A stretch of 54,938 nt of DNA from Clostridium mediterraneense (GTDB taxonomy: Bacteria > Bacillota > Clostridia > Clostridiales > Clostridiaceae), in assembly GCF_900091705.1 (NCBI RefSeq), contig NZ_LT594785.1, positions 2,259,418 through 2,314,355 of the forward strand. The letters run 5' to 3'. Under the pieces are notes generated by a model, which was not told the DNA's origin, did not search any database, and worked only from the letters and a program-made list of their open reading frames with translations. This document shows positions 1 through 54,938 of the stretch, in pieces. Numbering within the stretch: the first letter of the stretch is position 1; each line of letters opens with the position of its first letter. Both the position numbers and the translations under genes were made by a program.

Positions 1-3000
1 AGTGCTCTTTTATCTAACTTTCCATTTCTATTAAGAGGTAAACTATCTATTTCCATCATATAAGCAGGAACCATATATTCTGGAAGCTCTCTTTTAAGTT
101 CTTTTTTAATATCCTTAATATCTACAGTTTTTTCTGAAACTATATAAGCATAAATAGCCTCTTCACCATTTCTATCCTTCTTATTTATAACGGCAGCATC
201 TTTTACATAATTAATTTTACAAATTGCATTTGTAATTTCTCCAAGCTCTATTCTAAAACCTCTTATTTTAATTTGTTGATCTGCTCTTCCCAAATATTCA
301 ATATTTCCATCTGAAAGCCATCTTGCTAAATCTCCAGTTTTATAAAGTTTTCCTTCTCCAAATGGATTTTCTATAAATCGTTCCTTTGTAAGTTCCTCCC
401 TATTTAAATATCCTCTTGCTACAGAGTCACCTGAAATATACATTTCTCCCTGTACATTAATTGGAACTTTATTCATCATTTTATCTAAAATAAATATTTT
501 ATTATTAGCAATTGGAGTTCCTATAGTCGGAATTCCCTTTATATTATTCTTAGAGTCTATAGTTAAAGTAGTTACAACATGAGTTTCAGAAGGACCATAA
601 TGATTATGAAGTTTCACTTTATTTTCCGCTATAAGATTTTGTGTTTCTAAAGTCAAAGTTAACTGCTCTCCTGCAACCACTATATGATTAGTATTTTTAA
701 TAATAGTTTCTATATAATTTTTTTCTGATTGTAATAATTTAAAATAAGCTGTTGGTAAAAATACTGTTTTAATTTCATTTTTAGTTACAAACTCTAGTAG
801 TCTATCCACATCTTTTCTTAACTCTTCTTTAATTAAGTAAAGTGCTCCCCCTGCTACTAAAGTAGATAAAATCTCTTGACTTGCCACATCAAAACATAAA
901 TTAGCAAACTGTAGTACTTTTTTATCAAGTTCTATTGTTGTATCATTTATTTCAAAGTTAATTAAGTTAGCTAAACTGCTATCCTTAAACATAACACCCT
1001 TAGGTGTTCCGGTTGTTCCCGAAGTATAAATAATATATATAAGACTTTCAGCTGTTCTTTCTACTAAGAAATTTTCTCTATTTCCTTCATAGAGAGTTTT
1101 ATCTTCTAAATGAAGAATTTCACCATTAAAGTCTATATCTTTAACTAATTCCTTTTCTGTTAGAAGTAATTTACATCCACTATTTTCTAAGATAAATTCT
1201 ATTCTTTCTTTTGGATAGTTTATATCTATTGGTAAATATGCTCCGCCAGCCTTTAAAGTTGCTATTATAGAAATTACCATTTCAATTGAACGATTAGCCA
1301 TAATTCCTACTACTGAATCTTCTTGAATAGAGTGTTCTCTTAACTTCCTAGCTAAAGAATTTGCTCTTTCATTAAGTTCTCCATAGCTTATTTCTTCATC
1401 TGCGAATACTAATGCTACTTTATTTGGATTTACTTTTACTCTTTCCTCAAATAATTCTATTACAGAACCTTTATTTTCATACTCAGTCTTTGTATTATTA
1501 AAGCTTTCATCAATTAATTTTTCTTCCTCTTTTGTTATGACTTTAATTTCTCCAATTAAATTATTCAAATTTTTAGAAATTATTTTAAGTAATTCATTAA
1601 AATGAAATAAAAATCTTTTTATAGTTTCTTCTTTAAATAATGCTGTAGAATATTCTGCACCTATAAAATAACCATCTTCCTTACTTTCCATCATCACTGT
1701 TATATCAAATTTTGATACTTTTGCTGCTCCCCATAATTGTTCAGTTTTAAGATTATTTAAATCTAAACTTACCGTTTCATTATTTTTTAAACCAAACATT
1801 ACATCAAATAATGGATTTCTAGATAAATCTCTTTTTACTGAAACAGCTTCTACTAATTCTTCAAATGGATATTCTTGATTTTCATAAGCCTTTATACAAC
1901 TTTCCTTTACTTCCTTTAAAAAACTATTAAAGCTCTTCTTTGATTCTGGCTTTCCTCTCATCGCTAAGGTATTTACAAACATACCCATCATAGTTTCCAT
2001 CTCTTTATTATTTCTTACTAATATAGGTGTTCCTACCACAATATCCTCTTGATTTGTATACTTATTTAAAAGAATCATAAAGGTTGATAAAAGCACCATA
2101 TATTCTGTTGTTCCAGTATTTTTACAAAGCTCTATGATTCCATCCTTTACTTCTTTATCTACCAAAATACTAGTATCTGCCCCTTCATAACTTTGCTCTA
2201 CAGGTCTAATGTAATCATAGGGTAAATTTATTACTGGTGCTTCCTCTTTAAACTCATTAATCCAATATTCTCTTTGGATTTTTAAATCTTTCTTCTCCAT
2301 CCATTGACTATAATCTTTATACTGTAACTTAAGCTCCTTAAGATTTTTACCATTATAAAGATTTGAAAATTCTCTGATAAAAATACCAATACTCATGCCA
2401 TCACTAACAATATGATGCATATCTATAAGAAGATAATTATTAAAATCCTTTTTTATAACCTTTATTCTTACTAAGTTTCCATTTTCTAAATCAAAAGGTT
2501 TTACAAAATCATCAAATATTTCAAGTAATTCTTTATTACTTTCTTCAAAGGAATAATCCACAGTTCCCTTTTCTAAAATCTTTTGAAGAAGCTCTCCCTT
2601 TTCCATTAAAAAGGCTGTTCTTAAAATTTCATGGCGAGCTATAAGCTTTTCTAAAGAACTTTTTACTCTATCTAAATCTAAATCACCTTCTAACTTGTAG
2701 TATGAAGGGGTATTATAAGCTAGGTTGTCCTTATCCATTTTCCAAAGTAAATATATTCTTTTTTGAACAGAAGACATAGGATAAAACTCTTTTTCCTCTA
2801 CTTTTTTAATCTCATCTATCTCTTTTCCTTTAATTTCTTCTATATATTTTGCTATTCCTTCAATAGTTCTCTCAGTAAAGATACTTTTTATAGGAACTTT
2901 TACCTTTAATTCTTCTTCTATTCTATTTGTAAGTTTTGTAGCTCTTAATGAATGTCCTCCAACTTCAAAGAAATCAGTATCAATACTTAAATTTTCGACA

Positions 3001-6000
3001 GCAACAATTTCTTCAAATATGTCTTTTACAATAGTTTCTACTTCATTTCTTGCTGGAATATATCTCCCTAAATCAACAAACTCTATATTAGGTAATGCCT
3101 TTCTATCTAGCTTTCCACTTGTATTTATAGGGATTTTTTCTATCTGCATCATATAAGTAGGAATCATATAGTCAGGTAATTCTTTTCTAATCTCTTTTTT
3201 AACTTCTTTAATTTCAATCTTTTCATCAGAAACTAAATATCCATAAATATTCTTTTCTCCCTTATCATCCTCTTTAGTTATTACTGCTACATCTTTTATA
3301 GATTTAATTTTTCTTATTACATTAGCAATTTCCGCAAGTTCTATTCTAAATCCTCTAATTTTAACCTGATGGTCAACCCTACCTAAATATTCAACAGTTC
3401 CATCAATAAGCCACCTTGCTAAGTCTCCAGTTTTATAAAGTTTTTCTCCCTTTTCATATGGATTATCTATAAATTTTTCACTAGTTAGTTTTTCATTATT
3501 TAAATATCCTCTAGCTAAACCATCTCCACTTATATAAAGTTCTCCTATTGCTCCAATTGGAAGTAATTTATTTTTATTATCTAAAATATATACTCTATAA
3601 TTTTTTAATGGTTTCCCTATTGGAATATCTTCAAATTTATCTATATTATTTTTATTTATATTTTGGTAAGTTGAATCTACAGTACATTCAGTAGGACCAT
3701 AAACATTGGTTATAATTACATCATTTTTTAACTTACTAAATATTTTAATTACAAGATCCTTTAAAAGCTTATCCCCACCTATTATCATTTGTTTCAGTTG
3801 TAATCTCTGATCTTCTAATAGATTAGAATTTGCCATTAAAGATAAATGTATTGGAGTACCATCTGTTATATCTATTTTATTTTCTAAATAAAATTCTATT
3901 AATTTATCTCCATCACTTCTAGCTTCATTAGAAACAATATATAATGAATGTCCTAATAATAAGGAAGCAAATATTTGTTGAACAGACGCATCAAAAGCAT
4001 AATTTGCTACTAATGCAACTTTTAATTTTTTACTATAATTATCATAAACAATATTTTTTAAGTTGGTTACTAAATTAATAACACTTTTATGCTCTATCAT
4101 TACACCCTTTGGATTTCCTGTTGTTCCTGATGTATAAATAACATAAGCTAAATCATTTTTACTATTTATATTCTCTAAAATTTCTTCATCATTTTTTAAA
4201 GACTCTTTTTCAGAAATATCTATAATTTTGCCTTTAAATTGAATTTCTCTACTAAGCTCTTTTGTACTTATTAATAAACGTGCATTACTATTTCCTAAAA
4301 TATATTCTATTCTATTTTGGGGATAGTTTGGATCTATTGGTAAATAAGCTGCTCCAGCCTTTAAAATAGCTACTATTCCTATGATCATCTCAAGAGATCT
4401 ATCCAACATCAATCCTACAATTTCATCTTTTTTAATATTATTTTTTCTTAATACTTTAGCTAAAGCTGTTGCTTTTTCATTTAATTCTTTATAAGTTAAT
4501 TTCTCCTTTTCATAAACGACAGCAATGTCTTCTCCATTTTGCTCTACTTGTCTATTAAAAATATCTACTATAGTTTTCTCATCTTCATAGATAAAATCTG
4601 TATCATTAAATTGATTTAAAATTTTCTCTTTTTCTTTTTCATTTATTATTGAAATATCACCTATCTTTTTATTTTCTTCCTTAAGTATTATTTTTAAAGT
4701 TTCTTTAAACTCCCTTGAAACCTTCTCTATAGTTTTTTTATAGAATAAATCTGTATTATATTCAAATACACCTTTAATTGCCGTTCCATCATCCTCCATT
4801 TGAAGAGTTATATCAAATGATGATCTTTTACTTCCTAGAGCTTCTGGTTCTACCCTTACTCCACTTAATTCCAATTTTGATCCACCTAAATTTTGGTAAG
4901 TGAACATAAGTTGAAAAAATGGATTTCTACTGTTATCTCTTACAGGATTAATTCTTTCAACTAACTGATCAAAAGGAAATTCTTCATTATCATAAGCTTC
5001 AAGTGTAGTTGTTCTGACATTTTGAAGAAAATCTAAAAAATACATGTCATCATCTATTTCTGTTGATAAAACTACAGTATTTACAAAAAATCCTATTATA
5101 TTTTCTATTCCTTTTATTTTTCTATTTGCAACAGTAGTTCCTATTGTAATATTTTTCTGTTTACTATATTTATAAATTAAAACTTTATAAACTGCTAATA
5201 AAACTGTATTTATAGTAAAGTTATTCTTTATAGAATAATCTCGTAGCTCTTTCACTATTTCATCTTCTAAATCAAAAAATATCACATCTCCTTTGCCAGA
5301 TGCTTCAACAGGCCTTTTTTTATCAATTGGAAACTCCACACTTTGCTCAATATTTTCTAGTTTATTCTTCCAATACTCAAACTGCTTTTCCAATCTCTTT
5401 TGTGATAACTCTTTCCTTTGCCATACTGCATAGTCAGCATATTTAATCTCTTCATTTTTAATTTCTATACTTTTACCTTTAGTTAATCTATTATACTTCT
5501 CAGTTAAGCTTCTATAAAATACTCCCATTGACCATCCATCAAAAATAATATGATGAACTACTGTAATAAATATACTCTCATCTTCTCCTACTTTAATTAA
5601 TAAAAACCTAATTAGAGGTCCCTCTTCTAAATTAAATGGTTTATATAACTCTTTTTCATAAATTTCTTTAATTTTTCTATCAATCTCCACTTTAGAATTT
5701 TTAGATAAATCAATTCTATTTATTTTTTCATTAAAATCTGGTTGAATTATTTGCGTTAACTCATCATTTATATCTTTAAATTTGGTCCTTAAAGATTCTT
5801 GCTCCATAGCCATTTCATATAAAGCTTTTTCTAACAAATCTATTTTTAAATCTCCATAAATTCTAAATCCTAAAAATAAATTATAAACAATACTATCTGG
5901 ATTTAATTTATACATAAGCCACAATCTTTTTTGCTCATAAGATGCAATAAAAGAATTTTCATCTTTTTTTCTTGGTAAAAGTTGAATTTTATTAGTTTCT

Positions 6001-6083
6001 AAATTGTTATTTTTCTTTTTTCTCTCTAAAATTGCTTTCAATAAAGCTTTTTTCTCTAAAACTTCTTCTTTTTTATTTTCCAT
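1..6083 (-). CDS. Nonribosomal peptide synthetase, C-A-T-C-A visible (3' end beyond window)
   Basis: This is the N-terminal 2027 residues of a multimodular NRPS. The frame is open to base 1, so the C-terminus is missing. Start is the ATG at 6083, preceded by a GGGAGGAG ribosome site and 28 bases after the stop of the upstream A-T protein. Domains in order: condensation (about 40-480, HHIIFDGWS near 180), adenylation (about 510-1000, YTSGTTGNPKG near 655), thiolation (GGHSL near 1040), second condensation (HHIVSDGMS near 1222) and second adenylation (YTSGTTGTPKG near 1690, closing motif NGKLDKRA at the window edge). Aligned by eye to GrsA-PheA, the first A domain gives the ten-residue code DAQDIGVVDK, close to the Gln code as I remember it. 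The second gives DVQVVAHVVK, which I cannot assign. No epimerase, methyltransferase or thioesterase is visible. Family call is certain; substrates are inference. Confidence 0.96.
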   Translation of the reverse strand, partial: MENKKEEVLEKKALLKAILERKKKNNNLETNKIQLLPRKKDENSFIASYEQKRLWLMYKLNPDSIVYNLFLGFRIYGDLKIDLLEKALYEMAMEQESLRTKFKDINDELTQIIQPDFNEKINRIDLSKNSKVEIDRKIKEIYEKELYKPFNLEEGPLIRFLLIKVGEDESIFITVVHHIIFDGWSMGVFYRSLTEKYNRLTKGKSIEIKNEEIKYADYAVWQRKELSQKRLEKQFEYWKNKLENIEQSVEFPIDKKRPVEASGKGDVIFFDLEDEIVKELRDYSIKNNFTINTVLLAVYKVLIYKYSKQKNITIGTTVANRKIKGIENIIGFFVNTVVLSTEIDDDMYFLDFLQNVRTTTLEAYDNEEFPFDQLVERINPVRDNSRNPFFQLMFTYQNLGGSKLELSGVRVEPEALGSKRSSFDITLQMEDDGTAIKGVFEYNTDLFYKKTIEKVSREFKETLKIILKEENKKIGDISIINEKEKEKILNQFNDTDFIYEDEKTIVDIFNRQVEQNGEDIAVVYEKEKLTYKELNEKATALAKVLRKNNIKKDEIVGLMLDRSLEMIIGIVAILKAGAAYLPIDPNYPQNRIEYILGNSNARLLISTKELSREIQFKGKIIDISEKESLKNDEEILENINSKNDLAYVIYTSGTTGNPKGVMIEHKSVINLVTNLKNIVYDNYSKKLKVALVANYAFDASVQQIFASLLLGHSLYIVSNEARSDGDKLIEFYLENKIDITDGTPIHLSLMANSNLLEDQRLQLKQMIIGGDKLLKDLVIKIFSKLKNDVIITNVYGPTECTVDSTYQNINKNNIDKFEDIPIGKPLKNYRVYILDNKNKLLPIGAIGELYISGDGLARGYLNNEKLTSEKFIDNPYEKGEKLYKTGDLARWLIDGTVEYLGRVDHQVKIRGFRIELAEIANVIRKIKSIKDVAVITKEDDKGEKNIYGYLVSDEKIEIKEVKKEIRKELPDYMIPTYMMQIEKIPINTSGKLDRKALPNIEFVDLGRYIPARNEVETIVKDIFEEIVAVENLSIDTDFFEVGGHSLRATKLTNRIEEELKVKVPIKSIFTERTIEGIAKYIEEIKGKEIDEIKKVEEKEFYPMSSVQKRIYLLWKMDKDNLAYNTPSYYKLEGDLDLDRVKSSLEKLIARHEILRTAFLMEKGELLQKILEKGTVDYSFEESNKELLEIFDDFVKPFDLENGNLVRIKVIKKDFNNYLLIDMHHIVSDGMSIGIFIREFSNLYNGKNLKELKLQYKDYSQWMEKKDLKIQREYWINEFKEEAPVINLPYDYIRPVEQSYEGADTSILVDKEVKDGIIELCKNTGTTEYMVLLSTFMILLNKYTNQEDIVVGTPILVRNNKEMETMMGMFVNTLAMRGKPESKKSFNSFLKEVKESCIKAYENQEYPFEELVEAVSVKRDLSRNPLFDVMFGLKNNETVSLDLNNLKTEQLWGAAKVSKFDITVMMESKEDGYFIGAEYSTALFKEETIKRFLFHFNELLKIISKNLNNLIGEIKVITKEEEKLIDESFNNTKTEYENKGSVIELFEERVKVNPNKVALVFADEEISYGELNERANSLARKLREHSIQEDSVVGIMANRSIEMVISIIATLKAGGAYLPIDINYPKERIEFILENSGCKLLLTEKELVKDIDFNGEILHLEDKTLYEGNRENFLVERTAESLIYIIYTSGTTGTPKGVMFKDSSLANLINFEINDTTIELDKKVLQFANLCFDVASQEILSTLVAGGALYLIKEELRKDVDRLLEFVTKNEIKTVFLPTAYFKLLQSEKNYIETIIKNTNHIVVAGEQLTLTLETQNLIAENKVKLHNHYGPSETHVVTTLTIDSKNNIKGIPTIGTPIANNKIFILDKMMNKVPINVQGEMYISGDSVARGYLNREELTKERFIENPFGEGKLYKTGDLARWLSDGNIEYLGRADQQIKIRGFRIELGEITNAICKINYVKDAAVINKKDRNGEEAIYAYIVSEKTVDIKDIKKELKRELPEYMVPAYMMEIDSLPLNRNGKLDKRA

Positions 6084-6111
6084 ATTACTCCTCCCAAACT
6101 ACTTTTTTAAC

Positions 6112-8016
6112 TTAAAATTCTTCTCCTATTTCACTTAACATAGCTTCTAATTCCTCATCACTAATTGAACTAAATAATTTTTCTTCTATAAGTTTTGATA
6201 ATTCTCTTATTGTTAATCCTATTGTTAAAAATTCTACTAAAGATAAATCAATGTTATAAAGCTCATTTATTTTATAAACCATTTTAGTTGCAATTAGTGA
6301 ATGTCCTCCAACCTCAATGAATCCATCATCTATTCCTATCTTATCCATATCTAAAAGCTCTCTCCATAAATCTACTAACTCTTCCTCTAATGGATTTGTT
6401 GCCTCAACATAATTGCTATCAATTATTTCTTTTATTTCTGGAAGAGATTTTTTATCTATTTTCCCATTATCGGTTAAAGGGAAACTTTCCATAATCATAA
6501 ATTTTGCTGGAATCATATATTCAGGTAAACATTTTTTAATTTCTTCTTTAATATCCTTAATAATTTCTTTATTTTCTGAGATAATATAGGCATTTAATTC
6601 TTTTTCTCCAAGTTTATTTTCTCTTGCCACTACTATTACATCTTCTATACCAGGAACTTTTTTTATAGCCTTATTAATCTCCCCAAGTTCGATTCTATAA
6701 CCTCTAATCTTAACTTGCTCATCTTTTCTTCCTAGATATTCTATATTCCCTTCTAAAGTCCATTTTCCTAAATCACCTGTTTTATAAATTTTCTCATCAT
6801 TTTGGAAAGGATTTTCTAAAAATCTTTCACTAGTTAATTTTTTATTATTTAAATATCCTCTAGCAACTCCATCCCCTGAAATCGCAATTTCACCTACTGT
6901 ACCTATAGGTACTATATTATTTTTTTCATTTAAGATATAAACTTTAAAATTATCAATTGGCTTTCCAATTAATACTGAGCCACCATAATTTTTATCTTTT
7001 TCATATTTATGTGCTATACAACCTACAGTTCCTTCTGTAGGACCATATTCATTTATTATTTCTACTTTTCCACCAAAAAGTTTCATTGTATTATTTACTA
7101 ATTCTTCCTTTAATTCATCTCCTCCAACAATAATCTTTTCTACATTTTCATTAACTTTCGGTAATTCTTTCAATAAAGTTAAATGTGCTGGCGTCACTTT
7201 TATAACATTATTATTATCTAAACTAAATACTTTCTCCATCAAAGAATTAATATCTTCATTCCTATATACCCTAACTTTATTCTCACTTATTAATGGAGAA
7301 AAAATAGATGTAATAGTTAAATCAAAAGAAACTGATGTATAAAAAGCCATAGTTAAATTTTCACTATTTAAATAATTATTCTTTGCATATAAAGAGTAAT
7401 TCACTAAAGATTTATGCTCTATCATAACCCCCTTAGGATTTCCTGTTGTACCTGATGTATATATTACATAGGCTAAATTTTCCCCAGAAGCTTTACTTAT
7501 TAACTTTTTATTATTATGTTGATATAAACTTTCAGTATTTAAATCAATTAACTCTATTTCCGTTTTCACTTTATCCTTAAATTTATCTTCTATTAAAACT
7601 AATTTTGCATTACTATCCTTTAATATATAATTTATTCTACTTTCTGGATACTCTGCATCTATTGGTAAATAGGCACCTCCAGCCTTCAAAATTGCTAATA
7701 TAGCAATTATCAATTTTTCTGATCTATCACTTATTATTCCAACGATAACTTCAGGTCCTATTCCTTTTTCTATTAATATACTCGCTAGAGAACTTGCTTT
7801 TTTATCAAGCTCTCTATAGCTCATTTCTTGATTTTCAAATATTATTGCAATATTATCTGGAACTTTTTTTGCTACCTTTTCAAATAAATCTACTATTGTC
7901 TGCTCTTTATCATATTCTCTATACCTATTATTAAAACTATTCAAAATAAGCATTTCATCACTTTTCTTTAAAACTTCTACATTATTTTCATATTTCTCAT
8001 CAACTATTTTTTTCAT
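6112..8016 (-). CDS. Stand-alone NRPS adenylation-thiolation protein, predicted Asn-activating
   Basis: A 634-residue NRPS module with adenylation (about 35-525) and thiolation (GGHSL near 592) domains and no condensation domain, so it probably loads the first residue. Core motifs visible are YTSGTTGNPKG, NEYGPTEGT, YKTGDLG and NGKIDKKSLP. The specificity code read against GrsA-PheA is DLTKIGEVGK, one conservative change from the Asn code as I remember it (DLTKLGEVGK). It lies between the glycosyltransferases and the large NRPS with 16- and 28-base gaps. Its AAAGGAG ribosome site is embedded in the end of the upstream gene, which implies one polycistronic message. The short acidic C-terminus after the carrier domain may dock to the next protein. 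Substrate assignment is inference. Confidence 0.94.
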   Translation of the reverse strand: MKKIVDEKYENNVEVLKKSDEMLILNSFNNRYREYDKEQTIVDLFEKVAKKVPDNIAIIFENQEMSYRELDKKASSLASILIEKGIGPEVIVGIISDRSEKLIIAILAILKAGGAYLPIDAEYPESRINYILKDSNAKLVLIEDKFKDKVKTEIELIDLNTESLYQHNNKKLISKASGENLAYVIYTSGTTGNPKGVMIEHKSLVNYSLYAKNNYLNSENLTMAFYTSVSFDLTITSIFSPLISENKVRVYRNEDINSLMEKVFSLDNNNVIKVTPAHLTLLKELPKVNENVEKIIVGGDELKEELVNNTMKLFGGKVEIINEYGPTEGTVGCIAHKYEKDKNYGGSVLIGKPIDNFKVYILNEKNNIVPIGTVGEIAISGDGVARGYLNNKKLTSERFLENPFQNDEKIYKTGDLGKWTLEGNIEYLGRKDEQVKIRGYRIELGEINKAIKKVPGIEDVIVVARENKLGEKELNAYIISENKEIIKDIKEEIKKCLPEYMIPAKFMIMESFPLTDNGKIDKKSLPEIKEIIDSNYVEATNPLEEELVDLWRELLDMDKIGIDDGFIEVGGHSLIATKMVYKINELYNIDLSLVEFLTIGLTIRELSKLIEEKLFSSISDEELEAMLSEIGEEF

Positions 8017-8032
8017 AATATACAGCTCCTTT

Positions 8033-9367
8033 TTATTTATTTTTTAATTTTTTTAATAAATACTTTTGCATTTTCTCTGATAATAATTTTTTACTAAAAT
8101 CTCTTGTATCTGTTGAATTTTTTAAATTTTCTTTTTTATCACTATTTAATAATTCATAATTCAAACAATATTTTTCATTGTTTTCCGCTTCCTCCACTAA
8201 TTTAACAATTAAGTCAAAAGCATTTTCGTCACTATGCTCCTTAGCAAAATTTTCACACTTTTCTTTAAATTCTTTACTAAGTAATTTATTTATTCTTTCT
8301 ATTAATTCATTCTTTTGCCATTTAGATGGAGGCAGATAATCACCAACTTTAATTTTTTTAACAATAGATCCGTTTAATGGAGTATCATTACAATCTGCTA
8401 AAATTAACTGTGGTACTCCAGTCTTAATAGCATTACCTATAGTTCCTATTCCACCATGATGAATAATAAGACTCACATTAGTTAATGATTGATATAATGG
8501 AATATACTCAAAATAATAAATATTTTCAGGTAATTTTTTAGGTAATCGCTCTTTATACTTTGTTATTACAATAATTTTTCTATCTAAATTAGAACAAGCT
8601 TCTATAGCAGTTTCATAAAATATATTTTTTATTTTATTGCTTGATCCACCTGATACTATCACTGGTTCTGGCTTTGTTTCTAAAATTTCTTTTAATGGTG
8701 ATTCTAGTGATATATTACTTAAGTCTAAATCCCTCAACGGAAACCCAACTGCTTTAATATCTTCTAAAGAGTTTATAATTTCATTTTTATACCAACTTGG
8801 CCATAATCCAATTTTAACTTTAGGTGAAAATTGCCAATTAATCCAACTCTTTATAGAAGGAAGTCCTATTTCTTCTCTTAATCCATTAGCTTCTTTAAGA
8901 AGTTCTTTTTCTTTTAAATCATGAAAACTTTTAATACTCTCATACTCATAAGGATTCATATAAACAGAAATTAAAGGTAAATTCAATTGTTCTGCTAAAA
9001 GTAACGCTGCTATACTTGACCTATTTTTTGCTATTATTATGGTATCTTTATTTTCACAATATGGTTTTAATAAATTATATTCTTTAAGGTAAACTTCCTT
9101 ATTTTCATATTTTTTTCTAAACTCCTCTATCTCATTAATTTCTGATACTCTATTAGAAACACTAATTAATGCATCAAAAAAATCTTTACACTCCCGTGAA
9201 CTTTCTAATGGAATAAACTTAATATTTTCTCTTTTTATTTTTTCTCCATGACAATAATGAGTAAATATTGTTACACTATGTCCTAAATCCTTAAGTTCCT
9301 TTCCAATTGCTATAAAGGGTAATACATCCCCCTCTCCCCAATGAGTGGTAATAATTATATTTGCCAT
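8033..9367 (-). CDS. GT-B glycosyltransferase (UDP-glycosyl/MGT type), copy 1
   Basis: A 444-residue glycosyltransferase of the GT1/GT28-like GT-B fold used in macrolide, glycopeptide and sterol glycosylation. The N-terminus carries a Gly-rich acceptor-domain start (TTHWGEGDVLPF). The C-terminal donor-sugar signature HHGGIGT lies near residue 303, followed by the typical GVPQLIL stretch. There is no signal peptide or membrane segment, so it should act in the cytoplasm. It sits 21 bases after copy 2 and 16 bases before the A-T NRPS gene. This suggests that it glycosylates the peptide or a precursor. The last 60 residues are Lys/Glu/Asn-rich. Acceptor and sugar cannot be read from the sequence. 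Confidence 0.9.
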   Translation of the reverse strand: MANIIITTHWGEGDVLPFIAIGKELKDLGHSVTIFTHYCHGEKIKRENIKFIPLESSRECKDFFDALISVSNRVSEINEIEEFRKKYENKEVYLKEYNLLKPYCENKDTIIIAKNRSSIAALLLAEQLNLPLISVYMNPYEYESIKSFHDLKEKELLKEANGLREEIGLPSIKSWINWQFSPKVKIGLWPSWYKNEIINSLEDIKAVGFPLRDLDLSNISLESPLKEILETKPEPVIVSGGSSNKIKNIFYETAIEACSNLDRKIIVITKYKERLPKKLPENIYYFEYIPLYQSLTNVSLIIHHGGIGTIGNAIKTGVPQLILADCNDTPLNGSIVKKIKVGDYLPPSKWQKNELIERINKLLSKEFKEKCENFAKEHSDENAFDLIVKLVEEAENNEKYCLNYELLNSDKKENLKNSTDTRDFSKKLLSEKMQKYLLKKLKNK

Positions 9368-9388
9368 CTCTCTTCCCCCTTTAATTTT

Positions 9389-10726
9389 TTAACTTCTAGT
9401 CTTTTTCTTAAGAATCTCTAATATCATTTTTCTTTTTTTAGCTTCTATCATATTTCTATCAGTTGAACTTACTTTTTCTTTTTCTATTACTACATCTTTA
9501 ACTTTAGATAAATTATTTACTTTATAAATTTCTTTATTTTGTAAAACTTTATTAATAATATTTTCTAAATTATTTTCTATGTTTTCTTCATAGATTTTAT
9601 CCTTCATTAGCTTACAATCTCTTTCTAATTTTTTACAATAAATTATCTCCTCCAAGGCATTTTTAATATTTTCATTTTGCCAGCTTATCTCTGGAAGTAC
9701 CTTAGCTACACCTATATTTTTTAATCTATTTCCATTATCAGGACGATCAGCTAAATGTGCTAAAATTAATTGTGCCGTTCCTGCCACTAATGCTTCACTA
9801 GCAGTTCCAATTCCTCCATGATGAATAACAACATCCATATAAGGTAGAATTTCTTTTATAGGTGCTACTCTTAATCTAATTGTATTTTTCCCTAACTTCT
9901 TAGGAACAAATTCATCAAAATCAGTTACTAAAATAGCTGCTAAACATAATTCTTCACAGGCCTTAGTAACTACTTTATAAAATTCTGGATTTATAGCATT
10001 ACTTGTACCTGCTGTTATAAGAGCTACTTTATCTACTTTATTTAAAAACTCCTTTATATTTTGAGGAAGCTCTTTCTTCACTTTATATCTTTTCTCTGGA
10101 AATCCAATCGCTATAGTATTTTTTATACTTTCCACTTCTTCCTTTGCATACCACTCAGGCCATAGGGCGATTTTAAGTTTTGTAGAACACATCCACTCTG
10201 TCCAATTATCTATATCTTTTAATTTAATTTTTTCTCTTACTTTATTTATTTCTTTTTTCATTATTTCCCCTATAATTTCTTCATGTAATTTCAAATGTTG
10301 TATATAATTGGGAGCTAGGAATAAAGAAATAGCAGGTATTTGCTCTTTTTCTGCTGCTAATAATCCTGCTAAACTAAATCGGTGTCTAAATATAATAATT
10401 GTATTTTTCTTTTTGCAATAATTTCTTATAATTTTATATTCTTTATATAATTGACTAAATCCACAATATTTTTTATTAAAGTCATTATATTTTTTAAATT
10501 CTTTTATAGCATCTGATAAAGTAAAAAGCTTATCTATTCTTTCTTTATACTCTTCATAATTATCAAGAGCCACAAAATTCAAAAAATTTTTTTCAGCCTC
10601 TTCTTGATATATACAATGGGTAATTATTGTTACCTCGTGATTTAAATCTTTTAAAATTCTACCTAATTTAATAAATGGTTTTACATCTCCCCCAGTACCA
10701 TGAGTAACAAGAACTATATTTGCCAT
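9389..10726 (-). CDS. GT-B glycosyltransferase (UDP-glycosyl/MGT type), copy 2
   Basis: A 445-residue paralogue of the next gene downstream, matched along most of its length: MANIVLVTHGTGGDVKPF at the N-terminus, a W..W tryptophan-rich central segment, and HHGGIGTASEALVAGT near residue 301. The donor-site region (LADRPDNG) differs from copy 1, so the two may use different sugars or acceptors. The ATG has a GGAGAGG ribosome site. Two TATAAT-like hexamers lie in the 104-base gap to the ABC transporter gene, so a secondary promoter is possible. Cytoplasmic, no membrane segments. The specific activity is unknown; the NRPS context is the only clue. Confidence 0.9.
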   Translation of the reverse strand: MANIVLVTHGTGGDVKPFIKLGRILKDLNHEVTIITHCIYQEEAEKNFLNFVALDNYEEYKERIDKLFTLSDAIKEFKKYNDFNKKYCGFSQLYKEYKIIRNYCKKKNTIIIFRHRFSLAGLLAAEKEQIPAISLFLAPNYIQHLKLHEEIIGEIMKKEINKVREKIKLKDIDNWTEWMCSTKLKIALWPEWYAKEEVESIKNTIAIGFPEKRYKVKKELPQNIKEFLNKVDKVALITAGTSNAINPEFYKVVTKACEELCLAAILVTDFDEFVPKKLGKNTIRLRVAPIKEILPYMDVVIHHGGIGTASEALVAGTAQLILAHLADRPDNGNRLKNIGVAKVLPEISWQNENIKNALEEIIYCKKLERDCKLMKDKIYEENIENNLENIINKVLQNKEIYKVNNLSKVKDVVIEKEKVSSTDRNMIEAKKRKMILEILKKKTRS

Positions 10727-10765
10727 CTAACCTCTCCTTACACTTAAAAAATTACCTTTTTAGGA

Positions 10766-10810
10766 ATTATAATTATTATAATGAAATCGTATACCTTTAT
10801 CTTAAGATAA
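10766..10810 (-). promoter_or_regulatory. Possible internal promoter region with 14-bp palindrome
   Basis: The gap between the ABC transporter and the first glycosyltransferase gene holds a perfect 14-bp palindrome, TTATCTTAAGATAA (10797-10810). Two TATAAT hexamers read on the minus strand (10775-10780 and 10766-10771). No good -35 box is present, so this is a weak call. The palindrome could be an operator or a weak hairpin. Confidence 0.3.
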
Positions 10811-10830
10811 TTTTTTAACACTTTAATTTT

Positions 10831-12519
10831 TTATAAAGTTTCTAAATTATAAAATGAAAAAAATTTACTTTTATTTTCTAAAAGTTCTTTAAATGAACCT
10901 TTTTCTACTATAGTTCCATCATCTATAAATATAATCTCATCATATTTATCTAATAACTCTTCACTAAGTTTATGAGTTATTGTTAATAATGTCAGTTCTT
11001 TTACATTTAACAATTTACTTTCTATATCATATGCTGTCTGCATATCTATAGCAGAAGTTCCTTCATCTAAAACAAGGACTGAACTTTGTTGCAATATTGC
11101 TCTTGCTATCGCTAACCTTTGTTTTTGTCCTCCTGATAAATTATTACCATTTTCTCCAACCATCGAGTCTAATCCATTTTCTAATTTTTCTATAAATTTA
11201 TCAGCTCCACTTAATCTTAATGCGTTATTAAGATTTTCCTCAGAAAACTCCTTATATAAACAAATGTTTTCTTTTATTGTTTTATCAAACATATAAATAT
11301 TTTGATGGATTACAGAGATCATCCTATTTAATTCTTCAATATTTACTTCTTTTATATTTACTCCATCAAAACTAATCTTTCCTTCATAATCTCCATAATA
11401 ACCTATTAAAAGTTTAATTAATGTTGATTTACCAGAACCACTTGTACCTACAATAGCATATTTTTTATTTTTTTCTAAAATTAAATTTAAATCTTTTAAA
11501 ATATTTTTTTTATTATCATACGAAAAAGTTAATCCTTTTACTTCTATCTTTTCAGTAAACTCAGGAATTTTTTCTCCATTTAAGTTTTCATTTTCATAAT
11601 TAATAAAACTATCTATTCTATTTAGTACCTCTTTCATACTTCTTATCTTTGGAACATTCCCAATTATCATAATAACAGGTTGTACAAAAGTACCTGAAAG
11701 CTGAACAATAGCTATTAACATCCCCATACTTAATTTTCCTATAATCACTAAATAAGCCGCTAACGCTATTGCTATAAATTGAGTTGTAATCCCCAAAAAT
11801 TGTGATATAGTTTCATTTAACACAAATAATCTATCAGCTTCAAACTTTTTTCTCACTAATATATTATTTTCTTCGCCAAATTCTTTTTTCATAGGTTCTT
11901 TTAAATTGTAACTTTTAATAATGTCATATCCTAAAAATATATCTTTAATCTTTTTTGTAAATGAAGTTAATTGATTCGAAAGTGATAATTGCTTTTCTTG
12001 TAATATTTTATTAAATATATTGGGTACTAAAAACATAATAAACATTGTAATAAATAAACATAAAGTAACTAATGGGCTAAGCCAAAGTAAAATAATTATA
12101 GTAGTTATAAAAGTTACTAAATATTGAAGTGTCAAAAGAAGTGGTATAATATAATTGTCTTCTACTAACTTAATATCATTTGTTAATATTGAAATATATT
12201 CTCCTGTATTCTTCGAAATGAAATCTTTATAGTTATATCTAAAAAGTCCATTAAAAATTTTATTCCTTATAAATTCAGTAATGTTTTTTATAAAGAGCTT
12301 ACTAAAAATACTATAGATAAAATATAATGTTGCAATAATTATACAATATGCTACAGTATAGAATAAAATCATTTTAAATCCTTCCATATCTCTAATAGTA
12401 ACTTTATCTATCAAACTTTGCATAAGTAAAGATAAACTAACCATTATTAGAGAAAATAAAATACTAAAAATTATAGTAAAAATTAACAAAATCCTATTTT
12501 TTTTAATAGCCTCTTTCAT
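10831..12519 (-). CDS. ABC exporter, fused membrane and ATPase domains
   Basis: A half-size ABC exporter of about 562 residues with a six-helix membrane domain (about 1-300) and an ATPase domain. Walker A GTSGSGKST is near 357, the signature LSGGQKQR near 460, Walker B VLVLDEGTS near 480 and the H-loop ITHK near 512. It has no peptidase C39 domain, so it is unlikely to be a leader-cleaving bacteriocin exporter. I place the start at the ATG at 12519. The in-frame ATG 18 bases upstream (12537) has no ribosome site and lies almost at the predicted transcription start. The inner ATG is preceded by GGAGGGG, although the spacing is short. It is the first gene of the NRPS/glycosyltransferase operon, so export of, or self-protection from, the product is the likely role. 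Confidence 0.93.
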   Translation of the reverse strand: MKEAIKKNRILLIFTIIFSILFSLIMVSLSLLMQSLIDKVTIRDMEGFKMILFYTVAYCIIIATLYFIYSIFSKLFIKNITEFIRNKIFNGLFRYNYKDFISKNTGEYISILTNDIKLVEDNYIIPLLLTLQYLVTFITTIIILLWLSPLVTLCLFITMFIMFLVPNIFNKILQEKQLSLSNQLTSFTKKIKDIFLGYDIIKSYNLKEPMKKEFGEENNILVRKKFEADRLFVLNETISQFLGITTQFIAIALAAYLVIIGKLSMGMLIAIVQLSGTFVQPVIMIIGNVPKIRSMKEVLNRIDSFINYENENLNGEKIPEFTEKIEVKGLTFSYDNKKNILKDLNLILEKNKKYAIVGTSGSGKSTLIKLLIGYYGDYEGKISFDGVNIKEVNIEELNRMISVIHQNIYMFDKTIKENICLYKEFSEENLNNALRLSGADKFIEKLENGLDSMVGENGNNLSGGQKQRLAIARAILQQSSVLVLDEGTSAIDMQTAYDIESKLLNVKELTLLTITHKLSEELLDKYDEIIFIDDGTIVEKGSFKELLENKSKFFSFYNLETL

Positions 12520-12545
12520 AGCCCCTCCAAATACCATTTAATAAA

Positions 12546-12554
12546 ATTATATCA
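12546..12554 (-). promoter_or_regulatory. Extended -10 promoter of the NRPS operon
   Basis: On the minus strand the sequence reads TGATATAAT, a perfect extended -10 (TG-n-TATAAT), ending about 9 bases before the upstream ATG of the ABC exporter frame. No convincing -35 was found. Transcription would start around 12537-12540, which supports use of the internal ATG at 12519. Confidence 0.6.
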
Positions 12555-12805
12555 TATTTATTTATTTTTTACTTATATTTACCAATTTTATATTTAATAT
12601 TTTTTCTATTTAACTTTTAAGTATTTTTAAAACCTACACTTTTAAATTATTGGTAATAAGAAAGGGCTGTATTAAAATAAATTTTTATATTTTCGCAACA
12701 AAAGTAAATACACTAAATCAAAGAAAAATAAGTAATTACATATATCAAAAAGCTTTATAGAATTGAGCTTTCCTAATTAAAACTTAATATATTAGTTTTT
12801 TAATA
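12555..12805. other. AT-rich intergenic region, no gene seen
   Basis: About 250 bases between the head of the NRPS operon and the helD terminator. Both frames are full of stops. A segment at 12660-12690 starts like the terminators nearby but lacks a matching arm. Nothing else is supported. Confidence 0.5.
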
Positions 12806-12865
12806 AATAAAAAAAGAAGCTGTATCTGAATTGATTTATTAAATCAATCTGATACGGCCTCTTTT
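12806..12865 (-). terminator. Rho-independent terminator after helD
   Basis: A long, slightly imperfect hairpin. Its arms at about 12812-12838 and 12840-12864 pair GTATCAGATTGATTTA with TAAATCAATTCAGATAC and then AGAGGCC with AGCTTCT-like sequence. It is followed on the minus strand by a run of seven T. It starts a few bases past the helD stop. Confidence 0.85.
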
Positions 12866-12869
12866 ATCA

Positions 12870-14981
12870 TTATTTCTTTAAAACTATATCACTTAAGCTA
12901 TGTAAAGCTCTTGTACACATAATATATTTTATTAAATCTTCATTCTTAATATCTTCTTCAAAATCCGCTATTATAACCCCATCAAATTCTAATCCTTTAG
13001 CAAAATAAGATGGTATTATAAGATTTCCTCCTTTATAAAGAACATCTTCATTATCAAACTTAACTAAATGAATATCCTCTTTTAAAAGATTCCAAACTTC
13101 TTCTAGTTTTTCTCCATTTCTAGTTACTATAGCTACGCTTTCAAGCCCTGAAGCATTTAGTTTCTTAATTTTTCTTAATAAATTATCTTTAAATTCTTCC
13201 TTATTATTAGCTAAAACTGATTCAACTTGTTCTCCACTTCTAACTAATGGAACTATCTTATCTTCAACTAAGAACTTATTAGCATATTCCATTATTTCTG
13301 ATGTACTTCTATAACTATTATTTAAATTATAAATTTCAGTTTCAACATCATTAAATATTTGTCCAAGCTCTAACATAGAAGCTCTATCTGAATATTTTAT
13401 AAGTCTTTGGTTAACATCTCCAACTACTGTGAAATACTTACTTCCTATAAGTTCTCTTATAACTTTAAATTGTAATGGTGAATAATCTTGAGCCTCATCA
13501 ATTACAACATGTCTATAATCTCTCTTAGCCTTTTTACCTTCAAGCTTTATCATAAGATATAAAATAGGTGCAAGGTCATTTATTGTTAAAAGTCTATTTT
13601 CATTAAATTTATTATAAATAGATACTATACTTTCTGTTACTATCCATTCATCAAGAACTTTTCTACTATTCATAACTTCTCTAATAATTTCTCTAACTCT
13701 GATTTTTCTCTTAAATTCTATATCATTTTCATCTCTTAATAATTCTTCATCAGTTAAAGATTCTTTTAACTCTTTTATTTCCTTTACAAGCTCTCTAAAC
13801 TTTTCATCTCTCTTATCCTTTATCTTAACTGTAAGGATTCTTCTTATCTTTTCAGCTCTTCTAAATAAAGGCATATACGCATAGTGCTTTTCAAATAATT
13901 CCTTAATTTCTTCAACACTAACTATTTCTTCTCCATAATACTCAACTGGTTTTATATTAAAGTAATCTTTTGATATTTCATCAACATATTTATCTAAATC
14001 ATCTATAAATTCAAATGAGCTCTTATAAACTTCTCTATCAATAATTTCACTATCTTTTTGAACTATTTTTTCTAGATAATCTTCATAAGGCATTATTTCT
14101 ATATCTTCACCTATCTCACTAATAGCAAAGCCTAAGAAAGTTTCTTGTTTAACACCAACCTCACCAAGGCTAGGTAAAACTTGTGAAATATAATCCATGA
14201 AAATACTATTAGGTCCAAGTATAAGAACTTTTCCTTCAAGTTCTTGTCTATTATTATAAAGAAGATATGCAACTCTATGAAGTGCTATAGTAGTTTTACC
14301 ACTTCCAGCAACTCCATTAACAACTATATTCTTAGTTCTTGGCATTCTTATTATTTTATCCTGTTCTTCTTGGATTGTCATAATAATATCTTTTAGCTTT
14401 TCTGAACTATTTTTACTTAAAACCATTTGTAATATTTCATCTTTAACATCAACAGCAGAATCAAAAATACCTTCTAATTGACCTTTTTTAATTATTAATT
14501 GTCTTCTTCCTGTTATATCAACCTCTATATCTCCACTAGGTGCTTTATAACTAGCTTTACCTAGACCTCCATTATAGAAAAGTCCTGCAATAGGAGCTCT
14601 CCAGTCAACAACAGTTGGTTCAAAACTACCTTCTGGTGTAACTCCAAATCTACCTATATATAAAGTACCTATTTCATCAAATTCTATATCAGTAAAATTA
14701 ATTCTTCCAAAGTAAGGTGAGTCCTTTAAGATAGTAAGTTCTTTTAATTTTTTATCAATAGTTTTAAATGACTCTTCCTTCACATATTTTTCATGATCAA
14801 AATATTCTATAAGTTTATCTTCATCATCTCTATACTCATCAATAGCATTTTTTCTTTGTTCTACGATATATTCTGTTAAAAATTTTCTTTTATTAATGTA
14901 GGATAACATTTCTTCTGAAATAATATTTAAAGTATCCTCTAACTTTTTTTCTTCAACTAAAAATTCTATATCTTTTGACAC
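12870..14981 (-). CDS. helD: HelD-like RNA polymerase recycling ATPase (UvrD-like superfamily 1)
   Basis: A 703-residue superfamily 1 helicase-like ATPase. The N-terminal part (about 1-110) is a charged coiled-coil arm as in HelD. Walker A GVAGSGKTT is near residue 222 and Walker B VIDEAQD near 490. The motif GDVNQR and a C-terminal helicase segment with YFAKGLEFDGVI follow. In Bacillus, HelD binds RNA polymerase and releases stalled complexes using ATP. The start is GTG, with an AAAGG ribosome site about 10 bases upstream. It stands alone between its own terminator and an extended -10 promoter. A rifamycin-resistance type HelD is a possible subtype, but I cannot separate the two by eye. Confidence 0.9.
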   Translation of the reverse strand: MSKDIEFLVEEKKLEDTLNIISEEMLSYINKRKFLTEYIVEQRKNAIDEYRDDEDKLIEYFDHEKYVKEESFKTIDKKLKELTILKDSPYFGRINFTDIEFDEIGTLYIGRFGVTPEGSFEPTVVDWRAPIAGLFYNGGLGKASYKAPSGDIEVDITGRRQLIIKKGQLEGIFDSAVDVKDEILQMVLSKNSSEKLKDIIMTIQEEQDKIIRMPRTKNIVVNGVAGSGKTTIALHRVAYLLYNNRQELEGKVLILGPNSIFMDYISQVLPSLGEVGVKQETFLGFAISEIGEDIEIMPYEDYLEKIVQKDSEIIDREVYKSSFEFIDDLDKYVDEISKDYFNIKPVEYYGEEIVSVEEIKELFEKHYAYMPLFRRAEKIRRILTVKIKDKRDEKFRELVKEIKELKESLTDEELLRDENDIEFKRKIRVREIIREVMNSRKVLDEWIVTESIVSIYNKFNENRLLTINDLAPILYLMIKLEGKKAKRDYRHVVIDEAQDYSPLQFKVIRELIGSKYFTVVGDVNQRLIKYSDRASMLELGQIFNDVETEIYNLNNSYRSTSEIMEYANKFLVEDKIVPLVRSGEQVESVLANNKEEFKDNLLRKIKKLNASGLESVAIVTRNGEKLEEVWNLLKEDIHLVKFDNEDVLYKGGNLIIPSYFAKGLEFDGVIIADFEEDIKNEDLIKYIMCTRALHSLSDIVLKK

Positions 14982-15023
14982 TTCATCAAATCCTTTCCTA
15001 CGTTCTATATTTTAAGTATATCC

Positions 15024-15032
15024 ATTATAACA
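15024..15032 (-). promoter_or_regulatory. Extended -10 promoter of helD
   Basis: The minus strand reads TGTTATAAT, a perfect TG-n-TATAAT extended -10, about 43 bases upstream of the helD GTG. The -35 region (GGTAAA at the expected distance) is poor, as expected for an extended -10 promoter. Confidence 0.6.
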
Positions 15033-15081
15033 CGAATTTTATCTATTTTACCTTAAAAGCTTCTATAGATTAGACAAAATC

Positions 15082-15113
15082 AAGGAGGATGTTTCCTATG
15101 AAACATCCTCCTT
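15082..15113 (-). terminator. Hairpin after ftsH, probable terminator
   Basis: A perfect 14-bp inverted repeat (AAGGAGGATGTTTC and its complement) with a 4-base loop lies 11 bases past the ftsH stop. The T-tract on the minus strand is weak (GATTTTG), so part of its role may be to block RNA decay. Confidence 0.7.
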
Positions 15114-15123
15114 ATTGTAGATT

Positions 15124-17256
15124 CTATTTTTCTGAATCATTATCTTTAAAGAATATATCTTCATCTTTATTATTTGATTCTTGTTTTTCTACATGTTTAT
15201 CATCTGACTTTGTGAACGCTGAATTATCTTCAAGTAGACTTGTAGCAACCATTTTTGCTTTTTCTTCTTCATCTACAATTTTAGCTCTTTCTTCAGCTTC
15301 TAAAGCTCTAGCTTCTTGTTCAATCTTTTCTCTTCTTTGTTCTTCGATTTCTTTTTGAAGCTTTTCTTTTTCTTCTCTTTTAATTTTAGCTTGCTCTTTT
15401 AAGAATTCTTTTTCTTTTTTAGCAGCTTCTACTTTTTCTCTCTTTTCTGGATACTTTTCATAAACTATTTCCATGAATCTGTCACCCATAATTGTTTCTT
15501 CTTCAAGAAGAACTTCAGAGATTTTATCAAGTAAGTCCTTATTTTCTTCAAGAATTCTTATAGCATTTGCGTGAGCTTCTTTTATTATCTTAAGAACTTC
15601 TTCATCAATAATTGTAGCTGTTTGTTCTGAACAGTTTGTAACCATTCTACCATCTAAATATCTATTTGTTGCTGATTCAAGACCCATCATATCAAATCTA
15701 TCACTCATACCATAAACAGTAATCATATTTCTAGCTGATTGAGTAGCTCTTTCTATATCATTTGATGCTCCAGTTGTAATTCTCTTAAATTCAACTTCTT
15801 CAGCAGCTCTACCACCTAGCATAACTGCTATTTGATCCATCATTTCTTCTTTAGTTACAAGATATTTTTCTTCTTCTGGTAGTTGCATTGTATATCCTAA
15901 AGCACCCATTGTTCTTGGAACTATAGTAATCTTATGAACTGGGTCTGTATTATTAAGCATTGCAGCTACTAATGCGTGACCAACTTCGTGATATGCCACT
16001 GTTCTCTTTTCACGCTCATTCATTATTCTATCTTTCTTTTCTTTACCTGCAATTATTATTTCAACTGCATCTTCTAAATCTTCTTGTATAACTAATTTTC
16101 TACCATGCTTAACAGCTCTTAAAGCAGCTTCATTAACTATATTAGCAAGATCAGCTCCAACTGCTCCAGGAGTAGATCTAGCAATAGCATCTAATGATAC
16201 TTCTTTAGACATTTTAACATCTTTAGCATGAACTTCTAATATTGCTTTTCTACCTATTAAGTCAGGTCTATCAACAATAACTCTTCTATCAAATCTACCT
16301 GGTCTTAATAAAGCTTTATCAAGAACTTCTGGTCTATTTGTAGCAGCAAGAATAACTACACCTTTTGATGAATCGAAACCATCCATTTCAGTTAATAACT
16401 GATTTAATGTTTGTTCTCTTTCATCATTACTTTGCATAGCACCTTCTCTACTTTTACCTATAGCATCAATTTCGTCAATAAATACTATACAAGGAGCTTT
16501 TTGTTCAGCTTGTTTAAATAGGTCTCTAACTCTAGCAGCACCCATACCAACAAACATTTCAACAAAATCTGATCCTGCAAGTGAGAAGAATGGTACTTTA
16601 GCTTCTCCAGCAACTGCTTTTGCAAGTAATGTTTTACCTGTACCTGGAGGTCCAACTAGTAAAGCTCCCTTTGGAAGCTTAGCTCCTATTGAAACATATT
16701 TCTCTGTATCATGTAAAAATTCAACAATTTCTTGTAATGATTCTTTAGCCTCATCTTGACCAGCTACATCATCAAAAGTTTTACCAGTTTGATCTTCTGC
16801 ATATAATTTTGCATTATTTTTACCAAAGGACATAACTCCTCCGCCCATTTTCTTATCCATCTTACCAAACATAAATCTTCCTATTATTAAGAAGAATATT
16901 AGTGGTCCTATCCAATATAATAATAATTCAATTATTGGAAAACTTTGAGCAGGTGTTGCTTCAAAGCTTACATGAGCTGCTTCTAATTGATTTATTAATT
17001 GAGGTCCTTCACCTACACTTACTGTATATAATATTTTTCCAGCCTCTGGTGTTCCTGGTTTAGGTGTTATTTTTATATCACCATTTGAGAAATCTACAGA
17101 TTCAATCTGATTATCCTTTAGCATTGTTTTAAATTGGCTGTATGGTATTTGTTTTGTTGACATTCCAACCTTGGCATAATTGAAACTAACTATAATACCT
17201 AGAACTATTACACCATATATCAAAACATATTTAAGCTTTTTATTACCCTTAAACAT
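15124..17256 (-). CDS. ftsH: ATP-dependent zinc metalloprotease FtsH
   Basis: A 710-residue membrane-anchored AAA+ protease that degrades misassembled membrane proteins and some cytosolic regulators. Two membrane helices (about 10-28 and 108-128) flank an external domain. Walker A GPPGTGKT is near residue 200, followed by Walker B with FIDEIDAIG. The second region of homology has [18 protein letters not shown], and the zinc site HEVGH is near 423. The tail (about 590-710) is very rich in Glu and Lys, an extended predicted coiled coil longer than in many FtsH proteins. The gene follows lepB by 35 bases and probably shares its message. Confidence 0.97.
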
Positions 17257-17291
17257 TTAATCGCTTCCTTTCTTAAGTATTTTTAAATGAC

Positions 17292-17822
17292 TTAGTTTAA
17301 AAATCCTATTCTATCGAAAGGATAAACTCTAAGCCAAGCTTTTGCTACAATATCACTGCCAGGAATATATGGATCTTTCCAATACCTTGCATCTCTGCTA
17401 TTTGCTCTGTTATCCCCAAGCATTAAATATTCTCCTTGTGGAACATGGAATGTTCCTCCTAAAGGATCCGTGTACTTAACATATGGCTCATCTAAAAGTT
17501 TACCGTTTATATAAACTTTTCCACCGTCTTTTATTTCAACAGTATCTCCAGGAAGTCCTATTACTCTTTTAATTAAAAGATCTTTTTCACCTGGTTTCTT
17601 AAATACAACTATCTCTCCCCTTTTTATCTTTTCAGGGTTATAAATCCTAGTTACAAATATTTGATCACCAGGTTCAATAGTTGGTTTCATAGATCCTGTT
17701 GGTACTTCCACCTTAAAAACTAAAAATTTGTTTATTAAAAATGCAAATACTACTGCTATTAATATTGGAATAATCCAATCTTTAAATAATTTAACAAACA
17801 CATTACTGTTTCCAGTGCTCAT
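17292..17822 (-). CDS. lepB: Signal peptidase I
   Basis: A 176-residue type I signal peptidase that cleaves secretory signal peptides outside the membrane. It has one N-terminal membrane segment (about 12-32). The catalytic Ser is near residue 43 in the PTGSMKPT box and the catalytic Lys near 84 in LIKRVIGLPGD. Further boxes are KVYINGKLLDEPY and the C-terminal GDNRANSRDARYW motif. Length is typical of Gram-positive SipS-type enzymes. It lies 35 bases upstream of ftsH in the same direction. The ribosome site GGGAAAG sits just before the ATG. Confidence 0.96.
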   Translation of the reverse strand: MSTGNSNVFVKLFKDWIIPILIAVVFAFLINKFLVFKVEVPTGSMKPTIEPGDQIFVTRIYNPEKIKRGEIVVFKKPGEKDLLIKRVIGLPGDTVEIKDGGKVYINGKLLDEPYVKYTDPLGGTFHVPQGEYLMLGDNRANSRDARYWKDPYIPGSDIVAKAWLRVYPFDRIGFLN

Positions 17823-18261
17823 AGCATCTTTCCCTTTCTATTAAAGTTTAGTTTACTCCAAACTTACTCAGAAATATTGACTAATCACTTTGAATTATAA
17901 TTAATCTTTTAAAACTTTATCCTATTACTATGATTGACCCTTATCCTCTAAAATTATTATTACATTTTACCATTTATTTTTATCAATATAATGTCAAATG
18001 TATTAAAAAAATATCGTTTATTTATTTTTACCCTATCAATTATAAAACTCAAATATCCTGTCCTTCAAGATTTCTGATTAATTTTTTGTTACTAATAAGT
18101 ATATCATATTTTTTAAACATTTTCTCATACATATTTAATATTTTTTTACTTTAATTAACCAAAAAATTAAGTTATTTCTATTAAGCTAATAAAATCATTA
18201 TATTTATACAAAAACTGTTAATTCAAGTAATTAATTTATATTAACTATATCTAAAATTTAT
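17823..18261. other. AT-rich intergenic region, no gene seen
   Basis: About 440 bases between lepB and the lysA terminator. It must hold the lepB promoter; a TTATAAT-like -10 near 17896-17902 on the minus strand is a weak candidate. An open frame at 17930-18154 on the plus strand has no ribosome site and low-complexity composition and was not accepted. Confidence 0.45.
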
Positions 18262-18293
18262 AAAGAGAAACTATCTTTAGATAATTCCTCTTT
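18262..18293 (-). terminator. Terminator after lysA
   Basis: An imperfect hairpin with 12 of 15 bases paired (AAAGAGGAATTATCT against AGATAGTTTCTCTTT) lies 10 bases past the lysA stop. It is followed on the minus strand by a T-rich run. Confidence 0.65.
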
Positions 18294-18303
18294 AATAAAT
18301 TAA

Positions 18304-19596
18304 TTACTTATATTCATTTCTTATAAGATCTTCATAACTTTCTCTTTTACAAACTACTCTAGAATTATTATTTTCAACCATAATCATTGCTGGTCTTGGT
18401 ATTCTATTATAATTGCTAGCCATTGAATATCCATAAGCCCCTGTTGATAATACAGCTAAAATATCTCTTGTTTGTAACTTTGGTATATATGCATTTTTAA
18501 TGATAATATCACCTGATTCACAGCACTTTCCTGCAATAGTGACATCTTCATTTTCGCCCTCAACTCTATTAGCAACTAAACATTCATATTCTGCTTCATA
18601 TAAAGCAGTTCTTATATTATCTCCCATACCACCATCAATAGCAGCATAAGTTCTTATTCCTGGAATAGTTTTTATAGCTCCAACAGTATATAAAGTTAAT
18701 CCTGCATTACCTACAATACTTCTTCCTGGTTCTATACTTAAAACAGGCATAGGATAATTAAGTCTATGACAAACTTCATCTGCCTTATTTAAAATTGCAT
18801 TACAATATTCAGCAGTAGTTTTTGGATTATCACCATTAGCATAATAGATTCCAAATCCACCACCAAGGTCAAGTTCTTCTAATCTTACTCCACAATTTTT
18901 ATAAATGTTATTCATAAGCTCTAACATTATCTCAACTTCATCTTCAAATGGCTTTAAATCAAAAATTTGAGAACCTATATGACTATGAAGACCTACAAGT
19001 TTAATATTTTCAAATTCTAATATATGTCTAACAACATCTATAACATTGTTATCCATTAAAGCAATTCCAAATTTTGAATCTAATTGCCCTGTTTGTATAT
19101 ACTCATGTGTATGAGCTTCTATACCTGGAGTAATTCTTAAATATATATTTTGAATTTTATCATACTTTTTTGCTAATTTATCTAAATATTCAAGCTCAGT
19201 ATAGTTATCAACAACAAATGTTCCAACTCCAAGCTTCACACCAAGTTCTATTTCATCAAAAGTTTTGTTATTTCCATGAAAATAGATTTTTTCCATAGGA
19301 AAATCTGATTTATATGCAGTATATAATTCCCCACCTGATACTACATCTAAATATAAACCTTCATTTTTCACAATTTCACATATAGCCATATTCATACAAG
19401 CTTTACCTGCAAAAGCTACCCTATTTTTTCTTTCTTTACACATAAAGTTCTCGAAATAATCTCTACAATTTTTTTTAATTAAACCTTCATCCATTACATA
19501 TAGTGGAGTACCATATTGATTGGCAAGCTCTTTTGCACTTATACCACCTACATAAAATTCGTTATTTTTAATTTCCATAGCCCCAAATAAATTCAT
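18304..19596 (-). CDS. lysA: Diaminopimelate decarboxylase
   Basis: A PLP-dependent enzyme of about 430 residues that decarboxylates meso-diaminopimelate to L-lysine, the last step of lysine synthesis. The PLP lysine is in AFAGKACMN near residue 64. HSHIGSQI, the Gly-rich LDLGGGFG and EPGRSIVG (near 288) form the phosphate pocket. The CCESGDII motif near 358 supplies the substrate-contacting Cys of the second subunit. I start it at the ATG at 19596, which has a GGAGG site 8 bases upstream; a longer frame to 19629 has none. It lies downstream of a lysine riboswitch and terminator, so it should be shut off when lysine is plentiful. Confidence 0.96.
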   Translation of the reverse strand: MNLFGAMEIKNNEFYVGGISAKELANQYGTPLYVMDEGLIKKNCRDYFENFMCKERKNRVAFAGKACMNMAICEIVKNEGLYLDVVSGGELYTAYKSDFPMEKIYFHGNNKTFDEIELGVKLGVGTFVVDNYTELEYLDKLAKKYDKIQNIYLRITPGIEAHTHEYIQTGQLDSKFGIALMDNNVIDVVRHILEFENIKLVGLHSHIGSQIFDLKPFEDEVEIMLELMNNIYKNCGVRLEELDLGGGFGIYYANGDNPKTTAEYCNAILNKADEVCHRLNYPMPVLSIEPGRSIVGNAGLTLYTVGAIKTIPGIRTYAAIDGGMGDNIRTALYEAEYECLVANRVEGENEDVTIAGKCCESGDIIIKNAYIPKLQTRDILAVLSTGAYGYSMASNYNRIPRPAMIMVENNNSRVVCKRESYEDLIRNEYK

Positions 19597-19675
19597 GATT
19601 TTAACCTCCAATTTTGATATATAAGTCAAACTTACTTAAATAAAATTTCTCTCACTTTACTAAAATGCATCCCTA

Positions 19676-19707
19676 TAAAACTAAAACCCATTACTCTCGT
19701 AATGGGT
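19676..19707 (-). terminator. Riboswitch-controlled terminator in the lysA leader
   Basis: Perfect 9-bp stem ACCCATTAC / GTAATGGGT with a GAGA-type loop (19686-19707), followed on the minus strand by TTTAGTTTTA. It lies between the lysine aptamer and lysA, so it is the expected attenuator formed when lysine is bound. Confidence 0.88.
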
Positions 19708-19771
19708 ATCTATATAAATGCTATTTTAAATCAAGAAATTTACTTGGCTTGGCAAATCCTTAATTAAAATA

Positions 19772-19979
19772 ACACTTAGTAGCACTCCACTTAAAAGTTT
19801 TTATTCTTCTATTAGCTAATTTTAAATATTAGCTAAACGTGACAGCCAAGTTTATATTCTAAAAATGGCCAGAAAAATATCTCGCAATATTTCCCTTCGG
19901 CTAATTTCCCTTTCATTGCTGATCATTGCCTCCCGACTCCTAACAATTACTCTTGATTTCAGCGCCTCTACAAAGTTTT
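19772..19979 (-). ncRNA. Lysine riboswitch (L box) aptamer
   Basis: Read on the minus strand, the leader holds the conserved L-box segments in order: GTAGAGGCGC, TCAAGAGTA, GAAAGGG, GCCGAAG, CTGGCC, GGCTGTCAC and GGAGTGCTAC. The ends pair as P1 (ACTTTGTAG against CTACTAAGT, near-complementary). It precedes lysA and a clear intrinsic terminator, so transcription attenuation by lysine is the expected mechanism. An 8-base segment of the downstream platform (19742-19749) is complementary to part of the aptamer (19844-19851) and could form an alternative fold. Confidence 0.95.
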
Positions 19980-20085
19980 ATTTATTAAGTTTTCATTATA
20001 TTATACTTAGATTTAGATATAATGTTACCACAAATTTAATTATTTTCAAGAACTTTTTTTAAAAATTTCTAAAAAACATACGTAT

Positions 20086-20625
20086 TTATATTTCTAAAAT
20101 GTTTTCATTGTGTTTAAATGGATATATTTCATTCTTAGCTTTTTTTTCTAAAACTTTTCTAATTACTCTTTGGCCAATTTTATCATCTTTCATTTCCTCT
20201 AAAGCTTCAGAAAGATTCACCCATGCTATTCCTTCAACCTCTGTTGATTTTTTTATTTCTCCCCCTGTATATTTAGCCACATATGTAAGCATTAATAAAT
20301 CTTTTCCCTCTACATAATCACTACCTAAATACTCAATATTAGAAATATCTATGCCAGCTTCTTCCTTAACTTCTCTTAAAACTGTTTCTTCTGCACTTTC
20401 ATCAACTCCAACATATCCTGATAAAAGAACTTTACAATTTTCATATATATAACTTTGTTTTAAAAGTAAAACTTTTTCTCCCTTTAAAACTGCCACTACA
20501 ATACATGGCTTAGGTAAATCAAAAAAAGCTTCTTTATGTTTACTACAATAAGGAACTAATCCCTCATCATAATTATCTTTTAGTTCTAATTTTTCTCCAC
20601 AAAGCGGACAAAATTTAAATACCAT
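20086..20625 (-). CDS. Nudix hydrolase with N-terminal zinc ribbon (NudC-like)
   Basis: A 179-residue Nudix hydrolase. A zinc ribbon starts at residue 6 (CPLCG, then a further Cys near 27). The full Nudix box is present near residues 70-92: G, five residues, E, seven residues, then REVKEEAGI. The layout resembles NAD-pyrophosphatase-type (NudC) or related NDP-X hydrolases, but the SQPWPFPxS signature of true NudC is absent, so the substrate is open. It acts in the cytoplasm. It is monocistronic, divergent from the phosphodiesterase gene, with a GGGAAG ribosome site. Confidence 0.85.
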   Translation of the reverse strand: MVFKFCPLCGEKLELKDNYDEGLVPYCSKHKEAFFDLPKPCIVVAVLKGEKVLLLKQSYIYENCKVLLSGYVGVDESAEETVLREVKEEAGIDISNIEYLGSDYVEGKDLLMLTYVAKYTGGEIKKSTEVEGIAWVNLSEALEEMKDDKIGQRVIRKVLEKKAKNEIYPFKHNENILEI

Positions 20626-20831
20626 AAATACTTCCCCTTCCTTGATGATATATAATATACTAAACTAATATTTTATGTTACTCTATTTTAACCAATTAAC
20701 AACTAAATTAAATATTATTTTATCACAAATTAATATTTTTTATAATATTTTGTTTAACTACAAATTATAATATCACATTACATAAATTTTAAATATATAA
20801 TAAGATATATTACACATTTCAGGAGGTAATA

Positions 20832-22118
20832 ATGAATAAGAAAAAAATACTTATTATTTCTTTCGATGCTGTTGATGGAAGTGATTTCGATTTTCTTTGT
20901 ACACTTCCAAACTTTTCAAGCATTATAAAAGAAACATCTTACTCCAAAGAGGTAGAAACTATATATCCTTCTTTAACATATCCAGCACATACAAGTATAG
21001 TAACTGGAATGAAACCTATAAATCATGGAGTAATTAATAATATAAAAATACAACCTAATAGATGTAACAATTCTGATTGGTTCTGGGAACAAAAAGAGGT
21101 AAAAGCTGATAGTTTATTTGATGTTGCTAAAAGAAATGGCCTAACTTGTTCATCAATATTATGGCCTGTTAGCTGTAAATCAAATATTAAATATAATATG
21201 CCTGAAGTTTTTGCAAATAGAAAATGGCAAAATCAAATTTTAGTTTCAGCTCTCAATGGAAACCCAATTTATCAATTTAAGTTAAATAAGAAATTTGCTC
21301 ATTTAAGAAATGGTATAAATCAACCAGAACTTGATAATTATACAATTAACTGCTTTCTTAATACACTTAAGGAACATAATGCTGATGTAATGTTTCTTCA
21401 CTTAACTGATGTTGATGCTACTAGACATAAATTTGGTTATGATTCTAAAGAAGCTGAGTCTGCTCTTAGAAGACATGATGCAAGACTTGGAGAAGTTTTA
21501 TCTACATTAAAGGACTTAAATATATTTGATGATACAACACTTATTTTATTAGGTGATCATAGTATGATGAATACTCATAGTGTTATAAAACTTAATAACT
21601 TATTCCTTAATAAAAATTGGCTTACTTTAACTAAGGATAATAAAAATGTAGGCTCATGGGAAGTTTACTTAAATACTTGTGATGGTGCAGCCTATGTTTA
21701 TCTTAAAGATAAACATAATAAAGCTCTATTAAATAAAGTAATAGATGCATTAAAGAAATTTTCAAGTGAAAATGATGACTGCATAAAAGAAATTCTTACT
21801 TCAAAAGAAGCTGAAAAATTAGGTGCTGATCCTAACTGTTCTTTAATGTTAGAAGCTAAAAAAGGATATTACTTTATAAATGACTTTACTACTCCCGCTG
21901 TAGAAAGTACAGATGAAAAGCATGATAAAGCAACTCATGGCTATAATCCTTCACAATATGATAACGGAACATTTTTTATGGTCAAAGATAAATCAGTTAA
22001 AAAAGATTTTAATATAGGCCCTATGAAACTTATAGATGAAGCTCCTACTATCTCCAAAATTATGGGTGAAACATTAGTTAATATTGATGGTAGAGTTCTT
22101 GATAAGATTTTTATATAA
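20832..22118 (+). CDS. Type I phosphodiesterase / nucleotide pyrophosphatase family enzyme
   Basis: A 428-residue member of the alkaline-phosphatase superfamily (PF01663-like). Metal-site motifs are visible: SFDAVDGSDF at the N-terminus, YPSLTYPAHTSIVTG with the nucleophilic Thr, HLTDVDATRHKFG in the middle, LLGDHSMM, and ATHGYNP near the C-terminus. Family members cleave phosphodiester or pyrophosphate bonds of nucleotides or lipid headgroups. There is no signal peptide or membrane helix, so it is probably cytoplasmic. AGGAGGTAATA precedes the ATG, a strong ribosome site, and a perfect terminator follows. It is monocistronic; the substrate cannot be read from the sequence. Confidence 0.88.
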   Translation: MNKKKILIISFDAVDGSDFDFLCTLPNFSSIIKETSYSKEVETIYPSLTYPAHTSIVTGMKPINHGVINNIKIQPNRCNNSDWFWEQKEVKADSLFDVAKRNGLTCSSILWPVSCKSNIKYNMPEVFANRKWQNQILVSALNGNPIYQFKLNKKFAHLRNGINQPELDNYTINCFLNTLKEHNADVMFLHLTDVDATRHKFGYDSKEAESALRRHDARLGEVLSTLKDLNIFDDTTLILLGDHSMMNTHSVIKLNNLFLNKNWLTLTKDNKNVGSWEVYLNTCDGAAYVYLKDKHNKALLNKVIDALKKFSSENDDCIKEILTSKEAEKLGADPNCSLMLEAKKGYYFINDFTTPAVESTDEKHDKATHGYNPSQYDNGTFFMVKDKSVKKDFNIGPMKLIDEAPTISKIMGETLVNIDGRVLDKIFI

Positions 22119-22126
22119 TATTCCAC

Positions 22127-22171
22127 AAAAAAGGCATCTTAGATACTTATTAGTATCTAAGATGCCTTTTT
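22127..22171 (+). terminator. Terminator after the phosphodiesterase gene
   Basis: Perfect stem AAAAAGGCATCTTAGATAC with its complement, loop of 6 bases, and a T-run. It starts 8 bases past the stop and could work on both strands. Confidence 0.93.
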
Positions 22172-22498
22172 CCTGTCAAACTATATCAATAAAAAAAAGT
22201 GAATTTTTATTCAAGAATAATTATATAAACAATATTAATTTCATAATATAGTAATATAGTTACTATTTAATTCTTAATCATTCTAAAATAACTATATTGT
22301 GGTGCTTCCTGCTTTTTAAATAATATTTTTAAAACTTCTATATTTAACATCACTCTATATTTCTTATAACTTTTCATAATCTATAATTTTTCCACTATAA
22401 AACTTTCCTTAATAGCTTACTACTATGAATATAGTCCCTTCCTTACTATATTCACCTTAATTCTTAAATAGGAAATTTCTTTTTAGGAGGAATCTATT
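22172..22498. other. Intergenic region, no gene seen
   Basis: About 330 AT-rich bases before the small membrane protein gene. The only clear signal is the TTTAGGAGGAAT ribosome site at its end. I see no conserved RNA. Confidence 0.4.
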
Positions 22499-22726
22499 AT
22501 GAATAATAGCAGTAAAATAGCTATATCCATTAGTACTGGTGCATTTGCACTTTCAATAACTAATAATACTTCATTAGCTATATTTTGTATTACATTTTTT
22601 GCTATTATAGTAGTTATAGGTATCGTTTGTGTAAAATGCAAAGCACATATTAATGTAGATGTTAATTTAACTAAAGAAAAAACAGGCTTAATCCAACCAC
22701 CACATAAAGATAAGCCTGTAAAATAA
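22499..22726 (+). CDS. Small single-pass membrane protein, unknown function
   Basis: A 75-residue protein with a strong AGGAGG ribosome site 8 bases upstream of the ATG. Residues about 6-47 are hydrophobic, with a confident membrane helix at about 27-47 ending in VCVKCKAH. A short polar tail follows with NVDVNLTKEK and PPHKDKPVK. Two cysteines lie at the membrane edge. It has its own terminator. I do not recognise the family. The ribosome site and terminator make it a real gene rather than a chance frame. Confidence 0.75.
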   Translation: MNNSSKIAISISTGAFALSITNNTSLAIFCITFFAIIVVIGIVCVKCKAHINVDVNLTKEKTGLIQPPHKDKPVK

Positions 22727-22737
22727 ATTAACCTTAT

Positions 22738-22766
22738 AAAGGATTAGCTTAGCAGCTAGTCCTTTT
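22738..22766 (+). terminator. Terminator after the small membrane protein gene
   Basis: Stem AAAGGATTAGCT / AGCTAGTCCTTT with one G-T pair and a T-rich tail. It probably also serves the convergent MgtC-like gene. Confidence 0.85.
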
Positions 22767-22859
22767 ATTTTATCTAAGATTTAAAAATATATTTTAAACC
22801 TTATAACAATCAACATACAATTAATATATTCATTTTTATAAGTAATATGATAATAAATC

Positions 22860-23327
22860 TTATTCTTTATTTTTCTTGATAAACTTCTCTTGTATAACCC
22901 CTAAAAACCTAAGAGTTATTAATGAAAATAAAACACCTAATATACTTATTTCTAAATATCCATACCCTGTAACAAGTCCCATACAAGCTACAACCCAAAG
23001 AGACGCAGCAGTTGTAGGTCCTTTTATTGTACCTTTGTTATAAATAATTGTTCCAGCACCTAAAAAACCTATTCCACTAACAACTTGTGCTCCTAATCTT
23101 CCCATACTAATTTGTATTAAAGCACTATTAGTCGACAATTCAGAACTATAATTGACAATTTCCCAGGCAATTTTTTGTTCAGTAAGTCCAATTATAGCTG
23201 CTCCCACACAAACTAAAATATGAGTTCTAAATCCTGCTGCTCTATTATGTGTTTCTCTATCGTATCCTATAATACCACCAATAATTACTGCTACAACTAA
23301 TCTGATTATTATAGTTTTTATTTCCAT
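22860..23327 (-). CDS. MgtC/SapB family membrane protein
   Basis: A 155-residue membrane protein of the MgtC/SapB family. It has about four membrane helices, with the family motifs GGIIGYDRE near residue 17 and RAAGFRTHILVCVGAA just after. Further on are VSGIGFLGAGTII (about 84-96) and TTAASLWVVACMGLVTGYG. The C-terminal ACT-like domain found in some longer family members is missing, so it is the short SapB type. The family is linked to magnesium limitation and, in pathogens, to ATP-synthase inhibition. No Mg riboswitch is visible upstream. GGGGGAG precedes the ATG. Confidence 0.9.
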   Translation of the reverse strand: MEIKTIIIRLVVAVIIGGIIGYDRETHNRAAGFRTHILVCVGAAIIGLTEQKIAWEIVNYSSELSTNSALIQISMGRLGAQVVSGIGFLGAGTIIYNKGTIKGPTTAASLWVVACMGLVTGYGYLEISILGVLFSLITLRFLGVIQEKFIKKNKE

Positions 23328-23412
23328 ACAATTCTCCCCCTATATTTTCCCTTATTTTATACTATAAAAATTGCAAATTAGATGATAATAAAAAATATAT
23401 TTATATAACTAT

Positions 23413-23450
23413 AAAAAAAGAGTTATCTAAAATTTAGATAACTCTTTTTT
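23413..23450 (-). terminator. Terminator after the amino acid permease gene
   Basis: A perfect hairpin, AAAAAAGAGTTATCTAAA with its complement, abuts the stop codon at 23452. Strong T-run on the minus strand. Confidence 0.93.
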
Positions 23451-23451
23451 A

Positions 23452-24948
23452 TTAATTCATATGCTTCTCAGCTCTCTTATAAAGTATTATTGCTACTATT
23501 GAGAAGATTATTGGTCCCATTATCATCCATAATGTTGATTGCCAATCACCTTTTTCAATAAGTGGTTCTATAATAGTCATTACATTACCAAATCCAACAA
23601 CAATTACTACTGATAAAGTAGCTATAAGCGCTGATCCCTTTGATTTAAACATTTCAAAAGGTTTTTCAATTTCTTTCTTCTTCTTAAATGAATAGAATGC
23701 TCCAGCTATAAACATATTTGGAATAGTCATCGCAACATTAGTCATAAGAACTAATTTTGAGAAGAATGCTGATGCATTTTGTCCACCAAATGATGTTAAG
23801 AATATCATAATAACAACAATGATACATTGTACTATCATAGCATTGATTGGCATACCTGTCTTACTTTCTTTTGTAAGCCATTCTGGCCACATTGCTTTTG
23901 GTGTACCTTCTATTAATTGTTTTACTGGTGAATATGTTAATGTGAAAAATGCACCAGTTAATGCAATAAACATTGATAATCCTACAAATCTAGCTACCCA
24001 TACTCCAATTGTTGCTGCTGTTGCTGCTGAAGTACCAAATGCAAGACCTAATTGAACTCCAAAGTTTTTCATTAAGATATAAGCTACGTTTGCCATGTTT
24101 ACTTGACTTCCTGAAAGTGCGCTATTCCAGTTAGTAAACATACCACAAACAAATATTCCGATTGCATAACCTACTGCAATTATTATAGCTGCAAGTGTTA
24201 TAGCCTTAGGGAATGTTTTTGTTGGATTATCAGCTTCATCAACAAGTCCTCCAACTACTTCGATTCCTCCAAAAGCAAATATTGCAAAAACTGCAAATGA
24301 CATAATAGCAAGTGGATTTCCATATGAAGGATTTGGTCCCATTACGAAATCTTTTGCTGATGTTATAGGTTGTGCAAGATGTCCTTTATTTAAAATAAAT
24401 ATTAATATTGCTCCAACTATTAAAACTACATTAAGTAAAGCAACTGCTGTACCAGCAACTGATGTTACTTTTTTAATCTTATCTAATCCTTTTGAACTTA
24501 TGATTGTAACAAATATAATCCAGCATATAGCTAAAAGACCTATTGTTTGTGTTGATCCTAGTCCAAAAATACTCCATTGGTTTGTAGTATCTGAACCGAA
24601 AATTGCATTAGCAAATGGTATCCATATACTTGATGCTGTACTTACCATCCAAACTACATATGCAAAGAACCACATAAATGTTCCTATAAATGCATATTTA
24701 GATCCGACAGACTTAGACATCCATGAATATATTCCACCTTTTTCTGTTCTAAACGCTGCCCCATATTCAGCTACCATAAATGCATATGGTATTACAAATG
24801 TTATCGCCCCAAATAAATACCAAGGAATCGCTGCATATCCCATAAGGTAGAAAGCCCTTGGCATATTAGCAAATCCAAAAACTGAGGTGAATATCATAAG
24901 TACTAATGGTATTAATGTTAATTTTTTCTTATCATTAGTATTGCTCAT
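23452..24948 (-). CDS. APC-family amino acid permease (GadC/YjeM-like)
   Basis: A 498-residue transporter with about 12 membrane helices. The N-terminal pattern (LVLMIFTSVFGFANMPRAF, then EYGAAFRTEKGGIYSWM) and FAIFAFGGIEVVGGLVDEADNP near residue 230 are typical of the glutamate/GABA antiporter branch of the APC superfamily. It looks closest to YjeM-type proteins. No glutamate decarboxylase gene is next to it, so an acid-resistance role is not supported here. The gene is monocistronic, with a GGTGGG ribosome site. Substrate is inferred only from the subfamily. Confidence 0.88.
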   Translation of the reverse strand: MSNTNDKKKLTLIPLVLMIFTSVFGFANMPRAFYLMGYAAIPWYLFGAITFVIPYAFMVAEYGAAFRTEKGGIYSWMSKSVGSKYAFIGTFMWFFAYVVWMVSTASSIWIPFANAIFGSDTTNQWSIFGLGSTQTIGLLAICWIIFVTIISSKGLDKIKKVTSVAGTAVALLNVVLIVGAILIFILNKGHLAQPITSAKDFVMGPNPSYGNPLAIMSFAVFAIFAFGGIEVVGGLVDEADNPTKTFPKAITLAAIIIAVGYAIGIFVCGMFTNWNSALSGSQVNMANVAYILMKNFGVQLGLAFGTSAATAATIGVWVARFVGLSMFIALTGAFFTLTYSPVKQLIEGTPKAMWPEWLTKESKTGMPINAMIVQCIIVVIMIFLTSFGGQNASAFFSKLVLMTNVAMTIPNMFIAGAFYSFKKKKEIEKPFEMFKSKGSALIATLSVVIVVGFGNVMTIIEPLIEKGDWQSTLWMIMGPIIFSIVAIILYKRAEKHMN

Positions 24949-25555
24949 TATTTTCCCACCTTTTTTTTAAAATAACTAATTTAATTATACTTTAATCTAT
25001 TAAACTGTAAAATTTAATTAAACATTATATTCTTATCTATATTGTTATTATTTTATCAATTTATTTTAATATTTTAAAAATATTTATCATTTATATGTAA
25101 CATCTTTATATTTGGTTACAGATTGTCAATTTTATGACCCTGTCTATTTTTTTAATATTTTAATAAACTATGAACTTTTCTATAGAACTTTGCAATTTAT
25201 ATTGCAATTTTTAAAATTTCTGATATTTTATTGGCTTTATTATTTCATAATTTATATACGACCTTTTAAGGTTAAAACAAATTAAACATATATGCAAGTA
25301 TATTTTTTACAAATCTAATGTAAATATTTAATTATTCAATAAATTATAAACTCTTACTTAAAGTTAAATTAAAATACTAATAAATGAAATAATATCTCTA
25401 CTAACTAAAATATTATTGAAATTATATATTTTAACTTATTGTTAAATAAAAATTTGTATGTATAATATTATTTATATCTATTTATAAATTGTTTATAATA
25501 TTAAAAAATGGTATATTCTTTAATTTTTATTAAAAATATATGGGAGGTTAATTAA
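24949..25555. other. Long AT-rich divergent intergenic region
   Basis: About 600 bases between the divergent permease and AI-2E family genes. A good promoter for the latter lies near its right end. I see no ORF with a ribosome site and no conserved RNA motif. A short TTGCAA inverted repeat near 25191-25208 is too weak to name. Confidence 0.45.
25439..25466 (+). promoter_or_regulatory. Promoter of the AI-2E family transporter gene
   Basis: TTGTTA (25439-25444), 16-base spacer, TATAAT (25461-25466), about 90 bases upstream of the ATG. A further TATAAT-containing stretch lies about 30 bases downstream. Confidence 0.6.
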
Positions 25556-26734
25556 ATGAATATATTTAATAAGGAAAATGCTAAGTATGTGAAACTTGTA
25601 CTTGTAGTTGCATGTTCTTATTTAATAATAAAATTGTTAGATAACACAGGTAATATCTTATCAATTTTAGGGGATTTTTATAATATCATATATCCTTTTA
25701 TACTGGCATTTGTTATAGCGTACATACTTAATCCGTTAGTTAAGTTTTTCAATAAAAAATGTAACTTAACAAAGGGAATTAGTATAGCACTTACTTACAT
25801 ATTATTTATAGGGCTTATAGCATTAGGTTCATTTTATATTTTCCCTAAATTATATATTAATATTGTAGATCTTATAGACTCTCTACCTTCGATTTCTGCT
25901 GATGTACAAGCTAAAGCAAATGAATTTATGATATTTTTCGAGAAGAAAACTCATATATCACAGGAAATGTTACTTAATATTAATTTAGGAAGTTTCTCTA
26001 GTAAATTTACAACTATATTTACTAGTCTCTTTAGTTCAATTTTTAATAACTTACTTAATAGTGCAATTTCAATCACAACATCAGTAGTTAATATAGTATT
26101 TGGTTTCTTAATATCAATCTATGTACTTAGTGATAAAGAACTATTCTTAAAGTTTGGAAAAAAAGTCACTTTAACTATTTTAGGTAAAAAATCTGGAGAA
26201 TATTTCTTAGAATTTTTATCTATTTTAAATAAAATGGTAGGAACTTATATAGGAATAAAAGCTATTGATTCACTTATAATAGGGGTTCTAGCCTTTATTG
26301 GTCTTGCTTTAATGGGTTCTCATTATACATTATTACTTTCTGTTATAGTAGGTATAACTAATATGATTCCTTACTTTGGACCATTTATAGGTATGGCAGT
26401 TGCTTTCCTAGTAAATTTATTCTCAGCAAAACTTAGCCTTGCTATAATATGTCTAATCTTCTTATTCTTATTACAACAATTTGATGCTTGGTATCTTGAT
26501 CCACATTTAATAGGAAATAAAGTTGGTCTTAATGCTTTTCTTGTAATCTTAGCTGTTACAATTGGTGGAGCATTATATGGACCCGTTGGTATGATACTTG
26601 CAACTCCAATTGCTTCTGTAATAAAAATATATACTAATAGATTACTTGATAAATTTGAATATAGACGAGAAGGTAAAAAGAAAAAAGATAAAAAACTTAA
26701 AGCAGATATACAGGAAGAACTACAAGATAAATAA
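25556..26734 (+). CDS. AI-2E family transporter (UPF0118-type membrane protein)
   Basis: A 392-residue membrane protein of the AI-2E exporter/TqsA superfamily. It has two N-terminal helices, an amphipathic middle (about 95-170) and five to six helices after residue 170. The conserved blocks YIGIKAIDSLIIGVLAFIGL, GITNMIPYFGPFIG and GGALYGPVGMILATPIASV are present. The tail is very Lys-rich. Family members export autoinducer-2 or act as sodium/proton antiporters, and the sequence alone does not decide between these. The ribosome site GGGAGG is good and the terminator downstream is shared with the convergent CotH-like gene. Confidence 0.88.
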   Translation: MNIFNKENAKYVKLVLVVACSYLIIKLLDNTGNILSILGDFYNIIYPFILAFVIAYILNPLVKFFNKKCNLTKGISIALTYILFIGLIALGSFYIFPKLYINIVDLIDSLPSISADVQAKANEFMIFFEKKTHISQEMLLNINLGSFSSKFTTIFTSLFSSIFNNLLNSAISITTSVVNIVFGFLISIYVLSDKELFLKFGKKVTLTILGKKSGEYFLEFLSILNKMVGTYIGIKAIDSLIIGVLAFIGLALMGSHYTLLLSVIVGITNMIPYFGPFIGMAVAFLVNLFSAKLSLAIICLIFLFLLQQFDAWYLDPHLIGNKVGLNAFLVILAVTIGGALYGPVGMILATPIASVIKIYTNRLLDKFEYRREGKKKKDKKLKADIQEELQDK

Positions 26735-26770
26735 AAAAAATGCTGTATCAAATTGATACAGCATTTTTTA
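26734..26770. terminator. Bidirectional terminator between convergent genes
   Basis: Perfect stem AAAAAATGCTGTATCAA with its complement and a tiny loop, with A-run on one side and T-run on the other. It ends the AI-2E family gene on the plus strand and the CotH-like gene on the minus strand. Confidence 0.92.
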
Positions 26771-26775
26771 CTATA

Positions 26776-28830
26776 TTAATATCTTTTTCTTCTATATTTG
26801 CTTATAAATAAAATACTACTTAATAATATTATTATAGAAATTCCTACATTAATTATATATTTATTATTAAATAAGTTTCCATTATTTATACTAGCCATTC
26901 CATTTTGCTCTTTTGGCATTCTATTCTGATTATTAAAGCTATTAATTTTATCAAAATTACTTTCATCTATTCCTAACTCAGCTAATTTACTTTTTTCCTC
27001 ATCATTCAATTCATTAAAAGTCTTATTATTTATTATTTGTTTTACTTCCTTCATTTTTTCCATTGGAACCATATTAGCCATTTCTTTAGAAAGTTCTTCC
27101 CCTTCTTCTGCTTTATTATTTTCAGAGTTTTGATTATTTTTATCTTTACCCATTCCACCTAATAATGCTAAATCTAAAGTTGTAGATATATTTCCATATT
27201 CAGTACTACTTTGTTCTCCATTTAATTGTGCCTCAACACTTTTAGCCCTATCTGTACCAAAAGTAATTATTTGTGGAATTGAATTTTTATATTCCTCATA
27301 ACTATAAAAAGCAGTAGGATCTAATTTAACATAATTATTAATTAACTTATCTAATTTAATTACAGAACTTTCAAATTCTCCATTTTTAACATATTCATTA
27401 ACAAGCTTATTTAAATATTGATGATAAAGTTCTTTATACTCATCAACTTCTAATAATTTACCTATTAGAGGTGCATTTTCTAAGCTTCCTGTAACAGGAG
27501 AGTTTATAGGGAAATTCACTGCATTACTACCACTTCTCACAGCAAATCCTCCAAATGATGTATTTAAATCCCATGGTATAATTTCAAAAACTCCATCTTT
27601 TTCATAAAGATAATAATTATGATACATACCACCTGAATAACTATCTAGATTCACTAAGAAAGTATTTACTGCGAAGTATTTTAAAACTTCTTCAACATTA
27701 ATATACTTCTCAATATCTGTTCCCTCATTAAGATTTTTAACCATAGTAACAAATTTTTCAAAATCCTTATCTGAGGTTTTCTTGAATACTGCACTTTCTC
27801 TTACAATAGAATAACTATCTAAATTATCATCTATATATTTTAAATCTGCACCTTTATTGTCTTTACCACCTGGCATCCCCATTACTCTAGATTTATTTTC
27901 AGCATTTATATCTCCATTAATATTTTTATCAATCATATTATTAGGAGGATTATTATTTACATTTTGACTATTTTCTTGGCCAGAATTAAAATCTTCTTTC
28001 TCACTATTTTCCATAGGATTAAAGCCCTCTGGAATCTCTCCATTTTGATTTCTTGGATTATTATTTGGGTCAAATTCTTTACCTCCCATATCTGGCACCA
28101 TCGGAGCCTGTCCATTATTTTCATTATTTATTTCTGGTTTTTGCTCAATATTTTTATTTCCTTGTGGTTTTTGTCCATTATCTTCATCCTTACCACCAAC
28201 ATTCATAGTTTCTGGTTTATAGAGATTACCTTCTGATGTTCCATAATTTTTTTCAACAAATCTTTCATCAATAACCTCAACAGCTAAATATAGCCCCCAC
28301 TTCTCACCATTAACATTTATATTTGCATAAGAATATTCAGGAGTTGCCACACCTAAAAAATTATACATATCATATGAAAGATACTCTTTCATATATGTAG
28401 CATCTGATATCATATTATTTAATGCTAATTTTTCTATCCCATTATAAGTTTGTCCATCAATATATTCACCAAAATCTATCTTAAAGCTATACCTATCAGT
28501 TGTATCATCTCTTGCAACGGAACTAAGACTTGAATTACCTTTAGCTCTAATCCCTACATTTGAATATTTCTGACCATCTATAGTAACATCACCATTAACA
28601 TATTCCTCTTTAGTCGCATTCTCAATTAAATTCTTCCAATCACTTTCCTTTATATCAATATCTATATCTGTAACTTTTTCTTTATCTAAAACATCAGAAA
28701 TATTAGTAACTGTAGCTGCTACCTCTCCCTTTGATCCTGAATCTATAAAAAATACTGATGATATAACAAAAATAAGCGCTAAAAAAATACCTATTATTGA
28801 AATATATCCTTTGTACTTTTCTTTTAACAA
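26776..28830 (-). CDS. CotH kinase-like cell-surface protein with Asn/Pro/Gln-rich insert
   Basis: A 684-residue CotH-domain protein. CotH proteins are atypical secreted kinases; in Bacillus CotH phosphorylates spore-coat proteins. An N-terminal membrane helix (about 8-28) is followed by the CotH domain, with VGIRAKGNSSL, DRYSFKIDFGEYIDGQTYNG, NGEKWGLYLAVEVIDERF and later EIIPWDLNTSFGG. A low-complexity insert rich in Asn, Gly, Pro and Gln (about 215-320) interrupts the domain. A C-terminal helix (about 655-677) ends in basic residues, so the protein seems anchored at both ends with the kinase domain outside. The start is TTG with AGAGGTGG 8 bases upstream. It is third in line with the VTC-like and DUF4956 genes. 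Confidence 0.88.
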   Translation of the reverse strand: MLKEKYKGYISIIGIFLALIFVISSVFFIDSGSKGEVAATVTNISDVLDKEKVTDIDIDIKESDWKNLIENATKEEYVNGDVTIDGQKYSNVGIRAKGNSSLSSVARDDTTDRYSFKIDFGEYIDGQTYNGIEKLALNNMISDATYMKEYLSYDMYNFLGVATPEYSYANINVNGEKWGLYLAVEVIDERFVEKNYGTSEGNLYKPETMNVGGKDEDNGQKPQGNKNIEQKPEINNENNGQAPMVPDMGGKEFDPNNNPRNQNGEIPEGFNPMENSEKEDFNSGQENSQNVNNNPPNNMIDKNINGDINAENKSRVMGMPGGKDNKGADLKYIDDNLDSYSIVRESAVFKKTSDKDFEKFVTMVKNLNEGTDIEKYINVEEVLKYFAVNTFLVNLDSYSGGMYHNYYLYEKDGVFEIIPWDLNTSFGGFAVRSGSNAVNFPINSPVTGSLENAPLIGKLLEVDEYKELYHQYLNKLVNEYVKNGEFESSVIKLDKLINNYVKLDPTAFYSYEEYKNSIPQIITFGTDRAKSVEAQLNGEQSSTEYGNISTTLDLALLGGMGKDKNNQNSENNKAEEGEELSKEMANMVPMEKMKEVKQIINNKTFNELNDEEKSKLAELGIDESNFDKINSFNNQNRMPKEQNGMASINNGNLFNNKYIINVGISIIILLSSILFISKYRRKRY

Positions 28831-28875
28831 CTATTTCACCACCTCTTTACCCAATAAAATATATTAACTATTTAT

Positions 28876-28948
28876 TATCCCTATATATAAAGCTAAGGAG
28901 TTAACTACTCTAGATCAAAAACTCAGACCTACCTTATATATAGGGATA
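28876..28948. repeat. 15-bp perfect inverted repeat enclosing a 43-base insert
   Basis: TATCCCTATATATAA (28876-28890) and its exact complement (28934-28948) lie in the 229-base gap between the DUF4956 and CotH-like genes. An inner GAGTT/AACTC pairing is possible. No T-run follows, so it does not look like a normal terminator. It may be a structured leader or processing site of the CotH-like mRNA. Confidence 0.7.
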
Positions 28949-29059
28949 TCTATTAATTAAAATATGTTTTTTTGTTTTCTAATCTTTTTAATTTATTATT
29001 TTACTTTAGGGGACTTTCAAATAATAAAGTTTTATTTAATACATTTAATTTAAATTAAA

Positions 29060-29746
29060 CTATGACATATAATCTCCGTTATAGCTTACTAACACAACAT
29101 TTGAAATTCCATTAACAGTTGAAAGTTCATTAACAAAACTTGTTGTTGTTTCTTTAAGCTTAATTTCTACACTCATTTCAATGCCACCTATAGGTGATAC
29201 TGTTTTTGATTTAACTACATATTTCTTTACACTATTTGATATTAAATCTAAAGCTCTTCTCTCACTATTATCATTTTCACAATTAACAACAAGTATATAC
29301 GGGTTGTCTACTGTTTTCTTATTAACAAATAAGACCATAATAATTCCTATAAAGATTGAACCTATAACTGCTAAAGAAATAAGTCCTGCACCAAGAACTA
29401 TACCTACACTTATAGACCAGAATAAAAAGGCTATATCTAGTGGCTCTTTTATTGCACTTCTAAAACGAACTATAGATAAAGCACCAACCATACCAAGTGA
29501 AAGAATTACATTTGATGTAACTGCTAAAATAATTAATGTACTTATTAAAGTTAGGGCCATTAATGATACTCCAAAGCCTTCAGAATACATAACTCCCTTA
29601 AAAGTTTTCTTATATACCTGCATAATTAATAATCCCAATATAAATGCAAGTACTAAAGCAATAACCATATCTAAAAGTGATACTGAGTTCATTCTTTCAA
29701 GAAAACTTGATTTAAAAATATCTCCAAATTTAAATTGTTGTTCCAC
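29060..29746 (-). CDS. DUF4956 family membrane protein
   Basis: A 228-residue protein with four membrane helices (about 24-44, 56-78, 82-100 and 110-140) and a cytosolic C-terminal domain with an alternating strand/helix pattern. The conserved segment SLGMVGALSIVRFRSAIKEPLDIAFLFWSI is the hallmark of the DUF4956 family. Such proteins often neighbour VTC-domain and CotH-domain genes, as here, but their biochemical role is not known to me. The GTG start is supported by a GGAGG site 8 bases upstream. It is 38 bases downstream of the VTC-like gene. Confidence 0.85.
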   Translation of the reverse strand: MEQQFKFGDIFKSSFLERMNSVSLLDMVIALVLAFILGLLIMQVYKKTFKGVMYSEGFGVSLMALTLISTLIILAVTSNVILSLGMVGALSIVRFRSAIKEPLDIAFLFWSISVGIVLGAGLISLAVIGSIFIGIIMVLFVNKKTVDNPYILVVNCENDNSERRALDLISNSVKKYVVKSKTVSPIGGIEMSVEIKLKETTTSFVNELSTVNGISNVVLVSYNGDYMS

Positions 29747-29784
29747 TATTTTTTCCTCCTTAAATTCACTTATTTAAATAAGTT

Positions 29785-30471
29785 CTATCCATAAATTCTT
29801 GATAAAGCATACTTTGAAATAGCTGAAGCCCTTCGATTATTAGTTTGTATAATATCTTGTATTATTTCAGGCAAGAACTCATCGTACTTAACCTCTAAGA
29901 CAACAATATTATTATCTATAGAACCAATAGTAGCTAAATTATCATCAAATAAATCAGTTCCATAAATTCCTGTTCTTATGTTTTTATCAAAAGTTATTCT
30001 TACATTTCCTATTTCATAAATATAAGCTTCTCTTATATAATCAACTATAGTTTTAGGTCTTAATAAATCTCCTTTAATTTTTGTATAAAACTCTACTAAC
30101 AAAGGCTTTTTACTATCTTTTAAAAAATCTATATTACCCTTAACTATGTCCTCACACTCTTTTTTTGTTAAAAACTCACTTTGTTTTTTACATAATCCAT
30201 TTATCTTTGATTTTTTCTCTAATCTAATAAAGGAATAATTATTGTTATAAAACCTTATACGAAATTTTTCTCTATGATTTACACCATTAATCTTTTCCAT
30301 AAGAACTTTATCCCTTAAATTATCAAAATAAAGACTTCTTATTTTATATTCACTATTCTTATTCGAATTTTTATCTAGCTTCATAATATGCACTAATCTA
30401 TTTTTAATAGTTAAATAATCTGACATATTTATATAATGCTTAAGCTCATGTCTAAACTTCTTATCTTCCAT
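29785..30471 (-). CDS. VTC-domain polyphosphate polymerase-like protein
   Basis: A protein of about 228 residues with the VTC/tunnel-type fold seen in yeast Vtc4, which makes polyphosphate from ATP. Visible tunnel-type motifs are RSLYFDN, the basic REKFRIRFY, RLEKKSK, GLCKKQS, VRITFDKNIRTG and VLEVKYDEFLP. The C-terminal RRASAISKYALSR is also typical. No membrane helix is present, so a membrane link would come from its DUF4956 neighbour. I start at the ATG at 30471, preceded by GGGGGTG. A TTG five codons earlier overlaps that ribosome site. Polyphosphate synthesis is inference from the family; a triphosphatase is the alternative. Confidence 0.85.
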   Translation of the reverse strand: MEDKKFRHELKHYINMSDYLTIKNRLVHIMKLDKNSNKNSEYKIRSLYFDNLRDKVLMEKINGVNHREKFRIRFYNNNYSFIRLEKKSKINGLCKKQSEFLTKKECEDIVKGNIDFLKDSKKPLLVEFYTKIKGDLLRPKTIVDYIREAYIYEIGNVRITFDKNIRTGIYGTDLFDDNLATIGSIDNNIVVLEVKYDEFLPEIIQDIIQTNNRRASAISKYALSRIYG

Positions 30472-30503
30472 TAATATCACCCCCAATCACTTAACAATTA
30501 CAT

Positions 30504-30535
30504 TTTATATAACAAAGCTTAACGTTTCCTTAACG
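30504..30535 (-). promoter_or_regulatory. Promoter and direct-repeat operator of the VTC/DUF4956/CotH operon
   Basis: On the minus strand CGTTAAG occurs twice (30529-30535 and 30518-30524), exactly 11 bases start to start. A -10-like TATAAA follows (30504-30509). Direct repeats spaced by one helical turn are the usual site of OmpR/PhoB-family regulators, and these sit over the -35 region. An OmpR-type regulator is encoded immediately upstream. Confidence 0.6.
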
Positions 30536-30563
30536 CTAATTAAGTTTTATATAAAAATAAAAA

Positions 30564-30602
30564 TACACGATTAAATAAGCATTTAACTTATTAAATCGTG
30601 TA
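30564..30602 (-). terminator. Terminator after the two-component operon
   Basis: A 16-bp stem (TACACGATTTAATAAG) with one mismatch and a short loop, followed on the minus strand by TTTTTATTTTT. It lies 16 bases past the histidine kinase stop. Confidence 0.9.
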
Positions 30603-30617
30603 CTTAACTTCTATAAA

Positions 30618-31895
30618 CTATTTAATATCCTTAGGAATAAGTAATTCAAATTCTGTACCTTGACCATAATTTGATGTAAATTTAACTTTTACTCCTAAAC
30701 TTTTTGATATAGAACTTAATAAACTTAAACCTATACCACTACCACTTATATTTTTTCCTCTAACATCATCACTTCTAAAAAATCTATCAAAAATACGTGC
30801 TTTATCCTCTTCCTTTATTCCTATCCCATTATCTTTTACAGTTATTTTAATACTCTTATTAAGCTCTTGAACTTCTAAAATAATCTCTCCATCAGCCTTA
30901 GTATATTTAAACGCATTTTCTAGAAGGATTATTATACTTCTTTTAACTTTATCATAATCCCAATTAACCTTTACATTATTGGTTTTACTAAAAAGTTGAA
31001 ACTTTTTATCTTGAACTTCAGCTAAATCAAAATAAAATTCGCTTATACTTTCTATAAATTTAGATAAATCTATTTCTTTAGTCTTAATATCTGAATCTAA
31101 ATCTTCCTTAGATAAAAATAATAAATCATTATTAAGCTTTTCCATAGCTCTTACTTCACTCATAATTTTTGATATATTCTCATAACTCTCTTCTGTATCT
31201 TTTTTAGCAACAGATTTAGCTAAAATTTCTAACTTTCCTCTAATAACAGCTAGTGGTGTTCTCATCTCATGAGAAGCATCTTGAACAAAAAAGACTTGCT
31301 TATCATAAGCATATTTAACAGGCTTTATTATTCTTGATGAAAGAAAATAGGATAAAACTAATGCAATCACGCTTAATATAATTAAACTTATTATTATTGA
31401 TGTCATAAGCTGATTTATTGACTCTAACTCTGAATCTACATTAACAAGAAACTCCATCTTAATATTATTTTCTTCAAATATAATTCCCCTAAACTCATAA
31501 CCATTAGCATCTATCTTTATTACTTTATCTAAAGCTTTATCACTAATACTCGGTAAAGTATCTTTATCAAAATATGCATTAGGTCTAACATAAATTACTT
31601 CATTATCTTTATAAACAGCTACTATGAAATTAGGTGGAATTGGATGTATCATAGGCCCTTGCTTTTTAGGATACATAAAATCGTTATGTGCTCTAGAAAT
31701 ATCTTCAACAACTTTTTTCTGAGCTAATAATTGATCATCTATTGAATTAAATACTCTTGATGTATATAAAATCTTAGTTATTATAGAAAATATAAACAAG
31801 CATAAAAAAACTATAATAGTACTTATCATAATTACATTTATTCTAGTTTTATAAAAAATATTTTTCTTACTGAATTTATTTAAAAGCCTCTTCAT
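30618..31895 (-). CDS. Sensor histidine kinase
   Basis: A 425-residue membrane histidine kinase. Two helices (about 20-42 and 165-188) enclose an extracellular sensor region of about 120 residues. The phospho-acceptor His is in ASHEMRTPL near residue 209. The N box NAFKYT, G1 box DNGIGIKEED and G2 box GSGIGLSLL follow. No HAMP domain is obvious. It overlaps the response-regulator gene by 20 bases, so the pair is co-translated. Its signal is not identifiable, but the adjacent surface/polyphosphate operon is a plausible target. Confidence 0.95.
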   Translation of the reverse strand: MKRLLNKFSKKNIFYKTRINVIMISTIIVFLCLFIFSIITKILYTSRVFNSIDDQLLAQKKVVEDISRAHNDFMYPKKQGPMIHPIPPNFIVAVYKDNEVIYVRPNAYFDKDTLPSISDKALDKVIKIDANGYEFRGIIFEENNIKMEFLVNVDSELESINQLMTSIIISLIILSVIALVLSYFLSSRIIKPVKYAYDKQVFFVQDASHEMRTPLAVIRGKLEILAKSVAKKDTEESYENISKIMSEVRAMEKLNNDLLFLSKEDLDSDIKTKEIDLSKFIESISEFYFDLAEVQDKKFQLFSKTNNVKVNWDYDKVKRSIIILLENAFKYTKADGEIILEVQELNKSIKITVKDNGIGIKEEDKARIFDRFFRSDDVRGKNISGSGIGLSLLSSISKSLGVKVKFTSNYGQGTEFELLIPKDIK

Positions 31896-32559
31896 CTACT
31901 ATATACCCCATTCCCCTCTTAGTAATAATATATTTATCATAATCAAAAGGACTTAAAATTTTTCTTAATCTACTAATATAAACTTCTATAATTTCTATTG
32001 ATGCATCACTATCATAGCCACATATATTATCAAATATCTGCTCTTTAAAAAGAACTACACCCTTATTCATTATTAAATACTCAAGTAAATTATATAGCTT
32101 TTCATTAAGTTCTATTTCTTCACCTCTTATAGACACTTTTTTAGTTTTCATATTTATTTGCATATCATTAAACTCAATTAAATTTGAGCTTTTTATCTTT
32201 CCCATACTCTTTAAAATAGCATTAATTCTAACTTTTAACTCTTCCATATAAAATGGTTTAGTTAAGTAATCATTAGCTCCTAAATTAAATGCCTTTAGCT
32301 TATCCCCTAATCCTTCTTTAGCAGTTAATACAATAACTCCAACATTTAAGGACTTCTTTGAAATATAATTTAAAACAGACATTCCATCAACTTCCGGCAA
32401 CATTAAATCAAGTATAACAATATCATAATTATATGAATTTAAGTAATTTATCGCATCACTACCATCATAAACACTTTCAATATCCATCTCTTCTTTAAAA
32501 TATGTAGTAATGTTCTCAACTATTTTTACATTATCCTCAACAAGCAAAACTTTTATCAT
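31876..32559 (-). CDS. OmpR/PhoB-family response regulator
   Basis: A 227-residue two-component regulator. The receiver domain has the acidic pair at residues 8-9 (VEDN), the phospho-acceptor Asp at about 51 (ILDLMLP), a Thr in VLTAKE and the Lys in LTKPF. The C-terminal winged-helix domain ends with VYISRLRKIL and ITKRGMGYIVD, typical of OmpR/PhoB proteins that bind direct repeats. It is cotranscribed with the histidine kinase. The ATG follows a GAGGGG site. A matching direct-repeat site lies just beyond the operon's terminator. Confidence 0.96.
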   Translation of the reverse strand: MIKVLLVEDNVKIVENITTYFKEEMDIESVYDGSDAINYLNSYNYDIVILDLMLPEVDGMSVLNYISKKSLNVGVIVLTAKEGLGDKLKAFNLGANDYLTKPFYMEELKVRINAILKSMGKIKSSNLIEFNDMQINMKTKKVSIRGEEIELNEKLYNLLEYLIMNKGVVLFKEQIFDNICGYDSDASIEIIEVYISRLRKILSPFDYDKYIITKRGMGYIVDEEAFK

Positions 32560-32726
32560 TTAATTATCCCCTCATTTATAAAATCTAAAATAATTATCTA
32601 ATATAATCCATAATAAGTATATTTTATAGTCTTTACTTCCTTTAAACAATTAAAATACTATAAAGTTTTATCAAAGCTTTTAAGATATCTAGTAACATCA
32701 ACTTGAAAACTTATTATATAAATACA

Positions 32727-32775
32727 AAAACTCTATATGTTTTATAGTATCTACTATAAAACATATAGAGCTTTT
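32727..32775 (-). terminator. Terminator after the DUF4352-like gene
   Basis: A near-perfect 23-bp inverted repeat (arm contains CTCTATATGTTTTATAGTA) with a 2-base loop. A short T-run follows on the minus strand. It lies 59 bases past the stop. Confidence 0.8.
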
Positions 32776-32833
32776 GAACTATAACGTCTAACTTTTATAT
32801 CCACTTTTTTATTAAACTCAATAAATAACTTAA

Positions 32834-33340
32834 CTATACTTGAAATGAAATACTGTCAAAACCAGAGTTTATTTTCACAATACCACTTTTTATAGGCTCA
32901 CCTGTTCTAAATACTAATGAAACTGTATTATTCACGCCAGGGTTTAGCCTATTTACAATATTAAATAAATTACTATAACTATTTGAATTAGATATAGACA
33001 TAGTATCTAAAGAATTTTCTTTATAAGTATTTCCATCAGCTTTTAATGTAATTTCTGAGTGAGCTAAAGATTCTAATGGACTATTACCTATATTAACAAC
33101 AGACATATTAACAATAACAAGATTACCATCAGTAGTAATAACATTTGCTGGACCATTTGAAGCAGATTTTGTATTTCTAAAATCACTTAATGTAATTTGA
33201 TACTTTCCCATATCACCTTTTTGATTTAATTTATATATTTTATCATCAGCTAAAACTTTAACCCAAATACAAAATATTATTACAATTAAAGCAATAACTA
33301 TTCCTATAATTATCCCCTTATTTACTCCTTTCCTCTCCAT
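32834..33340 (-). CDS. Membrane-anchored DUF4352-like extracellular protein
   Basis: A 168-residue protein with one N-terminal membrane helix (about 8-30, no lipobox) and an external beta-rich domain. The domain has the DUF4352-type pattern: a GKYQITLSDFRNT start, NLVIVNMSVVNIGNSPLES in the middle and SLVFRTGEPIKSG near the end. This immunoglobulin-like fold is common in Gram-positive surface proteins, and its ligand is unknown. It has an AAAGGAGG ribosome site and its own terminator. It is next to, but separate from, the two-component system. Confidence 0.75.
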   Translation of the reverse strand: MERKGVNKGIIIGIVIALIVIIFCIWVKVLADDKIYKLNQKGDMGKYQITLSDFRNTKSASNGPANVITTDGNLVIVNMSVVNIGNSPLESLAHSEITLKADGNTYKENSLDTMSISNSNSYSNLFNIVNRLNPGVNNTVSLVFRTGEPIKSGIVKINSGFDSISFQV

Positions 33341-33516
33341 ATAAAAAACCTCCTTTTGGAATTCCCTTACACTCTATCATAAAAATAACACTAAATATAA
33401 ACAAAGTAATTTTAATATTATTAAAATTTGTTTAGTTGACAAAATTAGTTATATTGTATTATCATACTAGCTTATTATAAAACCAAGTAATAACTAAGAA
33501 TTTGAGGTGAGATTCT

Positions 33517-33882
33517 ATGGATAAATATTCAAAAGAAGACTTGTCAAGATCACTAAAACTTGTATCTTCAACTATCAAGAATTGTGAAAAAATGCATAAA
33601 AAATTTGTAGAAGGTACTTCTCAACACACACTACTAAAGAATAGAATAAAAGCTCTCTATATTTCACAGTCACTAATAACAAATGAAAATATCACAAATA
33701 AATATACTAAAGAAGAATTAATACAAGCACTTCCCCCAGTATCTTCAATTATTAGCAAATGTGAAAAAGCTCAAATAAAATTTGCTGAGGGTACTTCACA
33801 CCATACTCGTTTTAAGAACATAATAAATGCTATGTATATCTCAAAAGCATTAATAGCTGATGAAATTAATAAAAGAATTTAA
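33517..33882 (+). CDS. Small protein made of two tandem copies of a ~58-residue unit
   Basis: A 121-residue soluble protein. Residues about 4-57 and 63-116 are clear duplicates. Each has Y-S/T-KE-D/E-L, VSS-I--CEK, KF-EGTS-HT, K--I-A-YIS-and-LI positions in the same order. There is one Cys per repeat. The composition is helical and basic. The start has a GAGGTGAG site. There is no signal peptide, and I do not recognise the family. The HT and Cys positions conserved between repeats suggest a binding site used twice. Confidence 0.75.
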   Translation: MDKYSKEDLSRSLKLVSSTIKNCEKMHKKFVEGTSQHTLLKNRIKALYISQSLITNENITNKYTKEELIQALPPVSSIISKCEKAQIKFAEGTSHHTRFKNIINAMYISKALIADEINKRI

Positions 33883-33955
33883 ATTAACTTTTTTAATATA
33901 CACTTTTATTAAAATCAAACTATATTTATAAAAAATATTTCTCTTAATAATAAAA

Positions 33956-33990
33956 AAATCTTCATATACTCTCCAAGCATATGAAGATTT
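33956..33990. terminator. Bidirectional terminator
   Basis: Stem AAATCTTCATAT / ATATGAAGATTT, 12 bp, loop 11 bases, with A-rich and T-rich flanks. It lies between the convergent tandem-repeat gene and the chromate transporter operon. Confidence 0.82.
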
Positions 33991-34016
33991 CTTATATTAT
34001 CATGAATAAATTTCTA

Positions 34017-34544
34017 TTAAATCATATATAAAATTAATCCAAGAGCTGCACTTATAACTATTACTAAAATAGGATGAACTTTCTTAGATAAAAGAAGTCC
34101 TAATGAAATAACACCAATTATAATACTTTTAATATCATAATATGATTCTTTTGCAAGTGAAATAAATGCACTAATAACTAGAGCTATTAAAATTGGCTTC
34201 ATACCTGATAAAGCTCCTTCAATATATCTGTTATTCTTAAATTTACTTAATGATTTACTAACTAATATAACTGCTATAAATGAAAAAGTTATAACTCCAA
34301 GAGTTGCTATAAGTCCACCAATAACCCCATTTACTTTATATCCAACAAAAGTTGCTGTATTTATAGAAACTGGCCCTGGTGTCATTTGTGATATTCCTAT
34401 TATCTCTAAAAACTGTGATTTAGAAATCCAAGAATTTGATAAAACAACTTGCTGCTCTATAAATGGAAGCATTGCATATCCTCCACCAAATCCAAATACT
34501 CCTATCTTAAAGAAGGTTAAAAATAAATTTAATAAAACACTCAT
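34017..34544 (-). CDS. Chromate transporter, second half of split ChrA
   Basis: A 175-residue single-domain CHR protein with four to six helices. The conserved start FFKIGVFGFGGGYAMLPFIE and SQMTPGPVSINTATFVGYK are present. Such short proteins occur as adjacent pairs that together form a ChrA-type transporter moving chromate or another oxyanion. It overlaps the upstream half by one base (TAATG), so translation is coupled. True substrate in an anaerobe is uncertain. Confidence 0.92.
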   Translation of the reverse strand: MSVLLNLFLTFFKIGVFGFGGGYAMLPFIEQQVVLSNSWISKSQFLEIIGISQMTPGPVSINTATFVGYKVNGVIGGLIATLGVITFSFIAVILVSKSLSKFKNNRYIEGALSGMKPILIALVISAFISLAKESYYDIKSIIIGVISLGLLLSKKVHPILVIVISAALGLILYMI

Positions 34545-35098
34545 TATTTTTCAACCTCCTTTGGCTTACACATAGTAATTCCATAAATTATTCCTATTAT
34601 AATTGCAAGTACTGGACTTAAATTAAAGAATACTAAAAGTATAGTTATAACTATACACATAATTATATTTAAAATTGTTCTCTTAAATGATTTAGCAAGT
34701 GAAATTATTGCTACTAAAACTAAAACTGGAACTGCTCCATTAATTCCTTTAAAAGCCAACTGAACATACTTATTCTTATTTAGATCCATTAAAACTGTTG
34801 CTATTACTAAAATTATCAAAACTGATGGTATTATAGTTCCAAGAAGTGCAATAATTCCTCCTTTAATTTTTCCTATCTTATAACCAACATATATAGAACA
34901 ATTTACTGCAAGTGCGCCTGGTAAACTTTGTGCTACAACTAATGCATCCATAAACTCTTCTTTTGTTAGCCATCCCTTATTATCAACTACTTCTTTTTCA
35001 ATTAGAGGAATCATTGCATATCCTCCCCCAAAGGTAAAAGCACCTATCTTAAAAAATGAAAAAAACATAGTTATGTAATCCCTAGCTGAAATCTTCAT
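34544..35098 (-). CDS. Chromate transporter, first half of split ChrA
   Basis: A 184-residue single-domain CHR protein. The N-terminal MFFSFFKIGAFTFGGGYAMIPLIE is followed by VVAQSLPGALAVNCSIYVGYK, the counterpart of the PGP motif in the partner. About five helices are visible. It is the promoter-proximal gene of a two-gene operon and has an AAGGAG ribosome site. The sequence difference from the partner (LPGALA versus TPGPVS) matches the usual asymmetry of heterodimeric CHR pairs. Confidence 0.92.
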   Translation of the reverse strand: MKISARDYITMFFSFFKIGAFTFGGGYAMIPLIEKEVVDNKGWLTKEEFMDALVVAQSLPGALAVNCSIYVGYKIGKIKGGIIALLGTIIPSVLIILVIATVLMDLNKNKYVQLAFKGINGAVPVLVLVAIISLAKSFKRTILNIIMCIVITILLVFFNLSPVLAIIIGIIYGITMCKPKEVEK

Positions 35099-35220
35099 CT
35101 GTTTATCTCCTTAAATCTTTAATAACTTGATTATACTATCTATCTATTTGATTTTTCCCTTAACTATTCTTTCTTAACAAAATTTTAAAAAATAAAGTTA
35201 TATATCTATAACTATAAATA

Positions 35221-35255
35221 ACAAAAAGGAGGAGCTTTTATTTAAACCTCCTCTT
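35221..35255 (-). terminator. Terminator after the OmpA/MotB-like gene
   Basis: Hairpin GAGGAG / CTCCTC extended by two further pairs, loop 13 bases, followed by TTTTTG on the minus strand, 13 bases past the stop. Confidence 0.75.
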
Positions 35256-35267
35256 CTTAAATAACTT

Positions 35268-35975
35268 TTATTTCTTTTTATTTGAATTAAGTCTTTGCTT
35301 TATTGCCTCTTCTAAATCTTTATTACTAAATACCATTTTAATCTCTATTTTTCTATCCTGAATATAATCATCCTTATTATAATTTTCTTCACTCCTATTT
35401 CTTTCTTCTACTGTTCTATTTGTCTCAAACTCTGACATACCAGATGCTTTAAATTTATCACCAAATTTATTTTCAAGTTCACTATTCATTGGCATAATTT
35501 CATTTAAAAAGTTTACTGCTCTCATAGTAGAAAGCTCTCTATTACTAAAAGTATCTCCTGAATAGTCAGTGTGTCCAACTATTTCTATATAATCAATTTC
35601 TTTATTTATATCTTTTACATCTAAAAGATTATAAAAAACATCTCTAAACATAGCTGCTACTTGTTTACCATCATCTTTAAGCATTGCAGAATCAGTATCA
35701 AAGAAAGTTTCAGTTTTAATATCAATTTTACCTTCATCTCTATTAAACCTAATTATGCTTGGATCAACCTTATTTTGATTAAGTTCATATTCTATTTTGT
35801 CATATAAAACTTCTCTCTTTGCAGAAATATCATCAACAAATACAGTCAAAAATCCCATTGCTAATATCATAATAAAGAAAAAAACTAAAGATGTAATAGA
35901 CATAATATCTACAAAAGATGGCCAATAGGATGGATTTTCTTCTATATGCCTATATCTTTTTCTTCTTAGCTTCAT
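35268..35975 (-). CDS. OmpA/MotB-like stator protein (ZorB-like)
   Basis: A 235-residue protein with one membrane helix near the N-terminus. It is preceded by SYWPSFVDIMSITSLVFF, where the Asp is in the position of the proton-carrying Asp of MotB/ZorB. A periplasmic-type OmpA domain (about 95-225) follows, with EIVGHTDYSGD, LSTMRAVNFLNEI and the RxIEIK end. OmpA domains bind peptidoglycan and hold stator units. Its start overlaps the stop of the MotA-like gene (ATGA), so the two form a complex. Resemblance to ZorB of the Zorya anti-phage system is clear in layout, but ZorC and ZorD are absent. Confidence 0.85.
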   Translation of the reverse strand: MKLRRKRYRHIEENPSYWPSFVDIMSITSLVFFFIMILAMGFLTVFVDDISAKREVLYDKIEYELNQNKVDPSIIRFNRDEGKIDIKTETFFDTDSAMLKDDGKQVAAMFRDVFYNLLDVKDINKEIDYIEIVGHTDYSGDTFSNRELSTMRAVNFLNEIMPMNSELENKFGDKFKASGMSEFETNRTVEERNRSEENYNKDDYIQDRKIEIKMVFSNKDLEEAIKQRLNSNKKK

Positions 35976-37570
35976 TCTTTTCTACCTCTTAATCTATTTT
36001 TAATGTCTGTTGTCTCTCTCATAAGATTTGATGATGATTCTAAGATACTTATAGTATCATCTAAATTTTTATTTGCTTGATTTATATCTTCTGTAACATT
36101 ACCTATAGCATCTTCTAAATAATCAGATATTTGTATACCTATTCCATCAAGATATTGCTTTAATGCAATTGAAAATTTTTCTGCAAGATAAGGTGATATA
36201 TTTTCTATACTACTACTAAACTTTTTAAAACTTTCATCAAGCATTTTACTATGTTTATTTAACATTAAAACTTGGTATGCATTACCCTTATTTTGAATTT
36301 CATTATATTTTCTTATTTCATTTATAATTAACTTCATAGCTTTCTGATTCTCTATAATACTTCTACTTTCAGACATTATAGATTCACTTACTTCTTTTGT
36401 CATCTCTTCATTAATTTTTATAGCTTCACTTATTTTAGTTAAACCAGAATCTACACCATTCCCTATTTCAATCATAGAATCTCTAAATTGATTAGAAACT
36501 ATTCCAAAACATTGTCCTAAATTAGCTGAAAGATTTTCTAATGCAATATCCATAGTTCTACTCATAGCTTCAAATGAACTATCAATATTAGATGAAAGCT
36601 TTATCATAGATCCATCAAGATTTTCTGCACTATTAACAAAATTTCTAAATCCTTTATCAACACTTGTACTAAGCTCTGATGATACAACTACAAAATTACT
36701 AATGGACTTATTAAATGACTCTACTGGTGCTTCAAAGCTACGAACAGTATTATCAAAAGTTTCTACAAGTCCCTTAAATTCTTTTATATATTCTTTAAGA
36801 CCATTTGCTGATTCAGTTAAATCTAAAGAACTTGAATTAATTTTAGTTACAAGTTCCTCTACCCCATTTTTAAATAAGTTAGTCATTTCCTCAGTTAAAG
36901 TTAACATAGTAAACTTAACTGTTTTACTAAACTCTTCAAAAACTGTATTAAATGTTACAGCATGCTCTGCAAAAACTCTATTATCTAAAAGGTTTTCCAT
37001 CTCATTATAAAAATTTAATTTAGCATCTTTTGTAGATTGATTTTTAAGATTTAAAATAATTGATGTTATTACTCCAAAAATACTTGTCCAAAAAGCAGTA
37101 GCCATACTAGCTATCGGTCCTTGTAATTCCTTTGTAAAATTACTTATATTCTCTATTCCAACTAAAGCTGTTTTAGTCTCAAAAATTGCAAGTGTTAAAC
37201 CTAAAAATGTACCTAATAATCCTAACGCTGTTAGTATAGATGATAATAAATTTATCATACCCTCAAATTTTATAAATTTATTTTCAAGATTTTTTTCTAT
37301 TATAACTTCTGTATTTATATTATCTGTTCCATTTGCTGCACTTTTCTTAAAGTCACTTACCATCTTATTTAACTCTTGGCTTTCAAAAAGTATTTCCCCC
37401 TCATCATTTAAGCAATCAAAAATTTCTGTTGTTAATGATACATAATATCTTTTTATTAAAACTGCTAAAACTAATCCAATAATAAAGGTGAAAATTACTA
37501 TTACTATAACAAACCAACCAAGAATATTCTGTGAAGTTATCGATTGTATTGTCTTAAAAAAAACATCCAT
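35972..37570 (-). CDS. MotA/TolQ/ExbB-like channel protein with long tail (ZorA-like)
   Basis: A 532-residue inner-membrane proton-channel protein. Helices lie at about 18-40, 108-130 and 150-175. The MotA/TolQ signature LTALGLLGTFLGLTLAIF is in the second, and GPIASMATAFWTSIFGVITS in the third. The remaining 330 residues form a long polar helical tail with repeated Ser/Asn/Glu/Leu heptads and phrases such as NSAENLDGSM and LENLSANLGQ. This resembles the cytoplasmic tail of ZorA. The gene overlaps the OmpA-like gene by 4 bases. A role as an ion-driven stator is well supported; what it drives is unknown. Confidence 0.87.
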   Translation of the reverse strand: MDVFFKTIQSITSQNILGWFVIVIVIFTFIIGLVLAVLIKRYYVSLTTEIFDCLNDEGEILFESQELNKMVSDFKKSAANGTDNINTEVIIEKNLENKFIKFEGMINLLSSILTALGLLGTFLGLTLAIFETKTALVGIENISNFTKELQGPIASMATAFWTSIFGVITSIILNLKNQSTKDAKLNFYNEMENLLDNRVFAEHAVTFNTVFEEFSKTVKFTMLTLTEEMTNLFKNGVEELVTKINSSSLDLTESANGLKEYIKEFKGLVETFDNTVRSFEAPVESFNKSISNFVVVSSELSTSVDKGFRNFVNSAENLDGSMIKLSSNIDSSFEAMSRTMDIALENLSANLGQCFGIVSNQFRDSMIEIGNGVDSGLTKISEAIKINEEMTKEVSESIMSESRSIIENQKAMKLIINEIRKYNEIQNKGNAYQVLMLNKHSKMLDESFKKFSSSIENISPYLAEKFSIALKQYLDGIGIQISDYLEDAIGNVTEDINQANKNLDDTISILESSSNLMRETTDIKNRLRGRKE

Positions 37571-38059
37571 TCCTTGCCTCCCATTTACATAAACTATTCT
37601 TAATATTTATATGTAACATGAGTTATATATTATGTCCCTTTATAAAATACTTAATTTTTAATTATAAAAAGATAAATACCTTTTTAAAACAATATTCTAA
37701 CTTTACTTTTATTATCATTAAGAAGCTATTATTAACTTGTAAATAGCTCAAATTAATATAGATAAAAAATCTATTATAGTATTCAATTAATAAATTAAAT
37801 TACACATTATTTAATTTATTATATTTAATAATGTAACATATAAAAAAATTGTATAGTAATATTATTAATTTAAAATATAATTAATTAATACTTTTAAAAT
37901 ACCATATATTTAAAGAGTATTTTGCATACTCATTTTAATAAATTATAGATTATTTTTTCATATTATCAATTACGAATAATTTTCAACTATAAAATTATAT
38001 GATATTATTTATCAACCGAAGTTAACTACTAAAATTAATAAAACCAAAGGGGTGATATT
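37571..38059. other. AT-rich divergent intergenic region
   Basis: About 490 bases between the motor pair and the P-loop gene, more than 80 percent A+T by eye. It should contain promoters in both directions. I see no ORF with a ribosome site, no conserved RNA and no clear repeat. Confidence 0.45.
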
Positions 38060-38629
38060 TTGAATAAGAAATTTATATTTGGAATCATCGGTAAAAGTGG
38101 CGCAGGAAAAACTTGTTTAGAAAAAATACTTATAAGTAAATTAAATATAAAAAGTCTAGTATTAGATACAAACAGGGAGCCTAGAGATAATGAAGTTGAA
38201 GGTAGAGAACATTTTTATAAGACATCATCATATATGCAAAATTTAAGAGAAAATAATGGATATGCAGTCTTCATAGAATATGGAAAGTATTGGTATGGGT
38301 TAAGAAAAGATTATTTAGATAATCTTACTAATCATTCAGTGACAGTTCTTGAAGCTAGTGGTTATTATCAAATGAAATCGTCTTATAAAGATAGATTTAT
38401 ACCTATTTATATAGATACAAGTGATAAAAATAGACTTCTTAGAAGTTTAACTAGGGAAGCAAATCCAGAATGTTCTCAAATTATTTCAAGATATCTATCC
38501 GATTCTGAAGATTTTAAAGATATAGAAGCTGATGATACTATATATAAAATAAATAATGATCTTGATGATCCTAATATCGCAGCAGATAAACTTTTAGACT
38601 ACATAAAAAATATCATAAACAATAGTTAA
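38060..38629 (+). CDS. P-loop kinase-like protein (guanylate-kinase-like)
   Basis: A 189-residue soluble protein with a Walker A loop GKSGAGKT at residues 11-18. It then has the guanylate-kinase-like order: TNREPRDNEVEGREHFY (resembling the TTR-PR-GE-G--Y substrate segment), YGKYWYGL, a VTVLEASGYYQM strand and IPIYIDTSDKNRLLRSLTRE. The nucleotide or other acceptor is not certain. The start is TTG with an AAAGGGGTG site 5 bases upstream, so translation may be modest. The MFS transporter gene follows after 57 bases and may be cotranscribed. Confidence 0.78.
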   Translation: MNKKFIFGIIGKSGAGKTCLEKILISKLNIKSLVLDTNREPRDNEVEGREHFYKTSSYMQNLRENNGYAVFIEYGKYWYGLRKDYLDNLTNHSVTVLEASGYYQMKSSYKDRFIPIYIDTSDKNRLLRSLTREANPECSQIISRYLSDSEDFKDIEADDTIYKINNDLDDPNIAADKLLDYIKNIINNS

Positions 38630-38686
38630 TTTCGAATTTAAATAAAATTTCTTATATTGAAGTATTTCAATATAACGGAGGTAAAT

Positions 38687-39964
38687 ATGGAAACGAATTC
38701 TAATGTTATTAGAAATAAATATAAAACATATAGTACAAGGGCTGTAATAATGGTATTCTTATCATATACAATTTACTGTCTATATCAAGAAAATTTCAAT
38801 GTAACTACTCCATTTTTAGTTAAGCAGTTACATTTTACTAAAGTTCAAATAGGACTTATTGCAAGTACATTTTCATTCTCATATGCTATAGGAAAAATCG
38901 TTCTAGGTATATATTTAGATAGAGTTAATAGCAAAAAAGCTATTCTTCTTGGTCTTATAGGGGCATCTATAACATCTGTATTATTAGGATTTTCTAGAAG
39001 TGTTCCTGTATTTGTTGGATTAATGCTATTTAATGGTGTATTTGTTGCTATATCTTCACCTGCTGGTCATATAGCAATTGGTAAGTGGTTCTCTAAAAAA
39101 GAACGTGGATTTACAATGTCTATAGTAAATATATCTCATAATATTGGTGCTGGTTTAGTTGGACCATTAGCAAATTTAGCAATTTTACTATTTGGTGTTA
39201 GTGGATTTAGATGGATATTCTTTATTCCTGCAATAATTAGTATAGTATTTATTATATTAATATTCTTTATAGGAGTTGATAGCCCTGAATCAGTAGGTCT
39301 TCCATCAATGACTGAATTTAAAGAAAATAATAAACTAGATAGTGAAGTAACTACTATGTCTAGCTTTGAAATCTTTAAAAAATATGTATTAAAGAATAAA
39401 TATATTTGGATACTTATGCCTGCTATATTCTCTATTTTTGTTATTAAAAGAGGTGTTGCTGATTGGCTTCCTTTATATTTAACAGAATTTAAGCATTTTT
39501 CACCTCAAGAAAGTAACTGGGTATTATTCACATATCAATATTCAGCTATACCTGTTACATTAATTGTTGGTTGGCTTTCAGATAAATTCTTTAAAGGTAA
39601 TAGAGCTCCATTAGCAATAATATCTATGATAGGTGTTGTTCTTGCTTTAATTTTATACTGGATGAATGATAACTATGTCTTAACATTAATATCTGCTTCA
39701 CTAATAAGTATATGTACATATAGTCCATTCTTACTTTTAAGTGTCAGCGTTATGGATGTAGTGCCTGAATTTGCAATAGGAAGTGCTGATGGATTCTCTG
39801 GAGTTGCTGGAGTACTATTTGCATTCTCTAATTATGGACTTGGCTATATAACTCAATACTATGGCTGGAATGCTTCTATGGTATTTATAATAGTGGGAGC
39901 ATTAATAGGAGTAGTTTCTTTATTAGTTCTGCAATATGTTTATAAGAAAGATGGTATCTTCTAA
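38687..39964 (+). CDS. MFS transporter, organophosphate:phosphate antiporter (OPA) family
   Basis: A transporter of about 425 residues with 12 membrane helices. The family signature GKWFSKKERGFTMSIVNISHNIGAGL near residue 140 and the central-loop DSPESVGLP match the GlpT/UhpT (OPA) family, which exchanges sugar phosphates or glycerol 3-phosphate for phosphate. The start is the ATG at 38687 with GGAGG 5 bases upstream. An in-frame ATG 10 codons earlier has no site. Substrate is not resolvable by eye. It follows the P-loop protein on the same strand. Confidence 0.87.
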   Translation: METNSNVIRNKYKTYSTRAVIMVFLSYTIYCLYQENFNVTTPFLVKQLHFTKVQIGLIASTFSFSYAIGKIVLGIYLDRVNSKKAILLGLIGASITSVLLGFSRSVPVFVGLMLFNGVFVAISSPAGHIAIGKWFSKKERGFTMSIVNISHNIGAGLVGPLANLAILLFGVSGFRWIFFIPAIISIVFIILIFFIGVDSPESVGLPSMTEFKENNKLDSEVTTMSSFEIFKKYVLKNKYIWILMPAIFSIFVIKRGVADWLPLYLTEFKHFSPQESNWVLFTYQYSAIPVTLIVGWLSDKFFKGNRAPLAIISMIGVVLALILYWMNDNYVLTLISASLISICTYSPFLLLSVSVMDVVPEFAIGSADGFSGVAGVLFAFSNYGLGYITQYYGWNASMVFIIVGALIGVVSLLVLQYVYKKDGIF

Positions 39965-39978
39965 GATATTATAAACTC

Positions 39979-40028
39979 AAAGGACTGTTTCATACTAGGA
40001 TTTAATTCTAATATGAAATAGTCCTTTT
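39979..40028 (+). terminator. Terminator after the OPA transporter gene
   Basis: Hairpin with arms AAAGGACTGTTTCATA and TATGAAATAGTCCTTT (one mismatch), inner AT-rich pairs, and a T-run, 15 bases past the stop. Confidence 0.88.
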
Positions 40029-40178
40029 TTATTAATCTCAGATTCTATATATTTATCATTTCATTATACATTTTATCCTATATTACAAAAATACTTATCT
40101 AATTTTCTTAAATCTATTTTTTATACTATAAAATATTTATATCCTTAATTTAAAGTAAGACTTAAATCTATAAAATAC

Positions 40179-40224
40179 AAAAAACTATCCTATAATGTTT
40201 TAACACTATAGGATAGTTTTTTTT
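40179..40224 (-). terminator. Terminator after the rhodanese-like gene
   Basis: Stem AAAACTATCCTATA with its complement, inner AT-rich pairs, followed on the minus strand by a T-run. It lies 15 bases past the stop. Confidence 0.88.
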
Positions 40225-40238
40225 CATTTCTAATTATT

Positions 40239-41747
40239 TTAATTATTATTTGAACTATTGTTAGAATTATTATTTGCACTACTATTAGTACTATTATTAC
40301 TTGTTGCAGTAGAATTATTGCTATTGCTAGAATTACTATTACTATCATTATTTGTATTAGCTGAATTTCCACTGTTTGAGTTTGATCCTGAATTTGAGTT
40401 AGGATTATTTTGCTGATTAATTATCGCATTCCTAATAGCTGCAACCTGTGTAAGATTAGCATTATAATACTTAATATTATCAAATCCTGCCATCTTTAGT
40501 ATTAAGGACATAAACGCTATATTTCCTTTATCACTGTTGTAGAATAAAATTATGTCATTTTGATTGATACCTTTATTATTAAATAAATTATCTAATCTAT
40601 TAACTGATTTTATAGTTCCATTAGAATTTAAAAGCTCACTAAGCTTTATTTGAGTAACACCAGCTGGTGGTAAATTTGATTCAGTAATATATGCTTGATT
40701 AGTTCCATTAGAGGTATTAGTTGAACTATTGCTATTATTACCACTATTACTGCTATTAGAAGTACTTTCAACATTTGAATTTACTTCTTGATTGTTTAAG
40801 CTTGAATTATTTACTTGATTTTGTCCATTCACATTAGAACTGTTACTATTTCCATTTGTTTGTGAATTATTTGTATTGATATTTTTAGGTTTAATATCGT
40901 TAACAAGTTGAACTATCTTAAGCTTAGAAATATTCTTTTTAATTTCATCAAGTGTAATAGCCTTATTAGTAACAAAATTCTCAATTTCTATATTACTCTT
41001 CTTTGGAAGTGGTACACCCTTTATACTTTCAAAACCTTCTGCTTTCCAGTTATCATATCCACCATTAAGCATTTTTGAATCAATTCCTACCATTCTAAAC
41101 ATCCAAGAAAACTTACCTAAATCATCTAGGTTTTGAGAATTTGAATCTCCATATATAACAACTATAGATTTTTGAGTAATACCAAGATCTTGTAACTCTT
41201 CACTCAATTTCTTCTTATTTAATAAAGCTGTCCAGTTCTTAGTAGTATTTCCTTCATTATTTACTGAAGTTGAATTATTTGTACTTTCTCCATTACTATT
41301 CTCATTATTTTCTGTAGTTGAATTATTGCTACTATTAGTATTATTTTGATTATCAGAATTACTTTGTGTATTTACATTCTGACTATTTGATGTTTCATTA
41401 TCTGAATTCTGATTATTTGAATTCTCATTATTAGTATTATTTTCATTACCATTATTATTTGAACTATTACTTATAAATTGATTCCATGAAACATTAATAG
41501 CTCCAGGTATATGGCCTTCATCATATTGCTTCTTACTTCTAATATCTAATATAACTAAGTTAGCATTATGAATATTCTCATTTAACCATTCTACTCCAAC
41601 TAAATATTTATTATTTATATTATTACTATCACTAACTATCTTCTTTGTTTCAACAATTACTTGTTCTTTACTAGATCCAAAAAAGGTAACAACAAAAACT
41701 AAAATGGCTATTATAGCAACCATTATTTTTTGAAATTTACTATTCAT
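40239..41747 (-). CDS. Exported double-rhodanese-like protein, catalytic Cys missing, Asn/Ser-rich inserts
   Basis: A 502-residue protein with an N-terminal membrane helix (about 5-25) that acts as a signal or anchor. Two rhodanese folds follow. The first starts VEWLNENIHNANLVILDIR with GHIPGAINVSW, and its active-site strand reads VVIYGDSNSQ. The second has ILFYNSDKGN in the same place. In both, the Cys of the rhodanese active loop is replaced (Asp and Asn), so sulfur transfer is unlikely. Each fold is split by a long Asn/Ser/Thr insert, and the C-terminus is a further tail of about 60 Asn/Ser residues. The start at 41747 has GGAGG 5 bases upstream; a longer frame to 41786 lacks one. A surface binding or scaffold role is inferred. 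Confidence 0.83.
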   Translation of the reverse strand: MNSKFQKIMVAIIAILVFVVTFFGSSKEQVIVETKKIVSDSNNINNKYLVGVEWLNENIHNANLVILDIRSKKQYDEGHIPGAINVSWNQFISNSSNNNGNENNTNNENSNNQNSDNETSNSQNVNTQSNSDNQNNTNSSNNSTTENNENSNGESTNNSTSVNNEGNTTKNWTALLNKKKLSEELQDLGITQKSIVVIYGDSNSQNLDDLGKFSWMFRMVGIDSKMLNGGYDNWKAEGFESIKGVPLPKKSNIEIENFVTNKAITLDEIKKNISKLKIVQLVNDIKPKNINTNNSQTNGNSNSSNVNGQNQVNNSSLNNQEVNSNVESTSNSSNSGNNSNSSTNTSNGTNQAYITESNLPPAGVTQIKLSELLNSNGTIKSVNRLDNLFNNKGINQNDIILFYNSDKGNIAFMSLILKMAGFDNIKYYNANLTQVAAIRNAIINQQNNPNSNSGSNSNSGNSANTNNDSNSNSSNSNNSTATSNNSTNSSANNNSNNSSNNN

Positions 41748-41890
41748 TTTGCCCTCCTGAAAATCCTCTATAAAAAATTTTATCATCTTAGGCTATCTAA
41801 TTCAAAACCTATTATTTAAGCTCTCCTAAAGAACAAGCTATAAAATTATAATTATTATATTAAATCATCTATTTATCAAAATAAAAATAA

Positions 41891-41918
41891 AAAAAGCATC
41901 ACTTTTAGTAACGCTTTT
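41891..41918 (-). terminator. Terminator after the amidase gene
   Basis: A 10-bp stem with G-T pairs (AAAGCGTTAC / GTGATGCTTT) and a run of seven T on the minus strand, about 105 bases past the amidase stop. Confidence 0.65.
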
Positions 41919-42021
41919 GTAAAAATCATTTTAATTTTTTATTAATTTATATTTATATATTAAATTGCTAATATATAACATAAAATAAGAATGCTTCAAT
42001 TTTACATACACACAAATCCAT

Positions 42022-42693
42022 TTAACCCAAAGTTTTAATGTTATTTATCATTCTTTTCTCTAAATCTTTAACGTCTATATTCTTGCCAGGACATAAAGTA
42101 CTTTTAACATCTCCATGTCTCACCATGCTTTCTATTGGATACCTTAGAGATAAATATGTTGATAACTTAATTATAGACTCTAATTGAATATCTTCTATCT
42201 TTTCTTGCTCAAAATTTCCTTCAAGACAAATTCCTAAAGTATTAATATTATTATTAGAAGCATGTGCCCCTATAGCATTTGTTGGTCTCCCTTCATAGAT
42301 AGTCCCATCTTTTCTAATATAAAAATGATAACCAATACCAGCCCAACCTCTTGCCTTATGCATAGCATTTATATCTTGAGGAGTTAATCCTGTCTTTGCT
42401 GAATGATGTACTATTATACGATTAGGCTTATTAACATAATTTAATTTTTCAGTCCACAAAAAATTACTTTTTTGAATATCTAAATCTAATTCAGATTTAC
42501 TAAGTTCCTTTTTAGAAAGTTCTACATTATAAATACTTCTATAACTATTTCTTTCATTATATTTTTGTCTAAAAAATTTAAATGCAAAAAATATACCTAT
42601 AATGAAAATAATAAATAGTATAAACACTAAAATTCTTCTTAAAATATAAACCCTTTTTGGTAGCCTTTTTTTCTTTCTCACCTTAGTTACCAT
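42022..42693 (-). CDS. N-acetylmuramoyl-L-alanine amidase, PGRP/amidase_2 type, membrane-anchored
   Basis: A 223-residue zinc amidase that cuts the bond between muramic acid and the peptide stem of peptidoglycan. A very basic N-terminus (KVRKKKRLPKR) precedes one membrane helix (about 18-40). The catalytic domain starts near 90 with the zinc ligand in RIIVHHSAK. It continues with GYHFYIRKDGTIYEGRP, GAHASNNNINTLGICLEGNF and the second ligand set RHGDVKSTLCPGKN. Length fits a one-domain enzyme tethered outside the membrane. It is monocistronic with a GGGGAG ribosome site. A role in cell-wall turnover or sporulation is inferred. Confidence 0.9.
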   Translation of the reverse strand: MVTKVRKKKRLPKRVYILRRILVFILFIIFIIGIFFAFKFFRQKYNERNSYRSIYNVELSKKELSKSELDLDIQKSNFLWTEKLNYVNKPNRIIVHHSAKTGLTPQDINAMHKARGWAGIGYHFYIRKDGTIYEGRPTNAIGAHASNNNINTLGICLEGNFEQEKIEDIQLESIIKLSTYLSLRYPIESMVRHGDVKSTLCPGKNIDVKDLEKRMINNIKTLG

Positions 42694-42817
42694 ATTTAAA
42701 TCTCCCCATAAATTTATATATGAATATTACCAATATAAGTAAAATTACTTTTTCTTTAATTTTATCACTTTTTATATTCTATTAACATAAAGTAAAATAA
42801 TTTCTTCTTGAAATAAA

Positions 42818-42865
42818 AAAAGCCCATCTATTAAAAGAAATACTTCTTTTAATAGATAAGCCTTT
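42818..42865 (-). terminator. Terminator after the phosphate transporter operon
   Basis: Long hairpin with arms AAAGGCTTATCTATTAAAAG and near-complement, beginning inside the stop codon, and a run of seven T on the minus strand. Confidence 0.9.
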
Positions 42866-43862
42866 ACATAAATAATTTTACTATTTCAACATAAATAAAT
42901 GCTAATATTGCAGCTCCTGGTATTGTTAATACCCAAGCCCATACTATTGTTTTAGCAACTCCCCATTTAACTCTTTTAATGCTCTTTTCAGCACCAGCTC
43001 CCATAATACTTGTTGTAATTATTTGAGTAGTACTTACTGGAGCTTTAAATGCAGTTGCCATAGCTATTATAGCTCCGGCAGCTGATTGAGCTGCAAAACC
43101 ACTAACTGGGTTTAATTTAGTAACTCCGTTACCCATAGTTTTAATAATTCTTTTTCCACCTAAAGCTGTTCCAAGTCCCATTGCTGTAGCACATAGGAAT
43201 ATAACCCATAAAGGTACATTAAACGCTCCAAGGAATCCTCCACTTATTAAAGCCATTGTTATTATTCCCATTGATTTTTGTGAATCATTTTCACCATGAT
43301 TTAAAGCCATAAAAATAGCTGAAATTATTTGTAATCTTTGGAATAACTTATTAACTTTTCTTGGCTTAGATGATCCTACTAATTTATTTAAAATAACCAT
43401 AAAGATATATCCAACTATTAAACCTATTATAGGTGACAAGAATAGCCATAATATAACTTCATCAAATAGATTTCCCCAATCAACTATACTGAATGATTTT
43501 GAAAATGCTATTGCACCACCAATTAAAGCACCTATAAGTGCATATGATGAACTACTTGGTATAGCAAAATACCATGTTAATAGATCCCAAGTAATAGCTG
43601 CCACTAAAACAGCTGCTATTACCCATAAAGGTATAAGCCTATCATCTACGATTCCTGAACCAACAGTTTTAGCAACTGCTGTACTAATAAAAGCACCTAA
43701 AAAATTAAATACTGCACATAATCCTATAGCAGCTTTAGGGCTTAAAGCTCTAGTTGATATAGAAGTAGCAACTACTGTTGCTGTATCGTGAAAACCATTT
43801 ATAAAATCAAATACTAATGCTAAAACTATTATAACAATAGTTATTAATAATGAACTATGCAT
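42864..43862 (-). CDS. pit: Inorganic phosphate transporter, PiT family
   Basis: A 332-residue low-affinity phosphate permease driven by protons or sodium. About ten helices are visible. The PiT signature occurs twice: FDFINGFHDTATVVATSISTRAL near residue 18 and ALNHGENDSQKSMGIITMALIS near 190. GAGAEKSIKRVKWGVAK near the end is also typical. It overlaps the upstream DUF47 gene by 8 bases, the usual pairing in bacteria. The ribosome site lies inside the DUF47 coding end. Confidence 0.95.
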   Translation of the reverse strand: MHSSLLITIVIIVLALVFDFINGFHDTATVVATSISTRALSPKAAIGLCAVFNFLGAFISTAVAKTVGSGIVDDRLIPLWVIAAVLVAAITWDLLTWYFAIPSSSSYALIGALIGGAIAFSKSFSIVDWGNLFDEVILWLFLSPIIGLIVGYIFMVILNKLVGSSKPRKVNKLFQRLQIISAIFMALNHGENDSQKSMGIITMALISGGFLGAFNVPLWVIFLCATAMGLGTALGGKRIIKTMGNGVTKLNPVSGFAAQSAAGAIIAMATAFKAPVSTTQIITTSIMGAGAEKSIKRVKWGVAKTIVWAWVLTIPGAAILAFIYVEIVKLFM

Positions 43863-44490
43863 GTTTCATTACAACTCCTCCGATTATATTTGCAACTGTT
43901 TCGCATGAGTCTATAGTATTCTCAAATGCTTTATATAAATCTTTCCACTTTATGACGTTTAAAACATCAATGTTTTCTTCTCTAAATAATTTTCCAACTA
44001 CTTCTCTGAAGAATACATCTGCTTCATTTTCTATTTTATTTATTGCTATTATCTTTTCATTTATGATTTTATTTTCATGAGCTTTATGCATATAAGCTAA
44101 GATTTGCATTAACTCATTGATTTCTTTAGTAGCAGAAACTATAAAATCTGCAAATATTCTAGCTTCATCAGTACATTCTTTTACATTTAACATTATAAAG
44201 CTATGTAAAAGAGATTCTATATGATCTATAATATCATCCATTTTTTTAGCAACTGCATAAATATCCTCTCTATCGATAGGTGTTACAAATGCATTATTAA
44301 GCTCTTCAATAATTTTATGTACTATTTTGTCGCCTTCATGCTCTAGCTTTTGTATTTCTTGAGAATGAACAACGGCATTTTCCATATTACTTAAAAATTT
44401 TCTTAAAAGTTCAGCAGCATCTAATGTGTTTTGTGATTGTTGCTTGAATAATTTGTAGAACTTATCTTCCTTAGGATTTAAATTAAACAT
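43855..44490 (-). CDS. DUF47 family protein, PhoU-like partner of PiT
   Basis: A 211-residue helical-bundle protein of the DUF47/PhoU-like family. Two related halves contain LEHEGDKIVHKIIEELN (about 46-62) and INKIENEADVFFREVVGKL (about 145-163), the metal-binding E-x-E-x-D pattern of the family. It is thought to regulate or chaperone the PiT transporter encoded downstream with an 8-base overlap. Cytoplasmic. AAGGAG lies before the ATG. No PhoP/PhoR genes are nearby. Confidence 0.93.
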   Translation of the reverse strand: MFNLNPKEDKFYKLFKQQSQNTLDAAELLRKFLSNMENAVVHSQEIQKLEHEGDKIVHKIIEELNNAFVTPIDREDIYAVAKKMDDIIDHIESLLHSFIMLNVKECTDEARIFADFIVSATKEINELMQILAYMHKAHENKIINEKIIAINKIENEADVFFREVVGKLFREENIDVLNVIKWKDLYKAFENTIDSCETVANIIGGVVMKHA

Positions 44491-44729
44491 CTCTCCAACT
44501 CCTTGAAATTCATCTTTATCTCTCTGTGTATTAGGTCTTATAACTATATACCATAATAAAAATTCTTATCGAATTTTTACCTTAGCTATAAATAGTACTG
44601 TAAGAAATCAATAATCCATAAAAACGCTTATATATCATCTTGTATTTATTATATTTTTTATTTATAACTTAATCTTGTTTTAAATTTTTAGAATAACATA
44701 TTTTTATATTCTTATATCCATTTTAAAAA

Positions 44730-45116
44730 TTAAAAAATAGCTTTAGCTATAAATTGTCCTATAACAACTCCTATTAAGCTTAAGAATAAGTTAAGAACTA
44801 TATTAATTGTTCCAAATCCAATATTACCATTTGATAACATTGTTATTGTTTCTAATGAGAATGTTGAGAAAGTTGTTAATCCTCCCATCATTCCTGTTGT
44901 AATAAAAGTCTTAGCTGTTGGTGATACATAATTTGTTCTTAAAGCCATTTCACTTACGAATCCTATAATTATAGCACCTAATATATTAGCTATTAATGTT
45001 CCATATGGTATAGTACCTGGAATACTTTTTGTAGCCCATAAAGATATTAAATATCTTGTTGCTGCACCTATGAAACCTCCACAACCTACTACCAATACTA
45101 ATAATGATTTTGTCAT
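44730..45116 (-). CDS. crcB: Fluoride exporter CrcB/Fluc
   Basis: A 128-residue, four-helix fluoride channel that works as a dual-topology dimer. Motifs VGCGGFIGAATRYLI near the N-terminus, GTLIANILGAIIIGF (with the conserved Asn) in the second helix and TTGMMGGLTTFSTFSLE in the third are all present, including the Phe-box residues. Only one copy is present, so it should form a homodimer. It is preceded by a fluoride riboswitch, which settles its role. Ribosome site AGGAGG. It has no partner gene. Confidence 0.96.
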   Translation of the reverse strand: MTKSLLVLVVGCGGFIGAATRYLISLWATKSIPGTIPYGTLIANILGAIIIGFVSEMALRTNYVSPTAKTFITTGMMGGLTTFSTFSLETITMLSNGNIGFGTINIVLNLFLSLIGVVIGQFIAKAIF

Positions 45117-45209
45117 ATTTTTTTCCTCCTAACATTGCATGTTTTTCTAAAAAATAAAACAAGCTAAACCTTATCTTTAGTTTACACTATTTTGCAATAA
45201 GGAATAATA

Positions 45210-45257
45210 TGTAGGGGTCATCAGCATTTCTGCGGTTAAAGGTTGACTCCATAACCA
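45210..45257 (-). ncRNA. Fluoride riboswitch (crcB motif)
   Basis: On the minus strand the leader reads GGTTATGGAGTCAACC, then TTTAACCGCAGAAATGC, then TGATGACCCCTAC. This keeps the GG-AUGG-GU-C-CC core, the small P3 hairpin and the conserved GCUGAUG / CUAC end of the crcB motif. It lies about 95 bases upstream of the crcB ATG. A CCTTAT/ATAAGG pairing downstream may be part of the expression platform, but no strong terminator is visible. Confidence 0.93.
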
Positions 45258-45479
45258 AATAAAATCATAAATTTGTAAGTTAAATACAAGCTTAGTATAA
45301 TAACTTTTTATTACAGCTTTGTGTCTATTTTTAGCATATAGTACATATTATTATTATTATTTATACATTCTTTAATATTATTTAATATTTTTCTTTAATA
45401 TCCTTAATAAAAATATTAAATCCACTTGTTCTTATTATCCTAAATTTAAATCAAATATATTCATTAAAACAAAGTAAAT
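45258..45479. other. Intergenic region upstream of crcB, no gene seen
   Basis: About 220 AT-rich bases between the fluoride riboswitch and the lipoprotein terminator. The crcB promoter must lie here, but I cannot point to one with confidence. Confidence 0.4.
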
Positions 45480-45513
45480 AAAAATAGAATATCTATTTAG
45501 ATATTCTATTTTT
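45480..45513 (-). terminator. Terminator after the lipoprotein gene
   Basis: Perfect 16-bp stem AAAAATAGAATATCTA with its complement and 2-base loop, directly after the stop, T-run on the minus strand. Confidence 0.9.
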
Positions 45514-45515
45514 AT

Positions 45516-46526
45516 TTACTTATTTCTTATAGATTTATAAATTCTTGATTCATCCTCTATTACTATTTTATCCGAAGTAAAATAATAATCCTCTATATTT
45601 TCCTTACTAACTAAAGTTACTTTATCTTTTTCATTTCTATCAGTTAGGCTCATTTTATATAAATTTTTATCATCAGAAATAAAATAAAATTCCTTATTTA
45701 CTGTATTTTCCACACTTAAAGTACTTTTTATATTAGCAGCATATATATTAGAGATTTTTTTTATATCATTAGTTCCTCTAATAAGATAAATACTATTATT
45801 ATCATCACTATTACTAGCTACTATAACTTTATTTACAATTGTAAAACTATCAACAGCAAAATCCGTTAATTTATATCTTTCCTTTTTAACTTTATCTATA
45901 GCATATAAATTATATCCATCATCTGCATTTTGAAAATAAATTATATCTCCTGAAACTATAAACTTCGCAGCTCTTTCTTGAGTTATAGCTTCATCTATAT
46001 CGCCATCATAGCTTACAAAATAAATTTTTTCATTATCATCTTCATTAATATAGTAAATTCCATCTTTAGCTGAAACTAAATTTCTACTTCTCATATTATT
46101 TACTTTAGTAGGAACATAATTTTCATCAAATTTATCTGTTTCAAAATAATAAATATTATAATTATCATTAGTATTAGAAAAATAAACTTTATCTGAGTTT
46201 AAAACTAGATTTACTCCTGTAAGCATAGATACTTCTGATTTTCCTTCCATTCCTGAAGTGTTTTTATAAGCTCTATAAATTCTGTTATTATCTTTAATAG
46301 AGGAATAAAAATATTCTTTTTCAGTTTCTACTATTTTTCCTGAACTAATATCTTGATTTTCAGCTACAATTAAAAGTTCCTCTTCATGAGTAACTTCCTT
46401 ATAAGTTTCTATATGACTATTAACCTTAATATTTTTTTCTTCTTTATTTTCACTATTTTCTTCTGCTGTACATCCTGTAAAAGTCATAGCAAATATCCCT
46501 AATATAAATATAAATTTTTTTCTCAA
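45516..46526 (-). CDS. Lipoprotein with beta-propeller-like repeats (DUF5050-like)
   Basis: A protein of about 336 residues with a lipoprotein signal: basic start, hydrophobic core and lipobox TFTGC. The mature part is Asn/Asp/Tyr-rich with about six repeats of a strand pattern such as NIYYFETD, GIYYINEDDNEKIYF, IIYFQNADDGYNLYAIDK and KEFYFISDDKNLYKM. This suggests a beta-propeller of the DUF5050 kind. The frame could start at GTG 46538, but TTG at 46526 has the better spacing to AGGTGG, so I use it. No function is known to me; surface sensor or adhesin-like roles are possible. Confidence 0.8.
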   Translation of the reverse strand: MRKKFIFILGIFAMTFTGCTAEENSENKEEKNIKVNSHIETYKEVTHEEELLIVAENQDISSGKIVETEKEYFYSSIKDNNRIYRAYKNTSGMEGKSEVSMLTGVNLVLNSDKVYFSNTNDNYNIYYFETDKFDENYVPTKVNNMRSRNLVSAKDGIYYINEDDNEKIYFVSYDGDIDEAITQERAAKFIVSGDIIYFQNADDGYNLYAIDKVKKERYKLTDFAVDSFTIVNKVIVASNSDDNNSIYLIRGTNDIKKISNIYAANIKSTLSVENTVNKEFYFISDDKNLYKMSLTDRNEKDKVTLVSKENIEDYYFTSDKIVIEDESRIYKSIRNK

Positions 46527-46641
46527 GTTATTCACCACCTAAAGAAATTTCTAATATATATTATCGATATATATTAAGAAACTCTTTAACTGGCTTTTTA
46601 ATCTAATTACCTTACTTAAATACTTTCACCATATAATATAA

Positions 46642-47055
46642 TTAACCTACTTGTTTTAAAAGTCTTATCATAACATCATTTAACTTTAATTCTCCAAGTC
46701 TTTCAGGAGCAAGTGCCATAACAAGTTTTACTACATTTTCTACTTCATCAACTGTATAAGCTCTAACATCCATAAAAGCATAATCTGGCATAAATTCTGC
46801 TAAATCTGTTGCCATTTCATCAGCAATATTTAAATACTCTTCAAATAATTCATCTTCTGTGCATTGAGATAAATCAAGATCCTCTTCTAACATTTTTCTT
46901 AATATATCTACTGAAATTGAAAGCTCATAAGCAACTATATCTTCTCTCTTTGAAGCCTTGCTTAAATCTGTAATAACTCTATAATCACTTTCTTTTTCTA
47001 TTATCTCTTTTATTTCCTTACTATCAACAACTTGTGTATAAAAATTTACATACAT
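46642..47055 (-). CDS. Conserved-looking soluble protein, unknown function
   Basis: A 137-residue acidic cytoplasmic protein with no signal peptide or membrane segment. It has a strand-rich start (MYVNFYTQVVDSKEIKEII), a helical acidic middle (EEDLDLSQCTEDELFEEYLNIADEMATDLAEF) and a C-terminal helix (LAPERLGELKLNDVMIRLLKQVG). The ribosome site AGGAGTGAC is good. It is monocistronic, 103 bases upstream of the lipoprotein gene. I do not recognise the family. Confidence 0.75.
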   Translation of the reverse strand: MYVNFYTQVVDSKEIKEIIEKESDYRVITDLSKASKREDIVAYELSISVDILRKMLEEDLDLSQCTEDELFEEYLNIADEMATDLAEFMPDYAFMDVRAYTVDEVENVVKLVMALAPERLGELKLNDVMIRLLKQVG

Positions 47056-47361
47056 TAATTATGTCACTCCTATTCTTCATCTAATTAAATTTACATTTAA
47101 TTTTATAGCTTAAAATTTTATATGTCTATACTTAAAATACTTTATTTATAATATATACAAAGCTAAATTTTTATAATCATCTAACTACTAAAATATTTTA
47201 TGTATAACTCTATTTATAGATTTAAATACATATATTTTGGCAAATATTATATTGTATTATTTTTTTAGATAATATTATGTTATTAATTTGTGAGGATTTA
47301 TCTAGCACTTTAATATATAAATTTACTGAGGAATTTAAATTTAAAATTAGAGGGTGAATTT
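47056..47361. other. AT-rich divergent intergenic region
   Basis: About 305 bases between two divergent genes of unknown function. It should contain two promoters. No conserved RNA or repeat seen. Confidence 0.4.
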
Positions 47362-47952
47362 ATGAAATTTAATAAAATAGTAAAACAGAGAATAAAATGG
47401 TCACTTATATTCTCACCACTTATACTACTTTCAATAGCATTAATACTTTATTCTGCTTATGGATCTATGCTTGATAACATACATCATCTTTCAATAATTA
47501 GAAAATATACAGGTATAATAGGACTTATAATCTTTGGTGGATCTATTAGTTTATACATTTTAAGATTACTACTTAAAAATATAAACCCTAAAAACATAAA
47601 TAAATTAGATGAGATATTTAAAAATAAATCTAGTAATTTATCAAAACATCTAAACAATGATAATATTACAGCTATAAAAAAATTCTTATCATATTGGGCT
47701 AAAATATTTCAATCTTTACATATACCACTATCAATAATAGGTCTATCAATTATCGGATATCATGTATATATAGCTTTCTATATGGGTTGGAAATGGACAA
47801 TTGGATACATATTGGGCTTATTAGCAGCTATTTGCTTATTAATTCTAGTGATTCTTGGTATAGCAAGAATATTTAATAAATCAATAAAAGGACATAAATA
47901 TATAGGAATAGCATTTATAATTTTATCAGTACTTCACTTACTTACAATATAA
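47362..47952 (+). CDS. Four-helix membrane protein with intramembrane histidines
   Basis: A 196-residue membrane protein with helices at about 14-32, 46-68, 115-137 and 142-165, plus a final hydrophobic stretch (180-196). Histidines lie in or near helices: SLHIPLS and GYHVYIAFYMGWKW in the third, HKYIG and VLHLLTI at the end. This arrangement recalls b-type cytochromes of the DUF4405 or ferric-reductase-like kind, but heme binding is a guess. An AGAGGGTG ribosome site is present. It is monocistronic and shares a terminator with cbiO. Confidence 0.72.
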   Translation: MKFNKIVKQRIKWSLIFSPLILLSIALILYSAYGSMLDNIHHLSIIRKYTGIIGLIIFGGSISLYILRLLLKNINPKNINKLDEIFKNKSSNLSKHLNNDNITAIKKFLSYWAKIFQSLHIPLSIIGLSIIGYHVYIAFYMGWKWTIGYILGLLAAICLLILVILGIARIFNKSIKGHKYIGIAFIILSVLHLLTI

Positions 47953-47955
47953 AAT

Positions 47956-47997
47956 AAAAAGAGCTTGTATCAACTATATTGATACAAGCTCTTTTTT
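47956..47997. terminator. Bidirectional terminator
   Basis: Perfect 18-bp stem AAAAAGAGCTTGTATCAA with its complement, 5-base loop. It serves the membrane-protein gene on the plus strand and cbiO on the minus strand; the cbiO stop overlaps its end. Confidence 0.93.
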
Positions 47998-48722
47998 TAT
48001 AATATATTATGCTTTTCTAAGAATTCTTTATCTGATAATATTTCGTGATAATCTCCATCTCTTATTACCTTATGATCAGATGAGAACACTATTGCTCTTT
48101 TAAATACTCCTTCAACATATCCAAATTCATGAGTTGAACATATTAAAGTCTTTCCACTTTCATTTAATTTCTTTAAGAAATCTCTTAAGAATCTTTTACC
48201 TTTAGGATCTATTTCATTCATAGGTTCATCTAAAACTAAAACATCTGGATTTAATGAAAGAACACTAGCAATAGCTACTTTTTTCTTTTCTCCACCACTT
48301 AAATTATATGGCTGTCTTTCTTTAAGTTCTGTTATATTTAATATTTCTAAACAGTCATTAACTCTCTTATCCACTTCTTCTTCTGGAAGTCCCATTTGTC
48401 TAGGTCCAAAAGCTATTTCTTCATAAACAGTTGAACAGAATAATTGAGCATCAGAATTCTGAAATATAAAACCTACTCTTTTATGAAAATTCTTACTAAA
48501 GCTATTATTCTCAAGTTTTTTATGAGTTACTTCTTCACCATCAAATATAAATGAACCTTTATTAGGACTAACTAAACCATTTATAACTTTTAAAAATGTA
48601 GACTTACCACTTCCGTTAGGTCCTATAAGTGCTACTGATTCTCCATCTTTTATTTCAAGATTTATATCTCTTAAAGCAACTGTATCCTTATATGCAAAGC
48701 AAACTCCATCAAGTTTTATCAT
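47997..48722 (-). CDS. cbiO: ECF transporter ATPase CbiO (cobalt/nickel)
   Basis: A 241-residue ABC ATPase that powers cobalt or nickel import with CbiM and CbiQ. Walker A GPNGSGKST is near residue 36, the Q-loop FIFQNSDAQLF near 89, the signature LSGGEKKKVAIASVL near 140 and Walker B VLVLDEPMNEID after it. The Q-loop form FQNSDAQLF is typical of ECF ATPases. Only one ATPase gene is present, so it should act as a homodimer. It is third in cbiM-cbiQ-cbiO, with a 34-base gap after cbiQ. Confidence 0.95.
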   Translation of the reverse strand: MIKLDGVCFAYKDTVALRDINLEIKDGESVALIGPNGSGKSTFLKVINGLVSPNKGSFIFDGEEVTHKKLENNSFSKNFHKRVGFIFQNSDAQLFCSTVYEEIAFGPRQMGLPEEEVDKRVNDCLEILNITELKERQPYNLSGGEKKKVAIASVLSLNPDVLVLDEPMNEIDPKGKRFLRDFLKKLNESGKTLICSTHEFGYVEGVFKRAIVFSSDHKVIRDGDYHEILSDKEFLEKHNIL

Positions 48723-48756
48723 AAATTTTCTCTCCTTTTATTTATCTCTAGTTATT

Positions 48757-49551
48757 TTATAAGATAAAGAATAGCGCTATTAATATAGCTATTATTAATA
48801 TATATACTGCATCTATAGCTGTAAATTTAAACTTACCATATGAAACATATTCACCTGTAAATCCCCTGCATTCCATAGCCATATACATGTCTTCCCCCAT
48901 ATTCTTTGATTTAAAGAATAGGTTTCCCATTATACTTGTAATTGAAGTCATCTTTTTGTTATTTTTTCCTACTGACTTTAATTTTAAAGCATATAACATT
49001 TCTAAAGAAAATTCTCCTAATATATAAATATATTTTATTGTTATATCAAAAACAAAAATAAATATATCAGGTACTCTAATTATCTTAAATGCTTTTGTTA
49101 TATCATGCCATTTAGTTGTATTTGAAAGTAAATTAACTGCTATAAGTGTAATAGCTATTTTTAAAACCATCATTAAACTATTATGTATATTTCCCATAAT
49201 CATTGAAGGAATTAAAATTATTAATGTAAATATAGGTACTGTAACACTTATTGCTAAGATTCTTTTAACTACATCTGCTTGAACTGTTGCCAAACATAGT
49301 AGAAAGAATGCTGAAATTATATATGTATATACTGATTGTCTTGATAATGATAAAAATATAATTAAAAGTAAAGTTGAAAATAGCTTTACCATAGGATTTA
49401 TTTTATAAAGAATACCATCTTCATAATTTTTTTCCCTTTTTATCATTGATAAAACACCCATAAACCCCATTATAGTTTTATTTATAAATCCATCCTTATC
49501 CTTTGGTGGATTATATACTTCTTTTTTAAAGAGCCATTCTTTATCTTCCAT
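48757..49551 (-). CDS. cbiQ: ECF transporter transmembrane protein CbiQ
   Basis: A 264-residue membrane scaffold that couples the ATPase to the substrate-binding CbiM. About five helices are visible. The coupling-helix motifs appear as EMLYALKLKSVG and YMAMECRGFTGEY, the A-R-G type signatures of T components. The N-terminus is a longer-than-usual charged stretch (about 1-45). It lies between cbiM (99-base gap) and cbiO. Confidence 0.93.
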   Translation of the reverse strand: MEDKEWLFKKEVYNPPKDKDGFINKTIMGFMGVLSMIKREKNYEDGILYKINPMVKLFSTLLLIIFLSLSRQSVYTYIISAFFLLCLATVQADVVKRILAISVTVPIFTLIILIPSMIMGNIHNSLMMVLKIAITLIAVNLLSNTTKWHDITKAFKIIRVPDIFIFVFDITIKYIYILGEFSLEMLYALKLKSVGKNNKKMTSITSIMGNLFFKSKNMGEDMYMAMECRGFTGEYVSYGKFKFTAIDAVYILIIAILIALFFIL

Positions 49552-49650
49552 ATTATTTACCTCTCTTAATTTTAAACTTTATACAAAAATTACCTTTATA
49601 ATAATAATCACCCCTATCATAATAATAAGGATGATCATTATTAAAATATT

Positions 49651-50655
49651 CTAGAATTGTACTTTATCTTCTTTTTTAAAGCTTGAAAGCACTTTGAATA
49701 AGATTATTAATATTGCAGCACCGATTATAGCTGATAATATATATCCTGCTGTTTCTGACATACCTGAAAATCCATATCCATCACCAATTGCGTGATAACT
49801 AAATCCTGTTTGCATTCCTTGAGGAATAAATCCTATTTTATCTTTTAATTCACTGTGATCCCATTCTCCCCAAGCTGTACCTGTTGCTAAAAGACCTACT
49901 GGTACACAGATTATCATTGCTATTATAAGACCAACAAGACCTTTAAAGATTGAACCAGTTTTTTCTACTGCTACATTTTTTATTTCTTCTGCCTTGTAAA
50001 TAGTTGCTGGTGATACCTTCTTAACATATGAGTATATAGCTACAGTTACTGTTCCTTCAATTAATCCAATAATTGCATGAGCTGAAAGCATTGCTGGTAT
50101 TGAAACGCTTAATGGGTATGGACAGTATAATGGTTGTCCAGATGCAGTGTGGAATAATAATGGTTGAATTCCAAGCTCAATAGATGCACAGAATGCTGCA
50201 GCGTTAAGAGCAATATAACCTGCTATAAATGCTGCTATATATTCTCCCTTTGGAGATTTTATTCTATTTTTTAAGAATCTAAATAAATTATAACCTACTA
50301 TTGACATTACAAATGCCATATTAAATGTATTTGCACCAAATGCTAAAACTCCACCATCTCCGAAGAATAGACATTGAATAAGTAATGCTATTGTTGTTGC
50401 TATTATTGCTGCATAAGGTCCAAGTATTAAAGATGTAATAACTGTTCCTACTGCGTGAGCACTTGTACCACCTGGTGTTGGAACGTTGAACATCATTATT
50501 AAGAATGAAAATGCTGCAAATATTCCTAATAAAGGCATCTTCTTCTTACTTAATTCATTTTTAACTTTTGTTGCTGATCTCTTCCATACTGGAAGCATAA
50601 CTGCACCCATAACCGCACATGTAGATGGGCTAAGGTAATTATCTGGTATATGCAT
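49651..50655 (-). CDS. cbiM: ECF transporter substrate-binding protein CbiM with C-terminal extension
   Basis: A 334-residue membrane component that binds Co2+ or Ni2+. It starts with MHIPDNYLSP; in this family the N-terminal amine and His2 ligate the metal. About seven helices follow, with MFNVPTPGGTSAHAVGTV (His ligand) and FGANTFNMAFV. The C-terminal part (about 225-334) has another helix pair and the segment TAWGEWDHSELKDKIGFIPQGM, a CbiN-like extension, so no separate cbiN is needed. Cobalt and nickel cannot be told apart from sequence. A promoter-overlapping inverted repeat suggests metal-responsive repression. Confidence 0.94.
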   Translation of the reverse strand: MHIPDNYLSPSTCAVMGAVMLPVWKRSATKVKNELSKKKMPLLGIFAAFSFLIMMFNVPTPGGTSAHAVGTVITSLILGPYAAIIATTIALLIQCLFFGDGGVLAFGANTFNMAFVMSIVGYNLFRFLKNRIKSPKGEYIAAFIAGYIALNAAAFCASIELGIQPLLFHTASGQPLYCPYPLSVSIPAMLSAHAIIGLIEGTVTVAIYSYVKKVSPATIYKAEEIKNVAVEKTGSIFKGLVGLIIAMIICVPVGLLATGTAWGEWDHSELKDKIGFIPQGMQTGFSYHAIGDGYGFSGMSETAGYILSAIIGAAILIILFKVLSSFKKEDKVQF

Positions 50656-51079
50656 TTTTTCTCCTCCTAAAACTAACTATTTATTTTTTTCTTAATAGTA
50701 TTGTTTTAATTTTCACTAGTAAAAACTAATTTGTAATCAATTCATTCACATTTTATAACATTGATTACAAAGTGTAAATAAAGAGTTAACAACAAATTAA
50801 TTAATAATTAACTATTTCTTAATAATTTAAACAAAAATAATCTTTTTCATTTAAATTATTTTTTGTATTTAGTTTTATTAATTAAAAATTTCATATTTTT
50901 TGTATTGAAATTATATTCTCAATTAGATTTTTTAATCATTTAATTACTATTTATCAATTAGAGAATAAATAGTTAATATTTTAATACAAAATTAATTAAA
51001 AATTACTATATATGTTTAAACTAATTTTAATTTAATGGTATTATATATATATCATGTGATTTAATTTGGAGGTTATTAT
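50656..51079. other. Divergent intergenic region with cbiM promoter and AT-rich remainder
   Basis: About 420 bases. The left third holds the cbiM promoter and inverted-repeat operator. The rest is very AT-rich and ends in the promoter and GGAGG site of the coiled-coil protein gene. No cobalamin or NiCo riboswitch motif is visible. Confidence 0.5.
50730..50778 (-). promoter_or_regulatory. cbiMQO promoter with overlapping inverted-repeat operator
   Basis: On the minus strand TTTACA (50773-50778), a 17-base spacer and TAAAAT (50750-50755) form a promoter. A perfect 11-bp inverted repeat, TTTGTAATCAA and its complement (50761-50771 and 50730-50740, 20 bases between), places one arm in the spacer and the other just past the start of transcription. 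This is the layout of a repressor site. The identity of the regulator (NikR-like or other) is unknown. Confidence 0.65.
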
Positions 51080-52294
51080 ATGGAAAATAGCTCAAAGGAT
51101 TCTTTGATAAATTTAAATAAAGAAACTTTAAATTCTAACAAAGAAATAACCGCTGATTTAACAAAAGAAGTAGAAACACTACATACGCTAACTAGAATCA
51201 AAGCTACTCTTGAAACTTCTGGTATAGTGGAAAATATACAAAATGATATAGATCTTCTACTATTAAATAGTTTTGAAAATGAAGGCCTTAATAAATTAAA
51301 AAATGAAATTTTAGATTTATATAATTCTCTTGAAAAAGATGCTAGAACATTTTCCGGAATTGTGTATGCTACTATAGAAGAGAAAAAGCAAGCTGAAAAA
51401 GAATATAGAGATATTTATAGACTAAAAAAAATTGCACAAAATACTTTAAATATTAATGAAAGAAAAAAAATCCTAGATAAGATTAATTCAATGGGATTTG
51501 TTAATAAAAATATAGCACCTCTACTCTTTGAAGTAGATACTGCATGTAAAACTTATAATGATGTACATTATAATACTTTTGAAGAATTAGAAATTGCTTT
51601 AGAAGAACAAAATCAATTAAAAGAATTTATAAAGCTTAGTGAAATTTTAGATGAAAAAATACAAATCTCTGCAATTATAAATATAAAAAGAAAAGTTTCA
51701 GAAATAAAAAAACATAAATTTATAAATCCTGAAATCAATAAATGTATTGCAGATATAACAGCCAAACTTCATGTTTTAGAAACTGAAGCTAAAAACTTTA
51801 ATGGTAGACATTACTCTACTCTTGAAGAAGTTCAAAAAGTTCAAGATGAACTATATTATATAGATACTGAATCTTATAAATTTGATATGAATAAAAAAGA
51901 GGGGTTAGAGCTTTTCTTAGAACTTATGAGCTTAAAAGATTTTGAAACCCTTGAAGCAAGAGAAAAACTTAATGAATATAAAAATACTTATTCAGTTTTA
52001 GAAAAAGAATATAATGTTCAATTAAAAGTACAAAATAAAAAAAATACTTTAATTAAAAAGAAAAAGAAATTAAATATAATTTTTTATTCTCATATAGCTA
52101 CTATTATAGCCTTATCAATAAGTATTGCTATTTTTGTTGCTTCAGGCAACTTCATCTCAACAGCAATTCTAGTATTCTTCTCTATTCTTGAAGGTATACT
52201 ATTTACTTCTAATATTATATATTGGATTTATTATAAGACTATATGTTTAACAAATTCACTTAGTGATAAAATCAAATCAAAGTTTAAACAATAA
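51080..52294 (+). CDS. Coiled-coil membrane protein with three repeated motifs
   Basis: A 404-residue protein. Most of it (about 20-330) is charged and helical with coiled-coil character. A short motif recurs at residues about 90, 159 and 240: aromatic-[SN]-G/D-x-x-Y-x-T-x-E-E (FSGIVYATIEE, YNDVHYNTFEE, FNGRHYSTLEE). A basic linker (NKKNTLIKKKKK) precedes two membrane helices (about 333-353 and 360-384). It has no signal peptide, so the repeats are probably cytoplasmic. Ribosome site GGAGG, monocistronic. I do not recognise the family. Confidence 0.75.
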   Translation: MENSSKDSLINLNKETLNSNKEITADLTKEVETLHTLTRIKATLETSGIVENIQNDIDLLLLNSFENEGLNKLKNEILDLYNSLEKDARTFSGIVYATIEEKKQAEKEYRDIYRLKKIAQNTLNINERKKILDKINSMGFVNKNIAPLLFEVDTACKTYNDVHYNTFEELEIALEEQNQLKEFIKLSEILDEKIQISAIINIKRKVSEIKKHKFINPEINKCIADITAKLHVLETEAKNFNGRHYSTLEEVQKVQDELYYIDTESYKFDMNKKEGLELFLELMSLKDFETLEAREKLNEYKNTYSVLEKEYNVQLKVQNKKNTLIKKKKKLNIIFYSHIATIIALSISIAIFVASGNFISTAILVFFSILEGILFTSNIIYWIYYKTICLTNSLSDKIKSKFKQ

Positions 52295-52307
52295 CTACAT
52301 TAATATA

Positions 52308-52341
52308 TAAAAAAGCAGTCTATTTCTAGACTGCTTTTTTT
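52308..52341. terminator. Bidirectional terminator
   Basis: Perfect stem AAAAAAGCAGTCTA with its complement, 4-base loop, A-run and T-run. It is shared by the coiled-coil gene and the convergent Pr6Pr gene, whose stop overlaps its edge. Confidence 0.92.
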
Positions 52342-52996
52342 AAGCTTCAATTCTTTCACCATTTCTATTAAATTTAAATGCCGCTAACAGCTTGTCTATT
52401 GATACTATAAGGAATCCTAGAACTAAAAATGCTGGTATTAATATAAATATTAAATTATGTATTAGTCCCATAATAGTTATAACATTCATATTTAAAAATG
52501 GATATGGATATGAATCTATAATCTCACCTATTCCTAATGCATAGAATAAATAAATTATAGGGAATATAAGCCATAATAAAGCATTCTTAAATTTATATAT
52601 TCCTTTTCTTTCAAATAATAAATAATCTAAAATAAATGCTATTGGTGAAAATCCATGAAGTGTATATTCTTCTAATTTAACTCTTCCATGTGCATGCCAA
52701 TCTTGATTTAATATTAAGAAAAATATAAGTCCTGCAACACATATATAAAGTGTTATAGCACCTCTTACTGAATCTTTATTTAAAAATGTAATCTTCTCTT
52801 TGAAAAATACTTTATTAAAATACCATATAGTCACTGTTATATTACTTAATTCAGTGAAATAAGATATATATCCTAATAACCTTCCCCCAATAGTAGGAAT
52901 AGTATTAGTAGTTAATTGATCAAAAAGCGAAAGTAATAATGCTGCTAGAACTATAATTCCAACAGTTCCTCTGTATATGTTTTTAGTCTTGTTCAT
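52340..52996 (-). CDS. Pr6Pr family membrane protein (FAR-17a/AIG1-like)
   Basis: A 218-residue membrane protein with about six helices. The signature block QDWHAHGRVKLEEYTLHGFSPIAFILDYLLFERKG (about 103-138) marks the Pr6Pr/FAR-17a/AIG1-like group. Animal relatives hydrolyse hydroxylated fatty-acid esters using conserved Thr and His; a Thr and His (YTLHG) are present in the same order. The bacterial role is unknown. Ribosome site AAGAGG, monocistronic. Confidence 0.82.
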   Translation of the reverse strand: MNKTKNIYRGTVGIIVLAALLLSLFDQLTTNTIPTIGGRLLGYISYFTELSNITVTIWYFNKVFFKEKITFLNKDSVRGAITLYICVAGLIFFLILNQDWHAHGRVKLEEYTLHGFSPIAFILDYLLFERKGIYKFKNALLWLIFPIIYLFYALGIGEIIDSYPYPFLNMNVITIMGLIHNLIFILIPAFLVLGFLIVSIDKLLAAFKFNRNGERIEA

Positions 52997-53363
52997 TTTT
53001 TACCTCTTCATTTGTTAATTTTATTAATATATTTACTTCTCAATAAATAATACAAAAAAATATTTTGATTGTCAAACTATCTTTATTGTTTTACTTTTAA
53101 CAATTAATTAACATATTATTAATAAAATTATCATTTAACCTTATTAATCACTAAGTACTTATAGAATATATTAGAAAATCATTTGTATATTATGCCAACA
53201 GATATTTATTTATAAATACCATAATATGAAATTTTATTTAAATCATATTATAATTTTAAGTATTGATTAAATTTATAAATTACAATTTTATTAATGTTTA
53301 TTAACTTTAGATTTACATGAGAAGATTTTATTAGAAATACATAAGAAGGAGATTTTAGGATTT
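52997..53363. other. AT-rich divergent intergenic region
   Basis: About 365 bases. One hairpin with 9-bp arms (53221-53229 and 53243-53251) may be a leader element of the SH3-repeat gene, but it is AT-only and weak. Nothing else is supported. Confidence 0.4.
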
Positions 53364-54938
53364 ATGAAACAAAAGGAGATTTTAGCTACTTTAGCTATTT
53401 TAGGTACTGTTGTTGCTAGTAATACTACAACTGCTCATGCAGAAGTAAAAAAGCCAAGTTTACCAAAGCATAATAATACTAATTTATTAGCTGTAAATAA
53501 TTCAGCTAATACTAAAGTTATTGGAGAAGTGACTAATACAAGCTTTCTTCATTTTAGATCCGGAGCTGGTCTTAACTACCCAATAATTGAAACATTAAAC
53601 GGAAATCAAAAGATGGATATAATAGCGCAATACGGAACATGGTATCAAGTTATTATAAACGGTACTACTGGTTATGTGGATAGTTCTTACGTAAAAATAC
53701 TAAATCCAGATGCCTTAGGTACTGCTACACTTGTCAATACTACTTTCCTTCACTTCAGACAAGAACCTTCTATAGATTCAAATATAATTGAAACTTTAAA
53801 TGAAAACAGCGTTATAAATGTTCTTGCACAAAGAGGTTCATGGTATGAAGTAGAAGTTAATGGTCAAATAGGTTATGTTGATGGTTATTATATTCAACTT
53901 TCAAATAGTAACTCAAGTAATAGTTCAAGTAATACAAGCAATAGCTCAAATACTAATGCTATTGGAACTGGAACTCTTGTTAATACTACTTTCCTTCACT
54001 TTAGACAAGGTCCTTCAATTGATACAAATATAATATCAACTTTAAATGAAAATAGCCAAATTACTGTTCTTGCTAAAGATGGTTCTTGGTATAAAGTTGA
54101 AGTTAACGGACAAGTTGGTTATGTTGATGGTTATTATCTTCAAGTTAATCCAATTAACTCAAGTAATAACTCAAATAGTTCACAATCAAATAATACTAAC
54201 TCTAATGTTCAAGGAATAGGTACTGGTTCTCTTATTAATACTACTTTCCTTCACCTTAGAGAAGGAGCTTCAACTAATACAAATATAATTGAAACTTTAA
54301 ATACAAATAGTAATATTATAGTTCTTGCTAAAGATGGTGCTTGGTATAAAGTTAGTGTAGACGGTACAGTTGGTTATGTTTACGGTTACTACCTTCAAGT
54401 TACTCCAAACGGTTCAAGCAATAACTCAAGTAGCTCTCAATCAAGCAATAACTCTAATGTTCAAGGAATAGGTACTGGTTCTCTTATTAATACTACTTTC
54501 CTTCATCTTAGAGATGGAGCTTCAATACAAACAAATATAATTGAAACAATTTATCCTAATGATTCAATAACTGTTCTTGCTAAAGATGGTGCTTGGTATA
54601 AAGTTAGTGTAAATGGTACAGTTGGTTATGTTTATGGTTATTATCTTCAAGTTACTCCAAATAACTCAAGTAACAATTCAAATAATAACTCAAATAGTTC
54701 AAATGGTTCACAATCAAACAATAGCAGCTCTAATGTTCAAGGAATAGGTACTGGTTCTCTTGTTAATACTACTTTCCTTCACTTTAGACAACAAGCTTCT
54801 ATTGATTCACCAATTATTTCAACTTTAAATGAAAATAGTAAAATTACTGTTCTTGCTAAAGATGGCGAATGGTACAAAGTTGAAGTTAATGGACAAGTTG
54901 GTTATGTTTACGGTTATTATCTTCAAGTTACTCCAAAT
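53364..54938 (+). CDS. Secreted SH3b-repeat protein (3' end beyond window)
   Basis: The first 525 residues of a secreted protein; the frame is open at the window edge. A signal peptide ends with TTTAHA before EVKK (about residue 26). Six bacterial SH3 domains follow at about 52-112, 118-180, 200-261, 284-347, 369-431 and 461-523. Each has the FLHFR or FLHLR start, a WY in the middle and GYV-GYY at the end. From the second domain on they are separated by Asn/Ser/Gln linkers. Domains 4-6 start with an almost identical NVQGIGTGSL segment, a sign of recent duplication. SH3b domains bind cell wall; a catalytic wall-hydrolase domain may follow outside the window. The ribosome site is AAGGAG 12 bases upstream, rather far. 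Confidence 0.9.
   Translation, partial: MKQKEILATLAILGTVVASNTTTAHAEVKKPSLPKHNNTNLLAVNNSANTKVIGEVTNTSFLHFRSGAGLNYPIIETLNGNQKMDIIAQYGTWYQVIINGTTGYVDSSYVKILNPDALGTATLVNTTFLHFRQEPSIDSNIIETLNENSVINVLAQRGSWYEVEVNGQIGYVDGYYIQLSNSNSSNSSSNTSNSSNTNAIGTGTLVNTTFLHFRQGPSIDTNIISTLNENSQITVLAKDGSWYKVEVNGQVGYVDGYYLQVNPINSSNNSNSSQSNNTNSNVQGIGTGSLINTTFLHLREGASTNTNIIETLNTNSNIIVLAKDGAWYKVSVDGTVGYVYGYYLQVTPNGSSNNSSSSQSSNNSNVQGIGTGSLINTTFLHLRDGASIQTNIIETIYPNDSITVLAKDGAWYKVSVNGTVGYVYGYYLQVTPNNSSNNSNNNSNSSNGSQSNNSSSNVQGIGTGSLVNTTFLHFRQQASIDSPIISTLNENSKITVLAKDGEWYKVEVNGQVGYVYGYYLQVTPN

Follow-up and report, generated by a model that had tools for sequence, protein, structure and literature searches.

Background

The bacterium Clostridium mediterraneense carries a pair of glycosyltransferase genes beside genes for a nonribosomal peptide synthetase (NRPS), and the question raised by this locus is whether it makes a glycosylated peptide and whether such a system has been described before. 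NRPSs with tailoring glycosyltransferases are, as a kind, already well known; to our knowledge, strict anaerobes have so far yielded few nonribosomal peptides. No glycosylated nonribosomal peptide of Clostridium was recognised in the open-access literature, as judged by titles and the beginnings of abstracts. Two Clostridium NRPS clusters without a MIBiG match have been reported (PMC8456703), and the main text of that article contains no words beginning with 'glycosyl'.

The window, i.e. the whole stretch of 54,938 nucleotides analysed in this study (C5:2259418-2314355), belongs to a genome of 3.08 Mb in five contigs. The cluster that begins in it is real, conserved and rarely found, and it is undescribed within the open-access literature searched. 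Our main reading, to which we assign a probability of about 0.6, is that the cluster makes a nonribosomal peptide bearing sugar and was gained or lost as one unit; from its sequence we read it as an undescribed family of such peptides, in which the release end is unusual and an SGNH-type protein is conserved.

Gene organization and operon signals

Five genes, all on the minus strand, were found where a sequence-only reading of the window had placed them. They encode an ABC exporter half-transporter (10831..12537, 568 aa; Pfam ABC_membrane and ABC_tran), two GT1-type glycosyltransferases of the GT-B class, namely GTa (9389..10726, 445 aa; EryCIII-like_C, Glyco_transf_28 and UDPGT) and GTb (8033..9367, 444 aa; EryCIII-like_C and Glyco_transf_28), a free-standing A-T loading module (6112..8016, 634 aa; AMP-binding, AMP-binding_C and PP-binding), and the first part of an NRPS chain (3..6083), which has the order C-A-T-C-A with two Condensation and two AMP-binding stretches and continues to the left of the window (C5 <2259418) past an assembly gap. 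The Pfam domain E-values of these genes ranged from 4e-220 (NRPS) to 2e-12 (the weaker glycosyltransferase) and the gene order is repeated in a second species, and therefore the cluster is not a product of chance.

The gaps of 16-28 bases that had been claimed were recovered as 28 (NRPS/A-T), 16 (A-T/GTb) and 21 bases (GTb/GTa), and 104 bases separate GTa from the ABC gene. Shine-Dalgarno-like purine runs precede the starts of the NRPS (GGAGGAG), A-T (AGGAGC), GTb (AGGGGGAAGAG) and GTa (AAGGAGAGG) genes. The ABC gene has an in-frame ATG at 12519 preceded by GGAGGGG, so this position is probably a better start than 12537. Gaps and start signals are compatible with a single operon from GTa through the NRPS. 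Consensus scans of positions 5900-13200 were neutral on this point, with 45 promoter-like sites against 53.5 in shuffled sequences and one terminator-like site against 1.1.

The first base of the window is the exact end of an assembly N-gap, which is why the cluster had seemed to be cut at base 1. The remainder is present in the genome: leftward on C5, where the NRPS is interrupted by N-gaps, the cluster reaches position 2226708. This outer part contains more NRPS modules and a terminal C-like domain, followed by genes for a 397-aa SGNH-motif protein, an Sfp-type phosphopantetheinyl transferase (PPTase; C5:2227410-2228114; ACPS and AASDHPPT_N), a stand-alone Thioesterase-family protein (TE) and panD.

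Domain structure of the NRPS

The chain is identified as an NRPS by its C, A and T domains, which follow one another in order and have intact motifs. On the minus strand of the window, C1 (4617..5948) is followed by the AMP-binding part of A1 (3501..4559, code DAQDIGVVDK), the carrier domain T1 (2841..3029; PP-binding, residues 1019-1081), C2 (1515..2792; HHIVSDG, LCL branch) and a Pro-type A domain (1..1381; DVQFVAHVVK), the last being one of six near-identical copies that border assembly gaps. Together with its counterpart in Clostridium brassicae, C1 branches deeply and on its own, next to the LCL domains. Ten Condensation matches were found in the whole genome, all on C5 within the cluster; nine are above the Pfam cut-off, two of them inside the window, and the tenth is a weak match at the NRPS end. 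Beyond the window, only Condensation matches and motifs served to read the NRPS pieces, and the modules read give at least nine residues, loading module included. One E domain was seen, which groups with E domains of bacillomycin and Paenibacillus synthetases, and the C domain after it groups with reference C domains that follow E domains; the FastTree tree behind these groupings carries no support values and has a few domains doubled through false motif hits. The E, DCL and LCL assignments rest on labels of the reference domains that we presume to be correct.

Four N runs (292-1358 bases) break the NRPS, and each is bordered by a Pro-type A domain. The five full copies of this 1381-base domain are 1-7 bases apart over ten pairs, and a partial copy of 783 bases lies 2-3 bases from the full ones; the number of Pro modules could be anything from two to six. 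This uncounted repetition at every gap would fit a cluster that in the window genome is decaying or misassembled and makes nothing, the working copy being present only in C. brassicae, but none of the ten Condensation matches contains a stop and catalytic motifs are intact in the C, A and T domains listed, except that HHIVSDA once stands in place of HHxxxDG. We consider this explanation quite improbable.

Predicted substrates

Bacillomycin D synthetase (NZ_CP083716.1), whose module order we take to be Asn-Tyr-Asn-Pro-Glu-Ser-Thr, served as the control for reading pocket codes. It gave DLTKIGEVGK for BamA, then DALSVGEVVK, DLTKIGEVGK, DVQFIAHVVK and DAKDLGVVD- for BamB, and DVWHFSLIDK and DFWNIGMVHK for BamC. 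The A-T protein has the code DLTKIGEVGK in the window genome, in C. brassicae and in the family genome G150; it agrees at 10/10 positions with Asn1 of BamA and Asn3 of BamB, and because it equals both Asn codes the peptide probably starts with Asn. A lipopeptide start is not favoured, as the first gene on the NRPS side is the A-T gene with its Asn code and neither an acyl ligase nor a PKS gene was recognised next to it.

The code DVQFVAHVVK matches the bacillomycin Pro code at 9/10 positions. The first NRPS module has DAKDIGVVDK (Glu) in C. brassicae and DAQDIGVVDK, which we take to be Gln, in the window genome. Further codes are DGWAVAAVSK, DITQTGVVWK, DVCYLGGICK and twice DITQMGVVWK in the window genome, and DAWLVGAVIK, DSELTAEVCK, DGWAVASVCK and DITQMGVIWK in C. 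brassicae. Several of these, including DVCYLGGICK, DITQxGVxWK and DGWAVAxVxK, had no match among the bacillomycin control codes, and alignment of DITQxGVxWK with linear gramicidin synthetase and plasmid NRPSs gave no assignment; the labels 'Gly-like' and 'Trp-like' for DGWAVAxVxK are tentative. A literature search with six pocket-code strings, at two lengths, returned no paper containing two of them.

Distribution and genomic context

Matches to GTb at E<=1e-20 were present in 3/206 genomes of the family, i.e. the window genome itself, G146 (C. brassicae) and G150. At E<=1e-10, 2/7 genomes of the genus matched, the second being G006 with two weak matches near 1e-11 and 25-26% identity. In samples of the class and phylum, the glycosyltransferase profile (E<=1e-40) hit 1/398 phylum genomes, own only, the SGNH profile 2/391 class genomes (own and G420) and the terminal-domain profile (E<=1e-8) 4/391 (own, G263, G287 and G399); these tallies miss the known carriers G146 and G150 and are thus not carrier frequencies. 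When 84,980 named species genomes were scanned for proteins closely related to GTb, 20 stretches matched, and one of these encodes a relative, in C. brassicae ZC22-4 (NZ_JAPQFJ010000009.1). Five plasmid records had distant GTb matches (22-27% identity), none of which (0/5) carries the SGNH protein.

The window genome, C. brassicae and G150 share the order GTa-GTb-(A-T)-NRPS-SGNH-PPTase-TE, which bears out the claims of an NRPS cluster with an operon-like glycosyltransferase pair and of a clostridial host, C. brassicae being of the same family. The C. brassicae proteins comprise 452 (GTa), 456 (GTb), 645 (A-T), 5605 (NRPS), 400 (SGNH), 235 (PPTase) and 231 aa (TE), and the NRPS, with five C-A-T modules and the terminal domain, lies in one open frame; the number of modules thus differs from that of the window genome. 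Identity between the two is highest for the SGNH protein (75%), followed by A-T (63%), GTa (60%), TE (60%), GTb (55%), PPTase (48%) and the terminal region (48%). The ABC gene is missing from the C. brassicae and G150 clusters; no counterpart was found in the former, where the best match (30% over 171 residues) is another ATPase. The G150 cluster has split frames for the NRPS and the PPTase and a short one for the TE, and since a transporter outside the cluster is likewise split, sequencing error is as likely a cause as decay.

The insertion site was compared with stretches of five other species of the genus (G002-G006) that adjoin the same neighbouring gene. In the window genome, HelD lies 53 kb from a solute-binding-protein gene, with the cluster between them; measured between tblastn matches, the distance separating their orthologs is 217 bases in G006 and 4.0 kb in G005. 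Another left-flank gene lies 2.0 kb from HelD in G002, one is 8.8 kb away in G004, and the G003 stretch has no left-flank ortholog beyond weak ATPase matches. None of the five stretches had a match to the glycosyltransferases, A-T, PPTase, TE or SGNH proteins at E<=1e-15, and the ABC gene matched only other ATPases (32-33%). Because these stretches are free of the cluster and the C. brassicae cluster sits among other genes, the comparison of sequences indicates that the cluster is gained or lost as a block. The G+C content (25-28% over 1-12000, 23-32% over the window) is uninformative on its origin.

Glycosyltransferases and ABC protein

GTa and GTb share 33-34% identity, and an alignment of four glycosyltransferases shows the motifs GDVxPF and HHGGIGT unchanged in all of them. 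Structure models built from four-sequence alignments (mean pLDDT 75.2 and 77.7; pTM 0.65 and 0.71, i.e. moderate confidence) have the GT-B fold together with the HHGGxGT donor motif, and their matches to antibiotic and sterol glycosyltransferases of the GT-B type have probability 1.00. The top Foldseek matches of GTb are CalG1, a GtfA chimera, UGT51 and GtfB; for GTa, UGT51 comes first and GtfA also appears. These matches give fold and family, and neither donor nor acceptor. Both enzymes are far from any solved one: the best phmmer match of GTb to solved enzymes has E 3.4e-13, and that of a four-row profile is a sterol glucosyltransferase (3.5e-23). Among the genes of the cluster, none was recognised as a sugar-nucleotide gene. 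The ABC protein is MsbA-like, below the NCBIfam cut-off.

The product had been called 'glycopeptide-like'. This stands insofar as the peptide probably bears sugar. A vancomycin-type cluster is rejected: among the genes identified between the ABC gene and panD, with the NRPS pieces outside the window covered by Condensation matches and motifs, none was recognised as encoding a cross-linking P450 or other oxygenase, a halogenase, Hpg/Dpg supply or deoxysugar formation. The models are near GtfA/GtfB/GtfD and equally near CalG1 and the yeast sterol glucosyltransferase UGT51.

Glycosylation can also serve self-resistance, as in oleandomycin producers, where the compound is inactivated by glycosylation inside the cell and the sugar is taken off at export. 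If GTa and GTb acted in this way on the peptide or its precursor, the final product would be unglycosylated. Inactivating enzymes do occur among the macrolide-type and related NCBIfam matches of both proteins, all far below cut-off; the presence of two divergent glycosyltransferases, which together lead the operon in each of the two lineages, nevertheless fits two sugar transfers better, and no glycosidase was identified in the cluster. We therefore regard self-resistance as unlikely.

SGNH-motif protein and terminal domain

The 397-aa SGNH-motif protein has no Pfam match at E<=1e-3 and its profile no significant match in PDB; the C. brassicae copy shows a weak Pfam GDSL match (E 0.016). The proteins of the window genome, C. 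brassicae and G420 all retain GxSH and DxxH blocks; G420 encodes the sole further relative (34% identity) among the 391 class genomes sampled. That relative, in a neighbourhood read from nine scanned proteins of the region, is flanked by glycan-building genes (a family 2 glycosyltransferase, two nucleotidyltransferases and LicD), and FlgK and flagellin genes lie within the same 80 kb. Motifs and neighbourhood suggest that the SGNH protein may act on a sugar.

The same neighbourhood could mean that the glycosyltransferases and the SGNH protein synthesise a surface glycan or glycolipid and merely share a transcript with an NRPS whose product is a plain peptide. No match to NRPS-side proteins was found in the 80 kb fetched from G420, and UGT51 heads the structural matches of GTa, both as this explanation would have it. 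However, in three genomes the glycosyltransferase and SGNH genes lie on either side of the NRPS, no gap being longer than about 220 bases, and 203/206 family genomes are without a GTb match at E<=1e-20, which argues that these genes go with the NRPS. A surface-glycan role accordingly has a low probability in our judgement, and we prefer the glycosylated peptide.

The terminal C-like domain is degenerate; it falls below the Pfam cut-off in the window genome, and in C. brassicae has no Condensation match. No TE domain follows it, the Thioesterase-family protein being separate. The domains of both clusters keep NHxxWDF, with the His and Asp of HHxxxDG. Their profile has no significant match in PDB; in the class sample it matches NRPS-terminal domains of G399, G263 and G287, whose stretches (40, 15 and 33 kb) contain no glycosyltransferase or SGNH relative at E<=1e-5. 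The whole motif, HHSIWDG, is present in G399 and G287, which suggests that the terminal domains are a catalytic family. The domains of the two clusters branch with that of G287; the G399 domain fell outside the blastp filter and is absent from the tree. Given the weak or missing Pfam matches and long branches lacking support values, the domain may instead be inactive or functionally unrelated.

Proposed pathway and significance

In the proposed pathway, the PPTase would prime the carrier domains, the A-T protein would load L-Asn, and C1 would link it to Gln, or to Glu in C. brassicae. At least seven more residues would be added by the NRPS in the window strain, with Pro among them and one residue epimerised by the single E domain seen, and four more in C. 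brassicae. The terminal C-like domain might then empty the last carrier domain, the attacking group being an amine or part of the peptide; the stand-alone thioesterase may assist, a role considered because no TE domain follows. GTa and GTb would act on the peptide, attaching sugars drawn from common nucleotide sugars, the SGNH-motif protein may modify sugar or peptide, and in the window species the ABC protein may export the product. A more specific proposal, which is tentative and in our view rather doubtful, is a new clostridial glycopeptide family, Asn-initiated and doubly glycosylated, with an SGNH-type enzyme shared with surface-glycan pathways and release through a new terminal C-like branch rather than a TE domain.

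The interest of the cluster lies in its anaerobic host, its two lineage variants of differing module number, the terminal C-like domain and the SGNH protein. Should the last two act as proposed, they would place a glycan-type tailoring enzyme and TE-free release on an NRPS line. The product is directly testable, since C. brassicae is a named carrier with its NRPS gene in one open frame.

Comparison with known systems

The closest systems are those of C. brassicae and G150, which share GTa-GTb-(A-T, Asn)-NRPS with terminal C-like domain-SGNH-PPTase-TE; the C. brassicae cluster differs in that a single protein of 5605 aa contains its five modules, no E domain was seen and the ABC gene is lacking. 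Vancomycin-type clusters likewise have GT1 enzymes of the GtfA/B/D fold beside the NRPS and a degenerate C-like domain (the X domain) in the last module, whereas the peptide of the window cluster is probably Asn-first and no TE domain comes after its C-like domain. Iturin/bacillomycin synthetase (NZ_CP083716.1) has the same Asn-first logic, an identical Asn code and nearly identical Pro and Glu codes, but BamA is annotated as a PKS/NRPS hybrid and no glycosyltransferase is among the eight annotated neighbours shown. The chains of rhabdopeptide-type and fungal NRPSs with terminal C domains also end in a C-like domain without a TE domain, and the window cluster carries at this position the motif [HN]HxxWD[GF].

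Boundaries of the cluster

To the left, outside the window, the thioesterase gene is directly followed by panD (C5:2226223-2226624, on the contig of this genome), encoding an aspartate decarboxylase, and since a match to it was recovered in four of the seven genus genomes, with our own counted, panD is probably not a member of the cluster. The right-hand neighbour of the cluster, at window 12870-14981, is HelD, an RNA polymerase recycling motor that was assigned by an NCBIfam match above cut-off and is present in all seven genus genomes.

Repeated A domains of the NRPS

Copies of the Pro-type A domain differed from one another at 1-7 positions per 1381 bases, while the modules flanking them were much less alike, and this pattern points to recent duplication or gene conversion of the domain. 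Such near-identical copies, located at window 1-1381 and, outside the window, in C5:2242603-2259417, adjoin every assembly gap of the NRPS.

Relatives in other genomes

Split frames were observed both within and around the cluster copy of a further family genome (G150, a single contig). The relative of the SGNH-motif protein in G420 (C11:369463-370635), a genome from another family of the same class, is surrounded by glycan genes, with flagellar genes nearby.
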